Of a stretch of DNA of 64,000 nucleotides, positions 1 through 64,000 are shown piece after piece (the stretch's first letter is position 1; every line of letters starts with the position of its first letter). The DNA is from Geothrix oryzisoli (GTDB lineage Bacteria > Acidobacteriota > Holophagae > Holophagales > Holophagaceae), in NCBI RefSeq assembly GCF_022808865.1, contig NZ_JAKZLB010000001.1, positions 496,001-560,000 on the forward strand, given 5' to 3'. A program made the translations under genes and the position numbers. Under the pieces are notes generated by a model. That model had not been told where the DNA came from and did no database searches. It was given only the letters and a program-made list of their open reading frames with translations.

Positions 1-90
1 GCCATCCCAGCATCCTACCGGACACATCGGAGATGAGGTGGTAGATTGTCATGTTTTTCGTGGTTTTTACGGGTTCCCGTGGCACAATAA

Positions 91-122
91 ACCACAGGCC
101 CGCTGACCCGGGCCGTGGGAGG
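91..122 (+). promoter_or_regulatory. 5' leader hairpin abutting the Shine-Dalgarno of the GT2 gene
   Basis: Bases 91-94 (CCAC) pair with 114-117 (GTGG), and 96-101 (GGCCCG) pair with 108-113, giving a 10-bp stem with one bulged A. The stem ends inside the ribosome binding site GGGAGG (117-122) of the downstream gene. No U-tract follows, so it is not an intrinsic terminator. It could tune translation or mRNA stability, which is inference. The rest of bases 1-130 shows no gene. Confidence 0.35.
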
Positions 123-130
123 TTTATTCC

Positions 131-1657
131 GTGATGGAAGTCGTCAAGACCATCGTGCTCGGCACCTACTTCACGCTGCTCACCATCCTGAGCGTCTACG
201 GGGCCCACCGCCTCTGGATGCTGCTGCTCTACTACCGCCACAAGAATGAGGTTCCCCAGCCCAAGGGCGACGAGAACTACCTGCCGGTGGTCACGGTGCA
301 GCTGGCGGTGTTCAACGAGATGAACGTCATCGAGCGCCTGATGGACCACGTCGTGAAGATGGACTGGCCCAAGGAGAAGCTCGAGATCCAGGTGCTGGAC
401 GACTCCACGGACGAGACCGTCAAGGTGGCCAGTGCCGTGGTGGACCGCTACCAGGCCCTGGGCTTCGACATCCACTACCTGCATCGGACGGACCGCACGG
501 GCTTCAAGGCCGGCGCGCTGGCCGAGGGCCTCAAGGTCGCCAAGGGCGAGCTGGTGGCCATGTTCGACGCGGACTTCCTGCCCACCGAGGACTTCCTCCG
601 CAAGGCCGTGCCCCATTTCGCCGACGAGAAGGTGGCCTTCGTCCAAGGTTGCTGGGCCCACCTGAACCGCGAGTTCTCGCTGCTCACCCAGGTGCAGGCC
701 ATCCTGCTCGACGGCCACTTCGTCTTCGAGCACACCGCCCGCCACCGGTCCCACGCCTTCTTCAACTTCAGCGGCACCGCCGGCATGTGGCGCGTCTCCG
801 CCATCGCCGACGCGGGTGGCTGGGAGCACGACACCATCACCGAAGATGCCGACTTGTCCTACCGCGCCCAGCTGAAGGGCTGGAAGGGCGTGTACCTCAA
901 GGACCTGGTCGTCCCCGCCGAGCTGCCCGTGGAGGTCAACGCCTTCAAGAGCCAGCAGCACCGCTGGGCCAAGGGCAACGCGCAGGTCATCCGCAAGCTC
1001 ATGAAGACCATCTGGAAGTCCAACGAGAGCCTGCACACCAAGCTCGAGTGCTGGTTCCACCTGACGGCCAACTGCAACTACATGTTGATGGTGGTGCTCT
1101 CCGTCATCATGGTGCCCGCCATGATCTTCCGGGCCGGCACACCCGTGCATGTCCTGCTCCTCACGGACGGCCCCTTCTTCCTGCTGAACGCGGTGAGCGT
1201 GGGCCTCTACTTCGGGCTCTCCCAGAAGGAACTGACGGACAACACGGGCTGGACCAAGCGCCTCAAGTACATCCCCGGCCTCATGGGCCTGGGCATCGGC
1301 CTCGCCCTGAACCAGGCCAAGGCCGTGCTGGAAGGCTTCTTCACCGACGACAAGGAGTTCAAGCGCACCCCCAAGTACGGCGTGGATGCCAATGGCAAGA
1401 CCGTCACCAAGCGGGCCTACAAGGTGCCCAAGAGCCTCATGACCTTCCTGGAGCTGGGCTTCGCCATCTACTACTTCGGCGCCGTGCTCGTGGCCATCTG
1501 GATCCGCAAGTGGGCCTCGGTCCCCTTCCTCTGGCTCTTCTTCAGCGGCTTCTCCTACATGAGCATCCTCTCTCTGGCCGACGTGAAGCTGTTCCGCCGT
1601 CTGGCCATGGATGAGCCCGCCGACGACGCCCAGAGCGCCGCGAACTTCGTCCAGTAG
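131..1657 (+). CDS. Membrane GT2 glycosyltransferase, cellulose-synthase-like
   Basis: Processive-type family 2 glycosyltransferase (508 aa), expected to transfer sugar from a nucleotide-sugar donor at the inner face of the cytoplasmic membrane. The GT-A motifs are in order: DD at 90-91, DADF at 146-149, TEDAD at 237-241 and QQHRW at 275-279, the Q(Q/x)xRW signature of cellulose and glucomannan synthase-like enzymes. A membrane segment lies near residues 9-31 and several more follow residue 305. The start is GTG 131, eight bases after GGGAGG; ATG 134 is the alternative. There is no PilZ domain and no cellulose operon partner nearby, so the product (polysaccharide or glycolipid) cannot be assigned. 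Confidence 0.85.
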   Translation: MMEVVKTIVLGTYFTLLTILSVYGAHRLWMLLLYYRHKNEVPQPKGDENYLPVVTVQLAVFNEMNVIERLMDHVVKMDWPKEKLEIQVLDDSTDETVKVASAVVDRYQALGFDIHYLHRTDRTGFKAGALAEGLKVAKGELVAMFDADFLPTEDFLRKAVPHFADEKVAFVQGCWAHLNREFSLLTQVQAILLDGHFVFEHTARHRSHAFFNFSGTAGMWRVSAIADAGGWEHDTITEDADLSYRAQLKGWKGVYLKDLVVPAELPVEVNAFKSQQHRWAKGNAQVIRKLMKTIWKSNESLHTKLECWFHLTANCNYMLMVVLSVIMVPAMIFRAGTPVHVLLLTDGPFFLLNAVSVGLYFGLSQKELTDNTGWTKRLKYIPGLMGLGIGLALNQAKAVLEGFFTDDKEFKRTPKYGVDANGKTVTKRAYKVPKSLMTFLELGFAIYYFGAVLVAIWIRKWASVPFLWLFFSGFSYMSILSLADVKLFRRLAMDEPADDAQSAANFVQ

Positions 1658-1747
1658 CGCGACCTCCGAGCAGGGGCCCCGGCCCGCCCTGGACCCCTGC
1701 CCCGGTTCCGGCCGGAGGCGCCCAGGATGTGACTCTTCCGGTGCCCC

Positions 1748-2599
1748 GTGATCGATCTCCACTGCCACACCCTCCACTCGGACGGCACCGATACGCCTGA
1801 GCGTCTGGCCCTGCTCGGCGAAGAGGCCCGGCTCACGGCCCTCTGCCTGACGGACCACGACACCCTGGGCGGCATCCCGGAGTTCCTGGCCATGCAGCCG
1901 CAGGTGAAGGTGCGTCTGCTGGTGGGCACGGAGCTGAGCTGCCGCTTCCTGGGCCGGTCCCTGCACGTGCTTGGCCTGCTGGTCGATCCAGGCGATGCGA
2001 CCTTCCAGACCCGCCTGGATGAACTGAGGCTGCGCCGGGAGGACCGGAACCTCCGCATGATCACCCGCTTGGCGGAGCTGGGCTGCCCGGTCACCTACGA
2101 GGAAGTCCGGGCCCAGGCGGAAACGCCGCTGATCTCCCGAGTGCACTTCGCCAAAGCCCTGGCGGCGCGCGGGTTCGTGCGGCGGGCACCGGAGGCCTTC
2201 GAGCGGCTCATCGGGGATGACTGCCCGGGCTTCGTGCCGCGGGAGGAACTGAGTCCCGCCGAGGCCGCCCGCTGGATCCGCGAGGCCGGTGGCGTGCCCG
2301 TGGTGGCCCATCCGGGCCGCTTTGCGGGGGGCTCGTTCCGCTGGGATGAAGCCATGAAGGATCTCCAGCGCGAGGGCATGGAAGGCCTGGAGGGCTATTA
2401 CGGCGAGTACCGGGCTGCCGAGCAGAAGCACTTCCTGGCCCTGGGGGCTCGCCTCGGGATGGTGGTCACCGGCGGCAGCGACTATCACGGCGCCAACAAA
2501 CCCGGCCTGCGGCTGGGCGTCGGACGAGGCGGCCTCAAGGTACCGGACGAACTCCTGGACAGCCTGGAACGACAGCAAAAATACGGCACCTACCGCTGA
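1748..2599 (+). CDS. PHP-domain phosphoesterase (TrpH/YciV-like)
   Basis: PHP-family metal-dependent phosphoesterase of 283 aa. The N-terminus has the metal-binding signature with H5, H7 and D12 in a DLHCHTLHSDG motif. A second motif, TDHDT, lies near residue 37, and a C-terminal SDYHG follows near residue 247. Relatives act on 3',5'-nucleotide bisphosphates or trim RNA 5' ends (RNase AM/YciV type). That activity is inferred from family resemblance only. The start is GTG 1748 with a poor ribosome site. The gene follows the glycosyltransferase by 90 bases on the same strand, with no sign that they share a pathway. Confidence 0.8.
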   Translation: MIDLHCHTLHSDGTDTPERLALLGEEARLTALCLTDHDTLGGIPEFLAMQPQVKVRLLVGTELSCRFLGRSLHVLGLLVDPGDATFQTRLDELRLRREDRNLRMITRLAELGCPVTYEEVRAQAETPLISRVHFAKALAARGFVRRAPEAFERLIGDDCPGFVPREELSPAEAARWIREAGGVPVVAHPGRFAGGSFRWDEAMKDLQREGMEGLEGYYGEYRAAEQKHFLALGARLGMVVTGGSDYHGANKPGLRLGVGRGGLKVPDELLDSLERQQKYGTYR

Positions 2600-2630
2600 T
2601 TGCCGATAGGCTGGAAACAAAGAGGCAGCC

Positions 2631-3029
2631 ATGTCCAATCGAATCCTCCTGGTGGAGGACGATCCCATCAACGTCAAGTTCATCCAGACCGTGCTGACCA
2701 AGAAGGGCGGCTATGCAGTCGTGGTTTCCGAAGAAGTGGACGAGATCCTCAAGCTCGCGCGCGAGGGCGATCTGAAGGCCATCATCATGGATGTGAGCCT
2801 GTCCCGATCGAGCTACCAGGGCCAGAAGGTGGATGGCATCTTCATCACCAAGCTGCTCAAGCAGGAGGAGGCCACCCGCCGCATCCCCGTGCTGCTCGCC
2901 ACCGCCCATGCCATGTTCGGAGACCGGGAGAAATACCTGGAACTGACCGGCGCCGAAGGCTACATCTCCAAGCCCATCCATGACCCGTCCGCGCTCATCG
3001 ATGCGGTGAAGTCCGTGACCGAGGTTTGA
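2631..3029 (+). CDS. Single-domain response regulator (CheY-like)
   Basis: A stand-alone receiver domain of 132 aa with no output domain. Acidic residues E9, D10 and D11 precede the phospho-acceptor D54 (IIMDVS). T91 and K114 (ISKP) complete the active site. The alpha3 region carries an insertion (residues 56-68, SLSRSSYQGQKVD) typical of polar-localised or Frz/Dif-like receivers. No histidine kinase lies nearby, so its partner is unknown; motility or pilus control is possible. Its stop codon overlaps the open frame of truA downstream, implying one transcript. Confidence 0.85.
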   Translation: MSNRILLVEDDPINVKFIQTVLTKKGGYAVVVSEEVDEILKLAREGDLKAIIMDVSLSRSSYQGQKVDGIFITKLLKQEEATRRIPVLLATAHAMFGDREKYLELTGAEGYISKPIHDPSALIDAVKSVTEV

Positions 3030-3031
3030 GG

Positions 3032-3862
3032 GTGGCTGCGAAACCTGTGCCCTACGCTGCGTTCCGCCTGCTGGTGGAGTACGACGGCAGCCGCTTCCAT
3101 GGCTGGCAGAAACAGGGCCCCAGGCAGTCCCGCGAAGGCATCCGCACCGTCGCCGGCAGCCTGGAGCATGCGATTCATGAGGCCGGCCTGCGGCTCGTCT
3201 ACCTGGGGGGCGCCGGCCGCACCGATGCCGGGGTGCATGCCCTGGGCCAGGTCGCGCACCTGCACCTGGAAGCCAAGGGCGCACCCCGGCCCGGCGAGCT
3301 GCGCCGGATCTTCGACGCCACCCTGCCCCAGGACATCTCCATCCGCGACGTGCGGACCTGCGCCCCCCGCTTCCACTCCCGCCACGACGCGGTGGATCGC
3401 ACCTACCTCTATCAGATCAGCCGGCGGCGGAGCGCCTTCGGCAAGCCCTGGATCTGGTGGGTGAAGCGCAACCTGGACCTGAGCCGTCTGCAGAAGGCCT
3501 GGACCTCCTTCGAGGGGGACCAGGACCTGGGTTCCTTCGCGGATCTGGATGCCGAGGAGGACGGGCGGAGCCGGATCATCCACTGCGAGGTGGCCGAAGC
3601 GGGCGCTTTGGTGCTCTTGCGGGTCCGCGCCACCCACTTCTTCCGGCGCCTGGTCCGCCGCATGGTAGGGGCCTCCGTGGCCTGTGCCCTGGGCGAGGAG
3701 GAGCCCCTCCGCGTGCTGGAGGACCTGCACTCCCCCACCGAAGCCGCCAACCTGTACTGGGCCGCCAAGGCTGCCCCCTCTTCGGGCCTGTTCCTGGAGG
3801 CCGTCCGCTACCCCGGCGATCCCGAGCCCGGGCCGCCACGGTCCACCATCATCATCCCCTGA
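3032..3862 (+). CDS. truA: tRNA pseudouridine(38-40) synthase TruA
   Basis: Isomerises uridines 38-40 in the tRNA anticodon stem-loop to pseudouridine. The catalytic Asp lies in GGAGRTDAGVHALGQ (D65 from this start), the hallmark of TruA. The 276-aa length matches the family, and the C-terminal SGLFLEAVRYP motif is present. I chose GTG 3032 because GAGG at 3021-3024 sits seven bases upstream. The frame also opens at TTG 3026, overlapping the stop of the receiver gene. Translational coupling to that gene is likely. Confidence 0.93.
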   Translation: MAAKPVPYAAFRLLVEYDGSRFHGWQKQGPRQSREGIRTVAGSLEHAIHEAGLRLVYLGGAGRTDAGVHALGQVAHLHLEAKGAPRPGELRRIFDATLPQDISIRDVRTCAPRFHSRHDAVDRTYLYQISRRRSAFGKPWIWWVKRNLDLSRLQKAWTSFEGDQDLGSFADLDAEEDGRSRIIHCEVAEAGALVLLRVRATHFFRRLVRRMVGASVACALGEEEPLRVLEDLHSPTEAANLYWAAKAAPSSGLFLEAVRYPGDPEPGPPRSTIIIP

Positions 3863-3871
3863 GGACGCGCC

Positions 3872-4429
3872 ATGCTCACCCGTGACGAAGCCTGGACCCT
3901 GCTCTGCCAGTGGACCCCCTCCGAGAAGCTACGGACCCACGCCCGGGCCGTCGAACTGGTGCTGCGTGACCTGGCAACCAGGCTGGATGAGGATGTCGAG
4001 CGCTTCGGCCTGGCGGGCCTGCTGCACGATGCGGACTACGACAGCTGGCCCGAGGAGCACCCGAAGCGCATCGTCGCCTGGCTGCGCGAACGGGGCGAGG
4101 AGGACCTGGCCCACGCCATCAGCGCCCACTACACCCGCTGGGGCGTGCCCTACGACCACCTGCTGGACAAGGCCCTGCTGGCCTCGGACGAGATCACGGG
4201 CTTCGTCATGGCCTGCGCCCTGGTGCGGCCCACCCGCACCGAGGGCCTGGAGCCCAAGAGCGTGAAGAAGAAGCTCAAGGACAAGGCCTTCGCCGCGGGC
4301 GTGGACCGCTTCGAAGTGGCCGAGGGCCTGCGCATGCTCATGGCGGCCGTCGGTGGCACCGAGGACGAGCACCTCGCCCGCATCATCGCCGTCCTGCACG
4401 AGCACCGCGCGGAATTGGGCCTCAGCTAG
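3872..4429 (+). CDS. HD-domain phosphohydrolase
   Basis: HD-superfamily metal-dependent hydrolase of 185 aa, cytoplasmic. The metal-binding HD pair is in LLHDADYD (H52, D53), with an upstream His in THARAVE (H23) and a downstream His in ISAHYTRW. Related proteins hydrolyse nucleotides, but the substrate cannot be read from the sequence. It starts ten bases after truA and probably shares its transcript. Its stop TAG overlaps the stop of the convergent CapA-like gene in the palindrome CTAG (4426-4429). Confidence 0.8.
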   Translation: MLTRDEAWTLLCQWTPSEKLRTHARAVELVLRDLATRLDEDVERFGLAGLLHDADYDSWPEEHPKRIVAWLRERGEEDLAHAISAHYTRWGVPYDHLLDKALLASDEITGFVMACALVRPTRTEGLEPKSVKKKLKDKAFAAGVDRFEVAEGLRMLMAAVGGTEDEHLARIIAVLHEHRAELGLS

Positions 4430-5655
4430 CGGGCCACGAACGCCTCGCCCAGGGTCGCCGCGATGCGCCTCCGCCGGAGGATGAGCGTCCTCAGGTATTC
4501 CTGTTTCTCAAGAAGCGCCGCCCGGCGGGCCGGCGTCTCCGGGTCCACCGACAAAGCCGACAGGGCCTCCACCTCCGCCCGCACCCGGACCTCGGCGGCG
4601 GCCACGCGAATGACCCGGATCTCTCGCTTGGCGGCGGGCACTCCCCAGTTGTTCTCCGTCCACAGAGGTTCGAAGGAGGCCTCCGCCAGGACCACCTGCC
4701 TCCGTCCATCCGGTCCCGGCCGCTGTTCGAACACGGCCTGGAGCGCCGCGCCATCGCGGCTGTCGCCGCCCGCCACCGGGAACAGGTCCGCCCGGTACAT
4801 GCGGTCCTGGTTGCTGATGAAGTTGCCCAGGGAGTAGGCCACCAGGGCTTTCCGGCCGCCCACCTCCAGGACTTCGGCCGGCTGGAGGACATGGGGATGG
4901 TGCCCCAGCAGCAGATCGCAGCCCGCCTCCACCAGCTGTCTGGCGAGGTCCCGCTGACGCTTCGTGGGTTGATGCTGGTACTCGTTCCCCCAATGGACAC
5001 TCACCACCACCAGGTCGGCGCAGGCGCGCGCCTCGCGCACGGCCGCGAGGGCCGGTTCGAGATCCAGCCGCCGCACCCAGGGGTCCGTGGCCTTGCGGTT
5101 GAGGTCGATGTTGAAGATGTCCGTGAAGCCCAGGAAGGCCACCTTCACCCCCTGCCGTTCGACGATCTGCAGGGTCTCCGCCCGGGACCGGTCCTCCCCG
5201 CTGCCCACCGCCACCAGCTGCTCGGCCCGCAGCCGGTCCAGGGTCTCCCGCACGCCGCGCGGCCCCTGGTCGAAGGCGTGGTTGTTGGCCGTGGCGAGCA
5301 CGGTGAACCCGCTGGCGCGCAAAGCCGCCGGCAGAGCGGCCGGCGCGTTGAATTGGAACGGCACGCCGGGCCGGCCCGAGCTGGGCGCCACGGGCGTCTC
5401 CAGATTCCCGAAGGCCAGGTCCGCCCCCTGGAACAGGGGCACCAGGTCGGCCCACAGGCTCGGGAAACCCTGGGCCGCATGCTCCGCTGAGGCCTTCACA
5501 TCCTGGTGCATGAGGATGTCGCCCACCGCCACCAGGCGGAGGCGCGGAGGCGGTGGCGGGGGTGGCAAGCGGCGGGGCCGGCAGGCCGAGGAGAGTCCCA
5601 GGATGACACCCAGCCCGGCCGCCACGGTGGCGGCGGCCCCCATCCGCAGGCGCAT
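4426..5655 (-). CDS. CapA-family lipoprotein (poly-gamma-glutamate-type metallophosphatase fold)
   Basis: PGA_cap/CapA-like protein of 409 aa. The N-terminus has a lipoprotein signal with lipobox LSSAC (C25) followed by a proline-rich linker, so it is probably membrane-anchored outside the cytoplasm. Family motifs follow in order: VAVGDILMH, FGNLETPV, ATANNHAFDQG, VSVHWGNEY and GHHPHVLQP. These are the metal ligands of the calcineurin-like CapA fold. There is no capB/capC nearby, so a capsule role is doubtful; lone members often have unknown cell-envelope roles. The start ATG 5655 overlaps the stop of the upstream radical SAM gene (TGATG), indicating coupling; ATG 5643 is the alternative. Confidence 0.85.
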   Translation of the reverse strand: MRLRMGAAATVAAGLGVILGLSSACRPRRLPPPPPPPRLRLVAVGDILMHQDVKASAEHAAQGFPSLWADLVPLFQGADLAFGNLETPVAPSSGRPGVPFQFNAPAALPAALRASGFTVLATANNHAFDQGPRGVRETLDRLRAEQLVAVGSGEDRSRAETLQIVERQGVKVAFLGFTDIFNIDLNRKATDPWVRRLDLEPALAAVREARACADLVVVSVHWGNEYQHQPTKRQRDLARQLVEAGCDLLLGHHPHVLQPAEVLEVGGRKALVAYSLGNFISNQDRMYRADLFPVAGGDSRDGAALQAVFEQRPGPDGRRQVVLAEASFEPLWTENNWGVPAAKREIRVIRVAAAEVRVRAEVEALSALSVDPETPARRAALLEKQEYLRTLILRRRRIAATLGEAFVAR

Positions 5656-6533
5656 CAGCCCCAGACCTCGGGCCCGTAGTAGACCTCTATCGGCAGACCG
5701 GGCAGCCGCGCCGCCACCTGCGCCGCCAGAGAATCCATCTCCGCCCGCGACAGGGGCCGGGCCTCCGGCTCCGGCGTGGGCCGGGCCACGGTGTAGAGTT
5801 GGAGGGCCTGGATGCGCCCACCCTCGGCCAGGATGGTCTCGAGCCGGCCGCAATAGGCCGCCACCTCGTCCGCGGAAGGCCCCTGCCCCTTCCAGCTGAG
5901 GAAGAGGGTCTGGATGAGGATGGGCCAACGCCGGGCGGTGGCCAGCAGGTTGTCGAGAATCCGCTGGAAAGGCACCTGGCTGCGGCAGATCTCGCGGTAG
6001 AAGGGCTCAGTACCAGCATCGAGCTTGGCCCAGATCTCGCCCTGGTTGGCCATCAGGGTCTCCAGGCCCTTCACCACCTCCGGGGCCTGCAGGCGGCTGG
6101 AGTCGGTGATGAGCACGAGCTTCACCAGGTCCAGGCCCCGCTGGGCCTTGAGGCGGGCGACCCGGGCGACCACTTCCGCAAACTCCCGGGCCGTGGTGGG
6201 CTCGCCGTCGCCGCTGAAGGCGATGTCGTTGAGTCGCCGTTGCTCGGGCCGCGCAGAGTCGAAGGGCGGGATGTCATAGATCTCGCCGCTCGTGGCGAGG
6301 TCCAGCAGCAGACCCAGCTCCTTGTCGAGCAACTCCAGGTCCAGGTCCTTCCGCCTTGGTGGCGTCAGACGGTCCACCTCGCAGTAGACGCAATCGAAGT
6401 TGCAGACCTTGTCGGGGTTCAGGTTCACGCCCAGGCTCACTCCCCGGCTCCGGCGCGAGATCACGGGGTAGCAATAGTCGAACTCCCGCCAGACACGGCG
6501 GTGATCCAGGTGGGCCTTGATCAGATCCGTCAT
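5655..6533 (-). CDS. Radical SAM protein (COG0731, Tyw1/wybutosine-like)
   Basis: Radical SAM enzyme of 292 aa. The [4Fe-4S] cysteines are C44, C48 and C51 in CNFDCVYCEVDR. A glycine-rich SAM contact, FSGDGEPT, follows near residue 130. It resembles the COG0731 group, which includes archaeal/eukaryotic Tyw1, but bacteria lack wybutosine, so the substrate is unknown. It is translationally coupled (TGATG) to the CapA-like lipoprotein gene. That pairing is the only functional hint and does not suggest a known pathway. Confidence 0.82.
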   Translation of the reverse strand: MTDLIKAHLDHRRVWREFDYCYPVISRRSRGVSLGVNLNPDKVCNFDCVYCEVDRLTPPRRKDLDLELLDKELGLLLDLATSGEIYDIPPFDSARPEQRRLNDIAFSGDGEPTTAREFAEVVARVARLKAQRGLDLVKLVLITDSSRLQAPEVVKGLETLMANQGEIWAKLDAGTEPFYREICRSQVPFQRILDNLLATARRWPILIQTLFLSWKGQGPSADEVAAYCGRLETILAEGGRIQALQLYTVARPTPEPEARPLSRAEMDSLAAQVAARLPGLPIEVYYGPEVWG

Positions 6534-6551
6534 GGCTTCAGGATACGCCCT

Positions 6552-6968
6552 TCAGGCCCGGCCGCTTCTGGCCCGGTGGGCGTCCGCTGCGGCCAGTACG
6601 GCTTCAGGCTTCCAGAGGATGGGCTCGGGCCGCTGTTCCTCATCCACCGCCACCATGACGAACTCGCCGCTGGTGACAGGCCGCCGGGCATCGGACACGG
6701 GCTGGTAGACCTGCACCTCGATCTGGAGGGTCATGCTGGTGCGCCCCTGCCGGGCGACGGCCACGTAGAACTCGATGATCTCCCCGGCCCGCACAGGACT
6801 GTGGAAGACCAGCTCGGAGACCTTGAGCGTGAGGAACCGGCGGTTCCGCGACATGAGCGAGGCCGTGATCCCGGCCACCTTGTCCATGCGGGACATCATG
6901 TCGCCGCCGAACAGCGTGGCATTGAGGCCGATGTCCTGGTCCAGGACCATCTCTCTCGAAATCAGCAT
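6552..6968 (-). CDS. Acyl-CoA thioesterase, hotdog fold (YciA-like)
   Basis: Cytoplasmic acyl-CoA hydrolase of 138 aa. The sequence has the 4HBT helix motif ATLFGGDMMSRMDKVAGITA with the catalytic-type Asp, followed by the VRAGEIIEFYVAVARQG strand pattern. Length and motif match the YciA/acyl-CoA thioester hydrolase group, which releases free fatty acids from CoA esters. It starts 27 bases downstream of the PepSY membrane gene on the same strand and ends 18 bases before the radical SAM start, so co-transcription is plausible. Confidence 0.85.
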   Translation of the reverse strand: MLISREMVLDQDIGLNATLFGGDMMSRMDKVAGITASLMSRNRRFLTLKVSELVFHSPVRAGEIIEFYVAVARQGRTSMTLQIEVQVYQPVSDARRPVTSGEFVMVAVDEEQRPEPILWKPEAVLAAADAHRARSGRA

Positions 6969-6995
6969 GCGTCCTCCGCTCCCAGCATAGCGGCG

Positions 6996-7652
6996 CTACC
7001 ACGCCCTGGAGGCGACGAGGATGGCCCCGGCCAGCCCACCCAGGGCCAGGCCTGCGGACAGGAGACGCGGACCCGCCAGCCGGGTCCAGAGCAGGGTGCC
7101 GCTCAAGGCGAGAAAGACCAGGGCCCCGGCGAAGCAGTCCGTGAGCAGGATCCAGCCAGTCTGGCCGGCTTCGGCCTTGTGCAGCCGCTGCAGGGTCTCG
7201 ACGAGGTTCGCATCGTTCCGTTCCACCTCCACCGTCCGATTGCCCGGTTGGTAGGTGGCCCGGGAGAAGTGGGCATGACCCCCCACCTGGATCAGCCACT
7301 GGGCGGAGGCCTTCACCTCCTGGCCACCGAACCGGGCGGGTTTGGGAGGCAGCACCCGTGAGCGGACCCGGCTCATGGGAACCCCGAACCGGGTGGCCAG
7401 GGTGCCGGCCAGCGCTTCGATGGTCGCCGGCGGCTGGTCCAGCTCCAGCTGCACCTTGTGGACCTCCACCTGCCCGGCCTCGATCTTCAGGACGGCGCGG
7501 TGGTTCTGGAGGAACCCGGTCAGGCCGAACAGCAGGCCGAAGGCGGCTCCGCTGAGCCCCACCCAGGCATGGAACCGGCGGAGGTTGCGCAGGAATGCGC
7601 CCCGGCGGGAATCGGATCGGGAACCAGAATTGAGCGTCATGACACCCATCAT
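6996..7652 (-). CDS. PepSY-associated transmembrane protein
   Basis: Membrane protein of 218 aa related to the PepSY_TM family (iron-reductase or peptidase-inhibitor-like). A hydrophobic segment begins with HAWVGLSGAAFGLLFGLTGF (about 27-47). An extracytoplasmic PepSY-like region spans about 50-160, and two more membrane segments end the protein (about 165-214). Relatives occur next to TonB siderophore receptors, but no receptor is present here. Function is unknown; it may take part in metal or redox handling at the membrane. It lies downstream of sucCD behind a probable terminator. Confidence 0.7.
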   Translation of the reverse strand: MMGVMTLNSGSRSDSRRGAFLRNLRRFHAWVGLSGAAFGLLFGLTGFLQNHRAVLKIEAGQVEVHKVQLELDQPPATIEALAGTLATRFGVPMSRVRSRVLPPKPARFGGQEVKASAQWLIQVGGHAHFSRATYQPGNRTVEVERNDANLVETLQRLHKAEAGQTGWILLTDCFAGALVFLALSGTLLWTRLAGPRLLSAGLALGGLAGAILVASRAW

Positions 7653-7684
7653 GGAGCCTCCATCTTCCTCCGTGAAGGCGCAAA

Positions 7685-7716
7685 AACCAGACGACCCCCG
7701 GAGGGGCCGCCTGGTT
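7685..7716 (-). terminator. Intrinsic terminator after sucCD
   Basis: On the minus strand, AACCAG pairs with CTGGTT (7685-7690 with 7711-7716), and an inner CCCC/GGGG stem forms with two small mismatches. It is followed by TTTTTG. It lies 19 bases past the sucD stop and before the PepSY gene. Confidence 0.7.
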
Positions 7717-7734
7717 CCGGTCTGGAGCGAAGGA

Positions 7735-8607
<873 letters not shown>

Positions 8608-8650
8608 GTCATACCTCTCGAAAATGTGATTCCCGGTTCCGTGGATGGAC

Positions 8651-9808
8651 TTACTTGACGGAGGCGACCACCTTCTCGGCGGCATCCTTCAAGTCGGCGG
8701 CGACGATGAGGTTCAGGCCGCTGGCCGCGAGGATCTGCTTGCCTTCCTCGACGTTGGTGCCTTCGAGGCGCACGACCACGGGCACCTTGATGCCGATCTC
8801 CTTGGCCGCGTTCACGATTCCGGAGGCCACGATGTCGCAGCGCATGATGCCGCCGAAGATGTTCACCAGCACGGCCTTCACCGCCTTGTCCTGCAGGATG
8901 ATGCGGAAGGCGTTCTTCACCGCATCCTCGGTGGCGCTGCCGCCCACATCCAGGAAGTTGGCCGGGGAGCTGCCGCAGTACTTGATGATGTCCATGGTGG
9001 CCATGGCGAGGCCGGCGCCGTTCACCATGCAGCCGATGCTGCCGTCGAGCTTGATGAAGTTCAGGTTGTACTTGCTGGCTTCCACTTCCTCTTCCGCTTC
9101 CTCATTGAGGTCGCGGTAGGCCAGCACATCCGGGTGGCGGACCAGGCCGTTGTCATCGAACCCGATCTTGGCGTCCAGGGCGGTGACGTCGCCCTGCTTG
9201 GTGACGACCAGCGGGTTGATCTCCACCATGGAGCAGTCCTTCTCCACGAAGAGCTTGTACAGGTTCTGCAGGAAGACCACGCCCTGCTTGAAGGAGTTGC
9301 CTTCGAGTCCCAGGGCGAAGGCGACCTGGCGCGCCTGGAAGCCGTTCAGGCCCAGGGCGGGGTCCACGGCCACCTTGACGATCTTCTCGGGGGTCTTCTC
9401 CGCCACTTCCTCGATCTCCACGCCGCCTTCGGTGGAAGCGAGGATGGTGACCCGGCTGGTGACGCGGTCCACCAGGAAGCTCAGGTAGAGCTCCCGCTCG
9501 ATGTCCACGGGCTTGGAGAGGAAGACGGTGCGGACCTTGCGGCCTTCGGCGCCGGTCTGCTTGGTGACCAGCTGCATGCCGATCATCGCCTTAAACAGCT
9601 CGGCGGCCTTGTCGGGATCCGTCGCGAACTTCACGCCACCACCTTTGCCGCGGCCGCCGGCGTGGATCTGCGCCTTGACGACGCTGGCCCCGCCGAATTC
9701 CTTGGTGATCATGCGGGCTTCTTCCGCATCCTGGGCGACCTTCCCGTCGGGCGTGGCCACCTTGTACTGCCGCAGCAGCTCTTTGGCTTGGTATTCGTGG
9801 ATATTCAT
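8651..9808 (-). CDS. sucC: Succinate-CoA ligase, beta subunit
   Basis: ATP-grasp subunit (385 aa) of succinyl-CoA synthetase. It starts with [17 protein letters not shown] and has the ATP-grasp motifs [18 protein letters not shown] and [15 protein letters not shown]. The C-terminal ligase domain contains [17 protein letters not shown] and [10 protein letters not shown]. It is followed by sucD, and the pair ends at the terminator at 7685-7716. It is divergent from the PilT-like gene; the 106-base gap must hold both promoters. Confidence 0.97.
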
Positions 9809-9914
9809 GCTCACTCCCGAAAAGGTCGCCTTCCAGTCTACCGCCCGGGCTGCCGGCGCCGAACCCAGAAGGCTGTGACTCGTGGCATCCTTTGATGGCC
9901 CCAGGAGGCGCTCC

Positions 9915-11408
9915 ATGCCCCAGATCGACCGGCTACTGTCCCATGTCATCGCCCGCGGCGGCAGCTGCCTCCGGCTGGTGGCCGACCAGAAGCCCCGCCT
10001 TGAACTCAAGACCGGTGAGGTCGTCGACCTCCTGCCCAACCCCCTTCCCGCGCTGATGGTGGAGGTGCTGGCGGGCGAAGTGGTCCCCGGAGATCTCAAA
10101 GCCTCCTGGCAGATGGAAGGAAAGGCCCAGTTCGAGCATGAGCTGAGCGGCCAGATTTTCGGGATGCGGCTGGATCGGGACGGAGGGGTTCCGGTCCTCA
10201 TCGCGGAGTGGCGGGGCCCCGCGGGGGGGCGCCCGGCCCATCCCCCACCCTCCCCCGCGCCCGCTGCACCGGCCGTGTCTCCACGGCCCGAGCGGGCCCA
10301 GGGCCACCCCTTGGCGGAGCGCCTGTTCTCCGCGCTGCTCTCAATGCAGGGCTCCGATCTCCATTGCACCTCCATGGAGCCCCCCCTGGTCCGGGTCCAC
10401 GGGGACATGAAGGAGTTGGAGGGCTTCGAGCGCCTGGAACCGGCCACCCTGCTGGAGATGATGGAGGCGCTGGCCACCCCCGCCGCCTGGCATCACTTCC
10501 AGGAACGCCACGATGCGGATTTCGCCTACGCCTACGAGGCCGGGAACTGCCGGCTCCGCGTGAACTACTTCATGGATCGCGTGGGGCCCGGCCTGGTCTG
10601 CCGCGTCATCCCCAACGAGATCCCCGATCCCGACAAGCTGGGCCTGCCCGACCCCGTCCGACGGCTCTGCGACCTGGCCAAGGGCCTGGTGCTGGTGACC
10701 GGCCCCACGGGCAGCGGCAAGTCCACCACTCTGGCGGCCATCATCGACCTGGCCAACCAGAAGCGGCACGACCACATCCTCACCATCGAGGATCCCATCG
10801 AGTTCGTGCATCCCCGCAAGGGCTGCCTCGTGAACCAGCGCGAGATCGGCGCCCACACGGACACCTTCAAGAGCGGCCTCCGGGCCGCCCTGCGCGAGGA
10901 CCCCGACATCGTGATGGTCGGCGAGATGCGCGACCTGGAGACCATCGCCATCGCCCTGGAGACGGCCATCACGGGTCACCTGGTCTTCGGCACCCTGCAC
11001 ACCAGCAGCGCCATCGGCACCATCGACCGCATCGTGGACCAGTTCCCCGCGGACCGGCAGCAGCAGATCCGCGTGATGCTGGCGGACGCCCTCAAGTGTG
11101 TGGTGAGCCAGACCCTGCTCAAGAAGATCGGCGGAGGCCGCATCGCCGCCCTGGAGACTCTCTTCATCAGCCCCGCGATCGCCAACCTCATCCGCGAAGG
11201 CAAGAACTTCCAGATCACCAGCGCCATGCAGACCGGGCGGAGCTACGGGCAGAAGCTGATGAACGATGCCCTGGTGGAGTTCATCAAGGACAAGAAGGTC
11301 GAGCCCATGGAGGCCTACCTCAAGTGCCCCGACAAGGAGAGCTTCATCGCGACCTGCAAGCGGGCCGGCATCCCCTTCGACCTGAGGCTGGGCGAAGTCG
11401 AAGGATAG
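9915..11408 (+). CDS. PilT/PilU-type retraction ATPase with duplicated N-terminal domain
   Basis: Hexameric secretion-superfamily ATPase (497 aa) expected to power type IV pilus retraction at the inner membrane. The C-terminal part carries Walker [10 protein letters not shown] (263-271), the Asp box [10 protein letters not shown], Walker B and AIRAEL-like region [14 protein letters not shown], and the His box GTLHTSSA. The usual PilT N-terminal PAS-like domain (131-235) is preceded by a second, diverged copy (1-100) and a Pro/Ala linker (101-130). The start ATG 9915 follows AGGAGG at 9903-9908. No other pil genes are in the window. Confidence 0.88.
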
Positions 11409-11526
11409 GCCTCGAAAGGCCCTTGCGCCGGGGGGCCTCCACCCCATGCTGGATACCACGCCCGGGTCGGGATGGCTGTGTCTATCCACCCGGTGGTCCT
11501 GTCTCCGGGTGACCGCGAGGTGGAAC

Positions 11527-12882
11527 ATGGCCCTGCAGCTGGGGAAACCCCCTCGAACACCGAAACCGGCCGCTGCGGACCGGCCTCCGATCCATCCGAA
11601 GGCCCGGAAAGGATGGGCCGTGGTGGCCGTCCTGCCCTTCCTGGACCACCGCCCGGACGGTGGCGATGCCCACCTTGGCGAAGGCATCGCCGATGAGGTG
11701 CTCCAGGCCCTCAACCACCTGGAGGGACTCCAGGCCGTGTCCAGGACCACGTCCTTCCGCTACGGGGGTTCGGCCCTCTCGCCGGCGGCGGTGGGCCGCC
11801 ACCTGCATGCCACGGCCGTACTGGCGGGCTCGCTCCGGAAGGAGGATCGCCTCCTGACCCTGAAAGCGGACCTGGTGGACGTGAAATCGGGACGGGTGGC
11901 CTGGTCCAAGGCCTATGCCTTCGACCGCCAGGACCTCTTTGCCACGCTCGACGACATGATCCGATGCGTGGCGTCCGCGCTCCACGTGCCCGCAACCATC
12001 CGGCCCAGGTACGCCGTGGATCTGGAGGCCTACGAATGCTATCTGAAGGGGCGGCAGCATTATTTCCGGTTCAATCGCCACGGCATGCGCTCCGCCGCCC
12101 AGCTGTACCGCCGCTCCCTGGATCTGGACCCCAGCTTCCCCTCGGCCTGGGCGGGTCTGGCCAATTGCGCGGCCTACACCTACATCTACATCGACCGCAC
12201 CGAACCCCAGCGGGAACTGGCCGAATCCTGCAGCCGCAAGGCCCTGGAACTGGATCCCGAACTGGCCGAGGCCCATGCCTCGCGCGGCGCGGCCCTCTCG
12301 GCCGCCGGCCTGGTCGAGGAGGCGGAAGCCGCCTTCGAGACCGCCCTCCGGCTCGATCCCAACCTCTTCGAAGCGGCCTACTTCTACGCCCGCCATTGCC
12401 TTGCGGCTGGCAAGCCGGAGCGGGCCATCGAATACTTCGAATGGGCCGCGGCCCTCCGGCCGGAGGACTTCCAGGCCATCCTCCTCGTGGCCCAGATCTA
12501 CCACAGCCTGGGCCTGGAGGATGAGGCCCGGCGGGCCCGGAGAGCCGGGCTCAGCCTGGTGGAGGAGCGGCTGGAACACGCGCCCGACGATGTCCGTGCC
12601 CGGTACCTGGGGGCCAACGCCCTCGTGGCGCTGGGGGAGCGCGACAAGGGCCTGGCCTGGGCCCGGATGGCCCGGGCCCAGGATCCGGACGATCCCATGC
12701 TGCTCTACAACCTGGGGTGCATCCACGCTCTGGCCGGCGCCCCCGAGGAGAGCCTGGACTGCCTGGAGCAGGCCGCCGCAGGAGGGCTCACCCAGAAGGA
12801 CTGGTTCCTCCACGACGGCGATCTGGATGGCGTCCGGTCCCACCCCCGCTTCCAGGCCCTGATGGCAAGACTCGGGAGCTGA
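11527..12882 (+). CDS. TolB-like N-domain plus TPR repeat protein
   Basis: Protein of 451 aa. The first ~140 residues after a basic start resemble the TolB/FlgO-like domain that often follows kinase or cyclase modules (VVAVLPFLDHRPDGGDAHLG, then GEGIADEVLQALN). The remainder is a run of tetratricopeptide repeats (about 165-420). There is no catalytic or DNA-binding domain, signal peptide or membrane segment, so it is probably a cytoplasmic scaffold. ATG 11527 is preferred (GAGG at 11517-11520); the frame opens earlier at 11446. The gene is 118 bases after the pilus ATPase. Function is unknown. Confidence 0.7.
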   Translation: MALQLGKPPRTPKPAAADRPPIHPKARKGWAVVAVLPFLDHRPDGGDAHLGEGIADEVLQALNHLEGLQAVSRTTSFRYGGSALSPAAVGRHLHATAVLAGSLRKEDRLLTLKADLVDVKSGRVAWSKAYAFDRQDLFATLDDMIRCVASALHVPATIRPRYAVDLEAYECYLKGRQHYFRFNRHGMRSAAQLYRRSLDLDPSFPSAWAGLANCAAYTYIYIDRTEPQRELAESCSRKALELDPELAEAHASRGAALSAAGLVEEAEAAFETALRLDPNLFEAAYFYARHCLAAGKPERAIEYFEWAAALRPEDFQAILLVAQIYHSLGLEDEARRARRAGLSLVEERLEHAPDDVRARYLGANALVALGERDKGLAWARMARAQDPDDPMLLYNLGCIHALAGAPEESLDCLEQAAAGGLTQKDWFLHDGDLDGVRSHPRFQALMARLGS

Positions 12883-12891
12883 TCCCGCCCC

Positions 12892-13893
12892 TCACATGCT
12901 CCGCGACAGCAGCGCCTCGGGGATGTCCCGCAACAGGTTCCCGGTGCCCGCATCGCCGGTCACGGCGGCCAGCTGGGCCACGGCGTTCTGCGAGGCCCTG
13001 AGGGCCAGCCCACGGGTTTCCGAGAGCGCATCGTGGCGGACGATGAGGTCCCGAAGTCGGGCTTCCTCGTCCTCCGGAATGGGCACTTCCTCGCCCCGGT
13101 CCCAGATGGTTCGGATCAGGGACCGCACGTCGTCCGGCGCCTTCTCAAGCAGGGTGAGCATGGGCAGCGTGAGCTTGCCCTCCCGCAGGTCGCTGAAGGC
13201 CGGCTTGCCCAGCTGCTCGCTGGTGGCGGTGTAGTCCAGGAGGTCGTCCACCAGCTGGAAGGCCCGGCCCACTTCCAGGCCGTACTGACGCATGGCGACG
13301 CATTCCTCCTGGCTCCGGCCGGTGAGGACGGCACCCGTCTCCGTGCAGCCGCTGAACAGCAGGGCGGTCTTGCGCTCCTGGATGTCGAAGTAGTCCTTCC
13401 GGCTGGTGTCCAGCTTGAAGAGCACATCGTTCTGGATCAGTTCGCCCTCGATCATGCGGGTGGTGACTTCCGCGAAGATCTCCATCATCCGCCAGCTGCG
13501 CCCTGCGATGGCCTCGTTCATGGCCACCAGGTAGAGCAGGTCGCCGAAGAGCACGGTCAGGGTGTTGCCCCAGAGCCGGTTGAGGGTGGGCATGCCCCGG
13601 CGGAGCTGGGCGTGGTCGATGACATCGTCATGCACCAGGGTCGCGGTGTGGATCAGCTCGAAGACGGCGCCGAAGCGCACATCCTCCTCATTGGACACCC
13701 CGCAGAACCGCGAGGACAGCATCACCAGCGCCGGCCGCAGGCGCTTGCCCTGGCCGCCACGGACATGGTCCGCCAGCTTCTGGACGACCTCGACATCGCT
13801 CTGGAGGATGCGCTGAAGTTCCGCCTCCACACCCACCAGCTTGGGGGCGATGGGGAGGAAGTAGCGGGAGAGGTCGAGTCGGCTCAAGGTCAC
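12892..13893 (-). CDS. ispB: Long-chain polyprenyl diphosphate synthase
   Basis: Trans-prenyltransferase (333 aa) that elongates farnesyl or geranylgeranyl diphosphate with IPP to make the quinone side chain. Both Asp-rich motifs are present: DDVID at 89-93 and DDLLD at 216-220, plus the GGQGKRLRP substrate loop near 46. Chain length (octa-/hepta-/nonaprenyl) cannot be told, so the symbol denotes the family. The start GTG 13893 overlaps the yajQ stop (GTGA), indicating translational coupling. Confidence 0.9.
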   Translation of the reverse strand: MTLSRLDLSRYFLPIAPKLVGVEAELQRILQSDVEVVQKLADHVRGGQGKRLRPALVMLSSRFCGVSNEEDVRFGAVFELIHTATLVHDDVIDHAQLRRGMPTLNRLWGNTLTVLFGDLLYLVAMNEAIAGRSWRMMEIFAEVTTRMIEGELIQNDVLFKLDTSRKDYFDIQERKTALLFSGCTETGAVLTGRSQEECVAMRQYGLEVGRAFQLVDDLLDYTATSEQLGKPAFSDLREGKLTLPMLTLLEKAPDDVRSLIRTIWDRGEEVPIPEDEEARLRDLIVRHDALSETRGLALRASQNAVAQLAAVTGDAGTGNLLRDIPEALLSRSM

Positions 13894-14387
13894 CCCCGGT
13901 AGTTGGTGAACTGGAGGTCCAGCCCCTGGTCGTCCTTCTTGAACAGGGCGATGACCTCCTGCAGGTCATCGCGGCTCTTGCCGCTCACCCGGAGCTGGTC
14001 GCCCTGGATGCTGGCCTGCACCTTGATCTTGGCGTCCTTGACGGCCTTGATGAGCCCCTTGGCCTTCTCCACGGGAATGCCCTGCTGGATGGTGACCTCC
14101 TGGCGGACGCTGCCCTTGGCCGCGGGTTCGATCTTGCCGTAGGTCATGCTGCGGATGCTCACGCCGCGCTTGTGCAGCTTGGTCTGCAGCACGTCGATGA
14201 CAGCTTTGAGCTTCACCTCGTCATCGCTGTTCAGCACCAGGACCTTGTCGTCCTTGAGTTCGATCTTCGATACCGAACCCTTGAAGTCGTACCGCTGCCC
14301 GATCTCCTTCATCGCCTGGGAGACGGCGTTCTTCACCTCGTCCAGGTCCACCTTGCACACCACATCGAAGGAACATTCACTGGCCAT
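13890..14387 (-). CDS. yajQ: YajQ-family nucleotide-binding protein
   Basis: UPF0234/YajQ protein of 165 aa with the characteristic start SFDVVCKVDLDEVKNAVSQA and ending in LQFTNYRG. Family members have two RNA-recognition-like folds. In Xanthomonas and Pseudomonas relatives bind cyclic di-GMP and act with a transcription factor; E. coli YajQ binds nucleotides. The c-di-GMP link is of interest because a diguanylate cyclase is encoded at 59.4 kb, but no direct connection is visible. It overlaps ispB by four bases. Confidence 0.92.
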   Translation of the reverse strand: MASECSFDVVCKVDLDEVKNAVSQAMKEIGQRYDFKGSVSKIELKDDKVLVLNSDDEVKLKAVIDVLQTKLHKRGVSIRSMTYGKIEPAAKGSVRQEVTIQQGIPVEKAKGLIKAVKDAKIKVQASIQGDQLRVSGKSRDDLQEVIALFKKDDQGLDLQFTNYRG

Positions 14388-14458
14388 GGCCGCACCTCAT
14401 CCGGATACACCTTTCAGACTAGCGCCTTGGCTGAACCAAGGAAAAGGCGGAGACGGGA

Positions 14459-15091
14459 TTAACCGATTGGCCTGGCAGTCCCGCCGGACGCCTCCAGCCG
14501 CTCCCGCAGCGCGGGCCACCCTTCCCAGAGGCTCAGGAACTGGAAGGCGGCCAGCACCAGGGCATGGTGGATCTCGCCGCGCCGCATGCGGGCCTGCCAT
14601 TCAGGCCAGGAGCAAGCCCAGACCTGCAGCTCCTCGGCAGGATCCAGCTCCAGCACTCCGTCTGGATCGCAGTCCAGGGCCAGGAACGAGTGGCAGCGGT
14701 TGTTCTGTGTGGCCGGATTCGGCGTGCAGGAGCCCAGGGCTACCCAGCGGTCGGACCGGAACCCCGTCTCCTCCCTCAGCTCGCGCCGTGCGGCCACCTC
14801 CGGGCCTTCGCCCGGATCGCAGCCCCCGCCCGGGATCTCCAGGGTCGAAGCGTCGATGCCATGCCGGAACTGCTCCACCACCAGCAGGTCGCCCTCCCTT
14901 GTGAAGGCCACCACATTCACCCAGTCTGGCCCCTGGAGCCGGTAGAAGGCGTGCTGGCGGCCCGTGTGGGGGCTCCGCCGCTGGGCCACGATCTGCCGGA
15001 AGAGGCGGGAATCCTGCCGAACACTCTCAGACTCCTGGGTCCAGGCCGCGTTCGGGTCGAATCCCTCCGGGTGGCGGTGCAGCAGCCGCAT
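14459..15091 (-). CDS. NUDIX hydrolase (ADP-sugar diphosphatase-like)
   Basis: NUDIX hydrolase of 210 aa. The Nudix box is GEGPEVAARRELREETGF, preceded by an ADP-ribose-pyrophosphatase-like context (EQFRHGIDASTLEIPGGG). It probably cleaves a nucleoside diphosphate-X substrate such as ADP-ribose or ADP-sugar. The exact substrate is not determinable. The start ATG 15091 overlaps the stop of the rhodanese gene (TGATG), making it the third gene of the udk-rhodanese-NUDIX unit. Confidence 0.85.
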   Translation of the reverse strand: MRLLHRHPEGFDPNAAWTQESESVRQDSRLFRQIVAQRRSPHTGRQHAFYRLQGPDWVNVVAFTREGDLLVVEQFRHGIDASTLEIPGGGCDPGEGPEVAARRELREETGFRSDRWVALGSCTPNPATQNNRCHSFLALDCDPDGVLELDPAEELQVWACSWPEWQARMRRGEIHHALVLAAFQFLSLWEGWPALRERLEASGGTARPIG

Positions 15092-15408
15092 CAGTACCTC
15101 GGCACCGAGGGATCCAGGCGGCTGTAGGCGTCGATGCCGCCAGCCAGGTGTGCGATATCCGTGAAGCCCGCCCCGCTCAGGAATCGCAGCGCGTGGAGGC
15201 TGCGGGAGCCATGGTGGCAGTAGGCCGCCACGGGCCGGGCCAGATCCAACTCGCCCGCACGCTCGGCCAGCTGCCCCAGGGGGATGAGGATGGCGCCGGG
15301 GATGTGCGCCAGGTCGTATTCCCACGGCTCCCGCACGTCGAGGCGCTGGACGGTGTCCGGAAGGTCCCGGTAGGTTTCGGCGGAAAGATGGATGCCGTTC
15401 TCAAACAC
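15091..15408 (-). CDS. Single-domain rhodanese (sulfurtransferase)
   Basis: Small rhodanese (105 aa) with the domain start RLDVREPWEYDLAHIPGA and the catalytic loop CHHGSR (C-x4-R), consistent with a GlpE/PspE-like sulfurtransferase. The start GTG 15408 lies inside the end of udk (8-base overlap) with GGGAGA upstream. Its stop overlaps the NUDIX start. Such single-domain proteins transfer sulfane sulfur from thiosulfate or persulfides; the physiological donor is unknown. Confidence 0.85.
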   Translation of the reverse strand: MFENGIHLSAETYRDLPDTVQRLDVREPWEYDLAHIPGAILIPLGQLAERAGELDLARPVAAYCHHGSRSLHALRFLSGAGFTDIAHLAGGIDAYSRLDPSVPRY

Positions 15409-16054
15409 GCTGAGGTTCTCCCTGATCCAGCACGCGGCTGCAGATGTGGCGGGTGATGACGTCCAGAGCCGTGCGGTTCTCCACGCCCGTCGGGACGATG
15501 AGGTCGGCCCAGCGCTTGCTGGGCTCCACGAACTCCAGGTGCATGGGGCGGACGCTCTGTTCGTACTGCTCCATGACGCTCTCGAGGCTGCGGCCCCGCT
15601 CCCGGGTGTCGCGCCGGATGCGGCGGAGGATGCGGATGTCGGCATCCGTGTCCACGAACACCTTCATGTCCAGCTGGTCGCGCAGCTCCGGCAAGGCGAA
15701 GAGCAGCAGCCCTTCCAGGATCACCACTTGGCCTGGGGGCACAGGCTCCTCCCAGCCGGTGCGGTCGGAGAGGGTGAAATCGTAGGTGGGCTTGCGGATG
15801 CTCTCGCCCCGATGCAGGGCCGCCAGGTGGGCGGCCATGAGCTCCAGATCGAAGGCGTGGGGATGATCCCAGTTCACGGGCAGGTCGCCGAAGCGGGATT
15901 TCACCAGTTCCAGCGGGGCGTAGTAGGCATCCATGTCCAGCAGAAGCGTGGCCACCGAGCGCCGCCTCAGCCGTTTCACCAGTTCGCCGGCCACGGAGGT
16001 CTTCCCGCTGCCGGAGCCCCCCACGATGCCCACCAGCATCGGCCTGTCGGTCAT
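15401..16054 (-). CDS. udk: Uridine kinase
   Basis: Pyrimidine salvage enzyme phosphorylating uridine or cytidine to UMP or CMP. It is 217 aa with Walker A GGSGSGKTS (12-20), the substrate motif DMDAYYAPLE, the NWDHPHAFD motif and EGLLLFALPELRDQLDMKVF, all typical of Udk. It is first in a compact operon with the rhodanese and NUDIX genes. It is divergent from the lipoprotein gene at 16108, with a 53-base gap for both promoters. Confidence 0.92.
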   Translation of the reverse strand: MTDRPMLVGIVGGSGSGKTSVAGELVKRLRRRSVATLLLDMDAYYAPLELVKSRFGDLPVNWDHPHAFDLELMAAHLAALHRGESIRKPTYDFTLSDRTGWEEPVPPGQVVILEGLLLFALPELRDQLDMKVFVDTDADIRILRRIRRDTRERGRSLESVMEQYEQSVRPMHLEFVEPSKRWADLIVPTGVENRTALDVITRHICSRVLDQGEPQRV

Positions 16055-16107
16055 GTGCCCCCCTTTCCTCCATCCTACCGTCCCACGCCTCTGCTAAGGT
16101 TCATGCC

Positions 16108-16731
16108 ATGCATCGCACGCGCTTCGCCCCCGCCCTGGCCCTTCTCACGCTCCTGGCCGGCTGCAGTTCCGAAGACCCCCGGCTGCCCGGAAACCTCTAT
16201 GAGGAGGCTCGGAAACTGAACCTGGAGGGCCGGAGCCTCGAGGCCCGGGCCATGATGAAGCAGCTGGTGGACCGCTATCCGGACACCGAAGCGGCCCGGC
16301 AAGCCACCCGGGATCTGTTCCTCATCGAAGCCTTCGTGAACCGGGACGTGGCCGACCGCCAGAAGCAGGTCCGGGCCGCCCTCAAGCGGGTCACGGACGC
16401 CCTGATCCGCTACAAGGCCAAGACCGGCGAGTACCCGGACTCCCTCCATGGGCTGGTCCCGGAGTATCTGGAGCAGGTGCCCGAGGCGCCCTGGGGCCAC
16501 CCCTTCCTCTACCGCGCCTTCGTCTCACGCCCCGTGGAGGAGGTCCAGGTCAAGCGCGGCCCGGTGCGACAGAAGTTCAACACCAAGCTTGATGGCTACT
16601 ACCTGGCCTGCCTCGGCACCGATGGCCTGCCCGGCGGCGAGGGCCTCGCGGGCGACATCCTCATCAAGGATGGCGCTCCCTGGACGGATGGTCCCTTCCC
16701 GCCCGTGCCCCAGCCGCAACCCCTTCGTTGA
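16108..16731 (+). CDS. Lipoprotein with TPR-like and GspG-like C-terminal segments
   Basis: Predicted lipoprotein of 207 aa. The signal ends in LLAGC (C19). A helical, TPR-like stretch follows (25-75: EARKLNLEGRSLEARAMMKQ region). The second half contains YKAKTGEYPDSLHGL and PWGHPFLYR, which resemble the C-terminal domain of major pseudopilins (GspG), but without the prepilin N-terminus. Function is unknown; association with a secretion or pilus apparatus is a guess. ATG 16108 gives the complete signal peptide. Confidence 0.7.
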   Translation: MHRTRFAPALALLTLLAGCSSEDPRLPGNLYEEARKLNLEGRSLEARAMMKQLVDRYPDTEAARQATRDLFLIEAFVNRDVADRQKQVRAALKRVTDALIRYKAKTGEYPDSLHGLVPEYLEQVPEAPWGHPFLYRAFVSRPVEEVQVKRGPVRQKFNTKLDGYYLACLGTDGLPGGEGLAGDILIKDGAPWTDGPFPPVPQPQPLR

Positions 16732-16753
16732 GGTGCCAGTGGGCCTTACGGCC

Positions 16754-16806
16754 AGCTGCGCACGGCGTGCGCAGCTAAACAACATGCGGCCGATGGCCGC
16801 ATGTTG
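16754..16806. repeat. Two consecutive perfect hairpins between convergent genes
   Basis: The first is a 10-bp perfect stem (16754-16763 with 16767-16776, loop GGC). The second is a 12-bp perfect stem (16780-16791 with 16795-16806, loop GAT). They fill the 96 bases between the lipoprotein gene and the convergent tdh gene. Neither has a U-tract, so they may act as RNA 3'-end stabilisers or factor-assisted bidirectional terminators. Confidence 0.6.
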
Positions 16807-16827
16807 CAGGTGCCGCCTGGCAAGAAG

Positions 16828-17859
16828 CTAGCTGACGCCCCAATCCAAAATCACCTTCCCGCTCTGCCCGCTCCTCATCGCGTCGAAGCCCTTCTGGAAG
16901 TCGTCGATGCTGAAGCGGTGGGTGATGACGGGGGTGATATCCAGGCCACTCTGGACCATGGCGGCCATCTTGTACCAGGTCTCGAACATCTCGCGCCCGT
17001 AGATCCCCTTCAGGATCAGGCCCTTGAAGATCACCTGGCTCCAGTCGATGGCGCAGTCGCCAGGCAGGATGCCCAGCAGGGCCACGCGGCCGCCGTGGTG
17101 CATGGCCTCCAGCAGGGACTCGAAGGCATTGCGGTTGCCGCTCATCTCCAGGCCCACGTCGAAGCCCTCGGTCATGCCGAGATCCTTCATCACCTCGGGC
17201 AGGCCCTTCTTCATGGGGTTCACGGCCACGGTGGCGCCCATCTTCCGCGCCAGCTCCAGGCGGTATTCGTTCACGTCCGTGATGACGACGTGCCGGGCCC
17301 CCACGTGCTTGGCGATGGCCACCGCCATGATGCCGATGGGGCCAGCGCCCGTGATCAGCACGTCCTCACCCACCATGTCGAAGCTGAGGGCCGTATGGGC
17401 CGCGTTGCCGTAGGGGTCGAAGATGGAGGCCACCTCGTCCGGCACGTTGTCCGGCACCTTGAACACATTGAAGGCGGGGATGGAGAGGTACTCCGCGAAG
17501 GATCCGGTGCGGTTCACCCCCACGCCCACCGTGTTCCGGCAGAGGTGGCGCTTGCCGGCCCGGCAGTTCCGGCAGTGGCCGCAGGTGATGTGGCCTTCGC
17601 CGCTCACCCGGTCGCCGGGCTTGTAGCCCTCGACTTCGGCGCCGACCTTCTCGATGACGCCGAAGTATTCGTGGCCGACCACCATGGGCACGGGAATGGT
17701 CTTCTGGGCCCAGTCGTCCCAGTTGTAGATGTGGACGTCCGTCCCGCAGATGGCGCTCTTGTGGACCCGGATCAGCACGTCGTTGGGGCCCATCTCCGGC
17801 AGGGGAGCCTCCCCCATCCAGATGCCTTCCTCGCGCTTGGTCTTCAACAGGGCTTTCAT
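16828..17859 (-). CDS. tdh: L-threonine 3-dehydrogenase
   Basis: Zinc-dependent medium-chain dehydrogenase oxidising L-threonine to 2-amino-3-ketobutyrate with NAD+, the substrate of Kbl (21.3-22.5 kb). It has 343 aa, close to the E. coli enzyme. It begins [15 protein letters not shown] and has catalytic zinc motifs [13 protein letters not shown] and GHEYFG. The structural zinc cluster is [15 protein letters not shown], and the Rossmann motif is [16 protein letters not shown] 17859 follows GGAGG. It is divergent from the asnB control region. Confidence 0.93.
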
Positions 17860-17921
17860 GGCGCCTCCAACCGCACCATTATCATCACCAACGGCAAGGC
17901 CGGCCACCTCCGCATCCGTGC

Positions 17922-17951
17922 TTGACGATTCGTGAAACCAGCCGATAAGGT
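17922..17951 (+). promoter_or_regulatory. Promoter of the asnB leader transcript
   Basis: The -35 TTGACG (17922-17927) matches the sigma-70 consensus at 5 of 6 positions. The -10 is TAAGGT (17946-17951, 18-base spacer) or ATAAGG (17-base spacer). Transcription would start near 17957-17959, only about ten bases before the leader-peptide ATG at 17967. The start point is inferred. Confidence 0.6.
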
Positions 17952-17966
17952 TCTTGCAGGCGACCC

Positions 17967-18056
17967 ATGACCTTCCCCTGCCCGCGGTTCAACCGCAACT
18001 TCAATAATCGGCTCCCTCGCGCGAATCGCGCGTGGGCCGGCGAGGGTCTCACCTAG
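17967..18056 (+). CDS. Asn-rich leader peptide of asnB (29 codons)
   Basis: Short open frame ATG 17967 to TAG 18054-18056. Residues 9-14 read NRNFNN and residue 20 is also Asn, so five of 29 codons specify Asn: AAC 17991, AAC 17997, AAT 18003, AAT 18006 and AAT 18024. AAT looks uncommon in this GC-rich genome. A weak ribosome site (GCAGG) lies six bases upstream of the ATG. It has no features of a folded protein. Its place between promoter and terminator, directly ahead of the asparagine synthetase gene, marks it as a regulatory leader peptide where ribosome stalling reports shortage of charged tRNA-Asn. Translation is inferred. Confidence 0.8.
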
Positions 18057-18089
18057 ACACCTGACTTCCCGGACCACCCCCGATTCGCG
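18014..18089 (+). promoter_or_regulatory. Attenuator: protector and antiterminator helices
   Basis: Two competing helices are visible. The protector pairs 18014-18020 (CCCTCGC) with 18040-18046 (GCGAGGG), 7 perfect bp. The antiterminator pairs 18020-18028 (CGCGAATCG) with 18081-18089 (CGATTCGCG), 9 perfect bp. It continues across a 3x3 internal loop with 18032-18040 against 18069-18077 (8 of 9 bp). The antiterminator consumes the 5' arm of the terminator. A ribosome stalled at the Asn codons 18003-18008 would cover the protector's 5' arm and free the antiterminator. Confidence 0.8.
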
Positions 18090-18109
18090 ACAGCGGATCG
18101 GGGGTTTTT
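18077..18109 (+). terminator. Intrinsic terminator of the asnB attenuator
   Basis: CCCCCGAT (18077-18084) pairs with ATCGGGGG (18097-18104). The stem continues with a T-G wobble and CGC/GCG around the loop GACA (18089-18092). TTTTT follows at 18105-18109, then CTTT. This is a strong intrinsic terminator 23 bases before the asnB ATG, so it can only act as a conditional terminator for asnB. Confidence 0.88.
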
Positions 18110-18131
18110 CTTTCCCTGAACGGAGACGACC

Positions 18132-19841
18132 ATGTGCGGCATCCTCACCATCCTCGACATCGATCCATCGCGCTCGAACGCCACGGAGCTCCGGCGCCAG
18201 GCCCTGGCCATGGCCCGGAAGATCCGCCACCGGGGCCCGGACTGGAGCGGCATCTACAGTGACGACCGGGCCATCCTCGTCCACGAGCGCCTCTCCATCG
18301 TGGACGTCGAGCATGGGGCCCAGCCCCTGGTCGACACCCTCCAGGGCACCGTGCTGGCCGTCAACGGGGAGATCTACAACCACAAGGAGCTGAGGCGGGA
18401 CCTGCGCGAGGCCCACGACTTCCAGACCCTGTCCGATTGCGAAGTGATCCTCTACCTCTACGATGAGCTGGCCCCGAAGGACTTCCTCAACCGCATGAAC
18501 GGCATCTTCGCCTTCGTGCTCTACGATCCCAAGCGCGAGACCTACCTCATCGCCCGGGATCCCATCGGCGTCATCCCCCTCTACCTGGGCTGGGACCGGG
18601 AGGACCGGCTCTACGTGGCCTCCGAAATGAAGGCCCTCGTGGGCCATTGCGAGCGGATCCGCGAGTTCCCTCCTGGACACTTCTACCTGGGCCACGAAGC
18701 GGACCAGGGGTTCCAGCGCTATTACGAGCCGGATTGGGCCGAGCCCGGCTACGCCCCGGATGCTCCCTACGATCCGGCGGCGCTGCGCGCGGCCCTGGAA
18801 GCCGCGGTGAAGCGGCAGCTCATGTGCGACGTGCCCTATGGCGTCCTGATCTCCGGCGGAGTGGACTCGTCCCTGGTGGCCGCCATCGCCGCCCAGTATC
18901 GGGACGGACGCGTGGAGGAGGGCGGCACCACCCCGGCCTGGTGGCCCCGGATCCACAGCTTCGCGGTCGGTCTGGAAGGCGCGCCGGACCTCGCTCCGGC
19001 GCGGCTGGTGGCCGATCACATCGGCGCCATCCACCATGAGATCCACTTCACGATCCAGGAGGGGCTGGATGCCCTCTCGGACGTGATCCACCACCTGGAG
19101 ACCTTCGACATCACCACCATCCGGGCCTCCACGCCCATGTACCTCATGATGCGGAAGATCCGCGCCATGGGCATCAAGATGGTCCTCTCCGGGGAAGGGG
19201 CGGACGAGATCTTCGGCGGCTACCTCTACTTCCACAAGGCGCCGGATGGTCCCGAGCTGCATGCGGAGACCGTCCGCAAGCTCCAGAAGCTGCACCTCTA
19301 CGACTGTGCCCGGGCCAACAAGTCCAGCGCGGCCTGGGGGGTGGAGGCCAGGGTGCCCTTCCTGGACCGGGCGTTCCTGGACGTGGCCATGCGGCTGGAT
19401 CCCGCCGTGAAGCTGCCCCGGAACGCGCCCCGTCCCCGGCCCATCGAAAAATACCCCCTGCGGAAGGCCTTCGAGGGCCTCATCCCGGACGAGGTGCTCT
19501 GGCGGCAGAAAGAGCAGTTTTCGGACGGCGTGGGCTACGCCTGGATCAACGCCCTCAAGGCCACGGCCGAAGGTGAGATCAGCGACGCCATGATGCGGGG
19601 CGCGGCGGAGCGCTTCCCGGTCAAAACGCCGGAGACCAAGGAGGCCTACTTCTACCGCCAGATGTTCGAGCACCACTTCCCCAGCGCCACGGCCGTGAAC
19701 TGCGTGCCGTTCGAGCGCAGCGTGGCGTGCAGCACCGAGACAGCCCTGCGCTGGGACGCCTCGTTCGCGAACCTGGCCGACCCCTCGGGCCGGGCGGTGG
19801 TGGATGTCCACGAGGTAGGGTACAAGAAGGACGGGCTGTGA
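18132..19841 (+). CDS. asnB: Asparagine synthetase, glutamine-hydrolysing
   Basis: Makes asparagine from aspartate, glutamine and ATP. It is 569 aa, slightly longer than E. coli AsnB. Cys2 is the glutaminase nucleophile (MCGILTILD). The class II amidotransferase motifs RHRGPDWSG and AVNGEIYNH follow. The synthetase domain has the PP-loop LISGGVDSSLVAA (near residue 240) and SGEGADEIFGGY. ATG 18132 is preceded by CGGAGACG. Expression appears controlled by the leader-peptide attenuator at 17922-18109. A small gene follows after 23 bases. Confidence 0.96.
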   Translation: MCGILTILDIDPSRSNATELRRQALAMARKIRHRGPDWSGIYSDDRAILVHERLSIVDVEHGAQPLVDTLQGTVLAVNGEIYNHKELRRDLREAHDFQTLSDCEVILYLYDELAPKDFLNRMNGIFAFVLYDPKRETYLIARDPIGVIPLYLGWDREDRLYVASEMKALVGHCERIREFPPGHFYLGHEADQGFQRYYEPDWAEPGYAPDAPYDPAALRAALEAAVKRQLMCDVPYGVLISGGVDSSLVAAIAAQYRDGRVEEGGTTPAWWPRIHSFAVGLEGAPDLAPARLVADHIGAIHHEIHFTIQEGLDALSDVIHHLETFDITTIRASTPMYLMMRKIRAMGIKMVLSGEGADEIFGGYLYFHKAPDGPELHAETVRKLQKLHLYDCARANKSSAAWGVEARVPFLDRAFLDVAMRLDPAVKLPRNAPRPRPIEKYPLRKAFEGLIPDEVLWRQKEQFSDGVGYAWINALKATAEGEISDAMMRGAAERFPVKTPETKEAYFYRQMFEHHFPSATAVNCVPFERSVACSTETALRWDASFANLADPSGRAVVDVHEVGYKKDGL

Positions 19842-19864
19842 CGGCCCCCACCGAGGAAAGCGCC

Positions 19865-20110
19865 ATGCCCGATCCCCATGCCGAGCTCTCCCGCCTGATG
19901 GAATACATCAAGCCCGGCTCTGGCGCCCGGGGATCGGGCGAGGGCGGCTGGGCACCACCACCCTTCGAGCGCTACGAGGACATCCGGGATTGGCTGAAGG
20001 ACTCCGTCATGAGCGCCACCATGTACGAGCGGTTCCCGGACGGTCGCTGGACCATCCAGCTCCTGCTGAAGGAGCAGGATCCCGGAACCTATCGGTACAT
20101 CGTGCTGTAA
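19865..20110 (+). CDS. Small conserved-looking protein downstream of asnB
   Basis: An 81-aa protein I do not recognise. It starts MPDPHAELSRLMEYIKPGSG, has a Gly-rich flexible stretch (20-30), then FERYEDIRDWLKDS, and ends in RYIVL. It has no signal peptide, membrane segment or metal motif. ATG 19865 has GAGGAAA eight bases upstream. It begins 23 bases after asnB and should share its attenuated transcript. That placement suggests a link to asparagine metabolism, but nothing in the sequence proves it. Confidence 0.65.
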   Translation: MPDPHAELSRLMEYIKPGSGARGSGEGGWAPPPFERYEDIRDWLKDSVMSATMYERFPDGRWTIQLLLKEQDPGTYRYIVL

Positions 20111-20146
20111 CCGGCGCCGGCCCCGTTCCGCTAAGCTGACCGGTCC

Positions 20147-20797
20147 ATGCTGCATGATTCCCGATCCACCTCCATCCGGATCCTGGCCCTGGCCGGGTTG
20201 GCGCTGCTTGCCGCCCTGCTCTCCAACCGGCTCGCTTCGCCCGCGCGCCGCCTCGCCTGGGCCGGCTCAGCGGTGCCGCTCTCCCCGGCCAGCCCCGGGC
20301 CCGCGGCGACGCCACGCCCCGAAGGGATCAGGCCCGAACCCGTGGCCCAGGAGCCTGGGAAGGGCCCTCTGCCCCATTCGGCTCCATCCCGGAAGTCACC
20401 GCCTCCCGCCTCGATCGCCACACCCATCCCGGAACCGCCGTCCTCCAGCCCCGTCCGGGAGGTCAGCCGCGACGAAGCCTGGGAGGCCTTCCAGGCCGGA
20501 ACCCCGTTCCTCGACGCCCGTCGCGGTGCCGAATTCGCCGAGGGCCATGTCGCCGGGGCCTGGAGCACACCTGTATGGGAAGCGGATCTGGAGGATCGTC
20601 TGCTCTCCTTCAAGGCCGCCCGGCGACCGGGATCCGAGGATCCCATCGTCATCTACTGCAGTGGCGGCGACTGCCGGGATTCCCACCTGCTCGCCGAGAG
20701 ACTGCTGCGTGACGGCTACTTCCACCTGCTGGTCTTCCGGGACGGCTATCCGGCCTGGGTGGCGCAAGGCCATCCCATCGAGAAGGGTCGGCCATGA
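20147..20797 (+). CDS. Membrane-anchored rhodanese-domain protein
   Basis: A 216-aa protein with one N-terminal membrane segment (about 10-28), a long Pro/Ser-rich linker (about 40-105), and a C-terminal rhodanese domain facing the periplasm. The catalytic loop region reads YCSGGDCRDSHLLAERLL, with two cysteines and a C-x5-R spacing rather than the usual C-x4-R. Its last four bases overlap the next gene, a MauE/DoxX-type membrane protein. The pair probably forms a periplasmic sulfur or disulfide redox unit. Confidence 0.78.
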   Translation: MLHDSRSTSIRILALAGLALLAALLSNRLASPARRLAWAGSAVPLSPASPGPAATPRPEGIRPEPVAQEPGKGPLPHSAPSRKSPPPASIATPIPEPPSSSPVREVSRDEAWEAFQAGTPFLDARRGAEFAEGHVAGAWSTPVWEADLEDRLLSFKAARRPGSEDPIVIYCSGGDCRDSHLLAERLLRDGYFHLLVFRDGYPAWVAQGHPIEKGRP

Positions 20798-21258
20798 AGC
20801 CCCGGCTCCGGCAGGCCCTGCGGAATCGCTGGCTCACCCTGGCCGTGCGGATCCTCCTCGGCCTGGTCTTCATCGCCGCTGCCCTCCCCAAGATCGGGGA
20901 CCCGCCGGCCTTCGCCAAGGCCATCTGGGCCTATCAGCTGGTCCCCGGCAGGCTCCTGAATCCCATGGCGCTGGCCCTGCCCTGGCTGGAGCTGGTCTGC
21001 GGGCTGGCGCTCGTCCTGGGGATCTGGGTCCGCGCCGCCGGGGTCTGGATCGCGGCGCTGCTCCTCTCGTTCACCCTGGCCCTGTCCGTCAACCTGGGCC
21101 GCCGTCACCCGGTGGACTGCGGCTGTTTCGGAGCCACGGCCCATCGAACGGAGGCCGAACGCCTCGCGGACATGCGCTGGTCCGTCCTCCGCGATGCCGG
21201 ACTGCTGCTCCTCTGCGCGCAGCTGCTGTTGGCGTCCGCCGCCCCCCGGAAGCCCTAG
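20794..21258 (+). CDS. MauE/DoxX-family redox membrane protein
   Basis: Four-helix membrane protein of 154 aa resembling MauE/DoxX proteins. It begins with a TM segment containing LGLVFIAAALPKIGDP (the family's helix 1 motif), has further helices near 60-75, 80-100 and 130-150, and carries a vicinal cysteine pair CGC in VDCGCFG. MauE-like proteins assist disulfide formation or electron transfer to periplasmic thiol enzymes. The overlap with the rhodanese gene supports a shared thiol pathway. Confidence 0.78.
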   Translation: MKPRLRQALRNRWLTLAVRILLGLVFIAAALPKIGDPPAFAKAIWAYQLVPGRLLNPMALALPWLELVCGLALVLGIWVRAAGVWIAALLLSFTLALSVNLGRRHPVDCGCFGATAHRTEAERLADMRWSVLRDAGLLLLCAQLLLASAAPRKP

Positions 21259-21290
21259 CGCCCCGAACCAGCCCGGTTCGGGGCGCCTTC
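21258..21290. terminator. Bidirectional terminator between MauE-like gene and kbl
   Basis: A 12-bp perfect stem, 21258-21269 with 21275-21286, with loop AGCCC. A short CTTC run follows on the plus strand. It overlaps the last base of the MauE-like stop codon and separates convergent genes. Confidence 0.6.
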
Positions 21291-21313
21291 CGCGGACTGG
21301 AGGGTCGACCCGT

Positions 21314-22507
21314 CTACTGGATCACACCCAGGTCGCGCCCCACCTTGGTGAAGGCTCCGATGGCCTTGTCCAGGTCCGCGCGGGTGTGGGCGGCGCTCAT
21401 CTGCGTGCGGATGCGGGCCTGGCCCTTGGGCACCACCGGGAAGAAGAAGCCGATGACGTAGACGCCCTCATCCAGCAGGCGCTTGGCGAACTCCTGGGCC
21501 AGGGGCGCCTCGTAGAGCATGACCGGCACGATGGGATGCTCGCCGGGCAGCAGCTTGAAGCCGGCCTTCTCCATGCCGGCGCGGAAGTAGCGGGCGTTCT
21601 CATGCACCTGCTTGATGAGGCCCTGGCTGTCCTTGAGCAGCTCCAGCACCTTCAGCGTGGCGGCCACGATGGCCGGGGCCACCGAGTTGGAGAACAGATA
21701 GGGGCGGGCCTTCTGGCGCAGCCAGTCGATGGCCACCTGCTTTCCCGCGATGTAGCCGCCGGAGGCGCCGCCCAGGGCCTTGCCGAAGGTGCCGGTCATG
21801 AAGTCCACGCGGCCCATGACGCCACAGTGCTCATGCGTCCCCCGGCCGTTGGCGCCCATGAAGCCCACGGCGTGGCTGTCGTCCACCATGACCATGGCAC
21901 CGTATGTCTCCGCCAGGTCGCAGATCGCGCCGAGCTTGGCGATGTAGCCGTCCATGCTGAACACGCCGTCGGTCACCACCAGCTTGAAGCGGGCGCCCTC
22001 CGCGTCGGCGGCCTTGAGCTGGGCCTCCAGGTCGGCCATGTCCGAGTTGGCGTAGCGAAAGCGCTTGGCCTTGCAGAGGCGGATGCCGTCGATGATGGAG
22101 GCATGGTTCAGCGCATCGCTGATGATGGCGTCCTCCTCCCCCAGCAGGCCCTCGAAGATGGCGCCGTTGGCGTCGAAGCAGGAGGAGTACAGCTGGGTGT
22201 CCTCGAAGCCCAGGAAGGCCGCCAGCTTCTGCTCCAGCTCCCGGTGGATGTCCTGGGTGCCGCAGATGAAGCGCACCGAAGCCATGCCGAAGCCGTGGCC
22301 GTCCATCACGGCCTTGCCGGCCTGGATCACTTCGGGATGGTTGGCCAGACCCAGGTAGTTGTTGGCGCACAGGCAGACCACGTCCCGGCCGTTCGCCTTC
22401 ATCTGCGGCTGCTGGGGGGAGGTGATGACCCGCTCGGTCTTGTAGAGCCCGGCCTCCTTCAGCTGTTCGATCTCACGGGTCAAGTGGGCCAGGTAGGCAG
22501 GATTCAC
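21314..22507 (-). CDS. kbl: Glycine C-acetyltransferase (2-amino-3-ketobutyrate CoA ligase)
   Basis: PLP enzyme cleaving 2-amino-3-ketobutyrate with CoA to glycine and acetyl-CoA, the step after Tdh. It is 397 aa, the family length. Motifs include [14 protein letters not shown], the Asp in [12 protein letters not shown], and the PLP lysine in [14 protein letters not shown]. The C-terminus has [14 protein letters not shown]. The GTG start at 22507 follows AGGAG. It is unusual that tdh is not adjacent: it lies 3.5 kb away beyond the asnB block. Confidence 0.93.
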
Positions 22508-22606
22508 GGCGGTCTCCTAAGCGTCAAAACCCCATAGGATACTGCGGGGTTGCGTGACGGATGCCCGGTTGTGTCACCATCCTTGCGAACTGGAAAGGAT
22601 CCGATC

Positions 22607-23152
22607 ATGCGCCCTGCCCTGCTCCTGCCCATCCTCCTCCTGACCCTGGCCTGCAACTCCAAGCTGGAGCGGACGAGGGCCGAGGACCTGATCCGCAAGG
22701 ATTACCCCGTGGTGGTGCCCGTCACCGTGCCGGAGAAGGCCTCCGCCGAGAAGGGCAGCCCTGAGCACCTGCGCCTGGCGGCGCTGAGAGAGAGCCTGGA
22801 CAAGAGCGGTTGGTTCGACAGCGCCGTCCAGGCCGAGGGCAGCCGGGAGACCTTCAGCTTCCGCCTGAAGCCCTCGGCGCCGAAGGACATCAAGGCGGCA
22901 CCGAAGGGCTTTTCCATGCCGGCGGCCCAGGCCGTCTTCGTCCGCACCGTGCGGTTGGAACCCACCCGCGAGGGCGCCCGGGTCACCTACGAGATCCGTC
23001 TGGACAGCCCCACGGCCCAGTTCCCGCTCTTCCAGAGCCTGCATCCGGACGCGCGGATCGGCCAGACCAAGCAGCGCCACGCCACCTTCGAGCGTCGCCG
23101 GGGAAGCTGGGAGCTGACGGGCACGGACGAGGCCTTCCGCAAGGCGGAGTGA
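22607..23152 (+). CDS. Putative lipoprotein of unknown function
   Basis: Predicted lipoprotein of 181 aa with signal LLPILLLTLACNS (C15). The mature part has alternating charged and polar stretches and no recognised domain; segments such as YPVVVPVTVPEKASAEKG and FFRLK-like strands suggest a beta-rich periplasmic domain. ATG 22607 is preceded by GGAAAGGA. It is divergent from kbl and followed by the MFS transporter, with no clear functional link. Confidence 0.6.
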   Translation: MRPALLLPILLLTLACNSKLERTRAEDLIRKDYPVVVPVTVPEKASAEKGSPEHLRLAALRESLDKSGWFDSAVQAEGSRETFSFRLKPSAPKDIKAAPKGFSMPAAQAVFVRTVRLEPTREGARVTYEIRLDSPTAQFPLFQSLHPDARIGQTKQRHATFERRRGSWELTGTDEAFRKAE

Positions 23153-23221
23153 TCCGCGTTACATCCTCGTTGCTTGGGTCCCGGGGAGCCCTCCATTACC
23201 CTTGAAGGCATCGAGGTTCCC

Positions 23222-24565
23222 TTGGATCACAGTCCCGCATTCCGTTTCCGCCGGTTCCTGAACTGGTTCCCACTGGGACTGACCTACGCGGCCATGTACA
23301 TGGGCCGCTACAACTTCAACATCGTGAAGAACGACATCGGCGCCTGGTACCACCTGGACAAGGCGCAGATGGGCCTCATCGCCTCCGCCGGCTTCTGGAC
23401 CTACGGCCTGGCCGTGGCCTTCAACGGCCCCCTGGCGGACCGCATCGGCGGGCGCAAGGCCATCCTGGTCGGCGCCATCGGCGCGGCCCTCCTGAACCTG
23501 ATGATCGGGTTCATGTTCCTGAACAACCATGTCACGCAGATCCTGCTGAGCATGAGCCTGCTCTGGAGCCTGAACATGTACTTCCAGAGCTTCGGTGCCC
23601 TATCCGTCGTGAAGGTGAACAGCACCTGGTTCCACGTCAGCGAGCGCGGGGTCTTCGGCGGCATCTTCGGGATCATGATCAGCTCGGGCTACTTCCTGGC
23701 CACCACCATCGGGGCCTGGCTGCTGGCCAGCTTCCGGAGCTGGACCGTCATCTGGTTCGTGCCCGCCGCGGCCATGGCCTTCATGTTCTGCGTGGACTGG
23801 TTCCTCGTCCGGAACCGCCCCAGCCATGCCGGACATGCGGACTTCGACACCGGCGACGGCTCCAACGCCGCCTCCGCCGACGAGACCCCCCTGCCTTTCG
23901 GCGACCTCATGAAGAAGGTGTTCCACAACCCCATCGTCGTGTCCCTCATCTTCGCGGAGTTCTGCACGGGGTTCGTCCGACAGGGCGTGATGCTCTACTT
24001 CACGGAGTATCTCCAGGAGATCTACCACCTCGGGAAAAAGGAGCACCTCTTCTGGTGGACCGGCATCGCTTTCATGGGCGGCGGCATCCTGGGCGGCCTG
24101 CTCTGCGGCTGGATGAGCGACAAGCTGTTCCAGTCGCGCCGCCCGCCCGTGGCTTTCCTCTTCTACCTGGTGCAGGTGGTGATGCTGGGGCTGCTGGGCC
24201 TGACGCTCGGCCAGGGCACCACGGGCGGCCAGATCTGGGCCGTGCTGCTGCTGGGCCTCACTGCCATGTTCATCTTCGGCGTCCACGGCATGCTCAGCGG
24301 CACCGCGAGCATGGATTTCGGCGGGCGGAAGGCCGCGGCCTCCGTGGCCGGGGCCCTGGATGGCATCCAGTACATCGGCTCGGGCCTGACGGGCTTCGGC
24401 CTGGGCTGGATCCTCAAGACCTACGGCTGGGACGGCGTCGCCACCCACGGCCACCAGCCCGCCCATGCCTGGGTGTGGGTCGGCTCCATCATCCCCTTCA
24501 GCCTCATCGGCGCCTTCATCATGACCCGCATCTGGCACGCCAAGGCCGGCGCCGGGGCGCACTGA
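23222..24565 (+). CDS. MFS transporter, GlpT/UhpC-like organophosphate antiporter family
   Basis: Twelve-helix major facilitator of about 447 aa. The N-terminal motif FLNWFPLGLTYAAMYMGRYN is typical of the phosphate/organophosphate antiporter group (GlpT, UhpT, UhpC), and the cytoplasmic loop motif GPLADRIGGRKAILVGA is conserved. A long central loop (about 200-225) separates the halves. Substrate is unknown: sugar phosphate, glycerol-3-phosphate, or a signalling role as in UhpC. The start is uncertain; TTG 23222 has GAGG five bases upstream, and the frame opens at TTG 23174. Confidence 0.8.
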   Translation: MDHSPAFRFRRFLNWFPLGLTYAAMYMGRYNFNIVKNDIGAWYHLDKAQMGLIASAGFWTYGLAVAFNGPLADRIGGRKAILVGAIGAALLNLMIGFMFLNNHVTQILLSMSLLWSLNMYFQSFGALSVVKVNSTWFHVSERGVFGGIFGIMISSGYFLATTIGAWLLASFRSWTVIWFVPAAAMAFMFCVDWFLVRNRPSHAGHADFDTGDGSNAASADETPLPFGDLMKKVFHNPIVVSLIFAEFCTGFVRQGVMLYFTEYLQEIYHLGKKEHLFWWTGIAFMGGGILGGLLCGWMSDKLFQSRRPPVAFLFYLVQVVMLGLLGLTLGQGTTGGQIWAVLLLGLTAMFIFGVHGMLSGTASMDFGGRKAAASVAGALDGIQYIGSGLTGFGLGWILKTYGWDGVATHGHQPAHAWVWVGSIIPFSLIGAFIMTRIWHAKAGAGAH

Positions 24566-24582
24566 AAACAGGGGCTGCCGGG

Positions 24583-25578
24583 TTATCGGTTGGCGGTCGC
24601 CAGCTGATCGAAGGCGGCCTTGAGACCACCGTGGATGGCCTGGACATCGGCCGCCTTCCAGGATGTCTGGTCTTCGCGGACGAAGGTCGTGAGGTCGTTC
24701 CGGTTGTCGAACCGGGCCACGGGCAGGTGGTAGACCCGGGTCTCGTAGCGATCGCCTGCCGGCACAATGCGTTCCACGCGGATGGTGCCGGGGCGATCGC
24801 TCTGCTCCATGAGCCAGGCCATGTCGTCGGTGCCGTACTGGCCCAGCATGACCTCCATGGGCACGCTGTGGTGGAGGATGCTGCCCTGGCCGTCCGGTCG
24901 GCCGCGCTCGATGTTCTTGCGGCGGCTTTCCGCGGGATCCACCCAAACATACAGGACCGCGGCGGTTTCGAGGATGGCGGGCGACAGGGTCTGGAAGGCT
25001 GTGTCGTAGCCGTGGGGCGGGCACAGGGGGAAGGCCGAGCCGTGGGCGCCGCCCCGCGCCGCCTCGATCACCAGCGTACGGCCGGCCTTGTCCTGGGCGT
25101 TCTGGCGGTTGAGGGTGTCCAGCTCTGCGCGGCACTCGGCCTCCAGGGCCTCGGCCATGCGCACCCGAAGGCGGTGGGGGATGTCGCCCAGGTACTCCGG
25201 CAGGCCCACTTTGGCATGCGCGGCATCCAGGCGGTCGAAGAGGTGCTGGGCGGCACCGGTGACTTCGGTCTGGCGGCTCGCCATGAGGTTCGCGTAGTCC
25301 TCGTTCAGCAGCTCGATGAGGACAGCCCAGGTCCAGTTGTCGCGGAAGGGGCGGTTGGGCCCGTGGTAGTAGGCGTAGCCCAGGCCGTTGGCCTTCAATT
25401 CGTCGTCGATGCGGTGCATGAGGTGGACGTAGGGGTAGTCGTCCAGCTGGAGGGTGGGGCCCATGTGGAAGTCGTTGCGGCACTGGTCGGGGGTCAGGCT
25501 GGCCAGGTACCGGCGGACTTCCGACTTGCCCGAGGCGGGCAGGCTGAAGAGGAGGATGGTGTCGAGGAGCTGGTTCAT
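24583..25578 (-). CDS. P-loop NTPase of unknown function
   Basis: Cytoplasmic protein of 331 aa that I cannot assign to a named family. It begins with a kinase-like P-loop, LLFSLPASGKSEVRRYL (near 8-24), followed by LQLDDYPYVHLMHRIDDEL, an Asp-rich segment where small-molecule kinases bind substrate. A conserved-looking VIEAARGGAHGSAFPLCPP follows, then WVDPAESRRKNIERGRPDG, reminiscent of a lid with arginines. It may be a nucleoside or metabolite kinase. ATG 25578 was chosen because the P-loop should sit near the N-terminus. Confidence 0.6.
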   Translation of the reverse strand: MNQLLDTILLFSLPASGKSEVRRYLASLTPDQCRNDFHMGPTLQLDDYPYVHLMHRIDDELKANGLGYAYYHGPNRPFRDNWTWAVLIELLNEDYANLMASRQTEVTGAAQHLFDRLDAAHAKVGLPEYLGDIPHRLRVRMAEALEAECRAELDTLNRQNAQDKAGRTLVIEAARGGAHGSAFPLCPPHGYDTAFQTLSPAILETAAVLYVWVDPAESRRKNIERGRPDGQGSILHHSVPMEVMLGQYGTDDMAWLMEQSDRPGTIRVERIVPAGDRYETRVYHLPVARFDNRNDLTTFVREDQTSWKAADVQAIHGGLKAAFDQLATANR

Positions 25579-25741
25579 GGGGTCCACCGTACAGAACCTC
25601 AAGAATGCCATGCCGGGAGAGAAAGGGAATCCTGGAGGGTTCTCCCCAAAGGAGCGCAAGAATCGAGTTGTGCCGCTGGGCCCTGGCCCCAATGCTCGAT
25701 CAGGGGCCTTCCCGGCGGAGGCCTTCGCGCCTGGAGGTCCC

Positions 25742-26260
25742 ATGAACACCCTCATCCGCCCGGCCCTTCCCGAAGATGTGGCCGCCATCGCCTCTGTGGG
25801 GCGCGAAAGCTTCACCTGGGCCTTCGGCCACCTCTACGAAGCGGGCGGCCTGGCCCGGTATCTCGAGGCCACCTACTCGCCCGCCAAGATCGCCCGAAGC
25901 CTGGCGAAACCAGTCAACACCTACTTTGTCGCCGAGGTGGAGGGCCGGGTCCTGGGGTTCCTGAAATTGAAGGAGGCGTGCCTCCATCCCTCGGCGACGG
26001 GTCCCGGAACGCCGTGGCAGACCCAGAAACTCTATGTGGATCCCGGCACCCTGCGCTCCGGCCTCGGACGCCAGCTCATGCAGGCCGGCGAGGCGTGGAT
26101 GCGGGCGCAAGGCGCCGGGTCCACCTGGCTGGTGGTCTATCAGGGCAACGCTTCGGCGATCCGTTTCTACGAGACCTTGGGCTTCCGGCAGGTGGGTGTG
26201 GAGTTCCATGATTTCGAGCAGCTCCGGGTGGAGTTCAAGCTCATGGAGAAGCGCCTGTAA
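25742..26260 (+). CDS. GNAT-family N-acetyltransferase
   Basis: GCN5-related acetyltransferase of 172 aa. It begins with IRPALPEDVAAIASVGRESF and has the acetyl-CoA loop in LRSGLGRQLMQAGEAWM (Q/RxxGxG/A type). The C-terminal NASAIRFYETLGFRQVG is a classic GNAT signature. It resembles ribosomal-protein or small-molecule acetyltransferases (RimI/YhhY-like), but the substrate is unknown. It sits 163 bases from the divergent P-loop gene and 115 bases before dnaG. Confidence 0.85.
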   Translation: MNTLIRPALPEDVAAIASVGRESFTWAFGHLYEAGGLARYLEATYSPAKIARSLAKPVNTYFVAEVEGRVLGFLKLKEACLHPSATGPGTPWQTQKLYVDPGTLRSGLGRQLMQAGEAWMRAQGAGSTWLVVYQGNASAIRFYETLGFRQVGVEFHDFEQLRVEFKLMEKRL

Positions 26261-26375
26261 CCTCCGGCCCGAAGCAGCGGAGGCGGTATGCTGATGGCAG
26301 GGTCCTTCCCTGCACCCCAGACCACATCGGCGGCCCTCCGCAAGCGTGGTTCCTTTTCTCCGGAATGTATCGACC

Positions 26376-28097
26376 ATGCGTGACCGCGAGATCGTCGAGC
26401 GAGTCCGGGATGCCACGGACCTGCTGGCCCTGGTGGGCCAGGCGGTGAAGCTCCGCAAGCAGGGCTCGGCCCATGTGGGGCTCTGCCCCTTCCACGCCGA
26501 GCGCAGCCCCAGCTTCCAGGTGGTGGCCAACCGGGGTTTCTACCACTGCTTCGGCTGCGGCAAGCACGGTGACGCCTTCGCCTGGCTCATGGAGCGCGAG
26601 GGCATGACCTTCCCCGAGGCGCTGGAACAGCTGGCCCGGGCCGCGGGCATCGACCTGCCCCAGCGCCGGGAGCGACCGGCGGCGGAAGTCGACCTGGAGA
26701 CCCGCCTGCGCACGGCGCTGGAGGCGGCCCAGGCCTTCTACGAACGGCAGCTGGAGCGCCACGAGGAGGCCCGGGCCTACCTGCGCCGGCGGGGCTACGA
26801 AGGTTCCTTCGTGGCGGAGGCCGGCTTCGGCCTGGCGCCGGATGGCTGGGATCCCCTGGTGACCCACCTGCGGGGCCTGAACTTCTCCGGCGAGCTGCTG
26901 GAACAGGCCGGCCTGGCCAGCCGCAGCGAGCGCGGCACCCAGATCGACTTCCTCCGGAACCGCCTGACCATCCCCATCCATGACGCGCGGGGCCGCCTGG
27001 TGGCCTTCGGGGGGCGGATCATGGGCGACGGCCAGCCCAAGTACCTCAACACCCGCGACACGGTCCTGTTCCACAAGGGCGAGACCCTCTTCGGCTTCCA
27101 CCGCGCGAAGGGCGCCATGAAGGACGGAGCCCTGGTGGTGGAAGGCTATTTCGATGTGCTACAGCTCCACCAGCACGGGATCCACCAGGCCGTGGCGCCC
27201 CTGGGCACCGCCCTCACCGAGGAGCACCTGAAGCAGCTGGGTCGGTTCACCCGCCGGGTCATCCTCTGCTTCGACGGCGACGCCGCGGGGCGACGGGCCA
27301 TGGAGAAGAGCCTGAGGATGGCCCTGCCCCTGGGCTTCGAGGTGCGTCTGCTGGAGCTGCCCCAGGGCGAGGATCCCGACACCTGGTGCCTCAAGCTCGG
27401 CGGCGAAGCCTTCCGGGACCTGCTGGGGACCGCCCCGGACTGGACTGCCTTCATGATCGACCGGGCCATGGAGGGCAAGGACCTGAGGCGCATCTCCGAC
27501 CGCATGGGCGCCTTCAAGGACCTGCTGGACTTCCTGCCCTACCTGCCCCGCACCACCGAGAGCCGCGACCTCTTCGCCAGCCTGGCCCATCAGCTCCAGG
27601 TGCCGCTGCAGGAACTGGACCGGGCGGTGCGGAGCCGGCAGGCCCCGGCCGCCGAAGCCGAACCGTCGGTCCAGGCGGCGGCCCCCGAGGTGGACGACCT
27701 CATCCGCAGCCTCATCCTGATGGCCACGGCGGGACACTGGCGGCGGATCCAGGAGGTTCCTCCCGCCTGGTGGGAGAGCCTCTCTGGAGCGCCCTTGCTC
27801 CAGGCCCTGCTGGATGCAGAAGGGGACCCCACGCCCCTGCCCCCGGGCGCGCTGGCCGCCATCCGGCACCTGGAGGCCCAGGCCAGCCACAAGGACGAAG
27901 CGGGCCGGGATGCCGATTCTTTATTGGCCCGGCTGGAAAGCCGATACCTCGACCGGGAGATCCAGGCCAACAATCGCCTGCTCCAGGATCCCCGCACCAT
28001 GGTGGACGCTGCCCTCACGGCCCGGGTCATGACCCGCCAGAACGAGCTGCTGGGCCGCCAGAAAGACCTTTCCCGCCGCCGGCGGGGTCCCCGTTGA
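26376..28097 (+). CDS. dnaG: DNA primase
   Basis: Synthesises RNA primers at the replication fork. It is 573 aa with the N-terminal zinc ribbon C37-H40-C58-C61 (CPFH and CFGC), the catalytic core with TOPRIM residues in VVEGYFDVLQLHQHGI and CFDGDAAGRRA, and a C-terminal helicase-interaction region. ATG 26376 is preferred over GTG 26346. It precedes rpoD, the conserved macromolecular synthesis order, but rpsU is not upstream here; a GNAT gene is. Confidence 0.95.
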   Translation: MRDREIVERVRDATDLLALVGQAVKLRKQGSAHVGLCPFHAERSPSFQVVANRGFYHCFGCGKHGDAFAWLMEREGMTFPEALEQLARAAGIDLPQRRERPAAEVDLETRLRTALEAAQAFYERQLERHEEARAYLRRRGYEGSFVAEAGFGLAPDGWDPLVTHLRGLNFSGELLEQAGLASRSERGTQIDFLRNRLTIPIHDARGRLVAFGGRIMGDGQPKYLNTRDTVLFHKGETLFGFHRAKGAMKDGALVVEGYFDVLQLHQHGIHQAVAPLGTALTEEHLKQLGRFTRRVILCFDGDAAGRRAMEKSLRMALPLGFEVRLLELPQGEDPDTWCLKLGGEAFRDLLGTAPDWTAFMIDRAMEGKDLRRISDRMGAFKDLLDFLPYLPRTTESRDLFASLAHQLQVPLQELDRAVRSRQAPAAEAEPSVQAAAPEVDDLIRSLILMATAGHWRRIQEVPPAWWESLSGAPLLQALLDAEGDPTPLPPGALAAIRHLEAQASHKDEAGRDADSLLARLESRYLDREIQANNRLLQDPRTMVDAALTARVMTRQNELLGRQKDLSRRRRGPR

Positions 28098-28120
28098 GGC
28101 CCAACCTGAAGATCCAGCCC

Positions 28121-28148
28121 TTGCCTGAGTCAACAGATCCCCTATACT
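28121..28148 (+). promoter_or_regulatory. Promoter upstream of rpoD
   Basis: TTGCCT (28121-28126) and TATACT (28143-28148) are separated by 16 bases. The -10 matches the consensus at 5 of 6 positions. It lies in the 160-base gap between dnaG and rpoD and would give rpoD its own transcript in addition to read-through from dnaG. Confidence 0.6.
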
Positions 28149-28257
28149 GAAAAGTTCCGGACTCGGCCCGGTACATTGGCCGTGTTCTGTTTTCCCCTCG
28201 GCCCCCGGGTCCTTCCACCCCACTGGCCCGATGCCTGCAGTGCTCTTTGAGGTCCGA

Positions 28258-29982
28258 ATGGTTCCGACGCCGCCACGCGATGCCTACTACACCCTGACCA
28301 AAGCCCTGATCTCCATCGGAAGGAAAAACGGATTCCTGCTGGTCGACCAGCTCAACGACTTCCTCCCCGATACTGCTTCCAATCCTTCGGATCTGGAACA
28401 GATGATGGGTTTGTTCGCCCGTCTGGGCGTGGGCATCGGCGCCACCGAAGAAGAGGCCCAAGCCGCCCGCGAGGCCATCGAGCCTGAATTCATCATGGTC
28501 GAAGGTGGCGGGAAGGGTGACAAGGACCTCGAAGTCGAGATCGACAGCCCCGACAGCGACAAGTTCAACGATCCGGTTCGCATGTACCTCAAGGAGATGG
28601 GCACGGTGCCCCTCCTCAAGCGGGAGGACGAGGTCGAGATCGCCAAGCGCATCGAAGTGGGCGTCCGCAGCGTCATGCGGGCCCTCTCCCGGTCTCGTCT
28701 GGCCGCCAGCCTGCTCATCGACATCGGCAAGATGCTGAAGGAGAACCCCGGCAAGATCCGCGAGGTCGTGGGCCTGTCCGACGAGGTGGACGACGACGAG
28801 GATGCCGAGAGCACCTCCGCCACCCAGCACGTGCATCACCAGTTCGAGAAGCTGCTGGTCTACGACCAGGCCCTCCAGGACCTGCTGGAGTTGAAGCTCC
28901 AGGTGGACGCCGGCACCAAGACCCTGCCCAAGAAGCGCAAGCTGGACCGCGAGATCCTCCACGCCCGGGCCCGGCTCTCCCGCCAGATCCGCAAGCTGGG
29001 CCTCAACAGCCTCGCCGTCACCCGCCTGATCGACCGCATCACCCACCAGCACAGCCAAGTGATGGCCGGCGAGCGGAAGTGCCGCGAGCTGCGGGATCGC
29101 CTCAAGAACCCCGCCTTCGCCAAGCTCAAGGACCGCTACAAGGACGAGCTGGCCCACATCGAGAAGACGCTGGAGGACTTCTTCGAGAAGTACGAGACCA
29201 CCAGCGACTACTTCCACAAGGATTTCAACGGCCTCAAGGCTGCGGAAAGCATCAGCCGCGGCGCCAAGGCCGAGCTCATCGAAGCCAACCTGCGCCTGGT
29301 GGTCAGCATCGCGAAGCGCTACACCAACCGCGGCCTGCAGTTCCTGGACCTCATCCAGGAGGGCAACATCGGCCTCATGAAGGCCGTGGACAAGTTCGAA
29401 TACAGCCGCGGCTTCAAGTTCTCGACCTACGCCACCTGGTGGATCCGGCAGGCCATCACCCGCGCCATCGCGGACCAGGCCCGCACCATCCGCATCCCCG
29501 TGCACATGATCGAGACCATCAACAAGCTCATCCGCACCCAGCGCGAGCTGGTGCAGAAGCTGGGCCGGGAGCCCTCCAGCGAGGAGATCGCCCACGCCAT
29601 GGACATGCCCGTGGGCAAGGTCCGCAAGGTGATGAAGATCGCGCAGGAGCCCATCTCCCTCGAAACGCCCATCGGCGAGGAGGAGGATTCCCACCTGGGC
29701 GACTTCATCGAGGACAAGACCGTGGTCTCCCCCGTGGAGCAGGTCGTGCAGCAGCGCCTCAAGGAGACCGTCCGTAACGTGCTCAACACCCTCAGCGAGC
29801 GCGAAGAGCGCGTCCTCCGCATGCGCTTCGGCGTGGGCGACGATGGCTCTGAGCACACGCTGGAGGAAGTGGGCAGCGAGTTCGCCGTCACCCGCGAGCG
29901 CATCCGCCAGATCGAATCCAAGGCGCTGAGGAAAATTCGCCACCCGCGCTATTCCAAGACGCTCAAAGCGTTCCTGGGCTGA
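28258..29982 (+). CDS. rpoD: RNA polymerase primary sigma factor
   Basis: Principal sigma-70 factor of about 574 aa. Region 1.1 is at the start ([24 protein letters not shown]). Region 1.2 is [17 protein letters not shown] non-conserved insert follows (about 150-330). Regions 2.1-2.4 include [20 protein letters not shown] and [10 protein letters not shown]. Region 4.2 has [21 protein letters not shown] 28258 has GAGG five bases upstream; ATG 28231 is the alternative. It follows dnaG and ends before a terminator hairpin. Confidence 0.96.
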
Positions 29983-29998
29983 CCTGCCTGTGCCATCC

Positions 29999-30024
29999 AA
30001 GGGCCCTCCGGGGCCCTTTCCTTT
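29999..30024 (+). terminator. Terminator after rpoD
   Basis: An 8-bp perfect stem, AAGGGCCC (29999-30006) with GGGCCCTT (30011-30018), loop TCCG, followed by TCCTTT. It is 17 bases past the rpoD stop. Confidence 0.65.
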
Positions 30025-30050
30025 CCACCCGCCCACCTTCCCGGACCCCC

Positions 30051-31673
30051 GTGACCGACGCCAAAAGCAGCCCCTTCGCTCCGCTCCGCAGCCACATGTT
30101 CCTCGCGATCTGGATCGCGGCCATGGCTTCGAACGTGGGCACCTGGGTCCAGAGCGTGGGTGAGAAATGGCTCATGGCGGAGATCACCCGGTCCCCGCTG
30201 CTCATGAGCCTCATCGAGACGGGCGCCACCCTGCCCATGCTGGCGCTGTCCATGCCCGGCGGCGCCATCGCCGACATCGTGGACCGGCGGCGGATGCTTC
30301 TGGTCACCCAGACCTGGATGCTGCTGGCCGCCGCAGCCATGGCCATCCTGTCCGCCCTCCACCTGGTGACTCCCGGCGTGCTGATCGGCATGTCCCTGTT
30401 GCTGGGCGTGGGGGCGGCGTTGAATTCCCCGGCCTGGCAGGCCTCGGTACCCGACCTGGTCCCCAAGGACCAGATCGCGGCCGGGGTGGTCCTCAACAGC
30501 GCCGGCTTCAACGTGAGCCGGGCCGTGGGTCCCGCCCTGGGCGGCCTCGTCGTGGGCCTGTTCGGCGCCACCTGGGCCTTCGCCCTCAATGCGGTCTCCT
30601 TCGTGGGCGTGCTCATTGTCCTGAAGGGTTGGAAGCGGCGGCCCGTCACTACGGACCTGCCCGCGGAACGGTTCAGCGCGGCCATGAAGGTGGGCCTGCG
30701 GTACACCTGGCACAGCAAGGAGCTGCAGATCATCCTGCTGCGCGGCGGCAGCTTCGTCTTCTTCGGAGGCCCGATCTTCTCGCTGCTGCCCACCCTGGCG
30801 ATCCATCGGCTCCAGCTCGGTTCCACCGCCTTCGGCCTCCTGCTGGGGTGCATCGGCGCCGGCGCGGTGGGTGCCACGCTGGTGCTGCCGGCCCTCCGGC
30901 GGAAATACAATCCCAATGTCCTGATGGCCGGAGCCACGGCCACCTTCGCGGCCGGTCTGCTGGTGCTGGCCTTCGTCGCCCATACCCTGTCGGTCGGCCT
31001 GGCCCTCCTGGTGTGCGGGGCCGGCTGGCTGACAGTGCTGAGCACCTGCAACACCGGCGTCCAGCTGTCCGTGCCCTCCTGGGTCCGGGCCCGGGCCCTG
31101 GGCGTCTATATCACGGTCTGGGGCGGCGCCATGGCGGGCGGAGCGGCGTTCTGGGGCGTGGTGGGCGAGCGTTGGGGCATCCATGTCGCCTATGCCGCCG
31201 CGGGCCTCGGCATGCTGCTGCTCCTGGCCGCCACGGCCCGCCTGAAGATCCGGGCGCTCCACCAGCCGCCGGACCTGAGTCCCCATCACCTCGAACCCCA
31301 CTCGCCCGGCCCCATCCATCCCGACCAGGGACCGATCCTCACGGTGCTCGAGTACCGGATACCCGAGGCCCGCAAAACCGCCTTCCAGGAGGCCATGCGG
31401 GAAGTCCGTCGCATCCGCATCCGGGACGGGGCCGTGCGGTGGTCCCTCTTCCAGGACCTGGTGCCACCCGATCCAGGCCAGCTCCGGTTCGTGGAGAGTT
31501 TCCTCAGTTCCAGCTGGGGAGAGCACCTCCGCCAGCACCATCGCGCCACCGTGGAGGATCGCGCCTTCCTCCGGAAAGCCTATGCGCTCGGGGCGGAGTC
31601 GCGCCCGCGGATCCGCCACCTGGCGGCGGCCTGGGAGGACCAGAGCTCCATCCTGGACCGCATCCTGGAATAG
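30051..31673 (+). CDS. MFS exporter with C-terminal ABM-like domain
   Basis: A 540-aa protein of the EntS-like MFS_3 group. The first ~400 residues form twelve membrane helices (for example LLMSLIETGATLPMLALSMP and MAGGAAFWGVVGERWGIHV). The last ~130 residues are soluble, with VEYRIPEARKTAFQEAMRE-like and RDGAVRWSLFQDLVPPDPG, resembling a dimeric alpha/beta-barrel (antibiotic biosynthesis monooxygenase-like) domain. This arrangement is known in the MFS_3 family. It probably exports a small molecule or drug. The start GTG 30051 has no good ribosome site. Confidence 0.8.
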   Translation: MTDAKSSPFAPLRSHMFLAIWIAAMASNVGTWVQSVGEKWLMAEITRSPLLMSLIETGATLPMLALSMPGGAIADIVDRRRMLLVTQTWMLLAAAAMAILSALHLVTPGVLIGMSLLLGVGAALNSPAWQASVPDLVPKDQIAAGVVLNSAGFNVSRAVGPALGGLVVGLFGATWAFALNAVSFVGVLIVLKGWKRRPVTTDLPAERFSAAMKVGLRYTWHSKELQIILLRGGSFVFFGGPIFSLLPTLAIHRLQLGSTAFGLLLGCIGAGAVGATLVLPALRRKYNPNVLMAGATATFAAGLLVLAFVAHTLSVGLALLVCGAGWLTVLSTCNTGVQLSVPSWVRARALGVYITVWGGAMAGGAAFWGVVGERWGIHVAYAAAGLGMLLLLAATARLKIRALHQPPDLSPHHLEPHSPGPIHPDQGPILTVLEYRIPEARKTAFQEAMREVRRIRIRDGAVRWSLFQDLVPPDPGQLRFVESFLSSSWGEHLRQHHRATVEDRAFLRKAYALGAESRPRIRHLAAAWEDQSSILDRILE

Positions 31674-31736
31674 GCCACCGGGACGCTAGGAGCCGCGAGC
31701 GGTTTCGGTCATGCTGGTTCCATCGCTTCGGAGCCC

Positions 31737-32717
31737 GTGCCCGTGCTTTCCAAGGACCAGACCCTGGGGAAATACCAGATCCTGGACCGCCTCGGCTCTG
31801 GCGGTTTCGGAGCCGTGTATCTCGCCATGGACACCTGGGTCAACCGCAAGGTGGCTCTGAAAGTCCCGCACCAGCAGCAGGATGAGATCGTGGACCTGCT
31901 GAAGGAGCCCCGCATCATGGCGGGCCTGAAGCATCCGAACATCGTCGAGCTCATCACCGTCGAGCGGAAGAACGGGATCTTCTTCATGGTGCTCGAGTAT
32001 GTCGAAGGCGAAAGCCTCGACCGGCTCATCCGCCGCGACCGCACCCTGGCCCCGACCCGGGCCCTCGAGATCGGCCTGGACGTCTGCAGCGCCATCGCCT
32101 TCGCCCACGGCCACCAGATCCTGCACCGGGACCTGCGCCCCGCCAACATCCTCGTGAACCGCGAGGGGGTGGCCAAAGTCACGGATTTCGGCACCTCCCG
32201 GGTGCTGGAGTTGCAGCATGTCCCCTATGCGCCCACGCGCATCGGCTCGCCGCCCTACATGGCCCCCGAGCACTTCCGGGGCCGGGCCGTCTTCCAGTCC
32301 GATCTCTGGTCCCTGGGCATCACCCTCTACGAGATGCTCACGGGCACCGTTCCCTTCTACGACGCGGATCCGCTCAAGATCGCCCAGGCGTTCACCAGCC
32401 AGCAGATCATGGCTCCGCACCTCCGCAACCCCATCGTCCCCAAGGCCTTCTCCGAAGTGGTGATGAAGGCCTTGGCCGTGAACCTGGGTGAGCGCTACCT
32501 GTCGGCCCAGGCCTTCCTGGAGGCCCTCCGTCGCCTCAAGGACAGCGTGGCCCGCGAGACCCGCCCCCTGGGCACAGCCGTGCTCTCCACGCACAGCTCG
32601 GGCCCCCACCCCACCCTGCGCGCCACGACCCAAGCCCGGCTCTGCCGCTTCTGCTACCGGCCGCTCTCCCGCATGGCCACAACCTGCCCCAGTTGTGGCG
32701 AGAAGAACGAACGCTGA
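31737..32717 (+). CDS. Eukaryotic-type Ser/Thr protein kinase with C-terminal zinc ribbon
   Basis: Hanks-type kinase of 326 aa. It has the glycine loop GSGGFGAVY (20-28), catalytic Lys42, HRDLRPANIL (H130-L139), DFG at 150-152 (TDFGTSR), and the APEHF activation segment. It is an RD kinase and appears catalytically complete. The C-terminus lacks a membrane anchor but carries a four-Cys zinc ribbon (CRFC then CPSCGEKN, about 303-323). The stop overlaps the start of tamB (TGATG), so the two are translationally coupled. The start is GTG 31737. Confidence 0.9.
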   Translation: MPVLSKDQTLGKYQILDRLGSGGFGAVYLAMDTWVNRKVALKVPHQQQDEIVDLLKEPRIMAGLKHPNIVELITVERKNGIFFMVLEYVEGESLDRLIRRDRTLAPTRALEIGLDVCSAIAFAHGHQILHRDLRPANILVNREGVAKVTDFGTSRVLELQHVPYAPTRIGSPPYMAPEHFRGRAVFQSDLWSLGITLYEMLTGTVPFYDADPLKIAQAFTSQQIMAPHLRNPIVPKAFSEVVMKALAVNLGERYLSAQAFLEALRRLKDSVARETRPLGTAVLSTHSSGPHPTLRATTQARLCRFCYRPLSRMATTCPSCGEKNER

Positions 32718-35700
32718 TGGTCTGGCATCCGACCAAGGAAGCCGTGCAGCGACTCTGGGGCCGCCGCTGGGTGCGGCGCGTGTCCTATGTCCTGGTGGCC
32801 GGCACCGCCACCGTGACCATCGTCCCCTGGGTGGCCACGCGCCCCGCGGTATTGCGCTGGACCATCTCCAAACTGGATGCCCTGGTGCGGGACGAGACCG
32901 GGCTCTCCCTGGAGGTCGGTCAGCTGGAGATCCACCCCCTCTTCGGCTCCGCCTCCATGCGGGACGTGCGGCTGGGCGGCGATCTGCTCACGGTGCGGAA
33001 GGTGGAGGTCCAGGCGGACCTCACCTCCCTGCTTGGCTCCAGCCCCCACGTCTTCTCGATCCGGGTGGAGGGCCCCCACCTCCGCCTCACGGAGGCCGGC
33101 CTGGGGGCCATCCACCTCAAGGAGCATCCGCCGCGCAAGAAGCCCCTGCCCCAGCTGCGCCTGGATCTGCTCAGCATCACCGGCGGCGAGATCGAGATCC
33201 CCGAGCCCCTGCGGGGGCTGCCTCCCCTGCGCTACCAGTTCGACGTGAAGGCCACGGGGCCGAAGCCCAACCAGCTGCGGGTGGACCTTGCGGGCCCGCG
33301 CCTGATGGTCAAGGGTCCCAAGGGCTGGGAGCGGGGCCGCCTGGACCTGAACGGCGAGGTCTCCGAAGCCTTCGTCGACCTCAAGGAGGGCTACCTGCGC
33401 CTCGGCGAGAGCCAGCTCCGCCTGCACGGGCGTTTTGATGCGAAGACCCCCCTGCGACCCGAACAGGTGGAAGCCCAGGTCGCGGGAGTCGTGGCTCTCC
33501 CGCAGGCCGCCCACTGGGGTGGCCTCGCCCGGGCGCCACTCGGGGGCAACCTCGACCTGACGGCCACCATGCACGGCTCGCTGAAGGATCCCCGGTGGAC
33601 CGTCAGCGCCGAGGGCACTGGACTCCAGCCCTCCGAGGGCTCCCTCGCACCCGGCAGCCTCGACCTCCGCGGCAGCGGCAGCCTGGAGGGGTTCCAGCTG
33701 AGCCACCTCCGCTGGCGCTCATCCCAGGGGGAGATCTCACTGGAAGGTGGCTGGTCCTCCAAGACCCCGGCCAAGGGGACGCTGACGGGTCAGGGCCTGG
33801 ATCTCGAAGTGGTGGGCAGACTCCTGCGGGTGGCCGAACTCCAGGGCGTCCGCGGTGAGCTCCGGGCCCAGGTGGAGGGCCCGAAGGACCCCGCCTCGCT
33901 CCGGCGGCTGGACCGCTGGCAGGGCTCCGTCCAGTTCGGGCTGACCCAGCGCGGGCAGGAGGCGGGGAGCCTGCATGCCACGCTGAAGAACGGCCAGGCC
34001 ACGCTGGACCAGTTCCGCCTAGATCTGGAAACCCTGAAGGCCGAAGGGACTGGCTGGGCCGAACTGGGCCCCCGCGGACTGGTCCGCCTGGGGGCCGAGG
34101 GCCGGACGGAGGTGGGGGCCGACCAGGTGGCCCGGGCCCTCCGGACCTGGAAGGTGGTGGACCTCGACATGGAGGGGCAGACCCGAGCCCAGGCCAAGGT
34201 CCGCTGGAGCCGCGGCACCGGCCTGGAACTGGATGGGTCGGGCGAGGTGACCCGGCCCCGCTGGCACGGAGCCCAGGCGGACAGCGTCCAGGCGAAGATC
34301 CAGATCCGGGATGCCGACCTGAAGATCACGGACATCGAGCTGAAAAAGGGCGAGGGCGCCGGGGGCGGCGAGCTCTGGCTCACCTGGGCGCGGACGGCCC
34401 CAGGCCAGAAGCAGATGGACATGTGCTACACCGCGTTCCGCCTGCCCGTGGCGGAGGGGCTCAAGGCCGCAGACCTCGGCGACCTGCCCATCACCGGCAC
34501 CGGCGGCGGATGGGTGCGCCTGCAGGGGCCCTATGACCACATCCTGATGACCGGGACCGCTCAAGTCGAATCAGGTGAGGTTTACGGCATCAAAATTCCA
34601 GCGGCCTCCTCCGACTTCGCCATGGACCTGGACACCCTCCGCCTGCGGCTGGACGATGTCCGGATCGGCGAGCGCCCGGATCTGCTGGGCGGTCCCGGGA
34701 CCGAACCCGACGGGGCCCTCGCCTTGAAGGGAAAGGCCGACTTGGACCTCCAGGGCTGGACCTGGCGGGTGGACCTCGGCGGCCATCTGGATTCCCAGCT
34801 CCTGGCCCTGCCCGGGCCCCGCATCCAGTCCCAGCTGGAGGTCCGGCTGCTGGGGCCCATCACCAGCCCCTTCGGGGCCCTGGACCTGCCCGAAGGCCAG
34901 GCCACCCTGAGCCGGGGCCGCGTCTTTTTCGAAGGCCGCAGCGTGGAGGGCCTCGAGGCCTTCGTGAACCTGGAACGGGGCCGGATGGAGGCGCGTCTGG
35001 GCATCGAAGGCAGGGCCCACCCCCTCGTGGAAGCCCAGGTCCGGCAGGATGGATCCGAGTTGGCCGGGCGCATGACCCTGGCGCTGTCCCCGGACAGCGC
35101 GCCGACGGACATCCTCGCCCGGAGCCTCACGGAGGACCTACTGGAGGACCTGACCTTGGAGGCCGTCGCCCAGGGTCGGTGGAATGGCCGGACCCTGAGC
35201 TGGACGGGAACCTTGAATCGACTGGCCGCCCAGTTCAGCGCCTTCGAGTTGCATCAGGTCGCCCCTTCCGCCCTCCGGGGAGATGCCGCCGGCGCAGAGG
35301 TGGCCATTGCCCTGGAGGGCGGCGCCCGGAATGCGGCAGATGCCGCGCTGGCCCAGGCGGCCGGCCTGCGGCTGTCCGGCAGGCTGCCCTTCTCCACCAC
35401 CGCTCCCCTGGCCCTCCGGATGCAGGGCACCGCCAACCTGGCCCACCTCAAGGCCATCTTCGACCGCGTGATGGAGGTGGATGAATACAACCTACTCTCG
35501 GAATTCAGGGTCCAAGGGACGAGCACCTTCAACCTCCTGGCCCACGGAACCTATGGTGATCCGCTGCTGGACGGCACCCTCTCCCTGGAGAAGGGCCAGC
35601 TGAACCTGAGGGGCTATCAGGGTGTCGAGGACCTTCAGGCCGAGGTGGTGTTCAAGGACCACGCCGTCTCCATCCCGGTGGACAAGCCGCTCAGGGGCAC

Positions 35701-36799
35701 CCTCGCCCATGGCGACCTGGTGGTGTCCGGCGGCATCGCCTGGCGGCTGGGCGGCCTGGACACCTACTCCCTGAAGGCCTCCCTGGCCAACTTCCAGCTG
35801 CGCGATGTGCCGGAAGGCCTCGACCTCCAGGGCACCCTGCACGCCACCCTGGAGGGCAATGAAGAAGCCGGCCTGCTCAAGGGCAGGCTCCGCGCCGACC
35901 GGTTGAACTACCAGACCGAGGTGAAGCTGGCGGACCTGATCCTCCGCAGCGCCCTCAGCGACAGCGGCGGACTGGTGGGCCTGGACCTGGACGACCCCCT
36001 GGATCGCATCCGGCTGGACCTGGACCTCGACCTCCGCAGTCCCTGGAGCTTCGACACCAACCTCCTCAAGCTCGAGGGGCGCACCGAAGGACCGTTCCAG
36101 GTGCTGGGCACCCTGGCCCACCCCGCCCTCAAGGGCACCCTGATCTTCCAGCCCGGCGGCCGCATCACCAACATCTTCCCGGCGGGCGACATGGTGGTGA
36201 CCCAGGGCTCGCTCCGCTTCTCCGAGTCCCGGGGCCTGGATCCGAACATCAACCTCCAGGGCAGCGTCAGTTCCATCCCGGGCTACACCGTGAACCTGGA
36301 CATCCGGGGAACCCTGAGCAACCTGACCATCGTGCCCAGCTCCACGCCGAGCCTGCGCCAGGATGAGATCGTGGCCATCCTCATCAACCCCGGCAACGTG
36401 GCCAACGTCGGCACCGCGGGCGCCTCCTCCGGCGCCACCCAGGGCGCCATCACCTCGGGGATCGCCAGTGCGGGCTCCGGCCTGATCTCCACCCTCGCCT
36501 TCGCGCCCTTCCAGGAGCAGCTGCGCCGGACCCTGGGCCTGGATCGCGTGAATGTGGCCGTGCGCACGACCAGCCTGGGCACCACGGAGACGGAAGTCAC
36601 CATGGGCAAGAGCGTCAATCTGTTCGGGCAGCGCAGCGCCTTCGTCGTGTCCCACCGGAAGAGCGGCGAGCTGAGCATCACCTCCGGCCAGATGGAATGG
36701 CGCTTCGGCGACTTCATCCTCCAGCTCGGCGCCAGCAAGGGCGCCGGGGCAGGACTGAACCCCTCCGGGGAGATCCGGCATTCCTGGAGCCCCAAATAG
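32717..36799 (+). CDS. tamB: TamB-like translocation/lipid-transport protein (AsmA/DUF490)
   Basis: A 1360-aa protein with one N-terminal membrane anchor (about 20-42), then a very long repetitive beta-strand region typical of bridge-like TamB/YhdP proteins. The C-terminal DUF490 domain contains LKGTLIFQPGGRITNIFPAGD, PSSTPSLRQDEIVAIL, and LGLDRVNVAV. Such proteins span the periplasm and move phospholipids or help insert outer membrane proteins. No tamA/bamA is adjacent. It is coupled to the kinase gene upstream, an unusual partner. Confidence 0.88.
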   Translation: MVWHPTKEAVQRLWGRRWVRRVSYVLVAGTATVTIVPWVATRPAVLRWTISKLDALVRDETGLSLEVGQLEIHPLFGSASMRDVRLGGDLLTVRKVEVQADLTSLLGSSPHVFSIRVEGPHLRLTEAGLGAIHLKEHPPRKKPLPQLRLDLLSITGGEIEIPEPLRGLPPLRYQFDVKATGPKPNQLRVDLAGPRLMVKGPKGWERGRLDLNGEVSEAFVDLKEGYLRLGESQLRLHGRFDAKTPLRPEQVEAQVAGVVALPQAAHWGGLARAPLGGNLDLTATMHGSLKDPRWTVSAEGTGLQPSEGSLAPGSLDLRGSGSLEGFQLSHLRWRSSQGEISLEGGWSSKTPAKGTLTGQGLDLEVVGRLLRVAELQGVRGELRAQVEGPKDPASLRRLDRWQGSVQFGLTQRGQEAGSLHATLKNGQATLDQFRLDLETLKAEGTGWAELGPRGLVRLGAEGRTEVGADQVARALRTWKVVDLDMEGQTRAQAKVRWSRGTGLELDGSGEVTRPRWHGAQADSVQAKIQIRDADLKITDIELKKGEGAGGGELWLTWARTAPGQKQMDMCYTAFRLPVAEGLKAADLGDLPITGTGGGWVRLQGPYDHILMTGTAQVESGEVYGIKIPAASSDFAMDLDTLRLRLDDVRIGERPDLLGGPGTEPDGALALKGKADLDLQGWTWRVDLGGHLDSQLLALPGPRIQSQLEVRLLGPITSPFGALDLPEGQATLSRGRVFFEGRSVEGLEAFVNLERGRMEARLGIEGRAHPLVEAQVRQDGSELAGRMTLALSPDSAPTDILARSLTEDLLEDLTLEAVAQGRWNGRTLSWTGTLNRLAAQFSAFELHQVAPSALRGDAAGAEVAIALEGGARNAADAALAQAAGLRLSGRLPFSTTAPLALRMQGTANLAHLKAIFDRVMEVDEYNLLSEFRVQGTSTFNLLAHGTYGDPLLDGTLSLEKGQLNLRGYQGVEDLQAEVVFKDHAVSIPVDKPLRGTLAHGDLVVSGGIAWRLGGLDTYSLKASLANFQLRDVPEGLDLQGTLHATLEGNEEAGLLKGRLRADRLNYQTEVKLADLILRSALSDSGGLVGLDLDDPLDRIRLDLDLDLRSPWSFDTNLLKLEGRTEGPFQVLGTLAHPALKGTLIFQPGGRITNIFPAGDMVVTQGSLRFSESRGLDPNINLQGSVSSIPGYTVNLDIRGTLSNLTIVPSSTPSLRQDEIVAILINPGNVANVGTAGASSGATQGAITSGIASAGSGLISTLAFAPFQEQLRRTLGLDRVNVAVRTTSLGTTETEVTMGKSVNLFGQRSAFVVSHRKSGELSITSGQMEWRFGDFILQLGASKGAGAGLNPSGEIRHSWSPK

Positions 36800-36833
36800 G
36801 CGGCGGGCGGTAGGCTGGTGCGTGGAGATGAGC

Positions 36834-37055
36834 ATGATCACCGTGAAGTGCTTCGCCCGCTATCGCGCCCTGCTGGGCTTCAGCGACCTCGCCTTGCCCC
36901 CGGCCCCGACCTTGGGCGACCTGCTGGCGGATCCCCGGTTCGCGGACTTGCCCAAGGACGCCCTGCTGGCGGTGAACCAGAGCTTCGCCGACCGGAACGC
37001 GCCTTTGGCCGACGGCGACGAAGTGGCCCTCATGCCTCCGGTCTCGGGAGGCTGA
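36834..37055 (+). CDS. MoaD/ThiS-like beta-grasp sulfur carrier
   Basis: A 73-aa ubiquitin-like protein with the MoaD pattern: MITVKCFARYRALLGFSD at the start, a DGDEVALMPPVSGG end, and the C-terminal GG required for adenylation and thiocarboxylation. It probably serves as the small subunit of molybdopterin synthase. No moaE or other moa gene is near. ATG 36834 has GGAG six bases upstream; the frame opens at 36822. Its TGA abuts the stop of the convergent dnaX gene, forming TGATCA. Confidence 0.82.
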   Translation: MITVKCFARYRALLGFSDLALPPAPTLGDLLADPRFADLPKDALLAVNQSFADRNAPLADGDEVALMPPVSGG

Positions 37056-38660
37056 TCAGCCCTCCCGGCGGATCTCCAGCACTTCCCCGCCGCTGAGCCG
37101 CAGCAGGTCCTGGAAGCCCGGTTCCCGCCGGAGGCGATCCTCTGGGCGCTCGGTCCCGGCTCCGGGCTGGGCCTCGTCAAACCGGATCTCCAGCTCCCTC
37201 AGCCCCGGAAGCACCGCCGCCAGGGCCGCCAGCACATGGGGATTGGCCTGTTCACGCTCCAGGTCCTGGAGGGTCTGCCGCACGTTGCCCGGGAACCGGA
37301 ACCGGAGGACCGGCGGTTCCCACCGCAGGTCGGTGGCCATCTGGGGCGCAGTGCCGAGGACGCGCAGGCCAGGCACGGCCCGGAGCGCTTCGCTGCACGC
37401 CATGCGCAGCTGGGGCGGGGCGGGCGGCCCCGGAGGCAGGGGCGCGTGGGCCCGAGCCGGGGCCTGGGTCTGCGGGGCGGCCGGCGGAACCCTGCGAGGC
37501 CCCTCAGGCGCCGGCGCGGCCTGGGGGGCCCTGGAAGGGACCGGCGGCGGGCTGGCGGGGGGCGGTCCCGAGGACCGGGCGACGGCACCTGATACCAGGG
37601 CATCCAGGGGCGCCAGATGCGGCAGCTGGGCCGCGGTCACCAATGCCAGCTCCACCACCACCCGGGGCAGGCTGCTGTCGCGCAGGTCCCGTTCCCGGCT
37701 CAGCAGAAGCTGGAGCATGCGGGCCCAGCGCAGCAGGTCTTGGGGCCCTCGGGCCGCCCGGGCCTCCTGCTCCAGCCGGTCGCGGAACGCCAGCACCAGC
37801 TCGCGCCAGAAGGTGGCCCAGTCGGCGCCCTGCTCGTTCAGCTCGCGGCAGGCCTCCACCAGGGCGGCGGTGTCGCCGATGGCCAGGGCGGACATCACAC
37901 CCTGCACCAGGTGGGCGCTGACGATGCCGAGCTGCTCGCGGACGGCCTCCTCCAGCACCTTCCCATCCCCGGCGGCGATGACGCGGTCGAGGATGGTGAG
38001 CGCGTCGCGCATGGAGCCCTGTCCCGCCTCGGCCACCAGGCGCAGGCTGTTCCCCTCGGCCTCGACGCCCTCCTGCTCGCAGACATGCTTGAGGCGGCCC
38101 TCGATGAGGCCCACGGGGATGAGGCGGAAGGGGAAGATCTGGACGCGGCTCTTGATGGTGTCCGGCACGTCCTGGAGTTCCGTGGTCGCCAGCACGAAGA
38201 TGGCGTGGGGCGGCGGCTCCTCGATGACCTTCAGCAGGGCGTTGAACGCCTCGGTGCTGAGCATGTGCACTTCGTCGATGATGTAGACCCGGTAGCGGCA
38301 GAAGGCGGGCCGGGTCTGCACCTGCTCCCGGAGGGCGCGTGCATCGGCTACCGAGGCCCGGCTGGCCGCGTCGATCTCGACGATGTCCAGGCTGCTGTCC
38401 GGCTGCTCGGCGGCCCGGCAAGGGTCGCAGACACCGCAGGGCGTGGCCGTGGGCCCCTCGGCGCAGTTCAGGGCCCGGGCCAGGATGCGGGCCGTGCTGG
38501 TCTTGCCCGTGCCCCGCACGCCGGCGAAGAGGTAGGCCTGGTGGATGCGCCCGCTCTCCTTGGCCCGCTTGAGGGCGTTGGCCAGCGCCTTCACGCTGCC
38601 TTCCTGGCCCACCAGGTCGGAAAGCAGGCGCGGACGGTACTTGAGGGCGAGGGTGGTCAT
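37056..38660 (-). CDS. dnaX: DNA polymerase III subunit gamma/tau
   Basis: Clamp-loader ATPase of 534 aa. It begins MTTLALKYRPRLLSDLVGQE and has Walker A GVRGTGKTS (47-55), zinc-binding cysteines C66, C75, C78 and C81, YIIDEVHMLS, and the sensor region NALLKVIEEPP. After the clamp-loader domains (to about 365) comes a Pro/Ala-rich linker and a tau-like tail. I did not see a canonical slippery A-run for frameshifting to gamma. ATG 38660 was chosen over the upstream GTG. Confidence 0.95.
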   Translation of the reverse strand: MTTLALKYRPRLLSDLVGQEGSVKALANALKRAKESGRIHQAYLFAGVRGTGKTSTARILARALNCAEGPTATPCGVCDPCRAAEQPDSSLDIVEIDAASRASVADARALREQVQTRPAFCRYRVYIIDEVHMLSTEAFNALLKVIEEPPPHAIFVLATTELQDVPDTIKSRVQIFPFRLIPVGLIEGRLKHVCEQEGVEAEGNSLRLVAEAGQGSMRDALTILDRVIAAGDGKVLEEAVREQLGIVSAHLVQGVMSALAIGDTAALVEACRELNEQGADWATFWRELVLAFRDRLEQEARAARGPQDLLRWARMLQLLLSRERDLRDSSLPRVVVELALVTAAQLPHLAPLDALVSGAVARSSGPPPASPPPVPSRAPQAAPAPEGPRRVPPAAPQTQAPARAHAPLPPGPPAPPQLRMACSEALRAVPGLRVLGTAPQMATDLRWEPPVLRFRFPGNVRQTLQDLEREQANPHVLAALAAVLPGLRELEIRFDEAQPGAGTERPEDRLRREPGFQDLLRLSGGEVLEIRREG

Positions 38661-38793
38661 CGGAAGTCCAGTCTCCCACAAGGTCCCTGCGACCGTCAGG
38701 GGCTATAAGCGCGCCTGATGACCCCATACGCCGTTTCAAAGCCAAAGATTCCGTGATTCTCGATAGGATGGCTTGATCCCAGAAGGGAAAGAC

Positions 38794-41700
38794 ATGCTTG
38801 AGGGATCGCAATCCGAGCACAGTGCCTGCGGGGTCGGCTTCATCGCCAGCCGGACGGGTGTGGCCAGCCGGGACATTCTCGAGGATGCCATCCATGCGCT
38901 GAAGTGCGTGGAGCACCGGGGCGGCTGTGCGGCCGACCAGATCAGCAGCGATGGCGCCGGCGTCATGGCCGACATCCCCTTCGAAATGCTCGGCTACCTG
39001 CCTGGCGACATCGCCGTGGCCAACCTCTTCCTGCCCCAGGACTCCGGGCGCCTGCGCCAGTCCCTGGACATCTTCGAAGCCACCTTCGCCTTCTTCGACC
39101 TGAACGTGCTCGCCTACCGGGAGATCCCCGTGGATCCCTCCGTGCTGGGCGAGGAGGCGCGGCGCTCCCTGCCCACCATGCGCCAGGCGGTCCTGCGCCG
39201 TCCCGCCCAGTGCCGCACGGACGCCTCCTTCGACAAGCTGCTCTATTCGGCCAAGCAGGTGCTCCGCACCAAGCTGGTGGAGCAGGGCATCCAGAACGAG
39301 GTCTTCTTCGCCTCCCTGTCGGCCCGCACCATCGTCTACAAGGCCCTCACCCGGGCCGCCGACCTGGACCGCTTCTACCTGGACCTGCGCGACCCGAGGT
39401 TCATCACGCGGTTCGCCATGATCCACCGGCGCTTCAGCACCAACACGCGCACCTCCTGGGACAAGGCCCAGCCCTTCCGCCTGATCGCGCACAACGGCGA
39501 GATCAACACCATCGCCGGCAACCGCTCCCGGGCCATCTCCCGGGAGATGTCCATCGGGCTCAAGCCCGACCAGCTGGTGACGCACGGCTCCATCAGCGAT
39601 TCCGGCAGCCTGAACGAGATCGCGGAGGGCCTGCACTACCGCAGCAGCATCCCCCACATGGAGGACATCCTGGCGATCATGATGCCTCCGGCCGAGGCTC
39701 AGAGCGCCTTCTACACGTTCTGGAGCCGTGCCATGGAGCCCTGGGACGGGCCCGCCTTCCTGGTCTACTCCGACGGGAGCAGCGTGGGCGCCCGGCTGGA
39801 TCGCAACGGCTTCCGCCCGGCCCGGTGGGCCATGACGGAGGACCGCTTCTACCTGGCCTCCGAGGCAGGCTCCTTCCCCGTGGACGAGGCTGCCGTGTGC
39901 CGCAAGGGCATCCTCTACGCGGGCACCGGCGTCACCCTGGATCTGGGCACGGGACGGGTCCATTTCCGCGATCCGGGCCGCTCGCGCGAGCACCGCGACG
40001 CCACCTTCGACGCCCGGACCCGGCCCATCGGCTCGCTGCCCGGCGCCGAGGCCGCCGGGCCGGTGAGCGTGTTCAAGAAGACCCTCTTCACCTGCTCCCG
40101 CGAGGAGCTGGAGAAGATCCTCTATCCCATGGCCGCCACCGGCAAGGAGGCCATCGGCTCCATGGGCGACACCGCCCGGCCCAATGTCTTCTCCTCCGAG
40201 CCCCGTCCCTTCTTCGACTACTTCTACCAGCACTTCGCCCAGGTCACGAATCCGCCCCTGGACTACATCCGCGAAGGCAACATCACGGACCTGAGGGTGT
40301 TCCTGGGCCGCGCGCCGAACATCTTCTTCCCCAAGGACCTGCTGCCCCTGAACGAGGCGCTGGAGCTGCCCCGGCCCATCCTGGACCTGGGCCAGATGCG
40401 GTTCCTGGAGCGCATGCAGAGCCTGCGGCCCTCCGAATCCCACATCATCCCCCGCACCTTCCCCATGGTCTTCCGGCGCGACGACGGCGTGGCCGGCTTC
40501 CATGCCGCCATCGAGCAGCTGGCCTCAGATGTGCGGGTGGCTGTCGAGCAGGGCACCAGCGTCATCATCCTCAGCGATCGGGAGGCCAGCGTGGAGCGGC
40601 CGCCCATCCCGGGCCTCATCGCGCTGCGCGCCGTGGTCCACACGCTCAACGAATCGGGCCTGCGCCTGAACGCCTCCATCGTCATGCACACCGCGGAGGC
40701 CCGCACCTCCCACCACCTGGCCGCCCTCATCAGCTTCGGCGCCTCGGCGGTCTGCCCCTACCTGGCCCTGGAGATCGCCCGCCAGGACGAACACCCCACC
40801 TTCAGCGCCCTGAGTCCGGATCAGCGGGAGCGGAACTTCGTCAACGCGCTGGAATCGGGCCTCCTCAAGATCATGGCCAAGTGCGGCATCTCGGTGGTGC
40901 AGAGCTACATGAGCGCCAAGCTCTTCACGGCCGTGGGCCTGGGGCCCGAGCTGATGGAGACCTTCTTCCCAGGCCACGCCAGCCCCCTGGGCGGCATCGG
41001 CTACGAGGAACTGGCCGGCGACGTGCTGCGGAAGACCGGCCTCGCGGCCCAGGCCGGCTTCATGGACCGGCTGCTGCACACGCACCAGTTCCGCGAATCG
41101 CCCCGGGCGGGCGAAGGCGAGCACCACGGGCTGACCTCCGCGCGCGCGCGCCTGCTCCATCGCCTGGTGGAACTGGATCCACACACGCCCGAAGCCCAGA
41201 GCCTGTACCAGGAATACCTCGCCTCCCTGAAGGTGGACGAGCCGATCAACCCGCGCCACCTGCTGGCCTTCCGGCCCGCCTCGGCGCCCCTGCCCCTGGA
41301 CGCGGTGGAGGACGCCTCCGCGATCCTCCGGCGGTTCGGCGCCGGCGCGATGTCCTTCGGGGCCGTCAGCGCGGAAAGCCAGCGCGACCTCATCCTCGCC
41401 ATGGAAGCCGTGGGCGGGCGCAGCAACAGTGGAGAGGGCGGCGAGAACCCCTTCTACTGGACCGATGGGATCACCGCCTCCACCAAGCAGGTGGCCTCCG
41501 CCCGCTTCGGCGTCACGGCCGAGTACCTGGTCTCCGGCGAGGAGATCCAGATCAAGGTGGCCCAGGGCGCCAAGCCCGGCGAAGGCGGCCAGCTCATGCG
41601 CGTGAAGGTGGACGCCACCATCGCGAAGGCCCGGTTCTCGCTGCCGGACGTGGACCTGATCTCGCCGCCGCCTCTGCACGACATCTACAGCATCGAGGAT

Positions 41701-43182
41701 CTCAAGGAGCTCATCCACGAGCTGCGGCAGGTCCACCCCGGAGCGAAGATCAGCGTGAAGCTGGTCTCCGGCACGGGCATCGGCACCATCGCCGTGGGCG
41801 TGGCCAAGGCCGGGGCGGACATCCTCTACGTCGCCGGCGGCGATGGCGGCACCGGCGCCGCTACACTGGGCTCCATGAAACATGCGGGCCTGCCCTGGGA
41901 GTTGGGCCTTGTGGAGGCCCACCAGGCCCTGCGCGAGAACCAGATGCGGGAGCAGGTGGAGCTGCGTGTGGACGGCGGACTCCTCACGGGCAAGGACCTG
42001 GTGACCGCGGCCATCCTGGGCGCCGAGGGCTTCGAGTTCGGCAAGCTGCTGCTGGTGGCCGAAGGCTGCATGATGGCCCGCATCTGCGAGAAGAACACCT
42101 GCCCCGCGGGCATCGCCACCCACGATCCCAAGTTCAAGGCCCGCTATTCGGGAAGCCCCGAGGCCATCCAGCGCATGCTCATCCACCTGTCGGAGGATGT
42201 GCGGCGCCACCTCGCCTCCCTGGGCGTGGCCTCCCTCGCCGACCTGCAGGACCGGGTGGACCTGCTCCAGGTGGCGCCGGATCACGCCGCCTTCGTCCGG
42301 GACCGCAAGCTGGACCTGGCGAGCTTCCTGGATCCGCGCCCCGAAGGAGCCGGCTCCAATCCCCTGCCCTTCAACCAGGAGGGGGTGGCTCCCCTGAACC
42401 AGCAGATCCTGGACGACGCCCAGCCCTTCCTGGCGGAGGGCGGCCCCCATCACCATGTCTACGCCATCACCACCAGCGACCGGGGAACCCTCGCCACCCT
42501 CTCCGGCGCCATCGCCCGTGGCATGCGCGAACATCGCCTCCGCGGAGAGGATCCGGCCGTGCGCGGGACGCTGCGTCTCGACTTCACGGGCAGCGCAGGC
42601 CAGGGCTTCGGCGCCTTCCTCACGGAAGGGCTTGATGTCCGCCTCCAGGGCGAGGCGAATGATTCCGTCTGCAAGTCCATGTCCGGCGGCCGGGCGGTCC
42701 TGGTGCCGCATCCCAAAGCCTCCTACACCGCCGAGACCAATGCGATCCTGGGGAACGGGGCCCTGTATGGCGCCACGGGCGGAACCCTGCTGGTCCTCGG
42801 CCTGGCCGGCGACCGCTTCGCGGTCCGCAACAGCGGCGCCTCCGCCGTGGTCGAGGGCGCGGGACACCATGCCTGCGAGTACATGACGCGAGGCGCCGTG
42901 GCCATCCTGGGCCCCGTCCTCACCAATGCAGGAGCCGGCATGACCGGTGGCTGCCTGTTCCTGCGCCGGGAACGCGGCGAGCAGGTCAACCGCGACTACC
43001 TCGCCGTCATTCCCTGGCGGGCTGAGGAAGAGGCCATCTTCCGCGGGCTCCTCGAAACCCACGCTGCTGAGACGGGAAGCCGGACCGCCGCGGCCCTGCT
43101 CGAAGACTGGCCCACGGCGTTGGCCGCCTTCGCTCCCTTCGTGCCCGTGGCCGTCGCCCGGCAGCTGACCCAGGCCGGCTGA
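38794..43182 (+). CDS. gltB: Glutamate synthase, large (alpha) subunit
   Basis: GOGAT large subunit (1462 aa) making glutamate from 2-oxoglutarate and glutamine. The N-terminal nucleophile Cys (C12, ACGVGFIA) would be exposed after removal of an 11-residue propeptide. The class II glutaminase has NGEINTIAGN. The FMN/synthase domain has GAGAMSFGAVS and EGGENP. The 3Fe-4S cysteines are in GCMMARICEKNTCPAG (C-x5-C-x4-C), and the C-terminal beta-helix has GGRAVLVP. ATG 38794 follows GAAGGG. No gltD lies beside it. Confidence 0.95.
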   Translation: MLEGSQSEHSACGVGFIASRTGVASRDILEDAIHALKCVEHRGGCAADQISSDGAGVMADIPFEMLGYLPGDIAVANLFLPQDSGRLRQSLDIFEATFAFFDLNVLAYREIPVDPSVLGEEARRSLPTMRQAVLRRPAQCRTDASFDKLLYSAKQVLRTKLVEQGIQNEVFFASLSARTIVYKALTRAADLDRFYLDLRDPRFITRFAMIHRRFSTNTRTSWDKAQPFRLIAHNGEINTIAGNRSRAISREMSIGLKPDQLVTHGSISDSGSLNEIAEGLHYRSSIPHMEDILAIMMPPAEAQSAFYTFWSRAMEPWDGPAFLVYSDGSSVGARLDRNGFRPARWAMTEDRFYLASEAGSFPVDEAAVCRKGILYAGTGVTLDLGTGRVHFRDPGRSREHRDATFDARTRPIGSLPGAEAAGPVSVFKKTLFTCSREELEKILYPMAATGKEAIGSMGDTARPNVFSSEPRPFFDYFYQHFAQVTNPPLDYIREGNITDLRVFLGRAPNIFFPKDLLPLNEALELPRPILDLGQMRFLERMQSLRPSESHIIPRTFPMVFRRDDGVAGFHAAIEQLASDVRVAVEQGTSVIILSDREASVERPPIPGLIALRAVVHTLNESGLRLNASIVMHTAEARTSHHLAALISFGASAVCPYLALEIARQDEHPTFSALSPDQRERNFVNALESGLLKIMAKCGISVVQSYMSAKLFTAVGLGPELMETFFPGHASPLGGIGYEELAGDVLRKTGLAAQAGFMDRLLHTHQFRESPRAGEGEHHGLTSARARLLHRLVELDPHTPEAQSLYQEYLASLKVDEPINPRHLLAFRPASAPLPLDAVEDASAILRRFGAGAMSFGAVSAESQRDLILAMEAVGGRSNSGEGGENPFYWTDGITASTKQVASARFGVTAEYLVSGEEIQIKVAQGAKPGEGGQLMRVKVDATIAKARFSLPDVDLISPPPLHDIYSIEDLKELIHELRQVHPGAKISVKLVSGTGIGTIAVGVAKAGADILYVAGGDGGTGAATLGSMKHAGLPWELGLVEAHQALRENQMREQVELRVDGGLLTGKDLVTAAILGAEGFEFGKLLLVAEGCMMARICEKNTCPAGIATHDPKFKARYSGSPEAIQRMLIHLSEDVRRHLASLGVASLADLQDRVDLLQVAPDHAAFVRDRKLDLASFLDPRPEGAGSNPLPFNQEGVAPLNQQILDDAQPFLAEGGPHHHVYAITTSDRGTLATLSGAIARGMREHRLRGEDPAVRGTLRLDFTGSAGQGFGAFLTEGLDVRLQGEANDSVCKSMSGGRAVLVPHPKASYTAETNAILGNGALYGATGGTLLVLGLAGDRFAVRNSGASAVVEGAGHHACEYMTRGAVAILGPVLTNAGAGMTGGCLFLRRERGEQVNRDYLAVIPWRAEEEAIFRGLLETHAAETGSRTAAALLEDWPTALAAFAPFVPVAVARQLTQAG

Positions 43183-43196
43183 TCCACCCAGCCCCC

Positions 43197-44084
43197 CTAC
43201 CCCACCCGATCGAACAGTCCCGGCTGGCGGATGGGGGGCGGTGGGGGTGGTGTGGGCTTCACCACCCGCTCCCGGGCCTTGCGCCGGGTCGGGAAGGCCT
43301 CCCGGAAGGCCAAGCGGATGCCTTCGGCGTAGACGGGATCCAGCACCTTCAGCCAGCCATGGTCCGCCAGCACCTTGTAGAACGGATCCTGCTTCAGCAG
43401 GCGAAGCCCCCCCACCCAGGCGCCTGAGGCCCCGCTCGCCTTGGCCCGCCGGGCGAAGGCCTGGGCGTCGTGCACCGCCATCAGGGGCGTCACAGCCACC
43501 GTCACGCCGATGCCCGCCGCCGCCAAGCGCTCCACCGCGGCCCAACGGCTGGGGATGGCCGGTGCGTGGGGCTCCACGGTCTGGCGGACGGTGTCGTCGT
43601 CCGTGGGAATCGAGAGGCCCACCGTCAGACGGTCGCCGAAGGCCCGCAGCAGATCCAGGTCCTGGAGCACCAGGGGCGACCGGGTGTGGACGATCACCTC
43701 GGTGGTGGGGCACAGCAGCAATACCTCCAGGCAACGGCGGCTCAGGCGGTACTGCCGCTCCAGGGGCTGGTAGGGATCCGTGGCCGAGGCCATGAAGACC
43801 CGCTCTCCATGGAGCCGGTGCCGCTGGGACCAGAGCAGCTCAGGGGCGTTCAGCTTGGGCGTCACCCAGCTGCCCCAGTCCTCGGGCCGATGCAGGGCGT
43901 TGGGGTATTCGCGGACATAGCAGTAGCGGCATCCGTGGCTGCACCCGCGGTAGGGGCTGAGCGCGAAGCCGAACCCGTACCGGTCGTCCTTCTGGGCCCT
44001 CAGGATGGATCGGGCCTCCTCAGGTTCCACGAGCAGCCCCTGGAAGAGGGGCGGCGGATCCGTGGGCAGGGGCAGCGGGGTCAT
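43197..44084 (-). CDS. SPL-like radical SAM protein (Rv2578c/PA0069 family)
   Basis: Radical SAM protein of 295 aa with cluster cysteines C48, C52 and C55 in SPYRGCSHGCRYCYVREYP. Family motifs MASATDPYQPLERQYRLSR and VIVHTRSPLVLQDLDLL are typical of the COG1533 spore photoproduct lyase-like group. The terminal Cys of true SPL is not evident, so photoproduct repair is not assured; function is unknown. It ends 15 bases from the convergent gltB stop. The Pro-rich C-terminal tail (about 275-285) is unusual. Confidence 0.85.
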   Translation of the reverse strand: MTPLPLPTDPPPLFQGLLVEPEEARSILRAQKDDRYGFGFALSPYRGCSHGCRYCYVREYPNALHRPEDWGSWVTPKLNAPELLWSQRHRLHGERVFMASATDPYQPLERQYRLSRRCLEVLLLCPTTEVIVHTRSPLVLQDLDLLRAFGDRLTVGLSIPTDDDTVRQTVEPHAPAIPSRWAAVERLAAAGIGVTVAVTPLMAVHDAQAFARRAKASGASGAWVGGLRLLKQDPFYKVLADHGWLKVLDPVYAEGIRLAFREAFPTRRKARERVVKPTPPPPPPIRQPGLFDRVG

Positions 44085-44155
44085 GCCTCCAGTTTTCGCT
44101 TTTTATTCGTTTCGTCAAGCCTTCCCGTGACTGTTTTCGCTCACATGGGTCCCAA

Positions 44156-44596
44156 TCACGACTTGGCGTCGTTCTGGTGGGTCTCGATGAGTCTCTGCAG
44201 CAAGGCATCCTGCGCCTCAAGGTGTTTTTCGATCTCGAGCGCCTCATGAAGAATGGCCTCAGCATCCTTGTAGGTGTCGTCGGCCCTGGTATCGGCTGCC
44301 GCGCCCTCGACTTTCTGGCCAACCATGATGATGGACAGCAGGACCAGCTGCAGGAAGGTCTGCGCGATCCAGGATATGAGCGCGCCTTTCCCGGCGCGAA
44401 TGGCTTCCGGCAGGCTGATGAAGGCAATCAGGGCGAAGGCATAGGCGCACCACATGGTGCCCACTCCCTGGGTGATCTTCTCTCCCAGGAGCGCATTGAA
44501 ACGGGCCAGGTGACTCTCGGGGAGAACCTTGGGCTTGGGGGCGCGCTTCTTACGGATTTCGATGTGGGGGTGGGGATGATGTTCGAAGATTTTCAT
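44156..44596 (-). CDS. DUF1003-like membrane protein
   Basis: A 146-aa protein with a His/Pro/Lys-rich N-terminus (KIFEHHPHPHIEIRKK), two membrane segments (about 50-66 and 75-97: ISWIAQTFLQLVLLSIIMVG) and a cytoplasmic helical tail that begins DTRADDTYKDAEAILHEALE. The W..QTFLQLVLLSI pattern and charged coiled tail fit DUF1003 proteins. Function is unknown. ATG 44596 has AAGGTG five bases upstream. A long structured leader precedes it (44597-44790). Confidence 0.65.
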   Translation of the reverse strand: MKIFEHHPHPHIEIRKKRAPKPKVLPESHLARFNALLGEKITQGVGTMWCAYAFALIAFISLPEAIRAGKGALISWIAQTFLQLVLLSIIMVGQKVEGAAADTRADDTYKDAEAILHEALEIEKHLEAQDALLQRLIETHQNDAKS

Positions 44597-44690
44597 GATT
44601 TCACCTTGGGGCGGAAAATCGCTGGGTGGCCACCAGAATGAACCACGAGGATACGGTATGGCCACCTGGGTTCAAGGAACCCCACAGAGA

Positions 44691-44765
44691 GGGCGCCTTC
44701 GAACAGCCGCGGAAGGTAACGCCCCCCCAGCAAAGAGGACGGTGCCCTCGAGGCACCGCCTCTTT
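44691..44765 (-). promoter_or_regulatory. Structured region between DUF2914-like and DUF1003-like genes
   Basis: Two hairpins lie in the 194-base gap. The first pairs 44732-44738 with 44759-44765 (AAAGAGG/CCTCTTT) plus inner GGTGCC/GGCACC, a probable terminator for the upstream DUF2914-like gene though with a short T-run. The second pairs GGGCG and CCTTC (44691-44700) with GAAGG (44712-44716) and CGCCC (44720-44724), with a one-sided TAA bulge. It lies in the probable 5' leader of the DUF1003-like gene. I see no match to a known riboswitch. Confidence 0.5.
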
Positions 44766-44790
44766 GAAGACCGGAGCTACGTGACTGTCC

Positions 44791-45225
44791 CTACTCGAAC
44801 TCGACCGTGAAGTCGGCCTTGCCCAGCTCGGCGCCATCGGCAGCCAGGACCTTCACGGTCCAGCTGCCCTCGTCGCCCTTGCGGAAGGTGCGGTAGGCAT
44901 TGGTGCGGTAGGGGGAGCGGGGCACCTTCAGTTCCATCTTGGAGGTGCGGTCGCCCTTGCTGAACACCACCGTGATGGAGCTGTCGGCGGCGCCCGCGAC
45001 CTTGGTCCAGGCGTAGATCTTCGTGCCGGCGGCCACCTTGAACGCGGCCGACTCGCCCTGGAGTTCCATCTTCTCCACGCCGGTACCGACCTTGACCTCG
45101 GCGCTGGCCTTGGTGTCGGTCTTGGCTTCCGCCTTCACCGCCGGCTTGGGTTCAGCCTTGGGCGCCGGCGCCTGGGCGACGAGCGCGGCGGAGGCGAGGA
45201 GAGGAAGAAGAAGGCTGACGCGCAT
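44791..45225 (-). CDS. Secreted DUF2914-like protein
   Basis: A 144-aa exported protein with a signal peptide (MRVSLLLPLLASAALVAQA), then a Lys/Ala/Pro-rich linker (20-45), then a beta-rich domain. The motifs YAWTKVAGAADSSITVVF, YRTNAYRTF and GSWTVKVLAADG match the DUF2914 pattern. ATG 45225 is preceded by AGGAG. Function is unknown; the domain looks like a carbohydrate- or ligand-binding fold in the periplasm. Confidence 0.72.
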   Translation of the reverse strand: MRVSLLLPLLASAALVAQAPAPKAEPKPAVKAEAKTDTKASAEVKVGTGVEKMELQGESAAFKVAAGTKIYAWTKVAGAADSSITVVFSKGDRTSKMELKVPRSPYRTNAYRTFRKGDEGSWTVKVLAADGAELGKADFTVEFE

Positions 45226-45302
45226 GGCGGGCTCCTGAAAAGGTGGCCCCATTCTGCGCCCGCCATGGGCAAATGTCACCGTGTTGGTGGCCGGGATGGA
45301 GC

Positions 45303-46562
45303 TCAGGCCGACCAGATCTCGAGGCCTTCAAGGATATCGCGCACGCCCGGTCCGAACCGGGCATTGCTGAGCCAGTCCACGCCGGCGGGCAGCCCCTCCA
45401 GGGCAGCCTTCACCCGGCCCCGGTGGCCCAGCTCGGGCCGGGGAATGGCGCGCTCGGCGCGCTCGTGCCGCACCGCCGCAGGATCGCTGAGGGAGGGCAC
45501 CCAGTGCTTCAGGCGGGCCTGGACCCCTTCCCAGGCCTCCAGGTCCGCGGGCTTGCCGAAGGCGCCGCCGATGAAGCTGCGGAGCTGCATGAGGCCTTCC
45601 GGGGCACTCTGCGGATCCATCCAGGAAGGAACGAGGGACCCGAGGTAGCCGTGTCCTTCTGGCGGATGGATGAGGAAGCCGAAGCTGTCCTTCAGGGCCG
45701 GCAGCGGGGTGTGGCGGCTGTGCCAGAGGTCGACGGAGGTGTACGGGATGGCCCCCAGGGCCTCGGCGCTCTGCTGAGCCACGGGTCCGAGCAGGGCCGC
45801 GGCCTCATAGGCGGGCAGCGCCAGCACCACGCGATCCATGTCGCGGACTTCCCCGCCGCCGCTCACACGCCAGCGACCGTCCGGAAGGGGTTCCATCCGC
45901 TCCGCCCGCAGGCCCACACGCACCGCGCCGACCTTCGAAGCCAGACGGATGGGCAGCTGCCCCATGCCGCCTTCGGGCACCACCATGTGGCTCACGCCGC
46001 CCTTGCGGATGCCGTTCACCAGGCTGCCCGTGGCTTCCCACTGGCGGAGTTTCGGAATGGCATCCACGGACAGGATCTCCGCCGGAGCGGCCAGGACGCC
46101 GGCGATCATGGACGGCAGCAGCTCCGTGGCCACGCCCCGACCCAGGCGCCGCTCGATGAAGGCCGAGAGCCCTTCCTCGGGCTCGGCGCCCCGCACGGGC
46201 TGGAAGGGCTCGAGCATCATCCGCAGCTTGGCGCCCAGGGGCATCAGCGGCGAGGTCATCAGACCCACCGGCGAGGCCGGTACGGGAATGAGCCGCCCGC
46301 CCTTCCCCACCCAGCGGGCCCCGGTCCCGGGCGACTTGAAGGGTAGCTCGATGGCGCTGAAGAGGCGGTCAACCGCCGTGCCCTTCTGCCACAGCACGCC
46401 CTGGGGACCCGTCTCGAAGTGGCCGCCATCCCAGGGCAGCGTCTTCATCCACCCGCCCACGCTCGCACCGGCCTCCCACACTTCGACGGCCTCACCCTTC
46501 CGTTGCAGGTGCCACGCGGCAGCCAGGCCGGTCACGCCGCCGCCGAGGATCAGAGTGCTCAT
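45303..46562 (-). CDS. hemG: Protoporphyrinogen oxidase (HemY/HemG type)
   Basis: FAD-dependent oxidase of 419 aa converting protoporphyrinogen IX to protoporphyrin IX. The N-terminal FAD motif is LILGGGVTGLAAAWHLQRKG, followed by EAGASVGGWMKT. Family motifs ERRLGRGVATELLPSMIAGV and the C-terminal VDWLSNARFGPGVRDILEG are present. The start ATG 46562 overlaps the ferrochelatase stop (ATGA), so the last two heme steps are translationally coupled. No other heme genes are in the window. Confidence 0.9.
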   Translation of the reverse strand: MSTLILGGGVTGLAAAWHLQRKGEAVEVWEAGASVGGWMKTLPWDGGHFETGPQGVLWQKGTAVDRLFSAIELPFKSPGTGARWVGKGGRLIPVPASPVGLMTSPLMPLGAKLRMMLEPFQPVRGAEPEEGLSAFIERRLGRGVATELLPSMIAGVLAAPAEILSVDAIPKLRQWEATGSLVNGIRKGGVSHMVVPEGGMGQLPIRLASKVGAVRVGLRAERMEPLPDGRWRVSGGGEVRDMDRVVLALPAYEAAALLGPVAQQSAEALGAIPYTSVDLWHSRHTPLPALKDSFGFLIHPPEGHGYLGSLVPSWMDPQSAPEGLMQLRSFIGGAFGKPADLEAWEGVQARLKHWVPSLSDPAAVRHERAERAIPRPELGHRGRVKAALEGLPAGVDWLSNARFGPGVRDILEGLEIWSA

Positions 46563-47506
46563 GGGAGGATCTCCAGAACGCGCCGCACGAGGCAGCGGAT
46601 GTACGCGGGGTCGGTACCGGGGGCAGCCACCCGGCGATAGGTGCGGATGCCCGCCTGGTCGGCCACGTGCCGGTATTCGATGTCCAGCTCGTGGAGGGTC
46701 TCGATGTGTTCGCTCACGAAACTCATGGGCACCACGATCACGTCCTTGCCGCCCATGGACTCCAGGACCGATTTCAGGGGCGGCTCCAGCCAGCGCACGG
46801 GGCCGGTGCGGCTCTGGTAGGCCTGGAGGTAGCCGCCGGGGATGGGACCGATGCGGGCGATCAGCGCCTCGCGGGTGGCGTGGATCTCCCTCTCGTAGGG
46901 ATCGCCCGCCTCGATCTGCCGCACGGGCAGGCTGTGGGCGCTGAAGATCACGGTGGCGCCCGGAAGGTCCTTCAGGGCGGCGCGGAGGGGGCGCTCAAGG
47001 GCATCCAGATAATCGGGGTCCGTGGCGTAGTGGTCCACACCCGGCAGGATCTCCATTCCGGCCTTCGCGGCCTCCACGGCCAGCTCCCGCAGGCTGGACC
47101 CCGTGGTGGCCCGGCAATCGTGGGGATAGAGCGTCACCGGCACCAGCTTCGTGATGCCCCGGCGCTTCAGCGCTTTGAGCAGGCCTTCGGCCCGGGGCGC
47201 GGCATAGCGGAAGCAGAGCTTCACAGGTTCCACGCGCCCGGCAGCCCGCAGGGAGGCCCGTAGCGCCGCCGCCTGGAACGCGCTCTCGCGGAGCAGGGGC
47301 GACCCGCCGCCGATCTGGGCGTAGCGGCCTTTCGCACCGGGCGCCCGGAGGCGCGCGATGAGGCTGGCGAGGGGCCCCTGGAGCCAGGCCGGGCCCGGCA
47401 GCCGGATCAGGTCCCGATCGCCGAACAATGCCGCCAGGAAGGGTTCGACCTGATCCAGGTTCACCGGACCGCCGAGGTTCAGGAGCAGAATCGCTGTATC
47501 TCGCAT
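46559..47506 (-). CDS. hemH: Ferrochelatase
   Basis: Inserts ferrous iron into protoporphyrin IX. It is 315 aa, starting MRDTAILLLNLGGPVNLDQV, with CFRYAAPRAEGLL, the catalytic His in FSAHSLP (family SxHSLP motif) and the conserved Glu in VVPMSFVSEHIETLHELDIE. It contains no C-terminal Fe-S cysteine cluster. It sits immediately upstream of hemG with a four-base overlap. It is divergent from the 47618 gene, with 111 bases between. Confidence 0.93.
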   Translation of the reverse strand: MRDTAILLLNLGGPVNLDQVEPFLAALFGDRDLIRLPGPAWLQGPLASLIARLRAPGAKGRYAQIGGGSPLLRESAFQAAALRASLRAAGRVEPVKLCFRYAAPRAEGLLKALKRRGITKLVPVTLYPHDCRATTGSSLRELAVEAAKAGMEILPGVDHYATDPDYLDALERPLRAALKDLPGATVIFSAHSLPVRQIEAGDPYEREIHATREALIARIGPIPGGYLQAYQSRTGPVRWLEPPLKSVLESMGGKDVIVVPMSFVSEHIETLHELDIEYRHVADQAGIRTYRRVAAPGTDPAYIRCLVRRVLEILP

Positions 47507-47617
47507 CACCCTCCACCTTACGCGAGACTTGGCGGAACTTTCGTCACGGAAACCCGTACTCGGCATGACGTTGGAGGGGTCGGCATCCCATAGACTGTCC
47601 TGACACTGGAGTCCGCC

Positions 47618-48139
47618 ATGCCCGCGTCCGCCTCCCTGACCGCCTTCGCCGCCCTGCCTGATGACGCCCGGCTCTGGCTCGTCGCCTTTGACCGGCCCGT
47701 GGCGGCTGGGCGCCTCGCCCCCGAGGTGGATGCCCTGCTGGGGCGGTGGCGCCACAAGGGCGTCGAGTACCGCGGATCCTGGACGCTCCTGGAGGATCGG
47801 ATCCTGGCCATCGCGGAGCCCACCCTGGCCTCCAATCCCTCCGGCTGCGCCATCGACGGCATGCTGCGGGGCGTCCGCCAGCTCGCTGAGCGCCTCGGCT
47901 TGGGCCTGCTGGATCCCCAGGAGGTGCTCGCCCGCCTGCCGGAGGGCCTGCGGGCCTTCGCCCGCGCCGACCTCGAGGCGCGCCTGGCGGATGGCACCCT
48001 GGTCGGTGGCACCCCGGTCCTCGACCTGGCCCTCCTCACCCTGGGGGACCTCCGGAAAGGCCGGTTCGAGCGGCCCCTGGCCGCCACCTGGATCGGCCGG
48101 AAGTACAAAATTCAGGCCCCGGTTTCCGCCGGGGCCTGA
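47618..48139 (+). CDS. Conserved-looking protein of unknown function
   Basis: A 173-aa soluble protein that I cannot assign. Features are an N-terminal DDARLWLVAFDRPV, WRHKGVEYRGSWTLLED, and a C-terminal half with alternating helices ending in IGRKYKIQ. Similar proteins occur in several phyla as uncharacterised entries, by recollection only. ATG 47618 has GGAG seven bases upstream. The 3' end contains a 10-bp GC-rich hairpin (48114-48139) that may act in transcription termination. It is divergent from hemH. Confidence 0.55.
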   Translation: MPASASLTAFAALPDDARLWLVAFDRPVAAGRLAPEVDALLGRWRHKGVEYRGSWTLLEDRILAIAEPTLASNPSGCAIDGMLRGVRQLAERLGLGLLDPQEVLARLPEGLRAFARADLEARLADGTLVGGTPVLDLALLTLGDLRKGRFERPLAATWIGRKYKIQAPVSAGA

Positions 48140-48159
48140 AGCAAGCTGATAGCTGATAA

Positions 48160-48561
48160 CTAGAAGATCGATTCGCCGGGTTTGCGGCGCCAAGCCTCGG
48201 AACGCTTCTGGCCTTCGGCCTTGGGCTTGGCATCTTTGGCGGCGGCCAGGGTCTGCAGCAGGGAGCCGCCCACCTTGGAGGCCACGCTCTTGGCCAGGGC
48301 TGGAGCGGCGGGCATCAGCGGGGCGCTGACGGGACCCGAGGCGGCGTTCTCAGAGGCGGCAGCCTTGGCCGTGACCTCCTTCAGACGCTTCTCGTACCAG
48401 ACCTTCCGCTTGGGATCGATGGTCCGGGTATTCCCGGCCTTCTCACCCTTCTTGAGAACCTTGGGCTTGGGCTTCTCGCGGTCTTCACGCAATACGGAAT
48501 CGGGCTTTGCTGCTTCTTCCAGGATCTTCGCCAGGTTTCCAAGGCCACGCAGGGTCATCAT
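48160..48561 (-). CDS. Hypothetical basic Ala/Lys-rich protein
   Basis: A 133-aa protein with no recognised domain. It starts MMTLRGLGNLAKILEEAAKP, then a Lys/Pro-rich stretch, then WYEKRLKEVTAKAAASENAA and an Ala-rich middle, ending AWRRKPGESIF. It has no signal peptide. The composition suggests a largely disordered or helical, possibly nucleic-acid- or membrane-associated, protein. It is convergent with the 47618 gene (20 bases apart) and divergent from the DUF2400 gene. Confidence 0.5.
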   Translation of the reverse strand: MMTLRGLGNLAKILEEAAKPDSVLREDREKPKPKVLKKGEKAGNTRTIDPKRKVWYEKRLKEVTAKAAASENAASGPVSAPLMPAAPALAKSVASKVGGSLLQTLAAAKDAKPKAEGQKRSEAWRRKPGESIF

Positions 48562-48698
48562 GTGCGGTTGCTACTCCCAATGGGGCCACGGGCCACCGCT
48601 GACAGAATAACGGCAACACCTTTGCTTACATAGTGATTTTAGACACGAGGTGCGGTTTTTTGCCGCCACCCTGTCCCGCCTGGGACACTGGGAGCCTC

Positions 48699-49571
48699 AT
48701 GGGAACCTCGACCGCCACCCTGAAGGCCCGCCTGGATGGGCTCTGTGTCCGGTACGACACGGCCGCCGCCCTGGTGAAGGATCCCCTTTCCGTGCCCCTG
48801 GCCTACGCCAAACCCCTGGACCGGGAAGTGGCCGCGTTCGTCGCGGCCCACCTCGCCTACGGCCGGGTGGATCCCATGATCCGGGCCGTCCGCGCGGCCC
48901 TGGCCCCCCTAGGCACCCACCCCGCGGACTGGCTCCGGGAACGCTCCGAATCCGCCATCCAGAGGCATCTGGCCCGCGCCCTCGGAACCTGGGCCTGGCG
49001 GTTCCACACGGCCGACGACCTCGCGGCCTGGCTTCTGAGCTGGAAGCGACTGGATGCGGAAAGCGGCGCGGGGCTGGAATCCCACCTCCTGCCTGCCCCC
49101 GATGGGGAGTCCGATCCCGCCCTCTCCCGCCTGGTCCAGCGCCTCCGGAGGGAACTGCCGGCCTCCTACGGCTCCCGGTTCTCCCTGCCCGACCCGCTCG
49201 AAGGCGCCGCCTGCAAGCGCTGGCGCATGTTCCTTCGCTGGATGGTCCGCCCCGCCTGGCCCGATCTGGGCCTCTGGACCCGCTACCCGGCCCACCAGCT
49301 GGTCATCCCCCTGGATACCCATGTGGCCCGCGTCTCCCGCTTCATCGGCCTCACACGGCGCGCCACTCCCGACGGGAGGATGGCCCAGGAGATCACTGAG
49401 GCCCTGCGCCGCCTGGACCCCGCCGATCCCCTCCGATACGACTTCGCCCTCAGCCACCTGGGCATCCTCGGGGACTGCCCCGGGGTGCGGAAACGCAGCA
49501 CCTGTGCGGGGTGTCCGCTGTACACCGTGTGTCGCGCCGGTTCGGAATCCGCTGGGCGGACTCCGAGATAA
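48699..49571 (+). CDS. TIGR02757/DUF2400 family protein
   Basis: A 290-aa protein of the DUF2400 group, recognised from the N-terminal AYAKPLDREVAAFVAAHLAYGRVDPM and the central RMFLRWMVR followed by LDTHVARVSRFIGLTRR. The C-terminus carries four cysteines spaced C-x8-C-x2-C-x5-C (in GDCPGV, STCAGC and YTVC), close to the C-x6-C-x2-C-x5-C cluster loop of endonuclease III-type glycosylases. The preceding helices (TPDGRMAQEITEALRRLDP, DFALSHLGILGDC) also look HhH-like. A nucleic-acid role is an inference. ATG 48699 follows GGGAG. Confidence 0.75.
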   Translation: MGTSTATLKARLDGLCVRYDTAAALVKDPLSVPLAYAKPLDREVAAFVAAHLAYGRVDPMIRAVRAALAPLGTHPADWLRERSESAIQRHLARALGTWAWRFHTADDLAAWLLSWKRLDAESGAGLESHLLPAPDGESDPALSRLVQRLRRELPASYGSRFSLPDPLEGAACKRWRMFLRWMVRPAWPDLGLWTRYPAHQLVIPLDTHVARVSRFIGLTRRATPDGRMAQEITEALRRLDPADPLRYDFALSHLGILGDCPGVRKRSTCAGCPLYTVCRAGSESAGRTPR

Positions 49572-49579
49572 GAACAGGC

Positions 49580-49599
49580 AAAGGCTAAGCCACCTTTTT
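49580..49599 (+). terminator. Weak terminator-like hairpin after the DUF2400 gene
   Basis: AAAGG (49580-49584) pairs with CCTTT (49593-49597), with TTTTT at 49595-49599. The stem is only five base pairs. The following stretch to 49684 has a further hairpin (49644-49648 with 49661-49665, enclosing CCC/GGG) but no gene that I can see. Confidence 0.35.
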
Positions 49600-49684
49600 C
49601 AAGGCTCTTATGATTGCCGGAACCGAGGGCCGGGCTTGCCATGTGCGCGACCCACTGGGAGCGCAGGCCCGTGCCGATCCGTAA

Positions 49685-49832
49685 AGCCAAGCCGAGGGCG
49701 CAGGCTGCGCGATGGTCAGCCTGGCCCCGAAAGGGGCCGGGCTGACCACGGCACTCGGGGGAACGACTTAGGGCTGCTTCTTCCGATCTGACCCGGTTCA
49801 TCGCACCCCGATGCATGGGGCCCGGCTTGGCT
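49685..49832. repeat. Nested inverted repeats enclosing the SRP RNA
   Basis: AGCCAAGCCG (49685-49694) is perfectly complementary to CGGCTTGGCT (49823-49832). Inside lies a 34-base palindrome: GGTCAGCC (49714-49721) with GGCTGACC (49740-49747) and GGCCCC (49723-49728) with GGGGCC (49733-49738). On the plus strand its single mismatch is a T-G wobble and its loop is GAAA, giving a 15-bp stem. It overlaps the 3' end of the SRP RNA on the other strand. Confidence 0.7.
49736..49826 (-). ncRNA. ffs: Signal recognition particle RNA (4.5S-like)
   Basis: The minus strand carries the SRP domain IV core at 49771-49796: GGTCAG, a GGAA tetraloop (plus-strand 49781-49784) and GAAGCAGCC, followed by CTAAGTCG and GAGTGCCG as in other bacterial SRP RNAs. 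The ends pair perfectly (GCCGGGC with GCCCGGC), and TCGGGG pairs with CCCCGA, closing a single long hairpin of about 91 nt. Compared with E. coli the apical stem looks one base pair shorter on both sides. It works with Ffh in co-translational membrane targeting. Ends are inferred from pairing. A TACCCT -10-like box lies at 49835-49840. Confidence 0.8.
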
Positions 49833-49955
49833 ACAGGGTAGCCCGCAAGGGGCATGCCGCGCCAGCGGAAGAGGCCTTCGCAGAGGCGCGCCGGCCCTTG
49901 AAGTGACGGATTTCATGGGATTTTTTAATTGCTGGAAAAATACGGTGTGGGCCCC

Positions 49956-49984
49956 TTGACACCCCTACATGTTGGGGCCATCCT
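49956..49984 (+). promoter_or_regulatory. nrdJ promoter with NrdR-box-like operator
   Basis: A perfect -35 TTGACA lies at 49956-49961, and a weak -10 CATCCT at 49979-49984 (17-base spacer). The spacer contains the palindrome CCCCTACATGTTGGGG (49962-49977). It keeps all the strongly conserved positions of the NrdR box (C2, C4, W5, A6, A8, T9, T11, W12, G13, G15). NrdR is the ATP/dATP-sensing repressor of ribonucleotide reductase genes, so this site should repress nrdJ. A second, degenerate half-match lies at 49933-49948. Confidence 0.6.
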
Positions 49985-50024
49985 TTTCTCCCGGCACAAC
50001 CCCTAGAGGTTCCCACCAAAGCCC

Positions 50025-50069
50025 CCCTTCTGTAAGGGAGCGTTTCGTGTGCCCTGCGGGACGCTCTTT
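50025..50069 (+). promoter_or_regulatory. Overlapping hairpins in the nrdJ 5' leader
   Basis: CCCTT (50025-50029) pairs with AAGGG (50034-50038). GAGCGT (50038-50043) pairs with ACGCTC (50061-50066), with CCC/GGG inside, followed by TTTAATTGTTTG. The two hairpins share 50034-50038 when the second is extended, so they may be exclusive. Together with the promoter they fill the leader 49985-50115. Confidence 0.4.
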
Positions 50070-50115
50070 AATTGTTTGAACGCCTTTCTCCACCCCCCTA
50101 CCCAGGACAGCACCC

Positions 50116-53508
<3,393 letters not shown>

Positions 53509-53537
53509 GAAGCCCGGCCAGTCTCGAAAGCACAACC

Positions 53538-53570
53538 GTGAAGGGCGGGAGCGATCCCGCCCTTCATTTC
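53538..53570. terminator. Bidirectional terminator between nrdJ and nudC
   Basis: A 12-bp perfect stem, 53538-53549 with 53554-53565, loop GCGA, followed by TTTCATT on the plus strand. It lies between the convergent nrdJ and nudC genes and overlaps the nudC 3' end by a few bases. Confidence 0.8.
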
Positions 53571-54420
53571 ATTCATTCGGATCCGCGCCCATTCCCGGCT
53601 CATCCGTCTTCCCCGCCACGGCCGCATCCAGCATCCACCTGGCGATGCTGAGGGCGCTGGGCAGCTGCGGCAGGGCGTCGAGGCGGAACCAGCGCGCGTC
53701 TTCGATCTCCACGGGATCGGGCCGCAGGTCGCCGTCGAGATGATCGGCGACGAAGGCCACCATGAGGCCATTGGGGAACGGCCAGGGCTGGCTGCCGAAG
53801 TAGCGCAGGCGGTGGACGCGGATGCCCAGCTCTTCGGCCACCTCGCGGTGGACGGCCTGCTCCAGGGATTCCCCGGGCTCCGTGAAGCCCGCGATGGCAC
53901 TGTACACGCCGGACTTGAAGTGGGGCGAGCGGGCCAGGGCGAGCTCCCGGTCCGGGCCCTCCCCGCGCTGGATGAGCACGATGATGGCCGTGGCGTTGGA
54001 GGGGAAGACCGTGCGGCCGCAGGCGGGGCAGCGGCGGCCGTGCCCGGCCTCGGGCCCCTCGCAGGGCTCCAGGGCCGTGGCGCAGCTGCCGCAGAAGCGG
54101 TGCGCCGCGGCCCACTCCAGCCACTGGTAGGCGCGGCCCGCCTGGGCCCAGTCCCCTGGGTCCATGCGGGAAAAGGCGTCGCGCAGGCCCAGCGCCTCCA
54201 CCCCTTCGGGCAGCGGCTGATCCTCAGCCACCTTCAGCGCCAGGTGCCCCTCCGGCAGGCGCAGCCGGAGCTCCGCCTCCACCTCCGGCAATGCCGGCGT
54301 GGAAGCGAGCCACAGCCGGTCCCCCTGGAAGATGATCCGTGAAGCCCCCACCCATCCTCCTTCCCGTGGCCTTGCCACCTCCGCCCCGGCATGCGTGTCG
54401 AGACAAAGTCGTGGATTCAT
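53569..54420 (-). CDS. nudC: NAD(+)/NADH diphosphatase
   Basis: NUDIX enzyme that hydrolyses NADH to NMNH and AMP and in E. coli removes NAD caps from RNA. It is 283 aa with zinc cysteines CGSC and CPAC, the Nudix box GFTEPGESLEQAVHREVAEELG, and the NADH-pyrophosphatase signature SQPWPFPNGLM just downstream. Start ATG 54420 is preferred; the frame extends upstream. It is convergent with nrdJ and shares the terminator at 53538-53570. Confidence 0.93.
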   Translation of the reverse strand: MNPRLCLDTHAGAEVARPREGGWVGASRIIFQGDRLWLASTPALPEVEAELRLRLPEGHLALKVAEDQPLPEGVEALGLRDAFSRMDPGDWAQAGRAYQWLEWAAAHRFCGSCATALEPCEGPEAGHGRRCPACGRTVFPSNATAIIVLIQRGEGPDRELALARSPHFKSGVYSAIAGFTEPGESLEQAVHREVAEELGIRVHRLRYFGSQPWPFPNGLMVAFVADHLDGDLRPDPVEIEDARWFRLDALPQLPSALSIARWMLDAAVAGKTDEPGMGADPNE

Positions 54421-54565
54421 CTTGCCCTGTCCCGGCCCCCTGGAGGCCACAGGTTGTCAGCGCCTGGGCGGAACCTTCGGGAATAGAATGGCGCTGCCCC
54501 TCCCAGAACCTGGACCCAGGAGTGGTTGGCCGATCCCGGGAGGGGACCTGCCGCGGAGGTGCCCC

Positions 54566-56185
54566 ATGGGCTGGGCAAGTACATGGATTGGAGTCGGAGA
54601 ACTCATCCTGGGCCTCGCCTTTGCCTGCGGAGGTGGCGCCTCGAAGCCTGCGCCAGCGCCGTCGGTGGCCACCGGCGGGGTCGATGGCCTCACCCCCCAC
54701 GCCGCGGTGCTGCATGGGCAGGCCGCGGGCAACGGGACTTCCGGGAGCGCGAGCTTCCGCTTCGGCGGGGATCCGGCCCTGGGCATCGCCTACGATCGCT
54801 GGCCCTACCTGGACCTCCCTGGGATCGGCATGGGCCCCGCCGTCAGCTACCCATCCGGGGGTCAGGCCCAGGATTATCAGGCCGACCTCACGGGCCTGGT
54901 ACCCAACTGGACCTATAGCTACCAGGCGGTGGCCCGAACCAGCGATGCCTGGGAGGTGAAGGGTGCTGTCCGCACCTTCACCACTCCGGCGGCCATTGAG
55001 TCCAGCTGGATCCGGGTCTTCCTGCCCGGTGGCAGTCCGGCCCTGGTGGACCTGGGCACCGGGTTCGCGGTGAGGGGTGGATCCTGGGGCTCCCCGACTT
55101 GGACCGTGGCCTTCGACTCGGAAGGCAACCATCTCTGGCAGCGCCTGGGCGCCTCCGGGGACGAGGCCCTGCCCCTGGCCCGGTCCCTCGGGTCCACCTT
55201 CCTCGCCGTCTCCTGCGCGCGCAAAGTCGCCAACCCCTCGCTCGCGGACTTCAGCTCGGAGGTGTCACGGGTGGATGGCGCCGGGGCCGTGCCGTGGCAG
55301 CAGAGCCTGTCCGGCTGGCTGACCCTTGGAACCCCCACTGCCGACGGGGGGGCGCAGCTCTTGGGGAACCTGGGCCAGGGACCCGTGTGGGTGCGTCTCA
55401 CCGCCACGGGCTCGGTGGCCTGGGCCACCTCGAACGACGCGGGCTTCGATCCTCTGACCCTCCTGGAACTGGAGGGCGGGACCTCGGTGTTCGTGGGCCG
55501 ATCCGTCGGGACCTCCGGGACCCATCCCGGGATCCCCGTGGAGGCGCGCGCAGCGGACGGCACCCTGGCCTGGCGACGGGTGATCTGGGGGAGCGGCGGG
55601 GAACGCGCCGAGGCTGCGGAGCCAGCCCCGGGCGGCGGGCTCATGCTCGCGGGGTACATGTGGTCCACGGTGCAAGAGCCGTTGGTAGTGAGCCTGGCCT
55701 CCGATGGCAACATCCTCTGGAGCGTGAAGCTCACCGGGGAGGTGGGCTCCGCCACGGGCCTGGCCCCGGCGGGGGATGGCGGCTGGCTCGTGGCCGGCGC
55801 GGGGAACTTGGGGACGATGGATACCCGATATGCCTGGATGGCCAAGCTGGACGCGGCCGGGCAGGTGCTATGGGCCACGCGGTTCTTCGGGAAGTTCCAG
55901 GCTCCGGTCTTTGCGCGGGCACGCCCGGGGGGCGGCTTCATCCTCGCCACCCAGGTGGAGGTGGGCTATAACACCCTCGGTGTCGGCGTAATCCTCGCCG
56001 ACGCGGCGCGTCGCGCCGGGGGAGCAGGCAACGACGTCACCCTCGCCGCCACGCCCGTGGCGCTCGCGGTGGACCTACCCGCCTGGGCGGATCGCGCCGT
56101 GACCTTCCCGCGCTTCACCGCCGGAGGTACGCCCCTGAAGGTCACGAACCTCACCGCCGTGCAGCTCGCGCCCGTCCCCCGCTAG
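54566..56185 (+). CDS. Secreted beta-propeller-like lipoprotein
   Basis: A 539-aa predicted lipoprotein. The signal ends LGLAFAC (C21), followed by a Gly/Ala/Pro linker. A fibronectin-III-like region (about 40-130: LTPHAAVLHGQ, YSYQAVARTSDAW) is followed by repeated blades such as GNHLWQRLGASGDE, GSVAWATSNDAGFDP and GQVLWATRFFGKFQ, the pattern of PQQ-like or delta-60-type propeller repeats. Likely surface or periplasmic; function is unknown. ATG 54566 has GGAGGTG. The stop TAG overlaps the convergent gene's stop in CTAG (56182-56185). Confidence 0.7.
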   Translation: MGWASTWIGVGELILGLAFACGGGASKPAPAPSVATGGVDGLTPHAAVLHGQAAGNGTSGSASFRFGGDPALGIAYDRWPYLDLPGIGMGPAVSYPSGGQAQDYQADLTGLVPNWTYSYQAVARTSDAWEVKGAVRTFTTPAAIESSWIRVFLPGGSPALVDLGTGFAVRGGSWGSPTWTVAFDSEGNHLWQRLGASGDEALPLARSLGSTFLAVSCARKVANPSLADFSSEVSRVDGAGAVPWQQSLSGWLTLGTPTADGGAQLLGNLGQGPVWVRLTATGSVAWATSNDAGFDPLTLLELEGGTSVFVGRSVGTSGTHPGIPVEARAADGTLAWRRVIWGSGGERAEAAEPAPGGGLMLAGYMWSTVQEPLVVSLASDGNILWSVKLTGEVGSATGLAPAGDGGWLVAGAGNLGTMDTRYAWMAKLDAAGQVLWATRFFGKFQAPVFARARPGGGFILATQVEVGYNTLGVGVILADAARRAGGAGNDVTLAATPVALAVDLPAWADRAVTFPRFTAGGTPLKVTNLTAVQLAPVPR

Positions 56186-56421
56186 CGCCGGCCTGACCCC
56201 TTGCGGCCGGCGCGCTCTCCACCCTCGCGCTTGGCTTGGCCCTTGTGCTTGCCGTGATTGCCGCGCTTGGGCTCCACGCGGCGGCCCTCCTGCCGTGGCG
56301 CCGGCGCAGGCTTCTTGGAGAGGCCCAGGGGATCGGGCAGGCCCAGGGGATTGGGCAGCTGCGCCATCAGCAGAGTGCCGCCGAACAGCAGGGCAGCCAG
56401 GATGCGAGCAGTACGGGGCAT
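56182..56421 (-). CDS. Small exported basic protein
   Basis: A 79-aa protein with a clear signal peptide (MPRTARILAALLFGGTLLMA). The mature part starts QLPNPLGLPDPLGLSKKP, then becomes strongly basic and Gly/Lys/Arg-rich (KRGNHGKHKGQAKREGGERA). ATG 56421 has GGAGAA six bases upstream. It may bind nucleic acid, LPS or other anions in the periplasm, or be a poorly conserved peptide. No family recognised. Confidence 0.6.
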   Translation of the reverse strand: MPRTARILAALLFGGTLLMAQLPNPLGLPDPLGLSKKPAPAPRQEGRRVEPKRGNHGKHKGQAKREGGERAGRKGSGRR

Positions 56422-56486
56422 GGATTCTCCAGACTCTTGGCAGGGGCGGCGGGTCCGCCGCACCGAATCCCCATGCTAACCGGCAT

Positions 56487-57593
<1,107 letters not shown>

Positions 57594-57594
57594 C

Positions 57595-57864
57595 TCAGCC
57601 TCCGGAAAGGGCCTGCATGACGTAGATCTCGCTGGCCGCGGACACGGGGTCGCTGAGCCCCCGGCGGTCGGCGATGGGGACGCCGTCCACGTAGACCGCC
57701 ATGTGGAACCTCAGGGCGCCATGCTCGTCCAGGACATAGCCCCGGAGCCTCGGATAGAGGGCGAAGGCCTGATCCAGGCTCTCCTGCACAGTCGCCCCGG
57801 CCACCACACAGGGCGGGCAGGCTACGTGGCGCTGGAGGTTGCGGGTGAAGGCGACTCGGGACAT
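57595..57864 (-). CDS. MoaD/ThiS-family beta-grasp protein linked to a BNR propeller
   Basis: An 89-aa protein with the ubiquitin-like beta-grasp pattern: VAFTRNLQRHVACPPCVVAG, AVYVDGVPIADRRGL, then IYVMQALSGG ending in GG. The terminal GG is needed for adenylation and thiocarboxylation in sulfur carriers. It differs clearly from the MoaD-like protein at 36.8 kb and has a CPPC motif near residue 16. No E1-like activating enzyme is adjacent. It is first in a two-gene unit with the BNR-propeller gene. Confidence 0.78.
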   Translation of the reverse strand: MSRVAFTRNLQRHVACPPCVVAGATVQESLDQAFALYPRLRGYVLDEHGALRFHMAVYVDGVPIADRRGLSDPVSAASEIYVMQALSGG

Positions 57865-57926
57865 GGCAATCCTGGAGGCCCGGTCAATCTCCTCCCAGCG
57901 CTCCTGCCTGTCAAGACACCTATCCG

Positions 57927-58145
57927 CTAGTCGAAGAGATCGGGGTCATCCCAGCGGTCATGGCGCTCCAGGGCCTTCTTCTTGGCTGCCTCGAGCTCCG
58001 CCTGGGCGGCGACGAATTCCTCGTCCTCCAGCTTCGTCGGATCCGGCAAGGGATGTCCGTCCAGATCGTGCAGAGGCGCGGCGCGGCGCTCCACCCCGAC
58101 GATCCTGCTCCACGCCTTCCTGCGCCGTTCGACCTGTTCGATCAT
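57927..58145 (-). CDS. Small hypothetical acidic protein
   Basis: A 72-aa protein starting MIEQVERRRKAWSRIVGVER, with PLPDPTKLEDEEFVAAQAEL and a helical end DRWDDPDLFD. It is probably cytoplasmic with a helical hairpin. ATG 58145 has GGAGGTGG just upstream, a strong ribosome site, which supports expression. It lies 62 bases upstream of the MoaD-like gene and downstream of the mdh terminator. No family recognised. Confidence 0.6.
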   Translation of the reverse strand: MIEQVERRRKAWSRIVGVERRAAPLHDLDGHPLPDPTKLEDEEFVAAQAELEAAKKKALERHDRWDDPDLFD

Positions 58146-58197
58146 GGTCCACCTCCGGCTCAAGCCAAGGATAGGTTCCGGAGATCCCCGTGCCATT

Positions 58198-58230
58198 GTA
58201 AAAAAACGCAGGGGGATCACTCCCCCTGCG
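58198..58230 (-). terminator. Intrinsic terminator of mdh
   Basis: On the minus strand a 10-bp perfect stem (58221-58230 with 58207-58216, loop of four) is followed by GTTTTTTTACAA-like T-run at 58198-58206. It lies 22 bases past the mdh stop. Confidence 0.88.
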
Positions 58231-58252
58231 TGGTTCCGCGGAACGGGCCCGT

Positions 58253-59239
<987 letters not shown>

Positions 59240-59263
59240 GGGGATCCTCCTGGGAGATGGCTC

Positions 59264-59291
59264 ATTCTATACCGCGCGCCAGACCAGAAAA
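59264..59291 (-). promoter_or_regulatory. Probable mdh promoter
   Basis: On the minus strand TAGAAT (59264-59269) is a good -10 (5 of 6), with TTTTCT (59286-59291) as a weak -35 at 16 bases. It lies 25 bases upstream of the mdh start. The divergent diguanylate cyclase gene begins at 59400. Confidence 0.4.
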
Positions 59292-59399
59292 CCGGCTGGT
59301 CCGGAATCCGTGACGGAGATCCCCCTTCCCATCAGCCATCTGGAAGGATTTGTCTTCTTTGAACCAATAGGAAAGATCCGTTGTCCATCCTCCGATAGG

Positions 59400-62300
59400 A
59401 TGGAATCTGACCTGTCTATGCGCTCCCTTCTCCGAATGGCCCGAACCCTGCTGCTGACCAGCCTCGCGCTGGGCGCCACGGCTGCGGGCATCCCTGCCTC
59501 CGGTCGGCTGGTCTTCCAGACCTACGGCCCCTCCGAGGGCCTGGAGCACACCAGCATCACCACCCTGGCGCAGGATGCGGAGGGCTTCCTGTGGGTGGGT
59601 ACCGAGGGCGGCGCCTACCGCTTCGACGGCACGGGCTTCCGGCTGTGGAGCCTGCCCGAGGGCCTGCCCTCCGCCTGGGTCCGCGCCTTCGGGGCGAACC
59701 CGGACGGCAGCCTCTGGATCGGCACCCGCGCCGGCCTCTGCCTGCTCCGCGACGGGCAGGTGCACCCCCTCGAACCTGGCGATCCCCTGGCCTCGGCCCA
59801 GATCCACCGGATCGCCCGGGACGGCCGGGGCCGGATCTGGGTCGCCGCCGAAACCGGGCTGTTCCTGAGTCCCGATGGCGGTCCCCGCTTCACGCCCGTC
59901 CCGGATTGGCCCGGTGGACCCGCCTATGCACTGGCTCCGGACGATGCGGGGCTCTGGGTGGGTGGGATCTCCGCCCTCCGCCATCTCGACGGGACCGGGG
60001 CCTGGCGCACCTGGACCGCCCGCGAGGGCGTGCCGGCGGAACCGGTCAAGGCCCTGCTGATGACGAGGACCGGAACCCTCTGGATGCGGACGCGGAGCCA
60101 GCTCCGGGTGCTCGCGCCCCGGGGCACGCGTCTGACCCTTCCGGCCCTGGGCCTCCCGCCCCTGAGCGTGAGTTTCTACGAAGAGTCCCTCAGTCCCGAT
60201 GGGGATGGCGGGGTGTTCGTCCCGACGGCCAAGGGGCTGCTTCATGTGACGGACGGGGCCTGGCGGCTCCTGGACGAAAGCCGGGGCCTGCCCGCGGGCT
60301 GGGCCAACCAGGCCTTCGTCGACCGGGCCGGCAACCTCTGGGTGGCGAGCCTGGGGCTGCACCGTCTCCAGGGGCGGGGCACCTGGGAGAACTTCACGCG
60401 GCTGGACGGGTTCCCGGCGGACAACATCTGGGGCCTGCACCGGGACCGGGCCAGCGTGCTGTGGGTGGGCACCTCCAGTGGCCTCGCGCGCCTGGACGCC
60501 AAGGGCCCGTCGCCGTTCCCCACCGCAGCGGGCCTGGTGCTCTACGCCCTGGAAGAAGGTCCGGACGGATCCCTGTGGGGCGGCGGCGAGCACCCCTTCC
60601 TAGTCCGCATCAGCCCGGACCGCACCCGGCTGACCCGGATCCCCCTGCCCCCTTCCCGGAGCCTGGCCATTCCCGTGGTCCTGGCCTTCGACCACGGCGG
60701 GGACCTGTGGGTGGGCACCACCCATGAGGGGCTGTGGCGGGTTTCCGACCCCGATGGGCGCGCCCGCTTCCACCGGGCGGAGCTCCCAGGCGGCAAGCCG
60801 ATGGTGGCCATCACGGCCCTGCACGAGGACTCCCAGGACCGTCTCTGGGCCGCCACGGGCCAGGGCCTGGCCCGCCTGGATCCGAGCGGCTGGCGGGTCT
60901 GGGGCGCCGAGATCGGCCTCCACCCCGCTCCCCTGGCGGCCCTGGCCGCCCTGCCCGACGGCACCGCGTGGGTGGCCTATCGGGAACCTCTGGGCCTCAC
61001 CCTGGTGGACCTGCGCGGCGCCACGCCCAGGGTGGTGCGCCACTGGACCCGCCGCGACGGCCTCGCCAGCGATTCGGTCTACAGCCTCACGGCGGATGCC
61101 GGCGGCCGCCTCTGGGTGGGTGGGCCCCGGGGCGTTCAGTGCATGAAGGGTGGAGAACACCGGCTCTTCCGGCGGGAAGACGGGCTGACCAGCACCGACT
61201 GCAACCCGTTCTCCACCTGGGTGGACGCCGACGGTGGCGTCTGGTTCGGCTCCACCGCGGGGCTCCTCCACCACCGCCCCGACCACGGCCACCGGCCCGA
61301 AAGCCTGCCCACCACCCTCTTCGTCTCCTTCCGGCTGGGGAACCGCCACTGGGCGCACCCGTTCGCGGGCCCGGTCGACCTGGGAGCCGTGCCCTATGGG
61401 GAGCGGACCCTGGCGACCCACTTCACCTCCCTGACCTTCGAGCACGAAGGACGGCTCCGCTTCCAGGCCCGGCTGATCGGCCTGGATGAGGGCTGGGTGG
61501 ACCTGCATACCCAGGATCTCCGCTATCCCGCCCTGCCCCCGGGGCCCTACCGCCTGGAGGTCCGCGCCCTCATCGAAGATGGCGGCGCCGGGCCCGTGGC
61601 CGCCGCCTCCTTCCGCGTGCTCCACCCCTGGTGGCTGCGCTGGTGGGCCTGGCCCGTCTGGGGCGGCCTCGCCCTCTGCGCGGGCGTGGCCATGTTCCGC
61701 TGGCGGCTCCGCCTGCTGGAGAAGCGCAACGAGGAGCTGAAGGTCCTCGTCTACCAGCGCACCGAGGCTCTGGAGCTGAGCAACCTGGCTCTGGCGACCA
61801 TCTCCACGACCGATCCCCTCACGGGCCTGCGGAACCGGCGCTACCTCGAGGAGGAGCTGCCCCCGGTCATCGCCCTGGTCCTGCGCGCCCAGCGCGACCA
61901 CCTGGCCGCCGACCACCACCCCAGCGAGACCAGCCTCGTCTTCGCCATGCTCGATCTCGACCACTTCAAGCGCGTGAACGACACCTGGAGCCACGCCGCG
62001 GGCGACCTGGCCCTGAAGCAGGTGGCGGACGTCCTCCGGCGCGAAGCCCGCGAGTCCGACTTCCTCATCCGCTGGGGCGGCGAGGAGATCCTCTTCGTGG
62101 GCCACACCTCTGACCTGGACGGCGCCGCCACCGTGGTGGCGCGTCTCCATCAGGCGCTGCGGGAGCATCCCTTCGACCTGGGCCTGCCGCAGCCCGTGAC
62201 CATCACCTGCTCCATCGGCTTCTCGCTCTTCCCCTTCCAGTCGGACCACCTGGAGGCCGCCTCCTGGGAGGACCAGGTGCGCGTGGCCGACCGGTGCCTC

Positions 62301-62468
62301 TACGCCGCCAAGCGGTCCGGCCGCGACGGCTGGGTGGGTGTGGCGGCCCGGCCCGGCCTCCCCGAGGGCCTGGCCCAGCGCTTCGACCAGGGCCCTGCCC
62401 TCTGCGTCCAGGCCGGCGCCGTGGAGCTGCGCCACAGCCCCCGCGAGGGGGACCTGATCTGGCACTGA
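59400..62468 (+). CDS. Periplasmic-propeller Y_Y_Y-GGDEF diguanylate cyclase
   Basis: Membrane sensor of about 1022 aa. A signal/anchor (LLRMARTLLLTSLALGATAA) is followed by 14 or so two-component-regulator propeller repeats (for example EGFLWVGTEGGAYRFDGTGF). A Y_Y_Y-like domain ends near 745, then a membrane segment (WPVWGGLALCAGVAMF), a short coiled coil, and a C-terminal GGDEF domain with RWGGEEILFVG. The inhibitory RxxD site (RESD) is five residues before GGEE. It should make c-di-GMP in response to an extracellular ligand. The start is uncertain: ATG 59400 or 59418. Confidence 0.88.
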   Translation: MESDLSMRSLLRMARTLLLTSLALGATAAGIPASGRLVFQTYGPSEGLEHTSITTLAQDAEGFLWVGTEGGAYRFDGTGFRLWSLPEGLPSAWVRAFGANPDGSLWIGTRAGLCLLRDGQVHPLEPGDPLASAQIHRIARDGRGRIWVAAETGLFLSPDGGPRFTPVPDWPGGPAYALAPDDAGLWVGGISALRHLDGTGAWRTWTAREGVPAEPVKALLMTRTGTLWMRTRSQLRVLAPRGTRLTLPALGLPPLSVSFYEESLSPDGDGGVFVPTAKGLLHVTDGAWRLLDESRGLPAGWANQAFVDRAGNLWVASLGLHRLQGRGTWENFTRLDGFPADNIWGLHRDRASVLWVGTSSGLARLDAKGPSPFPTAAGLVLYALEEGPDGSLWGGGEHPFLVRISPDRTRLTRIPLPPSRSLAIPVVLAFDHGGDLWVGTTHEGLWRVSDPDGRARFHRAELPGGKPMVAITALHEDSQDRLWAATGQGLARLDPSGWRVWGAEIGLHPAPLAALAALPDGTAWVAYREPLGLTLVDLRGATPRVVRHWTRRDGLASDSVYSLTADAGGRLWVGGPRGVQCMKGGEHRLFRREDGLTSTDCNPFSTWVDADGGVWFGSTAGLLHHRPDHGHRPESLPTTLFVSFRLGNRHWAHPFAGPVDLGAVPYGERTLATHFTSLTFEHEGRLRFQARLIGLDEGWVDLHTQDLRYPALPPGPYRLEVRALIEDGGAGPVAAASFRVLHPWWLRWWAWPVWGGLALCAGVAMFRWRLRLLEKRNEELKVLVYQRTEALELSNLALATISTTDPLTGLRNRRYLEEELPPVIALVLRAQRDHLAADHHPSETSLVFAMLDLDHFKRVNDTWSHAAGDLALKQVADVLRREARESDFLIRWGGEEILFVGHTSDLDGAATVVARLHQALREHPFDLGLPQPVTITCSIGFSLFPFQSDHLEAASWEDQVRVADRCLYAAKRSGRDGWVGVAARPGLPEGLAQRFDQGPALCVQAGAVELRHSPREGDLIWH

Positions 62469-62500
62469 GGCGGGGTCCTGCTCTGGGTCGAACCCAGCCG

Positions 62501-63229
62501 CTAGAAGGCTTTCGCCTCCATCTCCTTCACCACCTGCTCCCCGCCCAGCTGGCGCATCTGGCCGAGGATCCAGGCCTGGCGGCCGCGGATGTACTCGCTG
62601 GGGGCGTTCGCGCGGAACTTGCGGGGATTGGGCAGCACCGCCGCGAGCAGCGCGGCCTCGCCCGGCGTCAGGCGCTTGGCGGACTTGCCGAAGTAGGTTC
62701 GGGCGGCGGCCTCGGCGCCGTAGACGCCATCCCCGAATTCCACGATGTTCAGGTAGACCTCCAGGATCCGCTTCTTCGACCAGCCCACCTCGAGCATCAG
62801 CGTGAACCAGGTTTCGGCGCCCTTCCGCACCCAGGAGCGGGTGTTCCACAGGAAGAGGTTCTTGGCCGTCTGCTGGGACACCGTGGAGGCGCCGCGCTTC
62901 TTCCGGCTGTGCTCGTTGTGCTGGATGGCCTTCTCGATGGCGTCCCAGTCGAAGCCGAAGTGGTCCGGGAAGTTCTGGTCCTCGGCGGCGATGACGGCCG
63001 CGCCCAGGCTGGGCGAAATGTCCTCCAGGGGCACCCAGGTGTGGTGCGAGGTGTAGCACCGGTCGCTGGACCAGGATTCCACCCGGCGCTGCACCATGAG
63101 CGCCGACACCGGCACCGGTACGAACCGGAACACCAGCACCAGCAGGAAGCTGAGCCCCAGGAACAGGCCCAGGGCCCAGCCCACGAGTCGCAGGATCCGT
63201 CCGCCCCAGCCGCGCGTCTTCTTCGCCAT
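62501..63229 (-). CDS. mtgA: Monofunctional biosynthetic peptidoglycan transglycosylase
   Basis: GT51 enzyme (242 aa) that polymerises lipid II glycan strands. One N-terminal membrane anchor (about 14-37) precedes the transglycosylase domain. The catalytic Glu is in [18 protein letters not shown], followed by [31 protein letters not shown], and [24 protein letters not shown]. There is no transpeptidase domain. The start at 63229 has GGAGG only one base upstream, so the true ribosome contact or start needs care. It is divergent from the aminopeptidase-like gene. Confidence 0.92.
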
Positions 63230-63284
63230 CCCTCCAGGATGCCAGCCCCGCCGCCCTGTGGCATCCTCGCAGGCGGAGGATGGC

Positions 63285-64000
63285 ATGAGCGAAGCCCTGA
63301 CGGGACCGGAACTGGTGGCGCTGGTGCGGCGGGTGTTCCAGCCCCGGCCGGAGGAGAAGGCCCTCGCGATCCTGGTGGACCTGCCGGATGCCAAGGTTCC
63401 GGACGATGCGAACTGGGCGGCCCGGCGTGCCATCGCCGCCGCCTGGGCTGCGGAGCTGAACGCCCACCGCGCCGAGCTGGGGCTGGAGACGCACCTGGCG
63501 GTGTACCCCAACGTCCACACCAACAACGGCGACCTGCCGGAGCGCGTCTGGCTCCACGGCGGCGGCCCCCTGCCTTCCGTAGAAGCCCTGGATCCCGCGG
63601 CCTCCGTCAGCTTCGCCGACCTCTACGCGGGCCACCCGATCCTCATCGCCCTCACGAAGTTCTCCGCCACGGCGCCCCTCAAGCTGGCCGCGAAGACCCA
63701 CCCCATCCGTGCCGCCACCATGCCCGGCTTCCGGGAGGACATGATCCCCGCCCTGCGCCTCGACTACACCGAGGTGAACCGCCGCGTGAACCTCCTCAAG
63801 GATCTGCTGGACCGGGCCGAAGGCGCGGCCTTCCGGTTCGCCACGCCCGCGGGCTCCTGCGACCTGCAGGTGGACCTGCGCCACCGCACGGGGCACGCCT
63901 CCGGTGGCCTGCTGCCCCAGCCCGGCGTGGCGGGCAACCTGCCCTCGGGCGAAGCCTATATCGTGCCCTACGAGGGTGAGCGCCCAGGCGACCCCAGCCG
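63285..64000 (+). CDS. M29-like aminopeptidase, truncated by the window end
   Basis: Open frame of at least 238 codons running off the right edge. It starts [20 protein letters not shown] with GGAGG upstream of ATG 63285. The visible part contains KAAIL-like [37 protein letters not shown], and near the edge [20 protein letters not shown] and [15 protein letters not shown]. The last element matches the NLPxGE metal-ligand motif of thermophilic aminopeptidases (peptidase M29/AmpS). It is probably a metalloaminopeptidase; the catalytic C-terminal part lies outside the window. Confidence 0.7.

Follow-up and report, generated by a model that had tools for sequence, protein, structure and literature searches.

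The leader of asnB in Geothrix oryzisoli is, with high confidence, a ribosome-mediated transcription attenuator of the trp/his type whose regulatory codons specify asparagine. The leader lies within the window, the whole 64,000-nucleotide stretch of DNA that was analyzed. Its conserved short reading frame, the match between its codons and the downstream pathway, and its alternative helices and their geometry are all observed directly. Ribosome-mediated attenuation is itself a known, classical mechanism; the Asn specificity appears new on the basis of the searchable literature.

All coordinates that the first-pass annotation had assigned to the promoter, the leader frame with its five Asn codons, and the three helices were verified on the sequence (Table 1). 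The Asn codons occupy positions 9, 11, 13, 14, and 20 of the frame, and four of the five fall within codons 9 to 14. With Asn accounting for 2.3% of codons (a frequency taken from 1546 codons), the probability of finding at least four Asn in any 6 of 28 codons by chance is ~6e-5. The antiterminator takes up the 5′ arm of the terminator in a perfect 9-bp helix that would exclude the terminator. The intrinsic terminator was also found by a scan and, because tdh is divergent, is not assignable to any upstream gene. The promoter was not called by a strict consensus scan; TTGAC and a −10-like hexamer are located at the same position in the 24 Geothrix copies examined, the hexamer being TATGAT or TATCAT in several relatives. 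A further hairpin, GCGG-TTCAA-CCGC (17984-17996), is embedded in the run of Asn codons and is retained in most Geothrix copies; it could act as a pause hairpin that synchronizes ribosome and polymerase.

Table 1. Features of the asnB leader region and two further leaders in the same genome. Coordinates are window positions unless a contig or locus is named.
Feature	Coordinates	Strand	Details
Promoter	17922..17951	+	TTGACG (17922-17927), 18-nt spacer, TAAGGT (17946-17951)
Predicted leader peptide frame (asnL, possible name)	17967..18056	+	29 codons, stop TAG
Putative regulatory codons 9-14	17991..18008	+	Asn-Arg-Asn-Phe-Asn-Asn; Asn at 17991, 17997, 18003, 18006
Proposed protector	18014..18046	+	18014-18020 (CCCTCGC) with 18040-18046 (GCGAGGG), 7/7 pairs
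Antiterminator	18020..18089	+	18020-18028 with 18081-18089 (9/9 pairs); 18032-18040 with 18069-18077 (8/9, one G-A mismatch)
Intrinsic terminator	18077..18113	+	18077-18088 with 18093-18104 (12/12 pairs, one of them G-U), then TTTTTCTTT
asnB, asparagine synthase B (glutamine-hydrolysing)	18132..19841	+	569 aa; NF006949, 823 bits versus cut-off of 499
tdh, L-threonine 3-dehydrogenase (neighbor outside the switch)	16828..17859	-	NF003808, 607 bits versus cut-off of 380
DAHP synthase leader (L002/L034)	C3:410103-410212	-	Own genome; 9 aligned copies in the genus
proB leader	L055:1505-1632 (own genome C5, about 134349)	-	Pro-rich; perfect 11-bp antiterminator

The Asn-rich frame precedes asnB in 31 of 37 Geothrix genomes, a set comprising the own genome and 36 congeners. 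In the other six, asnB of the same type was either undetected, truncated, or starting at a contig end. The leader is therefore present at every examinable asnB start in this set, and no start lacks it; it does not accompany four further congener genes that resemble asparagine synthase genes. The asnB of the window is 93 to 94% identical to those of Geothrix fuzhouensis and G. campi, in keeping with a Geothrix-like genome of the Holophagaceae. Among the 32 aligned copies of the leader, Asn is kept at codon 9 in 31, at codon 11 in 28, and at codon 14 in all 32, with exchange between AAC and AAT, and the residue between the conserved Asn codons varies freely (F, I, T, S, P, or N). In the structural half of the leader (RA-RA-W), third bases are nearly fixed. 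Varying third bases in the Asn part and near-fixed ones in the pairing part are as expected if the residues sense and the bases pair.

The helices were scored over the same 32 copies. The terminator helix is paired in 99% of cells and the antiterminator in 98%, compared to 17 to 50% when the antiterminator arms are slid. The proposed protector forms all of its pairs in the window, but across the copies its conservation is partial (86% of cells paired) and it shows no compensatory change, making it the least supported element. According to the first-pass annotation, attenuation would be supported if an alignment of relatives revealed an Asn-rich frame, a conserved terminator, and compensatory changes in all three helices. 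The frame and the terminator are indeed conserved, but no compensatory change was seen at any base pair of the three helices among the asnB orthologues; the helices are nearly invariant and hence yield no covariation signal. Randomization of synonymous codons gave p values of ~0.02 to 0.11 for the asnB antiterminator, which is suggestive only.

What we regard as the strongest evidence for Asn-codon attenuation comes from leaders in the same genome in which the codons are swapped. The entire 3.23 Mb genome was searched for the pattern GGGGTTTTTNTTT, and sites were picked blind to their codons. Exactly three sites were found, the leaders of asnB, DAHP synthase (aroFGH), and proB, and a shorter pattern, GGGTTTTTNTT, recovers the same three. 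Each follows a short frame enriched in codons that match the pathway of the gene downstream, namely, Asn, Tyr-Trp-Phe, and Pro, with codon-bias chance values of ~6e-5, 8e-4, and 4e-3, respectively. The leader of the DAHP synthase gene (TIGR00034) is homologous to that of asnB (76% identity over 110 nt), and its frame, MTPRFHRYYWFPRADRAWHGEGPA, carries Tyr-Tyr-Trp-Phe in place of Asn. The proB leader frame, MTTFPAINPRPNHPTPTDGLERV, has five Pro codons, and its antiterminator is unrelated in sequence to that of the asnB leader; under synonymous-codon randomization, this antiterminator is strong (p < 0.001). Pro leaders were also identified in congeners, upstream of either proB (L045, L048, and L049) or proC (L044, L047, L187, and L194), and the same randomization gave no signal for the antiterminators of these copies. 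Because further leaders were sought with patterns and models, those with other terminators may have been missed.

A scaffold that stays constant while its codons change with the pathway also argues against a riboswitch or protein-bound RNA that responds to asparagine or to nitrogen status and contains the frame merely as a by-product. The asnB leader contains no conserved aptamer, and no Rfam family matches it at the curated threshold. A subthreshold match to NsiR1 covers the terminator (18054-18112; 24.2 bits versus a gathering threshold of 39, E value of 0.008) and could be taken in favor of such an RNA; the match probably reflects terminator similarity only, and we consider a riboswitch or protein-bound RNA extremely unlikely.

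A covariance model search was conducted across 396 Acidobacteriota genomes, a means by which the first-pass annotation had proposed to establish the spread of the leader. Firm matches were confined to the Holophagaceae; weak model matches outside this family (L190 to L192) look like chance. The distant Asn leaders retain Asn and lose much else, as in NNLNNN (L061), RNNNGN (L063), NANNN (L183), NLNNN (L184), and DNRNNN (L185). Arg is frequent at codons 7, 10, and 15 in Geothrix, and dual sensing of Asn and Arg was considered and rejected, since other genera keep Asn and not Arg. In genus g17, the Asn leader MLKTSLTRQNNRNNANPSTDRAWGGEALV (NNRNNAN; L186, G152:C9:53058) is located upstream of a gene for an archaeal-type asparagine synthetase A, a relative of PDB 3p8t that matches NF005054 with 97 bits (E value of 8e-28), under the curated cut-off of 309. 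The genome in question has no asnB above the cut-off. Here asnB has probably been replaced by an unrelated asparagine synthetase, with the same kind of putative switch retained. The covariance model detected aromatic leaders in other genera as well: FYYFGF precedes a class II DAHP synthase gene (L189, G379:C51), and YFAFSY precedes a chorismate mutase/prephenate dehydratase-like gene (L193, minus strand, G152:C7). It also recovered Pro leaders upstream of proC. Taken across genera, the Asn, aromatic, and Pro leaders indicate that leader codons are matched to the pathway rather than to the gene family. One asnB locus (L199, G340) has no leader; another (L201, G143) is preceded by MTFVLANVASNHPPPGWSR, a divergent candidate leader that contains two Asn codons and whose terminator differs. 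Upstream of ~65 relatives of asnB in other phyla, no convincing case of an Asn leader frame followed by a terminator was found.

The conserved RAW.GEG end, which Asn and aromatic leaders have in common, would be compatible with a frame whose product works as a small protein or as a nascent-chain arrest peptide, the Asn codons being incidental. The loss of many residues other than Asn in the leaders of the best-separated genera (L061, L063, and L183 to L186) speaks against this explanation, as does the absence of RAW from the Pro leaders. Moreover, the RAW.GEG stretch encodes an antiterminator arm, and its third bases are near-fixed. A functional peptide is thus very unlikely, and sensing through the Asn codons is the preferred interpretation.

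The effect of ribosome position on the leader was modeled with a stall scan, in which, for each ribosome position, the RNA beyond the ribosome was folded as far as the terminator's 5′ arm extends. The scan was calibrated on the Escherichia coli leaders trpL, thrL, and hisL, for which the known regulatory codons coincided with the last stall positions that permit the antiterminator. In the model of the asnB leader, any ribosome position up to codon 14 allows the antiterminator to form; the helix is weaker with the ribosome at codon 15 and has disappeared by codon 18. The limit of permissive stalling lies no more than two codons from the last Asn in 32/32 distinct asnB leaders tested, in agreement with the earlier claim that a stall at the Asn codons permits the antiterminator. 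Without a ribosome, and before completion of the terminator, the leader of the window already favors the antiterminator (0.79). The ribosome-free antiterminator also forms in thrL (0.65) and hisL (0.46) under the same model and is therefore no argument against attenuation as such; it does imply that the off state must depend on kinetics or on a ribosome occupying the stop codon.

This truncated folding replaced equilibrium folding of the full transcript, which was uninformative because the terminator dominates at almost every ribosome position. This predicted dominance is what would be expected if a fixed terminator simply kept asnB expression low and basal, independently of Asn. Such a terminator would leave unexplained both the codon-pathway match at several loci and the invariant complementarity between leader and terminator, and we assign it a scarcely appreciable probability. 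Asn-codon attenuation, which the first-pass annotation had proposed for asnB, is supported by the conservation of the leader, the swapped-codon leaders, the nonhomologous synthetase in g17, and the stall window.

The genome encodes AsnRS, so the charging of tRNA-Asn depends on free asparagine. When Asn-tRNA is ample, the ribosome would pass through the leader, and the terminator (18077-18109) would form, leaving asnB off. When Asn-tRNA is scarce, the ribosome would stall at codons 9 to 14 and cover the leader to about 18020. The stall would thereby let 18020-18040 pair with 18069-18089 ahead of synthesis of the terminator 3′ arm, and, with the antiterminator formed, the polymerase would continue into asnB. 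We infer that the leader frame is translated, that the ribosome stalls at its Asn codons, that transcription terminates near 18109, and that asnB is induced upon Asn limitation.

The asnB leader resembles the trp, his, thr, phe, leu, and ilv attenuators in combining a short frame that contains cognate codons, an antiterminator that competes with a terminator, a T-run, and a biosynthetic gene downstream, and its in silico stall window is the same as that of E. coli trpL, hisL, and thrL. In contrast to those systems, its codons specify Asn, its host belongs to the Acidobacteriota, a single Holophagaceae scaffold serves several amino acids, and the predicted 5′ end lies just about 8 nt upstream of the start codon. 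In Firmicutes, the asnS/asnA T-box senses the charging of tRNA-Asn and controls asparagine genes through transcription termination. In the asnB leader, which has no T-box match in Rfam, it would instead be the ribosome that senses the tRNA, via codons.

Among computed leader-frame attenuator candidates, uORFC-8-2 (cysS) has Cys codons and uORFC-13-1 (aroF) has Phe codons before a DAHP synthase gene (PMC8632094); these belong to other phyla and differ in sequence, and neither senses Asn or Pro. The His leaders of hisS/hisZ in Bacilli extend leader-peptide attenuators beyond Proteobacteria and Actinobacteria (PMC2965389) and, unlike the Holophagaceae leaders, are His specific. A 2010 survey states that, of the attenuators predicted in Acidobacteria, hardly any has an associated function (PMC2965389). 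Consistent with the first-pass annotation, which knew of no such case, no Asn-specific amino acid attenuator was found in the searchable literature or in Rfam; the survey of Lopatovskaya et al. (2010) was outside this scope, so priority is uncertain. Within the same literature, Pro specificity is probably new as well.

On balance, the data favor a modular attenuation regulon in the Holophagaceae, in which one scaffold was copied and its codons were rewritten for asparagine and aromatic synthesis, alongside a separate type of leader with Pro codons (proB and proC). These would be the first Asn-sensing, and perhaps the first Pro-sensing, attenuators of biosynthetic genes to be described, with the Asn leader having stayed in place when an unrelated asparagine synthetase replaced asnB. 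An Asn attenuator would extend the short list of amino acids sensed by classical attenuation and would place this mechanism in the Acidobacteriota, where attenuators almost never have an assigned role. The naturally codon-swapped copies suggest that the sensing codons can be exchanged as a cassette while the RNA scaffold stays the same. Such a design predicts that swapping the codons would swap the signal, which is testable in a culturable genus. Elsewhere in the window, the minus strand carries a bacterial small SRP RNA at 49732-49827 (RF00169, 62 bits).
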